A stretch of 26,460 nt of DNA. Source: a virus. The notes under the pieces are model-generated. The model saw only the letters and a program-made list of their open reading frames with translations. It searched no databases and was not told where the DNA came from. Of this stretch, positions 1 through 26,460 are shown in pieces; position 1 is the first letter of the stretch; the number at the start of each line of letters is the position of its first letter. Location: the IMG/VR virus record IMGVR_UViG_3300025083_000196, positions 1 to 26,460 of that record, one strand, 5' to 3'. A program made the position numbers and the translations under genes.

Positions 1-485
1 GTCAGTAGGTCGCCAGGGGTCTCCAAATCTGACACACACCCATGTGTATCGTCATCATCGAATGGTACAATGTCACCTGCAGATATGTCTGCCTGCAATG
101 CCTTGTCGACCATCTCAAAACGGAGGCCTGTATAAACTTCTGATACTGTGGCCTTCTTTGGGTTGCGCTTTATCCATCGACTTTGTGCCCATACTGCCTC
201 GTCAAATGTCATGATAGCATCTGACAGAATGTGCATCGGTTGTTGATTGTTATAACGACTCAACATGTCACAGACTTCTATCAGGTTGACGACACGTGGG
301 TTGTGGTCTCCATATATCCATGAACGCAGTACTGAATATGATATACCGATGTGATTGCATACATCTGCCTGTGAGATGTTGAACATTGACATGTGAGTTG
401 TAAACCAAATACCGAACGATGACATTTTTGCAGATGGTTTCAGTATTTTGGGTGGTCTGCCTCGACCTCTGGACTGTTGTGACAT
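1..485 (-). CDS. HTH (XRE-like) DNA-binding protein, 3' end outside window
   Basis: Reading leftwards from an ATG at 485 the frame stays open for 161 codons to the window edge, so the C-terminus is missing. The first residues include an AT-hook-like GRGRPPK. Residues about 30-70 form a helix-turn-helix of the Cro/CI type (NISQADVCNHIGISYSVLRS), with the usual Q-A pair in the second helix and a W after the recognition helix. The visible remainder is acidic (FDDDDTH) with no domain I recognise. An AAAGGG sequence lies upstream, and a perfect inverted repeat (503-523) sits just before it, possibly an operator. It follows the RusA-like gene as the last visible member of the replication operon. 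A transcriptional regulator or replication accessory DNA binder is inferred; the target is unknown. Confidence 0.75.
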   Translation of the reverse strand, partial: MSQQSRGRGRPPKILKPSAKMSSFGIWFTTHMSMFNISQADVCNHIGISYSVLRSWIYGDHNPRVVNLIEVCDMLSRYNNQQPMHILSDAIMTFDEAVWAQSRWIKRNPKKATVSEVYTGLRFEMVDKALQADISAGDIVPFDDDDTHGCVSDLETPGDLL

Positions 486-502
486 AATGGTATCCCTTTG
501 AT

Positions 503-523
503 TTTATGTTGTTTCAACATAAA
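503..523. promoter_or_regulatory. Perfect 9-bp inverted repeat at end of rusA-like gene
   Basis: Arms TTTATGTTG and CAACATAAA are separated by three bases. It covers the stop codon of the RusA-like gene and lies 18 bp upstream of the start of the HTH gene. There is no T-run on either side that would make it a good terminator. An operator for an HTH protein, or an mRNA hairpin between two genes, are both possible. Confidence 0.4.
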
Positions 524-863
524 TAGAATAACACCATTCACCCTTTATGTAAGTCTTTTGTGCAGATAGTATTTGTATTTGACAATCATCGTTGTATACG
601 ATGTCATTCAACGCATCACAGACAGAACCAAAACAGTTCTGTACATCTCGTCGTCGTCTATCACCAAATGTAACATCGAGATGAAGTTTGACAGGTTTGT
701 CAGTCGGTTGCAGTTCTGCAGTCGTCATGATCAACAATGCCTGTGCACGTAATGATGCCTCAAATAGTCGTACAGAGTTTTGTTTTACCAGTCTCTTACC
801 ACATATCATCATTTGATTTTTCTTTGATGGTATCTTGCCTGTACCGTGTATCTCTATTTTCAT
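504..863 (-). CDS. rusA: RusA-like Holliday junction resolvase
   Basis: The 119-residue protein matches the usual RusA length (E. coli RusA has 120). It has the family signature: an N-terminal SKKNQ segment (residues 13-17), then RRRDVQN (D73, N76), DALN (D83) and YNDDCQI (D92/D93). The acidic residues match the metal-binding set of RusA. RusA dimers cut four-way junctions symmetrically; in phages this clears recombination or replication branches before packaging. The start overlaps the stop of the upstream 94-residue gene as ATGA (860-863), and AGGA sits upstream. It lies within the operon led by the primase-helicase. Family assignment is firm; activity is inferred from retained acidic residues. 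Confidence 0.88.
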   Translation of the reverse strand: MKIEIHGTGKIPSKKNQMMICGKRLVKQNSVRLFEASLRAQALLIMTTAELQPTDKPVKLHLDVTFGDRRRRDVQNCFGSVCDALNDIVYNDDCQIQILSAQKTYIKGEWCYSIYVETT

Positions 864-1144
864 GTTCGTTTTTTCCTACGTGCCCATAGACTTTCACAGG
901 CCCAGTATCGTGCAGTCAACTTGCCAGGTGGTTTTGTGTCACATCTCATACGTGCCCTGAAGTTTTCATTTGCACGTGCACTGTAGTTGTGTCGATACTC
1001 TGCAGAACCGAACTTGATAAGTTTTTCCTGACCATCATCACAGGCCTTGACCACTCTCTTTTTGACTCCATATCCAGGTTCACCCCGTTTGATGGGTCGT
1101 GGTTTATTGCATTTGAGTTTTGATTTGTCGATACGTTTTGCCAT
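860..1144 (-). CDS. Small basic protein with FRARxxCD...ARYWAC motif
   Basis: The 94-residue protein is rich in Lys and Arg. Residues about 45-90 carry a compact pattern: KFGSAEYRHNYS, then FRARMRCD, then KLTARYWAC and a terminal W-A-R-R-K-K. I associate this FGxxxYRHxYS/FRARHxCD/ARYWAC pattern with a family of short uncharacterised proteins in environmental phages; this is from memory and is not a functional assignment. Two Cys and one His could bind metal. A strong AGAGGTGAACA site precedes the ATG. It follows directly on the DUF5872-like gene and overlaps rusA by ATGA. Its charge and its position beside a resolvase suggest a nucleic-acid-binding role, which is inference. Confidence 0.7.
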   Translation of the reverse strand: MAKRIDKSKLKCNKPRPIKRGEPGYGVKKRVVKACDDGQEKLIKFGSAEYRHNYSARANENFRARMRCDTKPPGKLTARYWACESLWARRKKRT

Positions 1145-1147
1145 TGT

Positions 1148-1528
1148 TCACCTCTTTTTGCCTTTATGAATGCCTGTACGTGCAGTCTGTTGACCTTTAC
1201 TGGTTGCCCGTCGTTTTGATTTGTTGGCCTCTGCTAGACGTTTACGACCTGCAGATGTCGACTTTAAGGCACTGATTGAACGTTTCGGAAGGTATACACC
1301 ACCTTTACCTGCACTCTGCCAGTCTTGATCTGTCCACCTTGACAACGAACGTTGTGCAGATGTTCGACCACGTGGTTTTTTGTATCCACCACCTTTTCTT
1401 TCATATTCTTTTACTAACAGCTGGCTTTTGCGTGCAGACCATTGACCGGCCTTGCCTCCTTTTGTACCTGACATGATTTTACGTTTGATGCGTTCACGCA
1501 GTGCAGGTTTTGTATATTTGTTATCCAT
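1148..1528 (-). CDS. DUF5872-like small basic protein
   Basis: The 126-residue, strongly basic protein begins YTKPALRERIKRKIMSG and continues KGGKAGQWSARKSQLLVKEY, ERKGGGYK, then SLSRWTDQDW and YLPKR. This order of motifs (YTKPxLRexxK, GGKxGQWSARKxQLL, GGGYK, L.kWT.eDW, RYLPK) is what I recall for DUF5872, a domain of unknown function in phages and large viruses. Its C-terminus is a Lys/Arg tail. AGAGGTGA lies ahead of the start, overlapping the stop of a 45-residue membrane ORF. It is paired with the FRARxxCD protein just downstream. DNA or RNA binding is plausible from charge only. Confidence 0.72.
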   Translation of the reverse strand: MDNKYTKPALRERIKRKIMSGTKGGKAGQWSARKSQLLVKEYERKGGGYKKPRGRTSAQRSLSRWTDQDWQSAGKGGVYLPKRSISALKSTSAGRKRLAEANKSKRRATSKGQQTARTGIHKGKKR

Positions 1529-1531
1529 CTG

Positions 1532-1669
1532 TCACCTCTGCATGCATCGAGTGTTGTAAAAATAGCACGTGTGTCTGACCTTTGGTAAAACACCTGTAAA
1601 ATCAAGGTATACAAAAATACACATCAGAATAACCAGTATACAGAATTCTATTTTATCCCTTTTCATCAT
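1532..1669 (-). CDS. Small membrane protein, 45 aa
   Basis: The ATG at 1669 overlaps the TGA of the 124-residue gene (ATGA), and AGAGG lies just upstream. The 45 codons encode a basic N-terminus (MMKRDK), one hydrophobic stretch (residues about 9-22, FCILVILMCIFVYL) and a polar C-terminus with two Cys. The stop at 1532-1534 falls within the ribosome binding site of the DUF5872-like gene. The coupling at both ends, and the way the ORF fills an otherwise unexplained 137-bp gap, support a real gene. The N-terminus-in, single-pass topology is inferred from the positive N-terminus. The function is unknown. Confidence 0.6.
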   Translation of the reverse strand: MMKRDKIEFCILVILMCIFVYLDFTGVLPKVRHTCYFYNTRCMQR

Positions 1670-2028
1670 CGGCCTCTGGTCACTCTGTTACGCAGTCGGT
1701 TTGACCTTGTGGACTTGACTGCATATGGACTTGTGTACACATCATCTGTCGGTTCTGTTACTTGTGTTCGTCGTGGTTGTCTTTGTTTCTTCATGTTCTG
1801 CAGGGCCTGTTGTATAAAGAATGGGGTGACTGGTATCGGTTTGCCTTTGGTCGATGCCGGTTTGTTCACAGGTGCACCTGTATCCTTCAAACGTCCTAGA
1901 CTCTCCAGTCGAATGGCAGTTGCAGTTGCCTGGTCTTTTGCCATGCCGAACCTCTGCATGAACTTCGGTATTGCACGTTCTATACGTCGGTTGCCTGATG
2001 CAGTGTTTATATATATATTCTGTGCCAT
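1666..2028 (-). CDS. Hypothetical basic protein
   Basis: The 120-residue protein begins MAQNIYINTASGNRRIERAI from the ATG at 2028, which has AGGTGG at good distance. A GTG at 2040 in the same frame lies inside that binding site and is less likely. The central part (residues about 15-50) looks helical and may be a small fold; the C-terminal half is rich in Pro, Thr and Arg and is probably disordered, ending NRVTRGR. I recognise no family. It is translated between an HTH gene and the 45-residue membrane ORF, with which it overlaps by ATGA. A longer Cys-rich reading frame overlaps its 5' half in another register. Confidence 0.65.
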   Translation of the reverse strand: MAQNIYINTASGNRRIERAIPKFMQRFGMAKDQATATAIRLESLGRLKDTGAPVNKPASTKGKPIPVTPFFIQQALQNMKKQRQPRRTQVTEPTDDVYTSPYAVKSTRSNRLRNRVTRGR

Positions 2029-2092
2029 TGTTACCACCACCTAGATCAAAACAGTCGCAGGGTGTGCACTCGCATACCTCACATATATCCAT
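1742..2092 (-). CDS. Possible overlapping Cys-rich ORF
   Basis: An ATG at 2092, ten bases after the stop of the upstream HTH gene and preceded by AAGGGTG, opens a 116-codon frame starting MDICEVCECTPCDCF. Five Cys in the first 14 residues (C4, C7, C9, C12, C14) resemble a small metal-binding knuckle. The frame then runs through most of the 1666-2028 gene in a different register, where composition (many T, N, H, R) looks like a shadow. The 63 bases before the start at 2028 are otherwise unexplained in an operon whose genes abut. A short peptide, a +1 frameshift fusion or chance are all possible. Confidence 0.3.
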   Translation of the reverse strand: MDICEVCECTPCDCFDLGGGNNGTEYIYKHCIRQPTYRTCNTEVHAEVRHGKRPGNCNCHSTGESRTFEGYRCTCEQTGIDQRQTDTSHPILYTTGPAEHEETKTTTTNTSNRTDR

Positions 2093-2101
2093 TGTACACC
2101 C

Positions 2102-2344
2102 TTATCTGTGTTGTAACATATATTCGACTGCATCTGTGACAGTCTGTGACACGTCTGCACCTATCATATCGGCAACACATTCACATACCCACATCCAGTC
2201 GGCAACCTTCAAAACAGTCTCACCATTCAACAGTCTGTACAGACTACGTACATGAATGCCACTATAGTCTGACAGCTCTATAACAGTTATACCGTGGGGT
2301 GTTATTTGGTCGTACACCCAGTCACCAAATGCAGTTCGTTCCAT
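2102..2344 (-). CDS. Small HTH protein, XRE-like
   Basis: The 80-residue protein fits a single helix-turn-helix domain: ITVIELSDYSGIHVRSLYRL (residues 19-38) gives helix 2, the turn and the recognition helix, and LLNGE is the usual end of the XRE core. A Trp/Cys-rich helix (DWMWVCECV) follows. It resembles the 83-residue protein at 6989-7240 in layout (V-EL, then I, then LL/IL-x-G), so the two may be distant paralogues. No Shine-Dalgarno site stands out, but the gene starts 7 bp after the nuclease stop, so translation is probably coupled. A repressor or Cro-like role is inferred. Confidence 0.65.
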   Translation of the reverse strand: MERTAFGDWVYDQITPHGITVIELSDYSGIHVRSLYRLLNGETVLKVADWMWVCECVADMIGADVSQTVTDAVEYMLQHR

Positions 2345-2351
2345 GACTGGA

Positions 2352-3005
2352 CTATATCACATTTTTGTCGTTCAAGTCAGGTAGACCTGTACATATTTTG
2401 TATGTGAATGTTTGTTTGTCCTGGGTTGTATCAATACGGTGTTCAATGGCATCCTTATTCATTCGATAAGTCTCTGAAGGCATGAACGGTGCAACATGTA
2501 CAAATTTAAAACCATATTCTTTTGACCTCGTTTTGAACCTGACACCAAATGCAGACCCTCGTCTGTTCGGTTGACGGTTTGCCCAGTTCAGTTTGACTGC
2601 ATCAACGAAGGTCGGCCCATCGTACCAGTAGTGCATATTTGATACCAGGTCGACATAAACCATGAATGACGGTGGATGTACTAGGTATTCAGTATACCCA
2701 CGACTGGCAGTCTGATATATCTCTGCAAAGAATGTCGGATACCGTCCACCATTGTTTGCACTTTTGACCTCTATCGTATGTTTTGACTGTGCAGAGTCGA
2801 TGCCTGTTTTGAATGTCCACATGTCAATGTCGTATGGTGCATCGAGTTTGACACGGGTGGTTGCAATCACCATATCGACATCGAATGTGTTGTGCAGCTG
2901 CGTGCGCAAATGGTTGTTCAAATGCACACACTCACATACTGCAATCTCTGCAACGATACCCACCCGTTTGAGGTCTGTGAACTCTATAGTGTTGATGGGT
3001 ATCAT
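2352..3005 (-). CDS. Putative PD-(D/E)XK nuclease
   Basis: The 217-residue protein carries the elements of a PD-(D/E)XK fold in order: a Glu in an early helix (E20, near RVGIVAEIAV), an acidic strand (YDIDMWTF, D59/D61), and IEVKSA with E79 and K81. A Gln/Tyr-containing helix follows (AEIYQTAS). This arrangement fits a resolvase, a recombination nuclease or a restriction-like endonuclease; sequence alone does not separate them. The ATG has CCAGGA upstream and the gene starts 13 bp after the primase-helicase stop, so a role in replication or recombination DNA processing is likely. The protein may duplicate, or complement, the RusA-like enzyme. The fold call is moderate; substrate is unknown. 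Confidence 0.6.
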   Translation of the reverse strand: MIPINTIEFTDLKRVGIVAEIAVCECVHLNNHLRTQLHNTFDVDMVIATTRVKLDAPYDIDMWTFKTGIDSAQSKHTIEVKSANNGGRYPTFFAEIYQTASRGYTEYLVHPPSFMVYVDLVSNMHYWYDGPTFVDAVKLNWANRQPNRRGSAFGVRFKTRSKEYGFKFVHVAPFMPSETYRMNKDAIEHRIDTTQDKQTFTYKICTGLPDLNDKNVI

Positions 3006-3017
3006 GTTGTCCTGGAG

Positions 3018-5606
3018 TTATCTTTTGAACCTTCGAGTGGCAGGATTGTACTGCAATACACCACCATCATAATGATTGTATATGGTATCTGCCAGTTCAA
3101 CGTCAATGTCTGACATCAGATGCCATGCAAGGCCGGTCGGTTTGATGGCAATAGGTTCACCGTCTGCATTGAACTCGACCTGCATTGTCATGTCACCATC
3201 TGAAAATGTCAGTGTCAATGTATCCAGTATTCTGTCGTCACGTCGTGCAGGTGCACAATACCATCGACTGCGTTTGCCTTTGTGTCGACACTGTTTACCT
3301 TCATTCAACATTGTGACACCCATTTGTTTAAGACATCCACTGTACCACCCTAGATACTTCGGTTTGATTGCCTTCGGTCGTCGAATGGTATCACCATTCG
3401 AGGTATCCACCTCCTCAGTGTATATCTCCTGTATCATCTCTGATAAGGTGAACACTCGTAAAGGATTGTCATCCAACCATTCATCAACCATTGTTTCATG
3501 TACATCTATCTGTTCGAACTTTGTATTGACGTGATTTGACTGTTGTTGTTCATCGACAGTTAACCACCATTCTTCACGGGCCTGGTATGCCTGCACTGCC
3601 TCTGCCCATATTTGGTCACGTACTGCAGATAGTTCATCAACATCATACGACCGTTCACCTTCGACACCGTTGCATTCTATAATCCAAAACCGTCGACTTC
3701 CTGTGGAGTCCTTAAGTATCTCATCTTCATTGACAGAACCTGTGACCACACTGTTACGAGGCATGACTATCTCTTTACGTCCATATTTTGGTCTGTACTG
3801 GTCGACTTGTGTTGTTAAGAACTTTTTGATGTCGGATACTTCTGCACGGTTCATACCTGACAGTTCTGCCCATTCATGTATCCATGCCAGTCGTAGTTTT
3901 GTCAGACCGTCGACAGACCGTACATCAATGGATGCATCACTGAAAAATGACTGGCCTGTTTGAAGGCAGTTGCCTGCAATGGTTTGAAAGAATGTACTTT
4001 TACCTGCACCCTGGAGACCTTTTAAAATCAACATGGTATCGACTTTACAACCCCAGTCATATGCACGTGCCACTGCAGAGATTGCCCATTTGCGTGTGTA
4101 GGTTCTGACCATCGGTGTATCGTCTGCATTCAAATACTTTATCAACAGCTGGTCGAGTCTGTTCTGACCATCCCACTTCAGGGTGTCCAAATACTCAACC
4201 AGAGTATCACGTTGATTTTGATGGCAATACTGGTCAACTGCATCTATGCAGTTCATTTTGCCCAGTCGACGACCTACAAAATACCGTCTTCTCAATGCAC
4301 TCTGTATCAATGTGTAATGATAGTCACAAAATCTGTCACCATTGAACCATGTGTACCCTGTTCTTTTATCCATCCACAGGTCGATGTTGAGTTGTCCTAT
4401 CATGATAACAAGATTGTCAGGTGTATCCAGGGGTCGCCATGTACCACCTCTATTTGAATATGAGACCTCGACACTATTGTCTGAAATCACACAGTCATGA
4501 TGTGTTCTGTTACGACCTGAAGTACATCTGTACCGTGCAGTACTTGTCAAGGCATCGACCCGTCTATTGATGAACGCACCACCGACAGAACGACCACCCT
4601 CTGCAATACATTGTATGTTGCCTGATGCATTCTTTTGCAGTGTATCCCAGTTTTCTATGTACCAGATGAACGGTCGTGGTGTACCTGTGGCATCTGTTAT
4701 CATGTACTCACCTGTCACAACTGTACGTCGATACCGATCGGTATCTTGTGGTGTGTCTTGTGGTGTATCTTGTGGTGTTTGCTCCTGTTCGGTGTCTTGT
4801 ACGGTTGTTGTACGTTGAACCGGTGCACCTGTGTTGATGGCATACCCTGCATCAATCACTGCATCTGCAGACAGTGCATACCCATCATTGCAAATAGTAA
4901 ACTGTGTACCTTCTCTGTCGACTCTATATGATGGTTTGAACCAAAATCTAGACGGGTCTTTTGTGGCCTCATCGACATGGGGAAAAATGGACTCCAGTGC
5001 ATACCATACACCACGACGGTCTTGTGTGATATAGTCAGCTGCCTGTACTGGTTTGTCAAATGGTACAATCACCCTGAAGGCACACAGACCATTCTTTGCA
5101 GGTGACTTGTGACTGAATGAACTGTATGCAATATGGCAAAATGGTTTGAAGGCATCCAGTGTTGCATCCATCACCTCGTCAGTACATCCATCAAAATCAA
5201 ATACCATTGCATGAACGACATCGACTTTTGATTTTGCACGGTTGCCTGTCATGTCTGACCATGTGACGGGTGCAAATATGCCGGCCTCCAGTTTACCGTG
5301 TTCTGTCACCTTGCCATTTTTGCCTGTATCCTCTGATAGGTTGTCGATACACATCATTGATTGTGCAATGCCATCCAGGACAACAGAACGTACCTGTGCA
5401 TTTTTCAAGTTGTTTGTTTTGAACCATCCACCTGATGGTGCAGGGTGCACCGAACATGATATGGTGCATTCTTTTGTGGTTATTTGGGTGCTTGATGCCC
5501 AGTTTTGTGGTATATTGTATTTATTCATGGGGGTGGTTTCCTGTGATTTGATTGGAAGTTTATTGTTTTGCCTGTCATCCTCTGAAGGGGTGGCAGGCTT
5601 TTCCAT
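3018..5606 (-). CDS. Primase-helicase with VirE-like SF3/AAA ATPase domain
   Basis: This 862-residue protein is the largest early product. Its N-terminal third looks like an archaeo-eukaryotic primase core: VFDFDG (136-140), FRVIVPF (R168) and DPSRFWFKPS (217-226). A low-complexity linker with PQDT repeats follows (278-290). Residues 333-372 include Cys and His (C333, C361, H369, H370, C372), possibly a metal-binding segment. From about 470 it follows the virulence-associated E family: LKWDG, Walker A GLQGAGKST (530-538), WIHEWAEL as Walker B (575-582), and GSRRFW with the probable arginine finger (636-641). It should prime and unwind phage DNA. The start at 5606 lacks a Shine-Dalgarno site; an internal ATG at 5528 is no better. 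The candidate origin lies directly upstream. Confidence 0.87.
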   Translation of the reverse strand: MEKPATPSEDDRQNNKLPIKSQETTPMNKYNIPQNWASSTQITTKECTISCSVHPAPSGGWFKTNNLKNAQVRSVVLDGIAQSMMCIDNLSEDTGKNGKVTEHGKLEAGIFAPVTWSDMTGNRAKSKVDVVHAMVFDFDGCTDEVMDATLDAFKPFCHIAYSSFSHKSPAKNGLCAFRVIVPFDKPVQAADYITQDRRGVWYALESIFPHVDEATKDPSRFWFKPSYRVDREGTQFTICNDGYALSADAVIDAGYAINTGAPVQRTTTVQDTEQEQTPQDTPQDTPQDTDRYRRTVVTGEYMITDATGTPRPFIWYIENWDTLQKNASGNIQCIAEGGRSVGGAFINRRVDALTSTARYRCTSGRNRTHHDCVISDNSVEVSYSNRGGTWRPLDTPDNLVIMIGQLNIDLWMDKRTGYTWFNGDRFCDYHYTLIQSALRRRYFVGRRLGKMNCIDAVDQYCHQNQRDTLVEYLDTLKWDGQNRLDQLLIKYLNADDTPMVRTYTRKWAISAVARAYDWGCKVDTMLILKGLQGAGKSTFFQTIAGNCLQTGQSFFSDASIDVRSVDGLTKLRLAWIHEWAELSGMNRAEVSDIKKFLTTQVDQYRPKYGRKEIVMPRNSVVTGSVNEDEILKDSTGSRRFWIIECNGVEGERSYDVDELSAVRDQIWAEAVQAYQAREEWWLTVDEQQQSNHVNTKFEQIDVHETMVDEWLDDNPLRVFTLSEMIQEIYTEEVDTSNGDTIRRPKAIKPKYLGWYSGCLKQMGVTMLNEGKQCRHKGKRSRWYCAPARRDDRILDTLTLTFSDGDMTMQVEFNADGEPIAIKPTGLAWHLMSDIDVELADTIYNHYDGGVLQYNPATRRFKR
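4741..4790. repeat. 12-bp tandem repeat encoding PQDT linker
   Basis: Three to four copies of a TCTTGTGGTG-containing 12-bp unit lie inside the primase-helicase gene and encode PQDTPQDTPQDT on the minus strand. It is in frame and joins the primase-like and later domains, so it reads as a flexible linker that can change length by slippage. Confidence 0.7.
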
Positions 5607-5645
5607 TATAACGTCATTATTTATTTATGTATTAAAAATAAATAC

Positions 5646-5897
5646 TGTCACACACCTTTTTTTGAGTACGTGACACCACTGTCACGGTGTGACACCTATT
5701 GTCAACGGGGTGACACCCTCTGTGACACCTGTTTTGTATCGGTACTGTCGTCATAGTAGCATACCTGTCACCCTGTCACCCTCTATTGAATGAAAAAAGA
5801 TTATTTGTAATTCAGTGCCAAATAGGTACAAGGGTGGGTATTTGGCACGGGTATACAGAATATGTTGCAAACCATACGACAGGGTGACACCGTGACA
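5646..5897. promoter_or_regulatory. GTGACA/TGTCAC motif cluster upstream of primase-helicase
   Basis: About ten GTGACA motifs, in both orientations, fall within 250 non-coding bases: 5646, 5670, 5680, 5689, 5710, 5722, 5766, 5774, 5884 and 5892. Many extend to GGTGACACC or GTGACACC. The cluster is interrupted by an AT-rich stretch (about 5787-5820). It lies between the primase-helicase start and the DnaA-box array. Iterons for a replication protein, or operators for an HTH repressor, are the natural readings. Confidence 0.6.
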
Positions 5898-5920
5898 GGC
5901 CTTGCAGACAAACCGTCAAC

Positions 5921-6032
5921 ACTTATCAACACCTGTGGATAACTTTGTGGATAACTTATCAACACCTGTGGATAACTTTGTGGATAACTTATCAACACCT
6001 GTGGATAACTTTGTGGATAACTTTGTGGATAA
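5921..6032. other. Candidate replication origin: DnaA-box array in 33-bp tandem repeats
   Basis: Three exact 33-bp units (5921-5953, 5954-5986, 5987-6019) and a partial fourth (6020-6031) are present. Each unit has TTATCAACA on the plus strand and two copies of TGTGGATAA, the complement of the DnaA box TTATCCACA. Seven perfect boxes result: 5934, 5946, 5967, 5979, 6000, 6012 and 6024. Paired boxes are 12 bp apart and units 33 bp apart, close to three helical turns, so boxes lie on a similar face of the helix. An AT-rich stretch and the primase-helicase gene are beside it. It ends at the stop of the 115-residue gene. Recruitment of host DnaA is the obvious inference. Confidence 0.82.
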
Positions 6033-6034
6033 CT

Positions 6035-6382
6035 TTACACCCAGGTGAAATCATCACTATCATCATCATCCTGCATCACTGTCTGCATCTCCATATGGGT
6101 CAATGTCTTGAGTACACAGTGGATAACCTTCAATGTCTGTGGATGTTCGTGATGATCGTCAAAATCTACACCGTCAGGTGTAAAATGTACATACATTACA
6201 CCATCATCACCATCTAAGACATAGCCCATACCATATTGATGCACGTATTCAAGTCCTAGAGTCGACTGTATACTGTGTTCAAAATGGTTTGCAGATGCAA
6301 CTGGGTCAATGGTGTGTTCTGTTTGAATTCCTCTTAACATCATCCGTACCAGTTCTGATATGCTTTGTTGTTCAATACTCAT
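6035..6382 (-). CDS. Hypothetical acidic protein
   Basis: The 115-residue protein is acidic, ending in a QDDDDSDDFTWV tail, with many His and Met. I recognise no domain. The N-terminal part (SIEQQSISELVRMMLRGI) is probably helical and the centre (GMGYVLDGDDGVMYVHFTP) probably beta. It stands alone between an upstream terminator (6467-6491) and the DnaA-box array, and its stop codon touches the last repeat. No Shine-Dalgarno site is visible ahead of the ATG at 6382. Position suggests a replication or control function, but nothing in the sequence shows it. Confidence 0.6.
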   Translation of the reverse strand: MSIEQQSISELVRMMLRGIQTEHTIDPVASANHFEHSIQSTLGLEYVHQYGMGYVLDGDDGVMYVHFTPDGVDFDDHHEHPQTLKVIHCVLKTLTHMEMQTVMQDDDDSDDFTWV

Positions 6383-6466
6383 GTCGACAGTCTAACACAA
6401 AACAGTTCAATATAAATGTCAGAACTCGACTTGTACTTGATGTAGCAGCTGCAGAATAAACAAAAA

Positions 6467-6491
6467 GGCACTAGTCGATGTAACTAGTGCC
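6467..6491 (-). terminator. Intrinsic terminator after the HTH operon
   Basis: Arms GGCACTAGT and ACTAGTGCC enclose a 7-base loop, and on the minus strand the stem runs straight into TTTTTGTTTAT. It lies 25 bp beyond the stop of the 157-residue gene and insulates that operon from the 115-residue gene and the origin region. Confidence 0.85.
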
Positions 6492-6515
6492 CTTCAGAGG
6501 TAAAAGGTATTTGTT

Positions 6516-6989
6516 TTACTTTTGCAGATTTGACATCATACCCATCATCGACTCGGTTGCACAATCTTCATGGGTGGCCCAGTATTTAGCCAGTGCAATC
6601 CAGTTTTCGACAGTCGGTTGCCTGGCATCCTTGCACCACTGATGCAATGTCATTCGACTTATGTTGATTGATGATGCCAGTGCAGAACTTTTGATATTGT
6701 GTTTGTCCATCATTGCCTCTAACCAGATACCCAGTGTGATGGTGTTCGTTAGATACTCGTATTTGTTTTCAACCCATGTCTCTGCCTGTCGTCTACACAT
6801 GCAGTCTGATGAATATATACGACCTCGATGTGATACCTGACCTCTCCATATAAAATCACAGTCCAGGGGATGATAAAAGACAGATATAAAACCTGCATCA
6901 CCCATGTCGATGGTTTGTGTTGTTCTTTTACGTAGTGCAGCTCTACCGAATTCTTTTGTGTAGTCACGCATTGATTTTGATGTTGTCAT
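6516..6989 (-). CDS. Two-part protein with C-terminal XRE-like HTH
   Basis: The 157-residue protein has two parts. Residues about 28-80 look beta-rich and contain IWRGQVSHRGRIYSSDCMC followed by AETWVENK, a W-x-G-x-V ... A-x-x-W arrangement reminiscent of small beta-sheet DNA-binding domains such as AP2 or integrase arm domains; this is only a resemblance. Residues about 86-140 form an HTH: NIKSSALASSINISRMTLHQ then WCKDARQPTVENW, close to XRE proteins. The start overlaps the upstream stop (TAATG at 6987-6991). It is the last gene before the terminator. A regulator with two DNA contacts is plausible. Confidence 0.68.
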   Translation of the reverse strand: MTTSKSMRDYTKEFGRAALRKRTTQTIDMGDAGFISVFYHPLDCDFIWRGQVSHRGRIYSSDCMCRRQAETWVENKYEYLTNTITLGIWLEAMMDKHNIKSSALASSINISRMTLHQWCKDARQPTVENWIALAKYWATHEDCATESMMGMMSNLQK

Positions 6990-7240
6990 TATTTTGCCTT
7001 TGTTTGTTTATTGTTGAATAGTGGTTGAACCATAATGGTTTGATATATCGACCATGTTTTGTCTGATGGGTACTGTGATGTGATTGCCATCACAATCAAC
7101 AGTGCATGACTGTACATCGGTGTATCTCCTTTCAGGATGTCCTGGAGTACTGCAATGTCAATGTCTGTTCTGTTGTGGAGTTCGACGACTGACCACCCCA
7201 GTTCTGTGATGTATTCATTGATGTGTTCTGCAAATGTCAT
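6989..7240 (-). CDS. Small HTH protein
   Basis: The 83-residue protein has the layout of a single XRE-like domain: FAEHINEYITELGWSVVELH, then DIDIAVLQDILKGDTPMYSH. It is similar in plan to the protein at 2102-2344. The ATG overlaps the stop of the preceding gene as ATGA (7237-7240), with a strong AGAGGTGAACA site, so it should be well expressed. The key recognition-helix pattern is weaker than in the other HTH proteins here, so the family call is moderate. It is the third gene of the four-gene operon facing the CAGTAT control region. Confidence 0.58.
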   Translation of the reverse strand: MTFAEHINEYITELGWSVVELHNRTDIDIAVLQDILKGDTPMYSHALLIVMAITSQYPSDKTWSIYQTIMVQPLFNNKQTKAK

Positions 7241-7575
7241 TGTTCACCTCTGTTTATGATGCGTTCAATAGTTGCATTCTTTTCAACTTTTAACTCTTTT
7301 ACAATGACCTGCATACCCAGTGATGACCCGCAAAAATCATATACTTCTGTCGTACCATCTGGCAAATGCATATGAATGTCATAAAAAAACATTTTACGGT
7401 TATAGTCGTCAATCATTTGAATGATTTTTGTTGCCTCGTTTGTGTACCCTAAATCAAACACGTGTTCACATCCAGGTGTCTCAATGGTGATAATTACACG
7501 ACGACTGCACCCTGAATGTCTTGCAGATGTTGCCGTTTTTAATAACTTCAATACCTTGCCTCTAATCATATACAT
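7237..7575 (-). CDS. Hypothetical protein, 112 aa
   Basis: The frame is open from 7614, but the ATG at 7575 (MYMIRGKVLKLLKTATS) has AGGGGTG six bases upstream and follows the stop of the membrane peptide by one base, so it is the likely start. The protein is mixed alpha/beta: a strand pair (RRVIITIETPGCEHVFDLGY), a helix (NEATKIIQMIDDYNRKM) and a second strand region (FYDIHMHLPDGTTEVYDF), then a charged helix. I recognise no family. It is coupled to the HTH gene that follows. No catalytic motif is visible. Confidence 0.65.
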   Translation of the reverse strand: MYMIRGKVLKLLKTATSARHSGCSRRVIITIETPGCEHVFDLGYTNEATKIIQMIDDYNRKMFFYDIHMHLPDGTTEVYDFCGSSLGMQVIVKELKVEKNATIERIINRGEQ

Positions 7576-7576
7576 T

Positions 7577-7762
7577 TTACACCCCTGCAATGTGACACAG
7601 TGCCATGAATACAAAACCTATTGCAGAGAATGCACCTGTGACAAGTGCAGTGCCGATGATGTGTTGTTTTACTTTTTCCATTTGTTTATCCATTTGATTT
7701 GATTGAATGCAACACTGAATGTATTGCAGTGTCAACAGTGTACACAGTTCGATACAAAACAT
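7577..7762 (-). CDS. Small membrane protein, start uncertain
   Basis: The frame holds up to 61 codons. Its C-terminal 28 residues (HIIGTALVTGAFSAIGFVFM and on to HIAGV) form one clear transmembrane helix after a basic stretch (DKQMEKVKQ). The ATG at 7762 lies about 25 bases from a TATAAA sequence; ATGs at 7693 (38 residues) and 7681 are alternatives. None has a Shine-Dalgarno site. The stop (7577-7579) lies inside the ribosome binding region of the next gene. It is the promoter-proximal gene of the operon. The function is unknown; membrane location is well supported. Confidence 0.5.
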   Translation of the reverse strand: MFCIELCTLLTLQYIQCCIQSNQMDKQMEKVKQHIIGTALVTGAFSAIGFVFMALCHIAGV

Positions 7763-7789
7763 GTATACATTTTTATTTTATTTTTATAG

Positions 7790-7843
7790 TGGTCAGTATT
7801 TTGTACAGTATCACCAAATACTGGTCAGTATTCTGTACAGTAT
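7790..7843. promoter_or_regulatory. Divergent control region with repeated CAGTAT motif
   Basis: Two 22-bp direct repeats (7790-7811 and 7822-7843) differ at one position and are 32 bp apart. Each has CAGTAT twice at 12-bp spacing (7794, 7806, 7826, 7838); one inverted copy (ATACTG) is at 7818. TATATT at 7841 could be the -10 of the plus-strand exonuclease gene, and TATAAA near 7788, on the minus strand, could serve the HTH operon. Operator sites for one of the HTH proteins encoded next door are likely. Confidence 0.65.
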
Positions 7844-7871
7844 ATTCAGACACTCCATACAGAGATGCATC

Positions 7872-8405
7872 ATGAACTTGAACGACCCACGCACAATACA
7901 TTTTGTCGACCTTGAAACGACACACCTGGATGAATATAAAGGTGAAATCATCGAGATATGCATACTGACATCACATGACTGGGGTAAAACCATTCATGAC
8001 ATGATACATACGAAGGTCAAACCAGTGCATATCAATACTGCCCATCCGACTTCACTGGTTGTCAATGGATACAATGATGCAGACTGGTCTGATGCACCAC
8101 TGTGGACTGACATAGTTGCAGAGGTATCACAACGACTGTCGACAGGTATCATCTGTGCACACAATGCCATATTTGAACAAAAATGGTTGTCGTATCACTG
8201 TCACAACGTCCTGACATATCGTTTTATGTGTACACAGACACTTGCATACACATTTTTGCCTTTACGTTCTGCATCTATGTCTGTCATTCGACAGTATTTT
8301 GACTGGTCAGAGGATGATGCACACACTGCATATGTCGATGCCTATGATTGTTATAGATTTTTTGTCATTTGTATGACGGACGTTTTGCCTTCTGTGCCTG
8401 ACTGA
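7872..8405 (+). CDS. DEDDh 3'-5' exonuclease (DnaQ-like)
   Basis: The 177-residue protein has the three exonuclease motifs: FVDLETTHLD (D13, E15), AHNAIFEQKWL (N98, with E102 where Asp is usual) and HTAYVDAYDCYRF (H151, D156). The spacing fits the DEDDh class of DnaQ, RNase T and ExoX. The frame is open further upstream, but the ATG at 7872 is the only one just ahead of the first motif; AGAG precedes it weakly. It is one of only two plus-strand genes here and reads out of the CAGTAT region. Roles could be 3'-end trimming in repair, RNA turnover or nucleotide recycling. The E102 substitution is conservative and probably tolerated. Confidence 0.85.
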   Translation: MNLNDPRTIHFVDLETTHLDEYKGEIIEICILTSHDWGKTIHDMIHTKVKPVHINTAHPTSLVVNGYNDADWSDAPLWTDIVAEVSQRLSTGIICAHNAIFEQKWLSYHCHNVLTYRFMCTQTLAYTFLPLRSASMSVIRQYFDWSEDDAHTAYVDAYDCYRFFVICMTDVLPSVPD

Positions 8406-8511
8406 CTTTGATTGCAACCAGCTGCCTGAAGGCATCACGTTTTCTACGATGCACTTTTGATGCAGATGCATGTGCCTTGTATCCTCCAGGAACTCTAACA
8501 ACAGGCATCAT
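8365..8511 (-). CDS. Small basic protein, 48 aa, overlapping the exonuclease gene
   Basis: An ATG at 8511 overlaps the TGA of the holin-like gene (ATGA) and has AAGGA upstream. The 48 codons encode MMPVVRVPGGYKAHASASKV followed by a strongly basic helix (HRRKRDAFRQLV) and a basic tail. The last 41 bases overlap the 3' end of the plus-strand exonuclease gene in antisense. The coupling signal, the binding site and the charge pattern support a gene, although no family is recognised. It would be the last gene of the late transcript. Confidence 0.5.
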   Translation of the reverse strand: MMPVVRVPGGYKAHASASKVHRRKRDAFRQLVAIKVSQAQKAKRPSYK

Positions 8512-8825
8512 ACAATCCTTGTGAATGAGGCTTTTATTTCATCAACGACCTTTGATATGATGTCTAACTTTTGTTCAAGTAGACTGACTTTTTTGTCTAG
8601 GTCGTTTATTTCCTTGACTAGGGTCTGCCTCATGACATCCTCTTTGTCTTGCATATCTGATATGACTTTGTCATACCTGGCACGCACGTCAATCATTTGT
8701 GCCTCGTACCTTTTTTCACGGTCGTCTGATCTTTTCTGTTGTTCTTTGTACTGCCACAGTAAAAACATCGCAAATGCAACATTCGGTGCACCGTTTGCCA
8801 ACAGACTGAATAATTCCTGTTCCAT
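8508..8825 (-). CDS. Holin-like single-pass membrane protein
   Basis: The 105-residue protein has an N-terminal hydrophobic helix (residues about 10-25, GAPNVAFAMFLLWQY) followed by a long charged coiled coil (residues about 26-100). This resembles the BhlA/UviB type of phage holin-like proteins in plan. AGAGGTTCGAG precedes the ATG. It lies two genes after an endolysin, which fits a lysis cassette. A holin would perforate the inner membrane to release the amidase; a spanin or another membrane scaffold is possible. The membrane topology is well supported, the role by context. Confidence 0.62.
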   Translation of the reverse strand: MEQELFSLLANGAPNVAFAMFLLWQYKEQQKRSDDREKRYEAQMIDVRARYDKVISDMQDKEDVMRQTLVKEINDLDKKVSLLEQKLDIISKVVDEIKASFTRIV

Positions 8826-8834
8826 CTCGAACCT

Positions 8835-9047
8835 CTAGAGTTTTTTCAACAATGGTTCAATCTTCGAAGGCAAGTCTAACAGATGTTCAATGATAATTTC
8901 CTGACGTTCGTCACGTGTGATTTTATCACCACCATCACTATCATCCTCTTTTGCCTCTATGATGTCGTCGACAATATCCCATATGATAGGTTGTATTGCC
9001 TTCAAAATCTGTGCAACGAGTTTCATTTTGTTCCAGTCTAGTGCCAT
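8835..9047 (-). CDS. Small helical acidic protein in lysis cassette
   Basis: The 70-residue protein is predicted from its sequence to be mostly helical: an amphipathic N-terminal helix (LVAQILKAIQPIIWDIVDDI), an acidic turn (EAKEDDSDGGD) and a second helix. There is no long enough hydrophobic segment for a sure membrane span. GAGGTACAC precedes the ATG and it follows the amidase by 7 bp. A holin partner, an antiholin or an unrelated late protein are possible. I recognise no family. Confidence 0.62.
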   Translation of the reverse strand: MALDWNKMKLVAQILKAIQPIIWDIVDDIIEAKEDDSDGGDKITRDERQEIIIEHLLDLPSKIEPLLKKL

Positions 9048-9054
9048 GTGTACC

Positions 9055-9615
9055 TCACATTGATTTTAAATAGTTTGTGATACCTTCTGCCAGTGCAACA
9101 CCTACACGTCGGATACCTTCAGGTGTCGTCAATGGTTCGTGGTCTTTGCAGTCGATGAATAACGGTTCAAAACAGATGGCAACAGGTCGTGCCACTCCTT
9201 TGATTGTATAGTATGCGTTTTTTGTCCAGTCATCTGGTCGACATTCGATACGTTTTACTGTACGAAGTTCAGGACACAGATTTGCCAGTGATAAGTCAAT
9301 CAAATGTGCAAGTTTTGACCCGGATGTCGAACGATAGTCATAGAACGATGCACCATAGTCACCACCACCTGCATTGACATGACAGGCAATGTACACACAT
9401 TTACTATCTGCATATTCATTGACACGTGCATGTCGTTCTGAATAGTGGCCATCAGTCAAAACAATGACATCAATATCGTGCATCATCAAATGGTTCTCTG
9501 CATGAAAAATGTACTGTGATGTCAGATATGTCTCTGTCATCTCTGCATTCTTTGCACCTTCATCATTCCATCGACCTGGTTTGCCTCGATGTTGTCTGTC
9601 AAGAAATACCTGCAT
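9055..9615 (-). CDS. N-acetylmuramoyl-L-alanine amidase endolysin
   Basis: The 186-residue protein fits a lone amidase_3 domain. Zinc-binding candidates occur in order: H9 in DRQH (usually DPGH), E25 or E28, H79 in YIACHVNAG, and the catalytic E150 in ICFEPLF. SERHARVNEYAD (59-70) is the usual R..xxN..xAD segment before the second His. The enzyme cleaves the amide between MurNAc and L-Ala in peptidoglycan. No signal peptide or separate wall-binding domain is visible, so a holin would be needed. AGAGGACAG precedes the start. It opens the lysis cassette downstream of the tail genes. Confidence 0.85.
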   Translation of the reverse strand: MQVFLDRQHRGKPGRWNDEGAKNAEMTETYLTSQYIFHAENHLMMHDIDVIVLTDGHYSERHARVNEYADSKCVYIACHVNAGGGDYGASFYDYRSTSGSKLAHLIDLSLANLCPELRTVKRIECRPDDWTKNAYYTIKGVARPVAICFEPLFIDCKDHEPLTTPEGIRRVGVALAEGITNYLKSM

Positions 9616-9682
9616 TCTGTCCTCTGTGGTCTTTATATTGTACTACGTATTCACCATCTGTCACTGTCTATGACAGGCAATG

Positions 9683-11248
9683 TCATTCGAATAACAGTGT
9701 GAATACCCAGTATCCATCACTCCAATATTTAGTAATCACCATCATTTTACGACTTGATAGATGTACACGGGGTATCGACACATCAATGACGTTACCCACC
9801 TGCAACCATCCCAGTTCACTGGGTGCATCAATGTCGACTGTCTGCAGTGGAGTTGACAAGGCTCTGATTTTATCCATAACAACCTTCGATGCAGTCCCGT
9901 TGTCATATATGTAGTCGGCCTCTATGACTCTGGGTCGTCGACCGTACCTGTTTTGTGATTGTTTTGCCAGGTTTGACTGCACTGTCTTTGTTCGTGACAT
10001 TGACTGGTCGTGACCTCGTTTTGCATACTTCAATGATATGTCGTTTGCAAGGTCTGCAGTGTTGCGTAAAGTTTGAACGGGTGATGACTGTTGACATTGT
10101 TTATCGTCTCCGACTTCTATACTGTACACCGATGCAACATGTGTCAATGCCCATAGTTCTGTGATGATAGGTCTGATACCATTTGCACCCATCTGCATTG
10201 TCACAGGCAAATATGGCAAAATAGACCCATTCAACCATTCGAAGGCAGTCACTTCTGCATCGTTGATGTACCCTGAAAATGAATACTGGTTCAATAAAAC
10301 AGACAGGTTTGCCCATTCACCATCGTCTATACGTTGCCCTGAACGATGCAAGGCCCATCGACAGATGTCACCACCCCGTGTCAAATCACCATCACCATAT
10401 GTATTGATGTACCCACCTGCATTCAGATATATCCACCATTCACGACTATCACCCGATGTTGATGTACCAGGCATTGCAACATTGTCAGATGGTACAAGTT
10501 CGATGTATGAATACACATTGCCTTTACCATCATCATCAATCAGTATCGACTTTGTAGCAGTGTTAAAACTATCGTCTTGAATGGTTGCAGTTGTCGACTC
10601 GACTCTGTGGCCTGCAATCATCATGTGTGCATTATGACTGTCATATTTTTTGATGCAATATGCAGGCAGTGTATAGATGTTCGGTGATGATGCAGCTGCA
10701 CCAAATACAACAGGGTACGGTTTGCCTGTTGCAGTATCTGCATCTGCATTGACAAATCTGTTGTCTATAATCAATGACTCATCAAGTAACAGATTTTCAC
10801 TTGTGTACGGTTGTGACTCAATACTGAAGGCAACAAAGTTGTCAATGTCTGATGGGTCACCATACACAGGTTCTTGTATTTGACCTGTGTACAACACAAC
10901 TCGTTTTTCATATGTATTGATGCACTGTCCATTCTTTATCAACACATAAAAGAATTCTGCAGTGACACCCTCCAAAATCTGACCCTCTGCAATCACCTTC
11001 AATACATCAATGTCTTGAAATACAATACCCATTGATACAATGTTTGCCTCGACATCGACTGCAAGTACATCGGCACTGTCCACATAGTCAAAATCTCGTA
11101 TGGTTGGCAGATACTCCAGGACTCCATCAGATGAAGGTATGACAACATGATTTGTCGAATACCGATGCAACTTGCCTGCATATTCGAAGTCGACACAGAA
11201 TACAATCTGTGCACCCATCAAGTCAGTCGATGTATAGGTACGCATCAT
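9683..11248 (-). CDS. Putative tail-tip/baseplate hub protein
   Basis: The 521-residue protein follows the large tail protein directly and overlaps it by ATGA (11245-11248), with GAGGTTAG upstream. It is beta-rich, with a central GKPYPVVFGAA (near residue 185) that I have seen in structural proteins at the distal end of siphophage tails, and a C-terminal portion (LGWLQVGNVIDVSIPRVHL) that resembles hub-like beta barrels. Position after the tape measure and before lysis genes fits a distal tail or baseplate hub protein. I see no catalytic or lysozyme motif. The structural role is well supported by context, the exact part is not. Confidence 0.6.
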   Translation of the reverse strand: MMRTYTSTDLMGAQIVFCVDFEYAGKLHRYSTNHVVIPSSDGVLEYLPTIRDFDYVDSADVLAVDVEANIVSMGIVFQDIDVLKVIAEGQILEGVTAEFFYVLIKNGQCINTYEKRVVLYTGQIQEPVYGDPSDIDNFVAFSIESQPYTSENLLLDESLIIDNRFVNADADTATGKPYPVVFGAAASSPNIYTLPAYCIKKYDSHNAHMMIAGHRVESTTATIQDDSFNTATKSILIDDDGKGNVYSYIELVPSDNVAMPGTSTSGDSREWWIYLNAGGYINTYGDGDLTRGGDICRWALHRSGQRIDDGEWANLSVLLNQYSFSGYINDAEVTAFEWLNGSILPYLPVTMQMGANGIRPIITELWALTHVASVYSIEVGDDKQCQQSSPVQTLRNTADLANDISLKYAKRGHDQSMSRTKTVQSNLAKQSQNRYGRRPRVIEADYIYDNGTASKVVMDKIRALSTPLQTVDIDAPSELGWLQVGNVIDVSIPRVHLSSRKMMVITKYWSDGYWVFTLLFE

Positions 11249-14200
11249 CTAACCTCACGCAAAATGATAGTTGCAATCCTAAATACTTCACCTTCATTGT
11301 CTGCCAGTAGTTCGTCTCCAATGACGTGGTCTATTTGCATAGATGTACCCAGGGTACACAAAACATGTTCATGGTATCTGTTGAATAGATGAGACCCACC
11401 GAACAAAGTTGTGATTGATGGAAGGTACACGACTGCATCTGCAGACCCATCGAGATAGTCAACAAGGCCCATCATTGTACTGGGTGCAGAACCTTTTACT
11501 GCAATAGGTGATGTACTGTACAGTTCATAATGATCTGGGTCTGCAGGGGATGCATTTAATGATGAAGTATCAACCCCGTCTGTCCAGGACACACGTACCA
11601 GTCGACCACCATTGCCCTGTCTTTGTGAATACAAAGTACCGTTCGGTGCTTCAGAGTCGATGACGTTTGCACTGAACTCCACTGTACGACCTCTACCATA
11701 CTGGGGTGACGTGATAACAACGTGACCCATCACCATTGTGCCTATCTCAAAATAACCCTCTGCAGTCTTGTCTGTACTGATTTTGATACGTAGTCCTGCA
11801 AACTCGTTTTCATTGATGATGACTGTGCAGGCATCCGGTATCAGATGTGCAGTGCCTGTTGTGGGGTCGGTTGCCTTGACACCTTGCAAATGGAGGTATG
11901 CACGTTTTGATGATGTCGATGCAAATACACCATCACCTGATGACAGTACACGTCTGACAACGACATTGCCTGCACCGTCATCCAGTCTGACAGACCATCC
12001 TCTGCACTCGTTCAAATGCAAATAAATGTTTGATGCATCTGTACATGTGACAGCTGCACCCTGTCGACTGAAGGTGAATGCACCACCTGATAAACCACCT
12101 CCGACTGTATTTGTAATACCATCGACGACTGACCACGACCCACCACTGTATTTTTCAATGACAAACTCTTTGAAGTTGATGCCAGTCAAATGTATACCAG
12201 TTGCCTGTGACATGGTATGGGTGTCTGCAGTCCCTTGCAATGTTGTATCTAGCATCCAGGCAACGGTTTGTGTCGGTACTTGATCAACATCTGGGTCTGC
12301 AACACTGTCTGTTCTCCATCCGACTTGAGGTGATGGTGATACTGTGTGCAATGTTCGTTGTACAGGTGAACCATACTGTGGTTCAATGGTGTATGTATCT
12401 AGTTCACGGGCCGGCCCTGATGATGTACTGATTTGTAAACCGTCTTTGATTGTCGTATAAAAACCACGACCTGCATACTGTCGTGCATTCAAATCATTCG
12501 GTGACCATCTCAACCCGTTTGCAGTACCTATACCATACGAGAAAAAATGATAGTCTGCATTCCTTGATGATGTACCGTCAGGTATACCCCAGTATATTTG
12601 TTGTACTGTGGATACATCGAGTGTCAAAACACCACTTATTTGCAAATACTGACGGGGTGAACCGGCATCTGCATAATATACATACACCTGGCCTGTTTTA
12701 TTGTCGACGTGTGCAAGCAGCTGCACACCTGAAGGTAAAGACAAACCAGTTGCAGAACCTATCAATGATGATGCATGTTTGTCGTACACATACACTGCAT
12801 CACTATTCACAACCACCTCAACCCAGTATGTCGATGTCGATGATGTTTGTTGTATCCGTGCACCGATGGCAACACCTGCAGAGGTTGACCCTCCAGTGAC
12901 ATTTGATATGCGTGTATGAAGTCTGACACCGTTCGTTTTGTCTGCAGGCACGACATAGTATTTTATCGTATTTGTACCGACGACATTCAATGTGATGTGA
13001 TCACCACCTAGGGCCTCGGTCACTGTACCGACTGCAGAACGTGACCATACACTGTTTTGTGCAGGCAAATCAAACGGTATCCAGTTTTGTGTGTCGTATG
13101 CCCATTGATTGTCATTTGGATATGGTTGCAGACGTTGATACTGTTGTGTACTCCATCCTCCGAGGGTGACCATTGTCAGACTGTTGTCGTATGCGTTCGT
13201 GCCTATGTTGTTATAGTTTGTGAACAACATCTGTTCACCCTGCCCTGCAACTCCGACAATGTTTTGTATACCACCACCTGACGAAGGTTGAAAGAATGTT
13301 GCAACCCGTGTATTGTTGAAGTTTGTTTCATTGCCCCATCTTAACCACTTGCTTGCATAATCTTCGACACTGATACCTGCCAAATCTGAATATGCACCCA
13401 GTACGATAGTCTTTTGTAGATTGCAGGCATACAAGTACAAACGACCGTCTGTGTCTTTGTAAAATGTAATGTCTCCATCTTCAAGTCGGTTTGCAGTTCC
13501 CACTGCCAGGTTTGCACTGACTGTATCTGCAGGTATTGTACCCAGTGTTGCAAATACTGATGTCGATGCATCCAGGAGGCGTGTAAAAGATATAGAGTCA
13601 TTTGATGATATGTATGCAATGATGAATACACCGTTGTGTTCGACAACATGAGGCAAATAAAAGTGTGATGCATCACCGTCCTCTGACTCATCGACAAATG
13701 TATATTCTAGACCTTCATTTGTTGAATAGTATTGTTTGACTATCGACCCATAGGTTAACCCCGTAGTATCATGTGCATACAATGCAACTAACAACATGAC
13801 TTGATGGTTGTTTGCAGATAGTGTCAATGGTTGAAGTTTGAAACCTGTTGCACCACTACCATATGCACCTGCAATGTCAATGTCACTGGGTAGTGCACGA
13901 CTAGATACCATCGACCACGTTTGCCCATCGTCTTTTGATCTCCACACTGCGACGTTTGCCACATCTGCAACACCATCGACAACCCATACTGCACACAAAA
14001 CAGAACCATCTGGCATCTCACACAGTGCAGGATATGTACGGTTGCCATTCAAGTCTGTAATTAAAGAGTCGTCAATAAATGCAGTCGTTATTGAACCGTC
14101 AACTGCAATACGTGCCACCCGTGCGTTTACCTCTAGAGTCGTCACATTTTCATATGCAACCAGTACAGAACCAGTCGACAAACGGACTGCATCACGTGCA

Positions 14201-14529
14201 GTATTTTCATTTGTTGTAGTGGCAACCAGGTTTCTAACGTCTAGTATTTTATTCGGTGTCTCCAGTCCGTAGTCTCTGTTATCCCCTTCATATTTCCATA
14301 TGAAACCTGCATTGTCTGTAACGTGGCCACCTCTGAAGGTTGTAACCTCGACAGTCTGTGTCTGTGTACCCTTTGTAATTATTGATAAGTCTGTACCCTC
14401 TGACGGTGCAGGTACTCCTGACAAATCACCATTCTGTGTCACTGTCGACTGGGTAGCCCAGTAGTGACTAGATGTAAGTTTGAACGGTGCGATGAAACCA
14501 CGTATTTTTGACGGTGTAATGTTACCCAT
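11245..14529 (-). CDS. Large tail protein with Asp-box beta-propeller region
   Basis: The 1094-residue protein follows the tape measure. Residues about 110-450 look like a sialidase-type beta-propeller: an exact Asp box SKDDGQTW (198-205), a degenerate one near YYSTNEGLEY, and the TYPALCEMPDGSVLCAVWV strand pattern (165-183) typical of propeller blades. The middle (about 480-690) looks like a jelly-roll, and the C-terminal third is beta-rich and probably attaches to the tail tip. Such propellers in tail proteins often bind or cut host glycans. The sialidase Arg triad cannot be identified here with confidence, so enzyme activity is open. A receptor-binding or central tail fibre is the best reading. 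Confidence 0.65.
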   Translation of the reverse strand: MGNITPSKIRGFIAPFKLTSSHYWATQSTVTQNGDLSGVPAPSEGTDLSIITKGTQTQTVEVTTFRGGHVTDNAGFIWKYEGDNRDYGLETPNKILDVRNLVATTTNENTARDAVRLSTGSVLVAYENVTTLEVNARVARIAVDGSITTAFIDDSLITDLNGNRTYPALCEMPDGSVLCAVWVVDGVADVANVAVWRSKDDGQTWSMVSSRALPSDIDIAGAYGSGATGFKLQPLTLSANNHQVMLLVALYAHDTTGLTYGSIVKQYYSTNEGLEYTFVDESEDGDASHFYLPHVVEHNGVFIIAYISSNDSISFTRLLDASTSVFATLGTIPADTVSANLAVGTANRLEDGDITFYKDTDGRLYLYACNLQKTIVLGAYSDLAGISVEDYASKWLRWGNETNFNNTRVATFFQPSSGGGIQNIVGVAGQGEQMLFTNYNNIGTNAYDNSLTMVTLGGWSTQQYQRLQPYPNDNQWAYDTQNWIPFDLPAQNSVWSRSAVGTVTEALGGDHITLNVVGTNTIKYYVVPADKTNGVRLHTRISNVTGGSTSAGVAIGARIQQTSSTSTYWVEVVVNSDAVYVYDKHASSLIGSATGLSLPSGVQLLAHVDNKTGQVYVYYADAGSPRQYLQISGVLTLDVSTVQQIYWGIPDGTSSRNADYHFFSYGIGTANGLRWSPNDLNARQYAGRGFYTTIKDGLQISTSSGPARELDTYTIEPQYGSPVQRTLHTVSPSPQVGWRTDSVADPDVDQVPTQTVAWMLDTTLQGTADTHTMSQATGIHLTGINFKEFVIEKYSGGSWSVVDGITNTVGGGLSGGAFTFSRQGAAVTCTDASNIYLHLNECRGWSVRLDDGAGNVVVRRVLSSGDGVFASTSSKRAYLHLQGVKATDPTTGTAHLIPDACTVIINENEFAGLRIKISTDKTAEGYFEIGTMVMGHVVITSPQYGRGRTVEFSANVIDSEAPNGTLYSQRQGNGGRLVRVSWTDGVDTSSLNASPADPDHYELYSTSPIAVKGSAPSTMMGLVDYLDGSADAVVYLPSITTLFGGSHLFNRYHEHVLCTLGTSMQIDHVIGDELLADNEGEVFRIATIILREVR

Positions 14530-14531
14530 GT

Positions 14532-16703
14532 CTAATATGCTCCTGAACCGACACGTCTAGGTTTACGACGTGATACGGCTGTATTGTATCGTTCGTGATG
14601 TTTGAATGGTTGAATTACAAATACACGCTGCAAACCAGTACCCGGCATATTTTGCAAGGTACGTACATCTGCACCCTGTGCCTCTAGTTCTCTGACTGTT
14701 GTTCTGTCCAGGACTGCCTCACCTGACAACAATGTTGCATTCACCTGGTCAGGTGCATTGTCAGTCGATGAACCGACCATACCACCGACATCAAACTTTG
14801 GTGGTGCTTGTGCCATGACCGAGGCGACTTGTAAACCACCTGTGGCAGTTATTGCACCGATGGCAATACCCCGTGCGATAGGTGGCAGAGTCAAGGCCTG
14901 TGCAATAGCCTTTGCAGTACTGAAAGCAATATCAGACAAGGCAGATGCCTGATTGATTTTGTACTCTTTCATTTTTGCATCTTGCAGACTGTCCTGCAGT
15001 TTATTCTCTATGTATTCACGACTCTGTGCATGTTGTTCTGATGAAATCAACCCGTCCTGCAATAGTTTGTCATTGATGGCATATTGTTTCTGTGCAGTAT
15101 CTTCGAACTGTGCCATTGCACGTTCATTGAATGCAGTTAACGTGTCTGTCAATGCACCAAATACATCAATCATACCTGCAGAGGCAGACAATATTGCATC
15201 CTTTTGCGTTTGTTCCATCTCATCATAAAAGGTCAACAGCTCCTGTCGTTCTAACTCTGCATTCTGTGCAATGGCAAAATCTAGACGCATCTGTTCTGTT
15301 TTCAGACCGTTGATTTTTTCTTGTACCTGTGCAGACTGTTCACCACCTTGTATCTGAAACTGTATTTGATCTTCAATCAGACTACGTTGAAACTCTAGCT
15401 GGTCACCCAGTTCTTTGATGCGTTCGACCTCTGACTGGTCAAATAGTTGCAGGCCACGTGCACCGACTTGATTGAGCAAATCTTCAACAGTCGACTGTGT
15501 ATCTGACATATAGTCATCAAGTTCTGCCATCTGTGCATTCACTTGTTTTGTAGCCTGTGCAACCTTTTGCATACTGTGTTGTGTACGTTCAGTCTGTTCT
15601 GCAGTCTTTTGCATCGTTGCAGATGCCTTTGATTTTGCATTTAGTTCATTGAACTTGTCGACCTCTGCAGATGCACGACCGAACATGCCGACGACATTCA
15701 TCACTGCAGTCTCGTTTTCGTTCATGACATCCTGCATCAATACACCGGCACGTTCAAAATCACCATTCATCAAAAATATAGATGCCTCGACCATTGCAAA
15801 CATGTTTTCAAAACTCTGACCCATCAAACCTACGACATCACCTGTGATTGAACCGAGGTATATCATGATTTGGGTTGCGCCTTCGATACCGTTGTTGAGT
15901 CCGTTTTTACCTGCAACAGACTCGATCAATCTTTGCATCACACCATCTGAAACCAGACCAAAATTTGCCATCTCTCTTTGAAAGTTGCCCATACTGCCTA
16001 TTGCATTTTCATTGATGGATACACCGAATTCTGTTGCAAGCTGTGTCATTGACTCCAGGTTGTCAAGTGCACCACTCTGTATCAATGCAGGCCCTGATGA
16101 ACGTCCGAACAACTTCATTGCAAGTGCGTTTCGTTCTGTGGCATTCTCCATTGCACCCAGTGATTTGATGGAGTCATTAAAAACATCATCTGCCGACCGG
16201 AGTTCACCACTGGATGTTTTGACGTCGACACCTAGACGACTGAATGTGTCCGACAAATCTTTTGAACCTTTACTGGCATCTAACATCGAGGTCTGAAACT
16301 TTATCAAACCACCCTCTAGATTTGCAAAACCTAAACCAGAACCCTCTGCAGCCAGTCGCAAACCTGCAAGTGTATCGACTGCTATACCTGTCTTTGTGGA
16401 GGCATCGACTAGTTCATTTGTAAGGTCTGCAACCTTTTGACCAAATGCCACCGTCGCACCTGCAGCTGCAACAAAACCTGCAGACACCATTGCAACCGAC
16501 TTGCCGACTTTCTTCATCTTTTGAGATACACTTTTTGATGTGCGTTCTGCAGAACCTTCCATTTTTTTGAAGTTTTTATCGAGGTCTGCCACTGCCTTTT
16601 TTGTCTGTGCATCTGTGATGCCTGGTATCTTCTTCAGTGCCTTCTCTAGATTTTGAGTCGATGCACTGTAGTTGATTGATACTGATTTATTTACGTCTGC
16701 CAT
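14532..16703 (-). CDS. Tail tape measure protein
   Basis: The 723-residue protein has a Lys/Ala-rich helical N-terminus, a hydrophobic stretch (SVAMVSAGFVAAAGATVAFG, near 69-88), long coiled-coil-like segments (about 360-590) and the Ala/Gly/Ile-rich segment plus GGMVGSSTDNAPDQVNATLL near the C-terminus (FDVGG...LLSGEAVL), which is typical of tape measures. With the rule of about 0.15 nm of tail per residue, it would specify a tail near 110 nm. AGAGGTGGCAG precedes the start, and a 43-residue ORF overlaps the first 17 bases. It assembles inside the tail tube and is ejected with DNA. Confidence 0.9.
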   Translation of the reverse strand: MADVNKSVSINYSASTQNLEKALKKIPGITDAQTKKAVADLDKNFKKMEGSAERTSKSVSQKMKKVGKSVAMVSAGFVAAAGATVAFGQKVADLTNELVDASTKTGIAVDTLAGLRLAAEGSGLGFANLEGGLIKFQTSMLDASKGSKDLSDTFSRLGVDVKTSSGELRSADDVFNDSIKSLGAMENATERNALAMKLFGRSSGPALIQSGALDNLESMTQLATEFGVSINENAIGSMGNFQREMANFGLVSDGVMQRLIESVAGKNGLNNGIEGATQIMIYLGSITGDVVGLMGQSFENMFAMVEASIFLMNGDFERAGVLMQDVMNENETAVMNVVGMFGRASAEVDKFNELNAKSKASATMQKTAEQTERTQHSMQKVAQATKQVNAQMAELDDYMSDTQSTVEDLLNQVGARGLQLFDQSEVERIKELGDQLEFQRSLIEDQIQFQIQGGEQSAQVQEKINGLKTEQMRLDFAIAQNAELERQELLTFYDEMEQTQKDAILSASAGMIDVFGALTDTLTAFNERAMAQFEDTAQKQYAINDKLLQDGLISSEQHAQSREYIENKLQDSLQDAKMKEYKINQASALSDIAFSTAKAIAQALTLPPIARGIAIGAITATGGLQVASVMAQAPPKFDVGGMVGSSTDNAPDQVNATLLSGEAVLDRTTVRELEAQGADVRTLQNMPGTGLQRVFVIQPFKHHERYNTAVSRRKPRRVGSGAY

Positions 16704-16818
16704 CTGCCACCTCTAACAATATACACCATATCATAATGCACACAATGCATGTAAACATCATCCAACAATACAGTCTATCATACAGACCTGTGACACTCTC
16801 TGACAGTCGTTGTCTCAT
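16687..16818 (-). CDS. Small membrane protein, 43 aa, before tape measure
   Basis: An ATG at 16818 overlaps the TGA of the gp10-like gene (ATGA), with AGAGG upstream. The frame encodes a charged N-terminus (MRQRLSESVTGLYDR), one hydrophobic Cys/Trp/Met-rich helix (LYCWMMFTCIVCIMIWCILL), and a short polar tail ending in GRRK. The stop lies 17 bases inside the tape measure gene. It fills an otherwise empty 111-bp gap with signals at both ends. A single-pass membrane peptide is the clear prediction; its function is unknown. Confidence 0.55.
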   Translation of the reverse strand: MRQRLSESVTGLYDRLYCWMMFTCIVCIMIWCILLEVADGRRK

Positions 16819-17243
16819 TTTATCCTCTTTATCGTTTCAGATGCAATCTGTTCTGCAACCTTTTGTGCACTTTTACGTGCAGGTGTCCACAAAACAACAT
16901 CTGCAAGTCGTTTGCCTTCACGTAGGTTTGATGTCGAGTCACGACCGACCTTGATTGCCCAGGCATAGGGTGCAGTGTTTTCAACAAATGCCTCTATGGT
17001 GTACGGTGGAATAATACGAAGGCCTATAGAGTGTTTGAACTTCGACCCTTTACTGTCTCCGTACTTCGGTTGTCTTATCAACCATCGTTTTTCAGACTGT
17101 TGTGCAAGTTTTTCAGTGACATCCTCTAGTACCTTTATTACTGAAGGTTCTGCAGCTCTTAAGGTATCCATAATCAAATCACGTTGTGTACTGTCCATCT
17201 CAATGGATGCACGACCCTTTCCATATCTGATTGTTCTAGCCAT
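16815..17243 (-). CDS. HK97 gp10-like tail completion protein
   Basis: The 142-residue protein contains FVENTAPYAWAIKVG (residues about 87-101), the segment typical of HK97 gp10 and related neck/tail completion proteins, after a helical N-terminal part and before a helical C-terminus (KSAQKVAEQIASETIKRIK). GGAGACGTTCAG precedes the start, and the ATG overlaps the last codons of the frameshifted chaperone. In most siphophages this gene lies before the tail tube gene; here it lies between chaperone and tape measure. Family call is moderate; a structural role is well supported. Confidence 0.62.
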   Translation of the reverse strand: MARTIRYGKGRASIEMDSTQRDLIMDTLRAAEPSVIKVLEDVTEKLAQQSEKRWLIRQPKYGDSKGSKFKHSIGLRIIPPYTIEAFVENTAPYAWAIKVGRDSTSNLREGKRLADVVLWTPARKSAQKVAEQIASETIKRIK

Positions 17244-17786
17244 CTGAACGTCTCCAGTTCTTTACTCGTTTCATTTTTGCCTGTTGATTTTTTGTCTCTG
17301 CATCCTTCTTTGTTTCATGTGACATGACATAATCAACATACAAACGTGCCTGCAAATCTGTATTCAGTGTACTATACCATTCAGGGTCTCGACCCCAGTA
17401 CCGACTGATGGCAAATGCCTGTCGTTCTAGTTGTCCAGATTTGGAGGTTCTGTAAAATTTTCGGTCTCACTGACCTCTTTTGCACTCGGCAGTGCAGATG
17501 CCATCAATGCAATGCACTGCATTCCACATTCTAGAATTTGGTTAACAGGTACATCTGCACCCAGTAAAGTATCCAGGCATCGACTGCCATAGTCTGACAC
17601 GTTGACAATGTGTCGTGTTTTTGGCAGACGTGCATCCTGTGCACAGATACAGATTGCCATTGCACAGAGTCGACCCATTGATGACCTCGACTGGTCGTCA
17701 GACCACATCGAGACCAAATCAAAACAGGTCGACAGTGCAGGTTTTGTACATTGCAATGTACCAAATGTTTCTACTTGTATTTCCAT
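17236..17786 (-). CDS. Tail assembly chaperone G-T fusion by -1 frameshift
   Basis: The 119-residue G frame (17427-17786) contains AAATTTT at 17460-17454, read A-AAT-TTT in frame. A -1 slip there continues as YRTSKSGQLERQAFAISRYW and on for 72 codons to TAG at 17236-17238, giving about 183 residues. The extension (ISRYWGRDPEWYST..., LYVDYVMSHETKK) looks like a genuine chaperone T domain and has no start codon or binding site of its own. It coats the tape measure during tail assembly in lambda-like systems. Its position two genes before the tape measure fits. The slip site has canonical X-XXY-YYZ form; efficiency cannot be judged here. Confidence 0.8.
17427..17786 (-). CDS. Tail assembly chaperone G (unshifted product)
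   Basis: The 119-residue protein begins MEIQVETFGTLQCTKPALST and is mainly helical from about residue 15, as in other small chaperone G proteins, and ends ENFTEPPNLDN. It follows the tail tube gene, which is the usual place. AAGGGAG precedes the start. The last 11 codons after the slippery site differ from the G-T version. The ratio of the two products matters for tail assembly in lambda. The Cys count (seven or so) is unusual for its size. The call rests on position and frameshift more than on sequence motif. Confidence 0.78.
   Translation of the reverse strand: MEIQVETFGTLQCTKPALSTCFDLVSMWSDDQSRSSMGRLCAMAICICAQDARLPKTRHIVNVSDYGSRCLDTLLGADVPVNQILECGMQCIALMASALPSAKEVSETENFTEPPNLDN
17454..17460 (-). 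other. Slippery heptamer for -1 frameshift
   Basis: On the minus strand the heptamer reads A-AAT-TTT in the zero frame, matching X-XXY-YYZ. After slipping to AAA-TTT the -1 frame is open for 72 more codons, while the zero frame stops at 17427-17429, eight codons on. A stimulatory structure downstream was not identified by eye. Confidence 0.75.
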
Positions 17787-17818
17787 CTCATGACTCCCTT
17801 ATGACATGATGGTTGATG

Positions 17819-18316
17819 TTAGGTCTGTGCGTATGTTACACCGGCATAACATTCACCCGATACCTCGATGGTGTTACCATCTGCAGACTCTGACAAACTA
17901 GATACCTCTAGATAACATTTTGCATAGGTTGCAGTGTATGTTTTTCCTGAACCGACTGCACTTGTGTCTGTCTCAAATACGACAGTTTGTAAGAACTGTT
18001 CGAACCCATCTGCACCTGTTGATGTCAATGGTGCACCACTGTGAAATCCACGGTTATACAAACGATCCATCAAGTTATCTGCAGTTGTATCTGTCAATGA
18101 ACGCATGTGTACACTGAAGGAAAAAGACAAAACAGGGTCGTCACCTTTACGAAGGCCAACAATAGCACCTCGATCTCGAATAACAACACGGTCTGCACCT
18201 GGTTCTGACGCACTGAAATCACCTACTTCAAATGACACCTCGTACGATGATGCACTGTTGTCTGTGATTGTAATTTTACCGTCGCGACGTGTTGCGACTA
18301 CTGAACTATCTGCCAT
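17819..18316 (-). CDS. Major tail tube protein
   Basis: The 165-residue protein is beta-rich, with GKITITDNSASSYEVSFEVG near the N-terminus, a loop VLSFSFSVHMRSLTDTTADN, and a C-terminal strand NTIEVSGECYAGVTYAQT. This layout, with a FSF strand, a helix and a final 'SGEC/VTF' strand, is that of siphophage tube proteins. AGGAGG in full, the best ribosome binding site in the window, lies 7 bp from the ATG, in keeping with a product made in many copies. It follows the tail terminator and precedes the chaperone. Hexameric rings stack to form the tail tube. Confidence 0.78.
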   Translation of the reverse strand: MADSSVVATRRDGKITITDNSASSYEVSFEVGDFSASEPGADRVVIRDRGAIVGLRKGDDPVLSFSFSVHMRSLTDTTADNLMDRLYNRGFHSGAPLTSTGADGFEQFLQTVVFETDTSAVGSGKTYTATYAKCYLEVSSLSESADGNTIEVSGECYAGVTYAQT

Positions 18317-18326
18317 GAGTGGCCTC

Positions 18327-18770
18327 CTATTCTAAATAAATATAATGTAAAACGTTGAATGATAGATTGATTGTACACCATTCACCACTGTCTGCCAGTT
18401 CGTTGTCAAGTCCTGTGAACCTGATTTGCAAATCACTGTGCAATGGTGTTGAACGGTTTGTGATGGTTTGAATGACCTGTTGTGCACTGTCCAGTGCATC
18501 GTCATATGAAATCAGCTGGTCTTTAGGTCGTATTCTGAAGGCATATCTAACAAATACTTCAGTCTCTGACATAACACCTGCAGAACGTCGTTGTCTGTCA
18601 TCATCACGACTATTGACACCACGGATACCTACACTGAACCGTTGATGGGCAATGGTATTCGGTGAACGTCCATAGCCGTCGTATGGGTTGCGACTTTGAT
18701 CAAAACCTGTCAAGGTATCAATCTGTGTTGCAAACCGTTGTCTGATTGTAGACAATGACACTGCAGACAT
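18327..18770 (-). CDS. Tail terminator-like protein
   Basis: The 147-residue protein starts with helical STIRQRFATQIDTLTGFDQS, has a middle strand region (MSETEVFVRYAFRIRP), a helix (SYDDALDSAQQVIQTITNRS) and closing strands (CTINLSFNVLHYIYLE). This is the alpha/beta plan of lambda gpU and other tail terminators, which cap the tube and join head and tail. GAGGTATTAG precedes the ATG. It lies directly before the tail tube gene, the usual place. Sequence motifs are weak, so the assignment relies on layout and position. Confidence 0.62.
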   Translation of the reverse strand: MSAVSLSTIRQRFATQIDTLTGFDQSRNPYDGYGRSPNTIAHQRFSVGIRGVNSRDDDRQRRSAGVMSETEVFVRYAFRIRPKDQLISYDDALDSAQQVIQTITNRSTPLHSDLQIRFTGLDNELADSGEWCTINLSFNVLHYIYLE

Positions 18771-19526
18771 CTAATACCTCCGATACCATATGGGTGGTGC
18801 AGCTGTATAGATGACTCCGACTGCAGAACGTCGTTTTGTTTCATCGTCTGCACGTCCGTCCTGGTTCAAGTCGTATGTAAACTTCAGACGTTTAAAATCA
18901 AACTCAAACTGTTTGCGATGTTCACGGGCTAGGTCTAAATATCGACCTTCACCGAGTCCTGAACTATCCATATCTTTAAAAATCAGATAGAACGTCAACC
19001 CTTTATGACAGGCTCGTAAAGACTGGGGTGACATAATCAAGTATTCAATGTTGCCCTGGTCTCTGACTCGTTGTATCAGCTGCACCCAGGCCTCATCAAT
19101 ATATGTCTGATAAGTCGACCCTAGACTAGACGGTCGAATGTTTGCAAGGTCACTATATTCTGCCTCTAGGTCGAGGTCAGAGATAACAGGATACAAGGCA
19201 GACAATGCAATGGCACACGGTTTTTTGAACGTATGTACGACACTGTCTATTGTGAGTTCCCAAAACTGCATGTACCCATCAGACAAACGAAGGGTATCAG
19301 GCAGTTCACTGGGTGAAATAGTGTACGTGGCAACATTTGCAACAATAGAGACTGCAGTACGTGCGATGACATCATTGCCATCTGGGTCTGCAAGTCTTAA
19401 AAATGCAGAGGTAGGTGATACCAGTGCATTGTCTCTATAGATTGGAAGGTCTATAGAACAACCACGTGCACGTTCAAGTACCTCATGTATTCTTATTCTA
19501 GGGCTATAAAGTCGTTGTGTTGACAC
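18771..19526 (-). CDS. Head-tail connector/adaptor-like protein
   Basis: The 251-residue protein uses a GTG start with GAGGTAGAAC upstream. Residues about 1-110 form a beta-rich domain (GCSIDLPIYRDNALVSPTSA), followed by a helical region (residues about 120-220, EAEYSDLANIRPSSLGSTYQ and QLIQRVRDQGNIEYL). The helical part has features of head-completion adaptors that dock under the portal. It abuts the terminator-like gene (stop at 18771, start at 18770). I do not recognise the family by name. A neck or connector protein is the best inference from context. Confidence 0.52.
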   Translation of the reverse strand: MSTQRLYSPRIRIHEVLERARGCSIDLPIYRDNALVSPTSAFLRLADPDGNDVIARTAVSIVANVATYTISPSELPDTLRLSDGYMQFWELTIDSVVHTFKKPCAIALSALYPVISDLDLEAEYSDLANIRPSSLGSTYQTYIDEAWVQLIQRVRDQGNIEYLIMSPQSLRACHKGLTFYLIFKDMDSSGLGEGRYLDLAREHRKQFEFDFKRLKFTYDLNQDGRADDETKRRSAVGVIYTAAPPIWYRRY

Positions 19527-19540
19527 GTTCTACCTCGTTA

Positions 19541-19864
19541 TTATGCCTTTACTGCTACAAACCAGTTTGTGCCATCACAAACAAGTAAACAACCTTCACC
19601 GAATGCAAGGGTGACAACTGCACCTGCATCTGCATCGACTACGATGATGTTGTTTGCAGAGCCTTCATTTTTTATGCCAAAAATCAGACCTTGTTTTGAT
19701 GTAGGTAATGTCACCGTACGGTCGACACCATCTGCATCAAGTATTTGAAACATTGAGTCCTTATTTACCAGTGTGATGTCTCCTGATAAAAGTTTTGCCT
19801 CAATACCACCATCCAACAACATCGGTCGTGGAATTCTGAAAAATGGTTTACCGTTATATGCCAT
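19541..19864 (-). CDS. Small beta-rich structural protein (decoration-like)
   Basis: The 107-residue protein runs as repeating strands: GDITLVNKDSMFQILDADG, VDRTVTLPTSKQGLIFGIKN, NNIIVVDADAGAVVTLAFGE and ending GCLLVCDGTNWFVAVKA. The pattern T-V-T-L-P...G-x-x-F-x-I-x-N...DG-x-x-W is common in head-decoration and fibre-tip domains. AGAGGTGACAC precedes the ATG. It lies between capsid and connector genes, which favours a virion part over a regulator. A decoration protein or a head fibre tip are the likely options. Confidence 0.55.
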   Translation of the reverse strand: MAYNGKPFFRIPRPMLLDGGIEAKLLSGDITLVNKDSMFQILDADGVDRTVTLPTSKQGLIFGIKNEGSANNIIVVDADAGAVVTLAFGEGCLLVCDGTNWFVAVKA

Positions 19865-19884
19865 GTGTCACCTCTCTATATGAG

Positions 19885-20028
19885 TTATTTGTTGTTCTTT
19901 GTGTCAATACGTTGTGCACGTTTGACGACTTCTGCACGGACTTGTTCACGTGAGACCTGTCGACCCTGTTCACGTTGTTCTGTGTACAGACGTTGTGCAA
20001 CCCGTTCGACTTGTTCTTTATTCGGCAT
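19885..20028 (-). CDS. Small helical protein, 47 aa
   Basis: The ATG at 20028 has AGGTGG upstream and overlaps the end of the 217-residue gene by eleven bases. The 47 residues (MPNKEQVERVAQRLYTEQRE...SREQVRAEVVKRAQRIDTKN) are very rich in Glu, Arg and Gln and form a probable pair of helices. Starts further upstream lack a binding site. A small virion-associated or assembly protein is inferred from location. Confidence 0.6.
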   Translation of the reverse strand: MPNKEQVERVAQRLYTEQREQGRQVSREQVRAEVVKRAQRIDTKNNK

Positions 20029-20671
20029 CTGTGCCACCTTTGCGTTTGCGCTTTGACTTTGTTTGTTGTGGTGCATGAATGCTATCGTATGCACCCTGCA
20101 TATTCTTTTTAAGGTCGTATAGTTCGTCAATCTCTTTTTTGACTTCTGGCACGTGTTGAAACTTCAAACGTCTGTCAATCTTTCTATCGACCATATTGAT
20201 TTTTGACTGCACAACTTCAATCTCAGGTGCATCTATGATGTTTTCTTCAATCAGTGCCAGTCGCCAGGCATTGTATGACTCTGTGTCTGTGTTCCAGAAT
20301 GTTTTGTTACCGATAGTCTTTGGTATATCCCATCTCATTCTGTAGTGATACCCACCGTACTTTGTTTCATATCGTGCGATATATCCATACTCTCTATCAA
20401 TGACAGTCTGTCCTGCATCCATCAAACGCATCCGTGCAACAGTGGAGTCAGGGCCTTGTGGAGTTTCTTCTATACCATTGACACCTGCAATCTCATGCAG
20501 TTGACCAAATAGTGGCAACCATTCCCAGCTGTCATTCATTTGGACTAGTTCCCATGAAAACGGATGGTGCAACAAATAAAATGGTGCATTCGGCATCAGT
20601 GCAAGTTTAGGTGCAGATGATGCAGATCGTTTGCCTGTCCAGGTGGCCGGTGTAAAAGTTTGAGTATTCAT
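20018..20671 (-). CDS. Hypothetical protein downstream of capsid gene
   Basis: The 217-residue protein has a Trp-rich first half (FYLLHHPFSWELVQ, NDSWEWLPLFGQL, RMRWDIPKTIG) and a helical, charged second half ending KSKRKRKGGTDAE. The second half includes INMVDRKIDRRLKFQHVPEV, likely a helical arm. AAGGG precedes the ATG. It is the first gene after the capsid gene, separated by a pair of hairpins. I recall similar proteins at this place in other environmental siphophages, but no function. A head completion or minor capsid part is inferred. Confidence 0.6.
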   Translation of the reverse strand: MNTQTFTPATWTGKRSASSAPKLALMPNAPFYLLHHPFSWELVQMNDSWEWLPLFGQLHEIAGVNGIEETPQGPDSTVARMRLMDAGQTVIDREYGYIARYETKYGGYHYRMRWDIPKTIGNKTFWNTDTESYNAWRLALIEENIIDAPEIEVVQSKINMVDRKIDRRLKFQHVPEVKKEIDELYDLKKNMQGAYDSIHAPQQTKSKRKRKGGTDAE

Positions 20672-20728
20672 AATTATTTTCCCTTTGTATGAATGTTTGA
20701 ATGTTTTAATGTTTTAAAGACTACACAC

Positions 20729-20748
20729 CATGACCCCGGAGGGTCATG
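20729..20748 (-). terminator. Hairpin 1 after capsid gene (UNCG-type loop)
   Basis: Arms CATGACCC and GGGTCATG enclose a four-base loop that reads UCCG in the minus-strand transcript, flanked by C and G, a stable tetraloop type. No T-run follows at once; GTCTTTAAAAC is about ten bases on. It may be a leaky terminator or an mRNA-stabilising hairpin. Four bases are shared with hairpin 2. Confidence 0.6.
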
Positions 20749-20787
20749 GGTGCAGGGTACAAAGGGATTAAAACCGATGCACCCATG
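20745..20787 (-). promoter_or_regulatory. Hairpin 2 after capsid gene, overlapping hairpin 1
   Basis: Arms CATGGGTGCA (20745-20754) and TGCACCCATG (20778-20787) form a 10-bp stem with a 23-base loop. Four bases of one arm are also used by hairpin 1, so the two structures compete. It is reached first in the minus-strand transcript, right after the capsid stop codon. Confidence 0.55.
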
Positions 20788-20795
20788 AAAACCTT

Positions 20796-21707
20796 TTAGG
20801 CATCAGTCACGATTTTGACAATGCGTTTATCTTCTGCAATGCTAGCACCACAGTACAAGTGTCCCATAACCTCGGTAAGTCCGGCACTCTCGTCTCTTTG
20901 GAAGGCCACGACAACAGGTGTACCTGCAGGTCTGATCTCAACACCTGCACCTGCAAGTGGTCTAGGTGTTCCGACTGCGTATGCAACTCCACCACGTGAC
21001 ATCATTGCACCGATTTTGTTACCAGTGGCCTCTGTTACGTATGCAGATTTGAAGATGTCAACACCACCAAAACGACCGGCAAAACCTTGTCCTTTGATAG
21101 CCAACATGTCCTCTGTTGCAGGACTGAATGCAAGTGCATTGTTAGACTCTGAACGAAGGCTATCACGCAAATCTGACAACTGTTGTGGATGAAGTATACA
21201 ATAGAACTCACCATTGTTTGACTCTGACTCTAGTTGAAACATTGCATCATAGAAATCATCAACAGACATATCGACACCTGAAGTACCGACACTGTTAGTT
21301 GCACTGGCAAATGTTGCAGTGATGATTTGATTAATACGAGCCTCTGCAGACATTGCCATTTTTTGAGCAATACTGAACGGGTCGATGTCTAAACCGAGTC
21401 CTGTCATGGATGCAAGGTCTGTAATGTCATAACGTAGTGCAGAACGTCCAACAGTCACGTCAACAGTTGACGGTGTGATGGTAGATGCACTCACGTCTGC
21501 ACCATCTGTTGCAGTTGCAAAAGGTGTTTCAGCACCCCAGTCTGCAAAACGTAAACGCATGGATTTTGATCCGATGCCTGCAACGTCTCCGGCAAACAAT
21601 AATGCCCCAGTGTTACGGATTGATGCCATATCAGCGAGTACGGCACGCACTTCATTTTCCACCATTGCAGCGAGGCGAAGGTTGCCCAAATCAGCATATG
21701 TAGTCAT
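20796..21707 (-). CDS. Major capsid protein
   Basis: The 303-residue protein is of a size and layout that fit an HK97-fold capsid without an attached scaffold domain. An N-terminal helical arm (MTTYADLGNLRLAAMVENEV) is followed by a beta region, the long spine helix region (PFSIAQKMAMSAEARINQII), a domain with GVDMSVDDFYDAMFQLESES and FYCILHPQQLSDLRDSL, and the closing strands GGVAYAVGTPRPLAGAGVEI, PVVVAFQRDE and HLYCGASIAEDKRIVKI. The IL-HP-Q-x-x-D-L-R element is typical of such capsids. AGAG lies ahead of the start. It has its own promoter region, and a hairpin pair follows; both fit high expression relative to neighbours. Confidence 0.88.
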   Translation of the reverse strand: MTTYADLGNLRLAAMVENEVRAVLADMASIRNTGALLFAGDVAGIGSKSMRLRFADWGAETPFATATDGADVSASTITPSTVDVTVGRSALRYDITDLASMTGLGLDIDPFSIAQKMAMSAEARINQIITATFASATNSVGTSGVDMSVDDFYDAMFQLESESNNGEFYCILHPQQLSDLRDSLRSESNNALAFSPATEDMLAIKGQGFAGRFGGVDIFKSAYVTEATGNKIGAMMSRGGVAYAVGTPRPLAGAGVEIRPAGTPVVVAFQRDESAGLTEVMGHLYCGASIAEDKRIVKIVTDA

Positions 21708-21910
21708 AATAAACTCTCTTAAATTTTGTGTTGAATATATGTGTGTACGGACTTTTTCACTGTTACGGGTGTGACCCTATCCGATGGTGTGACCATCTCC
21801 CGACATCAAGTCATGTAGTCTGTGTGTATTCTATCGCATAATGTGTTAACATTTGCTAGAATGACAGTATCTGACATTCACAAATAATCAAATACAACAA
21901 AGAGACTATC
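21708..21910. promoter_or_regulatory. Divergent control region with GTG-centred palindromes
   Basis: This 203-bp region divides the capsid gene from a plus-strand gene. Two short palindromes, GGGTGTGACCC (21767-21777) and ATGGTGTGACCAT (21784-21796), have centres 18 bp apart and share GGTGTGACC. AT-rich stretches lie on both sides (21719-21740, 21835-21860, with TTAACA and TAGAAT on the plus strand). Promoters in both directions with an operator between them are likely; exact -35/-10 pairs could not be settled. Confidence 0.6.
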
Positions 21911-22228
21911 ATGGCAACCATCGACCTATCTGATACAAACGCATACCCACGTATCAAACGTGTATCCATCACTGCAGCTGCACAACAAATCACACTACCA
22001 CGTGACTGCACAAAAATCACATTCGGTTCACCCTCTGCACTGTACTGGGCAAACGAAGGTGCAGATGGTGATGCCTTCGATGTCGATATAACAGATTATT
22101 CATTTGTACCTGCAAACAATCTATTGACCATCAATATGGAGGTCGGTAGACAGTCAAACCGTGTTCTGTTGATAGGTACACAGTCAGGTACAGGCAATCT
22201 ATCAATCATCGTTGAAAAAGACAGATAA
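21911..22228 (+). CDS. Beta-rich virion-like protein on the opposite strand
   Basis: The 105-residue protein reads as a beta-sandwich: SITAAAQQITLPRDCTKITF, YWANEGADGDAFDVDITDYS and closing NRVLLIGTQSGTGNLSIIVE. The pattern (ITLP...C..I.F...A......G.DG...) recalls small virion proteins near capsid genes. AAAGAGACTATC precedes the ATG weakly. It is the only plus-strand gene of the late block and shares its promoter region with the major capsid gene, so it would be made alongside it. A decoration protein is the best inference. A strong hairpin follows. Confidence 0.6.
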   Translation: MATIDLSDTNAYPRIKRVSITAAAQQITLPRDCTKITFGSPSALYWANEGADGDAFDVDITDYSFVPANNLLTINMEVGRQSNRVLLIGTQSGTGNLSIIVEKDR

Positions 22229-22240
22229 CACTAAAACAAA

Positions 22241-22274
22241 GACACCTGGACTATGGGGATATAGTCCAGGTGTC
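22241..22274 (-). terminator. Strong intrinsic terminator between convergent genes
   Basis: Arms GACACCTGGACTAT and ATAGTCCAGGTGTC form a 14-bp perfect stem with a 6-base loop. On the minus strand TTTGTTTTAG follows, which makes it an intrinsic terminator for the fibre gene. On the plus strand there is no T-run, so it would at most stabilise the end of the plus-strand message. Confidence 0.85.
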
Positions 22275-22294
22275 AAGGTGTGAATGTATAAAGT

Positions 22295-23659
22295 TTAGAT
22301 ACTGACTGCGATGTCGATACCTGTCAAACTTTGTACAGATTTTACAGTGACCTGTGTTGTACTTGTATATACAATCTCAAGGTCGATGTGATTGCCTGAA
22401 CCATCCATTGCAGATACGTGTACAAGTCGTTCACCTAGACTATGGGTCAACACTAGACCTGTATTTGCAGTCAATGACTGATTTGCAAAACCTTTGCGCA
22501 AACTAGACAACATCAATGCAATGTCACCTGATGACTGATTGAAAGTCAACAAGTTACCTGCAGCTGGGTCGGCTTGTACTGCACCACGTGCACGTGCATC
22601 TGTGAAGTAAAGGTTAGAACCTTCGGCAATGTCATCGGTATCTGCATTCAATGCAATCTGACCTGTACCACTGTTGTATGCAAGTCCATCAGTATCAACA
22701 CTGATTGCACCACGGGCGCGTGCATCGGTGAAGTAAAGGTTAGTACCTTCAGCAACATCATCAGTATCTGCATTCAATGCAATCTGTCCAGTCAGAGCGT
22801 TGTATGCAAGTCCATCAGTATCAACAGAGATTGCACCACGGGCGCGTGCATCGGTGAAGTAAAGGTTAGTACCTTCAGTCACATCATCGGTATCTGCATT
22901 GATAGAGTATACACCGTTTGAGTAAGACAACCCAGTACCGGCACTTAACTGTGAAAACACATCTGACAGTTCAACACTCAATACACCTGTACTGTTGTTG
23001 TATTGCAACAGTTGTACATCAGGCCCTGCAACAGAGGCAACAGATACTGCACCACGTGAACGTGCATCTGTATAAAATAGGTTGTTAGAACCTTCTGTGA
23101 TTTGATCAGACGTTGCATTTAGGCTGAACTGTCCACCTGAATATGCAAGCCCAGTACCGGCACTAAAAAATCCCTGGATCTCTGACTGGTCTGCAGTGAA
23201 TACACCTGTCGATGCATTGTAGTCAATCCCTGCAGAGGCTGAAAACTTTGCACGGATTTGTGCATCAGATAAACCACTGTTGACCAAATTCCAATCTGCA
23301 GCTGTACCAGCTGTACCACCATTATGAATATATGACTCAATAGGTGACGGTGTAGTTAAAAAGACAATATCGCCTTCTTGAAAGTTCGACCCTGTGTACA
23401 CATTTGAAATAAAATCTGCAAGGTCGGTTGCAGTTGTATTCACTGTTACACTTGTGATTGTCAATGGGTCAATCTTAAGTTTGTTAACTCCACCATCTGC
23501 AACTACTGATGCATAGTTTGCAGAGTCAGGATGAATACCATTGATCACATTTGAATGTAAATATCCACGGGTGACAACGTGATTGTCATTTGAGATTGTA
23601 CCATTTTGTTTGATGACGCCTTCGGCAATCAGTTCAGGGGCTAGAAATCTTTGAGCCAT
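22295..23659 (-). CDS. Repeat-rich fibre protein
   Basis: The 454-residue protein has an N-terminal head (MAQRFLAPELIAEGVIKQNG), a shaft and a C-terminal knob (TGLVLTHSLGERLVHVSAMD). The shaft has four copies of (E)G(S/T)NxxFTDARxRGA about 42-50 residues apart, a repeat common in phage head and tail fibres, where it builds triple-stranded beta shafts. The C-terminal domain resembles the 72-residue protein just upstream (both have THxLG then a strand, then I and V strands). AGAGGTATAAA precedes the start. It lies between scaffold and capsid genes, so a head fibre is as likely as a tail fibre. Host attachment is inferred. Confidence 0.72.
   Translation of the reverse strand: MAQRFLAPELIAEGVIKQNGTISNDNHVVTRGYLHSNVINGIHPDSANYASVVADGGVNKLKIDPLTITSVTVNTTATDLADFISNVYTGSNFQEGDIVFLTTPSPIESYIHNGGTAGTAADWNLVNSGLSDAQIRAKFSASAGIDYNASTGVFTADQSEIQGFFSAGTGLAYSGGQFSLNATSDQITEGSNNLFYTDARSRGAVSVASVAGPDVQLLQYNNSTGVLSVELSDVFSQLSAGTGLSYSNGVYSINADTDDVTEGTNLYFTDARARGAISVDTDGLAYNALTGQIALNADTDDVAEGTNLYFTDARARGAISVDTDGLAYNSGTGQIALNADTDDIAEGSNLYFTDARARGAVQADPAAGNLLTFNQSSGDIALMLSSLRKGFANQSLTANTGLVLTHSLGERLVHVSAMDGSGNHIDLEIVYTSTTQVTVKSVQSLTGIDIAVSI
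22600..22880. repeat. 126-bp direct duplication in fibre shaft
   Basis: Two blocks near 22690-22765 and 22816-22891 are almost identical at a 126-bp offset (for example GGGCGCG at 22714 and 22840), with a third, more diverged, copy near 22580-22640. One unit is 42 codons and codes one shaft repeat. Near-identity at DNA level marks a recent duplication. Confidence 0.75.
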
Positions 23660-23710
23660 TTTTTATACCTCTATGTATATATGTTGTTTGTTTTGACTGT
23701 TTGTTGGCAG

Positions 23711-23929
23711 TCACCTGTAATATATCACCCCAGTCTCTATCGTCTCAAAAATGACAGTGAATGTCAGATTGTTATTGTATGTAATATCTCCATACACCTG
23801 TTTGCCATCAATCTCTATCCAGATGTTAGGCCTGTACCCCAGTCCATGAGTGACAGATATAGATGATAGATTTGTGAAGTCATATCGTGATGGTACACCT
23901 GCACCATCACTAAATCTGAATGTAGCCAT
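23711..23929 (-). CDS. Small beta protein resembling fibre knob
   Basis: The 72-residue protein (SISVTHGLGYRPNIWIEIDG followed by QVYGDITYNNNLTFTVIFE) resembles the C-terminal knob of phage fibres: V-T-H-x-L-G-Y-x-P, an acidic G turn and a final strand. The neighbouring fibre ends with a related layout, so the two may share origin. AGAGGTTCGAC precedes the start, right after the scaffold stop. A fibre tip, a head decoration or a chaperone for the fibre are possible. Confidence 0.6.
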   Translation of the reverse strand: MATFRFSDGAGVPSRYDFTNLSSISVTHGLGYRPNIWIEIDGKQVYGDITYNNNLTFTVIFETIETGVIYYR

Positions 23930-23938
23930 GTCGAACCT

Positions 23939-24649
23939 CTAGAACTTGAATGGTGTTTGTGTTTTACCGTTCTGACTGTAGTATGCCTGTCGAATGGCAT
24001 CACGGTTCTGTGCATAAAATGACGGGTCTGTTGCCCTGGACAACAAATCATTCGGTGCAGGTGTACCCTGTCCATGTGCCACACCATTATTTGATGCAGG
24101 TGGTGCAGGTGGTGCAGGTGTGTTTGATAGACTTTGTTGTGTTTGCATCTGTGGAGGCATCTGATTTTGTTGTGGCATTGATGCCTGTTGTGCACTTGCC
24201 TCTGCATTCTGTTCTGTTGTGTTTTGTTGACCTATGAAAGGACGTAAAACACTGGGGGCAGTATCAGGTTGTTCGTTGATGTTTTGCAACCAGTCCGACA
24301 ACGGTTGTCTGTCCTTTTTTGAACGTCCGTTCATCTCTCTATCATATGCCCATTCGACTGCATCACGTACACCGTTGTCTGTGATACCGTACTGACTGAT
24401 AACTGTATGACGTTCATACCGACTGTTGGCAGTTGTAAGTTCACCACGTAGTGTTTCAACCTGTGATGTCAGATTGTCGACTAGACCTATTTTTGCAGAT
24501 GCCTCGTCGAGTCTTGACTGATACTCTGCCAGCTGTGACTCTGTGGTTGTTAGTTTTTCCGAATACTTTGCAATACGTTGTCGTACAATCTCATCGACAT
24601 GTGTCTTTGCAACGTACTCGACACCGTCATGTGTGATAGTTTTACTCAT
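23939..24649 (-). CDS. Capsid scaffolding protein
   Basis: The 236-residue protein has a coiled-coil N-terminal half (residues about 20-80, RQRIAKYSEKLTTTESQLAE and on) and a Pro/Gln-rich, probably disordered, section (about 125-205, with MPQQNQMPPQMQTQQ and PAPPAPPASNN), then a short C-terminal helix (DRDAIRQAYY-like) that could bind the capsid. This plan and the position between portal and capsid genes fit a phage scaffold. AAAGGG precedes the start. No protease gene or protease domain is seen nearby, so the scaffold may leave the shell intact. The family is not recognised by name. Confidence 0.75.
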   Translation of the reverse strand: MSKTITHDGVEYVAKTHVDEIVRQRIAKYSEKLTTTESQLAEYQSRLDEASAKIGLVDNLTSQVETLRGELTTANSRYERHTVISQYGITDNGVRDAVEWAYDREMNGRSKKDRQPLSDWLQNINEQPDTAPSVLRPFIGQQNTTEQNAEASAQQASMPQQNQMPPQMQTQQSLSNTPAPPAPPASNNGVAHGQGTPAPNDLLSRATDPSFYAQNRDAIRQAYYSQNGKTQTPFKF

Positions 24650-24670
24650 GGTATACCCTTTGTTTTATAG

Positions 24671-26131
24671 TTAGAATGACAGGTTGTCCTGTTGGATTTT
24701 TAATAACATCTTTTTTGCATCCAGGTCGTCAAGGTCAGGATGTAAAATCTGAATGGCATCAACCTTCGAGATGAGGCCGGCCTGCAATAGTGCCATCATG
24801 TTTTCACGTTGTTCTTTTGACTCCTGGGGTGACAATGGTATTGCATGGTATTCGATACGGTATCCTGTTTCAGGGTATGATGTACCCATGTATCTGTTTG
24901 CAATCTTTGCACTGATCTCCAGTGTCTCAATGTCTGCACGTCTGAAGGCAGGTGCATATTTTCTTTGACTTTCACGGAGTGATGAACGACTGATACTGAT
25001 TGCAAAACCTGAACGTGGGTCACCACTCATCTTTTGTATGTCTGCAGGATTGATACCCATGTATGTAGCCAGTCGACGTTCATATACTGTGATAGACTCT
25101 AACATTGCAGAGACATCACCACCTGCCTGATACTGACCGATTTGTGGTTGTTGTCCAGGGGCTAGGTCTGGGTCAGGTGCAAATACAAGAATGGATGCAG
25201 GGTCTGATGCAATAGCCTGTCGACGACTTTCTAGATTGTTGTCGAAGGTGTCAAGGCCTGCAAGCGTTGCACCCATCAGATAGCGTTGTGGGTGTGAACA
25301 ATCACGTGCCAGGTGTAAAAAATATGTGTACAAAACAGATGCATTCAGGCTGCCCATCACGCATTCACGGTTGCTAAAACTATCAAATAGTTCACCATGT
25401 ATCTCTGAATGATACAGACTGTACGGTAAAAATGGTACACCTGCACTGTCTCTGTACGGATACTGTGCACCTGACATTGTTTGTTCAAGGTATTTTGCAG
25501 TCACATCCTCATCACGTGCCCCATTTGCATTGACTGTGTATATCTCGTACACAGGATTGTCGAGGTCTTTGATTGACAGGTGGTCAATAGTCCACTCGTA
25601 TTTTTGCATGTCGTTGCAGTATCGCAGTCGGAGTTCTTTGATTGTATGGGGTCGTGATGGGTCGCCTGCAGAGGCCTCTGCCTGAACCATATCTGCAGTC
25701 ACAATACGATACAACAGGCCCTGCCCATCATCTGTCATGTCGACACGTAAAAATGTTTCATTCATTCCAATAGTAAAGAACTGCACACGTTGCATCAAGG
25801 CCCATAGACCTGCATGATGTATCAAACCTTGACGACCGACTAGACCCTGGGCCTGTCCTTCAGAGGTCTCTGATACTCCGACAGTCGGAGGTTCTGCATA
25901 CAAACCACATAGTGCAGTCGTTGCAGACTTAAATACATTCGACGACATGTCAGGTACACCCCAGGTCGCTTGTCTTGACTCTGGTATATGGTTTGAAATT
26001 TCGTCGATAAGGTCTTGCATCCACTGGCCACACAACATTCTACGTCGAAGGGCTAGATGTTCGACCCGTCGTTGTGTCACTGGGTCTGTGTGTAGTGGCA
26101 TCGGTGGTATTTGGTTATTGTTGTATGACAT
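24671..26131 (-). CDS. Portal protein
   Basis: The 486-residue protein is of normal size for a siphophage portal. It has a helical N-terminus (MQDLIDEISNHIPESRQA), the stem/clip region with PVYEIYTVNANGARDEDVTA, YLPYSLYHSEIHGELFDSF-like wing (residues about 235-260), the long crown-side helix (SITVYERRLATYMGINPADI, then SGFAISISRSSLRESQRKYA) and a C-terminal SKVDAIQILHPDLDDLDAKK. The SG-x-A helix and GINPADI are the most portal-like parts. GAAGGTAAAC precedes the ATG. It forms the dodecameric vertex through which DNA is packaged, and lies directly after the terminase. Confidence 0.85.
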   Translation of the reverse strand: MSYNNNQIPPMPLHTDPVTQRRVEHLALRRRMLCGQWMQDLIDEISNHIPESRQATWGVPDMSSNVFKSATTALCGLYAEPPTVGVSETSEGQAQGLVGRQGLIHHAGLWALMQRVQFFTIGMNETFLRVDMTDDGQGLLYRIVTADMVQAEASAGDPSRPHTIKELRLRYCNDMQKYEWTIDHLSIKDLDNPVYEIYTVNANGARDEDVTAKYLEQTMSGAQYPYRDSAGVPFLPYSLYHSEIHGELFDSFSNRECVMGSLNASVLYTYFLHLARDCSHPQRYLMGATLAGLDTFDNNLESRRQAIASDPASILVFAPDPDLAPGQQPQIGQYQAGGDVSAMLESITVYERRLATYMGINPADIQKMSGDPRSGFAISISRSSLRESQRKYAPAFRRADIETLEISAKIANRYMGTSYPETGYRIEYHAIPLSPQESKEQRENMMALLQAGLISKVDAIQILHPDLDDLDAKKMLLKIQQDNLSF

Positions 26132-26134
26132 TGT

Positions 26135-26460
26135 TTACCTTCGGAGTTTTGAGATTTTAGGTGCACGGTACTGTGTGTCTATAATAGGCATTGTAGCATA
26201 TCGGAGTGCATCTATACAGTGTTTCCATTCAGACATCGTATCCATACCACCCGACTTTTTTAGTGCCCAGTATTTGAGACTTTTAATGGTACGTTCACAA
26301 CGTGGAAAAATTTGAAAGCGACTGGCACACATCAGTTCGTGCAGACTCTGACACCCATAGTACACACTGTATTTTGGTTTGTATGCAGTACGTATTCTGA
26401 ACGGTAATTTGCCCTTTGGATATTGCAGTACATGTGCAAATGCAGCTGTCAACATTGTAT
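26135..26460 (-). CDS. Large terminase subunit, C-terminal part only
   Basis: The frame is open to the right window edge, so only the last 107 or so residues are visible. They include CERTIKSLKYWALKKSGGMD and EWKHCIDALRYATMP, the C-terminal His-x-x-Asp-Ala-x-x-Tyr element that closes the nuclease domain of large terminases. The ATPase domain and the rest of the nuclease lie outside. It is followed 4 bp on by the portal gene, the usual order. The enzyme cuts concatemers and pumps DNA into the head. Confidence 0.8.
   Translation of the reverse strand, partial: TMLTAAFAHVLQYPKGKLPFRIRTAYKPKYSVYYGCQSLHELMCASRFQIFPRCERTIKSLKYWALKKSGGMDTMSEWKHCIDALRYATMPIIDTQYRAPKISKLRR

Follow-up and report, generated by a model that had tools for sequence, protein, structure and literature searches.

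A variable array of predicted DnaA boxes beside a candidate Rep/iteron origin of a VapE-encoding phage

Why would a phage that encodes its own primase-helicase carry, a short distance upstream of that gene, a dense array of predicted sites for the replication initiator of its host? The question is raised by a 26,460-base IMG/VR virus fragment (the window, meaning the whole stretch of DNA analyzed here) that carries tailed-phage markers, namely portal, major head, tape-measure, endolysin, RusA, and partial terminase genes. The reading that we favor, giving it an even chance, is an origin driven by Rep and iterons and accompanied by an accessory array, which would bind host DnaA and help initiation. 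Below we set out the composition of the locus, the fate of the array among relatives, and the alternatives.

The box array and the adjoining core

As to the array itself, the seven perfect boxes and the 33-bp tandem repeat that a sequence-only reading of this DNA had described, with two minus-strand boxes and one plus-strand box per unit, are indeed in place (Table 1), the repeat being recovered by Tandem Repeats Finder as a 33-bp period of 3.1 copies with a 100% match (positions 5921–6023). The seven perfect TTATCCACA boxes are packed into 99 bp, and with the three TTATCAACA boxes the array totals ten predicted boxes. Across 200 dinucleotide shuffles, the mean expectation was 0.46 perfect TTATCCACA per window (largest 3), with at most 1 perfect box per 110 bp, and several matches to TTWTNCACA are found in the array, far above chance. 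Two further statements of the sequence-only reading fared less well. Near-constant helical phase has to be abandoned, as each 12-bp or 33-bp step entails a drift of ~51 degrees, and the phase of the seven boxes runs from 0 to 206 degrees across the array (at 10.5 bp per turn). Unusual density holds in comparison to oriC, but the array is not exceptional among phages, with 20 listed stretches having seven or more boxes per 250 bp. The array was also considered as a chromosomal oriC, and it does not fit one: phage genes surround it, the boxes of this and the related arrays are almost only TTATCCACA, TTATGCACA, or TTATCAACA, and neither a dnaA/dnaN context nor a mix of strong and weak boxes is present.

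Table 1. Coordinates of features at the candidate origin and in its surroundings (window positions)
Feature	Position	Strand	Remarks
VapE-type primase-helicase P0001	3018..5606	-	PF05272, E 4e-73
Second iteron group	5646..5729		six GTGACA/TGTCAC units, spacing kept in relatives
Iteron arm 2 (CCTGTCACCCTGTCACCCT)	5764..5782		inverted relative to arm 1
T-rich stretch AATCTTTTTT			helicase-gene side of inverted repeat
Inverted repeat GTGCCAAATA...TATTTGGCAC	5815..5848		aligned in six phages, located in nine
Iteron arm 1 (AGGGTGACACCGTGACAGG)	5881..5899		~22 bp from array
Candidate DnaA-box array	5923..6032		three exact 33-bp units (5921-5953, 5954-5986, 5987-6019) plus extra 12-mer
TTATCAACA boxes, opposite strand	5923..5997	+	starts 5923, 5956, 5989
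Perfect TTATCCACA pair	5934-5942, 5946-5954	-	step 12 bp, gap 3 bp
Perfect TTATCCACA pair	5967-5975, 5979-5987	-
Perfect TTATCCACA trio	6000-6008, 6012-6020, 6024-6032	-
P0003, 115-aa acidic protein	6035..6382	-	stop codon ends 2 nt from array
RNase_T / DnaQ-like exonuclease	7719..8405	+	same region as array

The boxes are also highly uniform beyond the window. Scoring of nine array regions for TTATNCACA or TTATCAACA gave 85 boxes (59 TTATCCACA, 23 TTATCAACA, and 3 TTATGCACA), and only one further site in the same regions has a single mismatch to TTATCCACA. The flanking bases vary while the 9-mers stay intact, and where the opposite-strand boxes differ, one box type takes the place of another: the relative G007 has TTATGCACA at the corresponding sites, and one such site is TTATCCACA in L038 and TTATCAACA in L042. 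As judged from these regions, the 9-mer box sequence is maintained by selection, with the flanks free to change.

Opposed box pairs, 1–2 bp apart, recur in the array, so a DARS- or datA-like site may be envisaged, at which such pairs would alter the nucleotide state of DnaA, raising or lowering ATP-DnaA in infection. We consider this very improbable, as the array contains head-to-tail runs of strong boxes, which to our knowledge are no feature of DARS. What speaks for a site of this kind is that opposed boxes I and II form the core of DARS (PMC8682772) and that the ColE1 origin contains a DARS (PMC5835720).

The gene downstream of the array encodes a VapE-type protein with a solved VapE-like relative (7pds). 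Its relatives start at an ATG corresponding to position 5528 (residue 27), and the open reading frame is therefore probably over-extended by 26 codons, the predicted protein being of 836 rather than 862 amino acids. A terminator-like hairpin is found at 5570–5598, within the putative over-extension (5528–5606). The placement of the array upstream of the primase-helicase is confirmed, the sites being ~317 bp from the start of the open reading frame (ATG 5606) and ~395 bp from the conserved start (5528). A GC-skew minimum had been proposed as a check; it falls not at the array but at 23.8 kb, which says little for a fragment such as the window, in which nearly all genes share one strand. Elsewhere in the window, an open reading frame for a tail protein contains a 126-bp tandem repeat of 2.5 copies (22580–22900). 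A search of 84,980 bacterial and archaeal species genomes returned no relatives of P0003 or of the portal protein, and no prophage relative.

Between the array and the helicase gene lie ten GTGACA/TGTCAC hexamers (5646–5897). In the clade to which the window belongs, these iterons, which are putative Rep sites, adjoin the rep gene, as in origins of the iteron plasmid type. In most of the nine phages, the spacing of the core varies by no more than about 1 bp: relative to the inverted repeat, the hexamers are found near -50/-41, +69/+77, +121/+133, +154/+163/+173, and +197, with a tolerance of ~1 bp for most positions (the G007 offsets being judged from the alignment), while the more distant members lack some units or have them displaced. 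With regard to a possible AT-rich unwinding element, the AT content of the core is 63%, versus a mean of 56%, with 7% of positions equal or higher; this only modest increase would, if anything, count against the accessory-origin reading.

Presence, absence, and position of the array among close relatives

The clade in question consists of nine phages (the window, G001, G002, G003, G005, G007, L036, L037, and L040), collected partly via P0003 and partly via VapE; a VapE alignment, used in a subsequent scan, brought in no closer members. All nine have in common the VapE-type primase-helicase and the core of iterons and inverted repeat. The array follows a different pattern. Five of the nine possess it (the window, G001, G002, G003, and G007, each with between 7 and 11 boxes that read TTATNCACA or TTATCAACA), G005 retains a remnant of one perfect and one near-perfect box, and L036, L037, and L040 have no array, so that conservation of the boxes in close relatives, which had been named as a test, is found in part of the clade only. 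The position of the array varies as well. In the window, G001, and G003 it is located between P0003 and the iterons, while G002 and G007 have P0003 in inverted orientation with the array beyond it, the boxes of one phage being oriented opposite to those of the other; the distance from array to iterons is 22–80 bp, or ~350 bp or more (G002, G007). The boxes of the clade do not keep the fixed position and orientation relative to the iterons that characterize RK2.

As the array is lost, moved, and inverted between close relatives, it must be placed outside the rigid core, and as it is absent in three phages, vestigial in one, and variable in five, the array alone is not "the origin," nor is it essential in this clade. 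The proposal of the sequence-only reading, an origin recruiting DnaA or a sink for it, is thus upheld as far as location in the replication module is concerned, and needs to be amended with regard to what constitutes the origin. In comparative terms, the array behaves like an enhancer, tolerant and dispensable, rather than the origin proper, and its probable use to the phage is as an add-on by which DnaA is hijacked, not as an essential origin in itself. With the core rigid and the array both tolerant and dispensable, it would be the phage initiator that drives replication, with DnaA as an optional helper, and the three phages without an array, along with the remnant in G005, show that an origin of this type can, in some phages, do without it.

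In the sequence of events that we envisage, the VapE primase-helicase would bind the TGTCAC/GTGACA iterons to either side of the inverted repeat and T-rich stretch, open the duplex at the core, and load itself, and host DnaA would fill the adjacent strong boxes, either making duplex opening more efficient or bringing in the host replisome. The phage seems to be dependent on the host replisome, as no phage DNA polymerase was found among the window proteins scanned. Apart from the lack of an array in some phages, which counts against such a role of DnaA, two further observations from the clade do so. One is the free position and orientation of the boxes, by analogy with RK2, where inverting one box is fatal. 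Another is the array of G002 and G007, which is ~350 bp from the iterons, beyond P0003.

Arrays in other phages and the link to P0003

Support for the accessory-origin reading comes from more distant phages. L081 and L127 were picked up solely through their box pattern; they encode VapE proteins of 32 and 38% identity and possess arrays of ten and eight boxes, respectively, beside iterons of their own (ACAGAT in L081, GTGGACA in L127). In L038 and L045, 11-bp iterons of the TTTCACACGT type form inverted arms ~200 bp apart, and L045 has the iterons without an array. Inverted iteron arms around a core are common to the window, L038, L045, L081, and L127. Overall, four VapE lineages have arrays in the replication module, each accompanied by an iteron set of its own, and the arrays beside unrelated iterons in L038, L081, and L127 count in favor of an accessory to the origin.

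Dense clusters of DnaA boxes are not limited to VapE phages, and appear to be a recurring, little-discussed feature of phage genomes. A pattern scan returned at least 120 viral stretches with three clustered perfect boxes, and among the matches listed, a hand count gives 48 stretches with at least five boxes per 250 bp, including those with seven or more mentioned above. Proteins encoded near these clusters match terminases, portals, methyltransferases, and VapE. The notion that these might be misfiled bacterial oriC finds no support: the neighbors include terminases, portals, and VapE, and DnaA and DnaN are absent among the 25 of 35 Pfam families listed. Two very box-rich clusters belong to unrelated phages, one with 14 boxes near a sigma-factor-like gene (L101, 12862–13093) and one with 12 boxes near an ATPase-like gene (L145, 1195–1451). 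Cultured phages with similar repeats include the T5-like slur09, the Lactococcus 949 group (AM1/AM4), and Berlinvirus (P483/A7). We found no report of DnaA arrays in VapE phages in the open-licence literature.

The occurrence of dense arrays in many unrelated phages fits the main rival to an accessory of the origin, a DnaA sink, in which accumulating phage copies, with ten strong sites each, would titrate host DnaA and block new rounds of chromosome replication. We regard this as possible, if doubtful. The dispensability of the array and its free position and orientation fit a sink, the seven perfect boxes all belong to the strongest type, with the C at position 5 that binds best, and plasmids with DnaA boxes are known to titrate DnaA and to delay initiation (PMC5835720). 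Some 20 phage genomes would match the ~200 DnaA per origin of Escherichia coli (PMC5835720), a figure that may not be that of the actual host. However, a single infecting genome brings in only about ten sites, so that an effect would come only late, and a sink could sit anywhere in the genome, yet the arrays keep to the replication module in the four VapE lineages.

The cultured phages bring up a different role, that of an element that stops injection or marks a genome end. Such a role has been proposed for the T5 DnaA boxes, which are listed among the features of the injection stop signal of that phage (PMC13250531). The T5-like slur09 has the same 12-bp TTATCCACA pair, and the Berlinvirus clusters are near a record end. 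For the window, such a role is extremely improbable, with the array inside the replication module, tied to P0003 and the iterons, and with no sign of a genome end seen at 6 kb.

We return to the array as an accessory to the origin, and to its neighbor P0003, which is encoded in all nine phages of the clade. The tail of this protein is D/E-rich, ending in W/F/Y plus V/I. The acidic C-terminal tail of the P0003 family is somewhat SSB-like (window 6035–6382, loci L035–L054), a likeness limited to a short motif. P0003 has no match in Pfam or PHROG and none in PDB below E 0.05; its AlphaFold model (pLDDT 78; two helices, four strands, one helix) has only two weak viral matches, both unnamed, and no function for P0003 follows from these searches.

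P0003 is 57–68% identical in a second lineage whose VapE is only 25–29% identical (aligned part). In this lineage, arrays are present on both sides of P0003 in six of eight phages (L038, L039, L041, L042, L043, and L054), L047 has an array upstream of P0003 only, and L045, its sister on the P0003 tree, has none. Four more distant relatives (L050–L053; VapE 32–35%) are likewise without arrays. By parsimony, no fewer than four changes are needed to explain array presence on the P0003 tree, and well-supported branches make two of these unavoidable. In each of the 11 P0003 loci that bear an array, no box is more than 250 bp away from P0003, and the rest of the 3–5 kb has none; as these loci were fetched through P0003, this linkage is partly a selection effect, though boxes elsewhere in the 3–5 kb were still detectable. 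A terminator-like hairpin with a T run occurs within a 44-bp array gap in two phages of this lineage (L038, 2409–2443; L047, 2390–2422).

The contrast between the conservation of P0003 and that of VapE, along with arrays flanking P0003 on either or both sides, raises the idea of a mobile "DnaA-capture" cassette, comprising P0003 and the array, that travels as one piece among phages whose VapE initiators differ widely, and in which P0003 would bind DnaA or a DnaA-DNA complex. We consider this unlikely; if true, phages could toggle their dependence on host DnaA by array gain or loss. A transcriptional switch, in which array-bound DnaA would control P0003 or adjacent replication genes, or would act as a roadblock or terminator aid, is quite unlikely too. 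The upstream array of L038, L041, and L047 overlaps with the stretch immediately preceding the P0003 start, and the hairpins of L038 and L047 lie inside the array, as such a switch would have it. In the window and its closest relatives, however, the array adjoins the 3' end of P0003, a promoter scan returned no minus-strand promoter-like site in 5500–6550, and the arrangement differs among lineages.

Should the array indeed be an accessory to the origin, phages would add and drop a docking array for the host initiator beside a self-sufficient origin. The reasons why certain phages engage DnaA, whether for help or sabotage, would become testable, and close relatives with and without the array provide a natural comparison set.

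Comparison with known systems

Several known systems resemble this locus in part. Sites for DnaA titration are one, with datA and the other E. coli loci of this kind resembling the window array in being box clusters able, in principle, to titrate DnaA. The phage array consists of strong boxes; in datA, by contrast, consensus boxes number two and are accompanied by misfit boxes and an IHF site (PMC5835720). Another is presented by the cultured phages slur09, AM1/AM4, and Berlinvirus, in which, as in the window, TTATCCACA boxes are repeated in non-coding DNA, with the 12-bp step common to the window, slur09, and AM1/AM4. These phages differ in having three to five boxes per ~110 bp and different surroundings, neither a VapE gene nor P0003 being annotated in the stretches shown.

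The VapE- and D5-type Rep origins of SaPI and SCC elements share with the phage a self-loading helicase of the same broad kind. SaPI origins carry iterons in inverted arms around a core, and we know of no DnaA-box array in them. The short iterons of SaPI and SCC are in the neighboring intergenic region (PMC7581432); unlike in SaPI, the iterons of the window clade are upstream of the rep gene, not directly downstream.

The plasmid origins of RK2, P1, R1, and pSC101, like that proposed for the phage, combine iterons linked to a Rep gene with strong DnaA boxes nearby. Plasmid P1 has two DnaA-box arrays, DnaA raises replication efficiency in plasmid R1 while not being required, and in RK2 box position and orientation are essential, with one inverted box abolishing replication (PMC4980987). 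The phage differs from these plasmids in that its initiator is a VapE-type primase-helicase, in that the boxes number up to 11, and in that the array moves, flips, and vanishes.

Follow-up and report, generated by a model that had tools for sequence, protein, structure and literature searches.

The window, by which we mean the whole 26,460-nt stretch analyzed here (IMG/VR record IMGVR_UViG_3300025083_000196, known from environmental DNA only), carries a phage tail module on its minus strand. The features that concern us are the following.

14532..16703, minus strand: tape measure protein, 723 aa (phrog_8462, E 1.3e-26)
16815..17243, minus strand: 142-aa ORF located downstream of T and ahead of the tape measure gene
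17236..17460, minus strand: T segment, -1 frame, 74 codons from the AAA of the heptamer, ending with TAG at 17238-17236
17427..17786, minus strand: ORF G, zero frame, 119 aa, the short product, likely a tail assembly chaperone
17427..17429, minus strand: zero-frame stop TAG of G, 24 nt (8 codons) past the heptamer
17454..17460, minus strand: slippery heptamer A_AAT_TTT, in frame within ORF G and present in 51/66 clusters (window included)
17473..17477, minus strand: SD-like GAGGT, proposed frameshift stimulator, separated from the heptamer by 12 nt
17819..18316, minus strand: probably the major tail protein, judged from its position only

ORF G starts with an ATG preceded by AAGGGAG, and its C-terminal end reads ...SETENFTEPPNLDN followed by the stop codon. 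After the heptamer, the -1 frame reads KFYRTSKSGQLERQAFAISRYWGRDPEWY..., and its stop is overlapped by 8 bases by the ATG of the 142-aa ORF. The ORF assigned to the major tail protein had no match in Pfam or PHROG. The original prediction placed a programmed -1 frameshift at A_AAT_TTT, on the grounds that the zero frame stops eight codons after the heptamer, that the -1 frame extends 72 codons past it without a start of its own, and that the heptamer fits X_XXY_YYZ. Our analysis bore out each of these points: the zero frame meets its TAG at 17429-17427, the -1 frame runs on for 72 codons to 17236 and first reaches an ATG, GTG, or TTG at codon 35, a TTG (the AAA of the heptamer being codon 0), and the phase is A_AAT_TTT at 17460-17454. 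The slippery heptamer is thus in frame and inside the overlap of two ORFs. On its 5' side, the -1 frame of the window is open for 2 codons only. In-frame X_XXY_YYZ motifs were rare, numbering 17 per 7301 codon positions in 28 chosen ORFs of the window, and A_AAT_TTT made up 2 of these 17, the second copy being at 15966 in the tape-measure gene.

To place the site among relatives, IMG/VR was scanned with the G, T, and tape measure proteins and with the presumed major tail protein, which gave at least 206 loci, many of them on repeated contigs; the tape-measure scan yielded at least 80 loci. A G/T site was recognized in 198 of the 206 loci and in the window, representing 80 distinct 180-nt regions that formed 66 clusters at 95%. 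A locus counted as having a site if T lay in the -1 frame with respect to G and contained a W..xPxW motif and if G carried [NDV]F close to its end. The set thus has the -1 relation and the Phe built in, whereas the TTT codon, the flanking bases, and the variants were free. The patterns of the G scan and of the first T scan partly spanned the residues of the site, with codons kept degenerate; the query of the tape-measure scan does not span the frameshift site; among the tape-measure matches listed, 34 cluster representatives were new, and 24 of these had A_AAT_TTT. Eight loci had no site by the rule (L048, L108, L138, L139, L157, L158, L180, and L181): L048 and L108 stop short of it, G of L139 ends in AAAAAAA and has no [NDV]F, a motif required by the rule, and L138 carries GATTTTTT and was left unplaced.

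The identity to the window's G ranged from 19 to 82% across the 65 other cluster representatives, and that to its T from 21 to 84% in the 63 of 65 that aligned, the most distant lying at ∼21 to 30%. The 66 clusters are related to each other (33 clades at 70% and 12 at 50% G identity), so that cluster counts overstate independence and the effective sample is smaller. A collection of 50,697 phage records contained no match for G or the portal protein and only partial matches for the tape measure protein (12 records, 28 to 36% identity). As for the host, the genome contigs searched with G or the tape measure protein contained no relative.

At the aligned site, A_AAT_TTT was found in 51 of the 66 clusters, T_TTT_TTN in 10 (T_TTT_TTG in 7, T_TTT_TTT in 2, and T_TTT_TTA in 1), G_GAT_TTT in 4, and A_GTT_TTT in 1 (L031); the last two forms, 5 clusters in all, fall outside X_XXY_YYZ. 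The presence of the same heptamer at the same place in 51 clusters is not due to chance. A -1-frame stop abuts the 5' side of the heptamer in 10 clusters, and in 2 others (L182 and L188), the first codon of the heptamer is overlapped by a -1-frame TGA. Hence, entry into the -1 frame further upstream is impossible in those 12 clusters, and in L182 and L188 it must occur at T_TTT_TTN. Across clusters, the zero-frame stop lies 0 to 13 codons past the heptamer. Together, the -1-frame stops on the 5' side and the zero-frame stops on the 3' side bracket the shift at the heptamer. In L184, L185, and L199, a zero-frame TAA stands immediately 3' of A_AAT_TTT and may, as a stop codon, affect slippage there. 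The A_GTT_TTT form (L031:4320-4345, and likewise in L032) is followed by ATA and has a -1-frame TGA directly 5'; P-site re-pairing is lost and the -1 frame is intact in these two contigs, which come from different metagenomes.

The original prediction also held that A_AAT_TTT is less often reported in phages than A_AAA_AAG or G_GGA_AAC. This stood only in part: A_AAU_UUU is not among the 18 search patterns that Sharma et al. picked for underrepresentation and stimulator-free activity, but the class H_HH.U_UU.Y, to which it belongs, was among the most efficient in their systematic E. coli assay (PMC4066793). In the same assay, the tetramers U_UU.C and U_UU.U needed a strong stimulator to shift (PMC4066793).

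We then considered whether T is a coding sequence. Over 40 codons in 15 close relatives, the -1 frame contained 0 stops versus 24 and 57 in the other frames, and the median dN/dS was 0.16 (42 of 105 pairs computable). On these two grounds, T is read in the -1 frame, and by the usual sequence measures this frame is protein-coding and under purifying selection. That selection, together with the identical overlap in 66 clusters from many metagenomes, speaks against a frame disruption caused by an assembly error or by decay of the gene, an explanation to which we give practically no credence.

A different account would have T translated separately by internal initiation, with GAGGT as the ribosome-binding site. 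A start and a binding site of its own for T were accordingly looked for, with a divided outcome: the SD-like sequence upstream of the heptamer is genuine, but no start precedes codon 35 in the window, and that codon lies beyond the conserved W..xPxW motif. Upstream of T codon 20, the -1 frame does contain some ATG, GTG, or TTG in 30/66 clusters, and internal initiation is conceivable there, although such starts are scattered from codon -100 to +17; the other 36, including the window, have none between the last -1-frame stop and T codon 20. Moreover, internal initiation would have to contend with the -1-frame stop that abuts or overlaps the heptamer in 12/66 clusters, and it leaves the conservation of the heptamer unexplained. 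Because the -1 frame of the window has no start until codon 35, GAGGT suits a stimulator more than an initiation site, and we regard separate translation of T as very unlikely.

Slippage of the RNA polymerase on the A/T run, rather than of the ribosome, could also join the two frames, and some relatives (L165 and L188) do have seven consecutive T. In most clusters, however, no more than four A precede a run of four or five T, and this is shorter than the runs known to support RNA polymerase slippage. The conserved and correctly spaced SD-like element likewise points to the ribosome, which makes a transcriptional origin highly improbable. Overall, the conserved heptamer, the -1 frame, and the geometry of the overlap strongly support the reading as a programmed -1 ribosomal frameshift.

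GAGGT corresponds to two codons of G, Glu-Val. The 12 nt that separate it from the heptamer fall within the spacing of 9 to 14 nt reported for SD stimulators of -1 frameshifting (Atkins et al. 2016, PMC5009743), and we counted this fit in favor of frameshifting. The mean pairing energy with the anti-SD had its minimum 8 to 13 nt 5' of the heptamer (-5.4 to -6.7), the next dip being -2.0 at 33 nt upstream. We then took the SD sequences and the spacing that Sharma et al. 2014 used (PMC4066793) as a rule; 59 of the 66 clusters, the window included, satisfied it and 7 failed, compared with 857 of 5940 pseudo-sites of the same genes.

It is conceivable that frameshifting is real and that GAGGT is kept merely for the Glu-Val of G. 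In G, this Val hardly varies (≥90%), and the constraint from protein and codon use alone goes some way, as synonymous shuffles (n=500) satisfied the SD rule in 38.5 ± 3.1 of the 66 clusters; their maximum was 49, versus 59 observed. The choice of the Glu codon goes beyond this constraint. GAG is used in 52 of the 54 clusters that have Glu at this place, against 24.5 ± 3.0 expected from Glu codons elsewhere in these genes, and it is less frequent at the other columns with at least 20 Glu (14/33 at -24, 18/30 at -8, 5/25 at -4, 10/40 at -3, and 4/34 at -1). Furthermore, the two clusters that lose GAG, L196 and L199, carry GGAGG one codon upstream. We thus hold it unlikely that the amino acids account for the element, and GAGGT probably stimulates -1 slippage.

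Sharma et al. 2014 (PMC4066793) found a conserved SD in 3 of their 13 clusters from IS and prophages, and a ribosome-binding site upstream is among the features scored by PRFect, which learned from annotated frameshifts of tail chaperones (PMC10885494). Since SD stimulators are already known at bacterial sites and at some IS and prophage sites (PMC4066793), the element itself is not new. The parts of the literature dealing with SD elements and tail-assembly frameshifts that we consulted gave us no description of a conserved SD at this site.

Downstream RNA structure is common at such sites, and we compared the folding of 30-, 45-, and 60-nt windows with that of dinucleotide shuffles. In the 66 clusters, the mean z was -1.0 for the 60-nt window starting 4 nt past the heptamer and -0.06 to -0.6 at nine other offsets of 60-nt windows (-0.6 at +8). 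The window sequence alone gave a z of -2.9 at +8, and strong local folding was seen in the single sequences L165, L178, and L182 (z of -3.2 to -3.7). On average, the shifts relative to the shuffles were small at all three window lengths. Downstream structure thus appears weak and non-uniform here, which counts against the frameshift reading.

We also asked how the SD and the structure vary with the heptamer. By sequence, the SD was stronger at sites other than A_AAT_TTT (p = 0.002); by clade, the comparison of SD strength with heptamer type gave p = 0.06, 0.33, and 0.40 for clades at 70, 60, and 50%, respectively. Downstream folding did not differ between heptamer types (p = 0.23 for z). The idea that a weak heptamer is offset by a strong SD is hence suggestive per sequence and not established per clade.

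On the basis of the evidence above, we propose that a programmed -1 frameshift at A_AAT_TTT very likely yields G and a G-T fusion of ∼183 aa, probably with stimulation by the SD-like element and likely with a role resembling that of gpG/gpGT. The overlap, the heptamer, its conservation, and the synonymous bias at the SD-like element are direct observations on the sequences; from them we infer the slippage itself, its rate, the effect of the SD, and the role as a chaperone. The majority of ribosomes would read G only and make the 119-aa product. A minority would slip back by one base with Asn-AAT in the P site and Phe-TTT in the A site, the slipped tRNAs would re-pair with AAA and TTT, and translation would run on through T. 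The fusion would then consist of G residues 1 to 111 plus T, with the junction ...ETENF-YRTSK.... In this scheme, GAGGT would promote the slip, as in dnaX, by pairing with the anti-SD while the ribosome elongates, and the G/G-T pair would coat the tape measure protein and recruit tail tube subunits, as lambda gpG/gpGT do.

The role of a tail chaperone is the most likely one by analogy, given the position near the tape measure gene and the two-product architecture. The pair belongs to the tail module and precedes the tape measure gene, with one ORF between them. Neither G nor T had a convincing match to a chaperone family. Pfam and PHROG gave no family for the window's G at E ≤ 0.1, and phrog_4976 (tail assembly chaperone) was touched by 1 of the 66 G members, at E 0.05. 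The "chaperone T-like sequence" of the original prediction could not be confirmed, as PHROG had no family matching the window's T at E ≤ 0.1. For G, a confident AlphaFold2 model (pLDDT 86.2) had no significant match in the PDB; the best candidate on a second look, 3klu (YqbN; Z 4.9, 84 residues, 4.0 Å), scored too low to decide. Against BFVD, N15 GT was found at E 1.3 with a TMq of 0.48. T was predicted to be helical (pLDDT 84.2), and its model had no significant viral fold match. The best viral fold match of G was BFVD A0A0F7L9U7 (E 0.025, TMq 0.65), a 178-aa protein without annotation from an uncultured marine virus; this length would suit a G-T fusion.

Lambda G/GT resembles the G/T pair in the gene order near the tape measure gene, in a -1 shift near the end of the first ORF, and in a rare C-terminal extension (PMC5009743). 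It differs in its heptamer, G_GGA_AAG instead of A_AAT_TTT, and in having no SD-like sequence of the Sharma set within 30 nt before the heptamer, where the window has GAGGT. In addition, the extra ORF between T and the tape measure gene in the window has no counterpart in lambda, and no sequence relationship was detected between lambda G/GT and the window's G/T. E. coli dnaX is alike in its SD-like stimulator upstream of a slippery heptamer (PMC5009743), but it combines A_AAA_AAG with a downstream hairpin (PMC3711429), whereas the window has A_AAT_TTT and weak structure. The site is, with very high likelihood, a programmed -1 site; its architecture is of the lambda G/GT type, and its conserved SD is dnaX-like.

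The same two alternatives at one site are found in umbraviruses, with G_GAU_UUU in PEMV and four others and AAAUUUU in GRV and E-TBTV (PMC4737148). These are plant RNA viruses that use large downstream RNA elements and eukaryotic ribosomes, and no relationship is implied. Putative -1 shifts in analogues of lambda G/GT have been described for SPP1 gp17.5/17.5* and for ORFs 35/36 of Pseudomonas phage PaMx73; their heptamer is UUUUUUC, predicted from sequence, and the passages that describe them mention no SD stimulator (PMC6316719, PMC4378225). HK97 had no in-frame heptamer with the annotation used and was left aside. In the literature searched, we found no tail-chaperone frameshift at AAATTTT/AAAUUUU, though the list of tail-gene heptamers of Xu et al. 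2004 may include A_AAT_TTT; in a Wolbachia phage, AAATTTT was placed at another gene (PMC10299305).

A frameshift in a tail module is in itself unsurprising; what stands out is the conservation of the SD and the series of natural heptamer variants. The G/T site extends the tail-chaperone frameshift to an uncultured phage group with no relatives of G or of the portal protein among the 50,697 phage records, and it has a conserved internal SD element that is missing from the lambda site by the same criterion. The heptamer variants (51, 10, 4, and 1 of 66) at one aligned site form a set with which the effects of P- and A-site re-pairing and of SD strength on frameshift rates can be addressed. More tentatively, a large uncultured phage group might set the ratio of its tail chaperones by a compact SD-driven cassette (GAGGT, 12 nt, A_AAU_UUU) without essential downstream structure, variant lineages compensating. 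If so, lineages with G_GAU_UUU or A_GUU_UUU, in which P-site re-pairing is lost, or with U_UUU_UUG would compensate by a stronger SD or a downstream hairpin, and they would make up a natural series showing the trade-off between slippery site and stimulator.

Several other features of the window were observed in passing. Two plus-strand ORFs stand amid genes that are mostly on the minus strand: one at 7719-8405 is exonuclease-like (phrog_192, DNA polymerase exonuclease subunit, E 6.7e-21, in a scan that started at 7818), and the other, at 21911-22228, encodes 105 aa and has no PHROG match. A tail-fibre-like gene on the minus strand (22295-23659) contains a 126-bp repeat in 2.5 copies. Lastly, a tandem array at 5921-6036 consists of a 33-bp unit in 3.1 copies at 100% and holds 7 TTATCCACA and 3 TTATCAACA within ∼110 bp; boxes of this type, which we take to be DnaA-box-like, had 12 matches across the window versus 1.1 expected. 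The array lies near a VapE-type primase-helicase gene and is possibly a replication origin.
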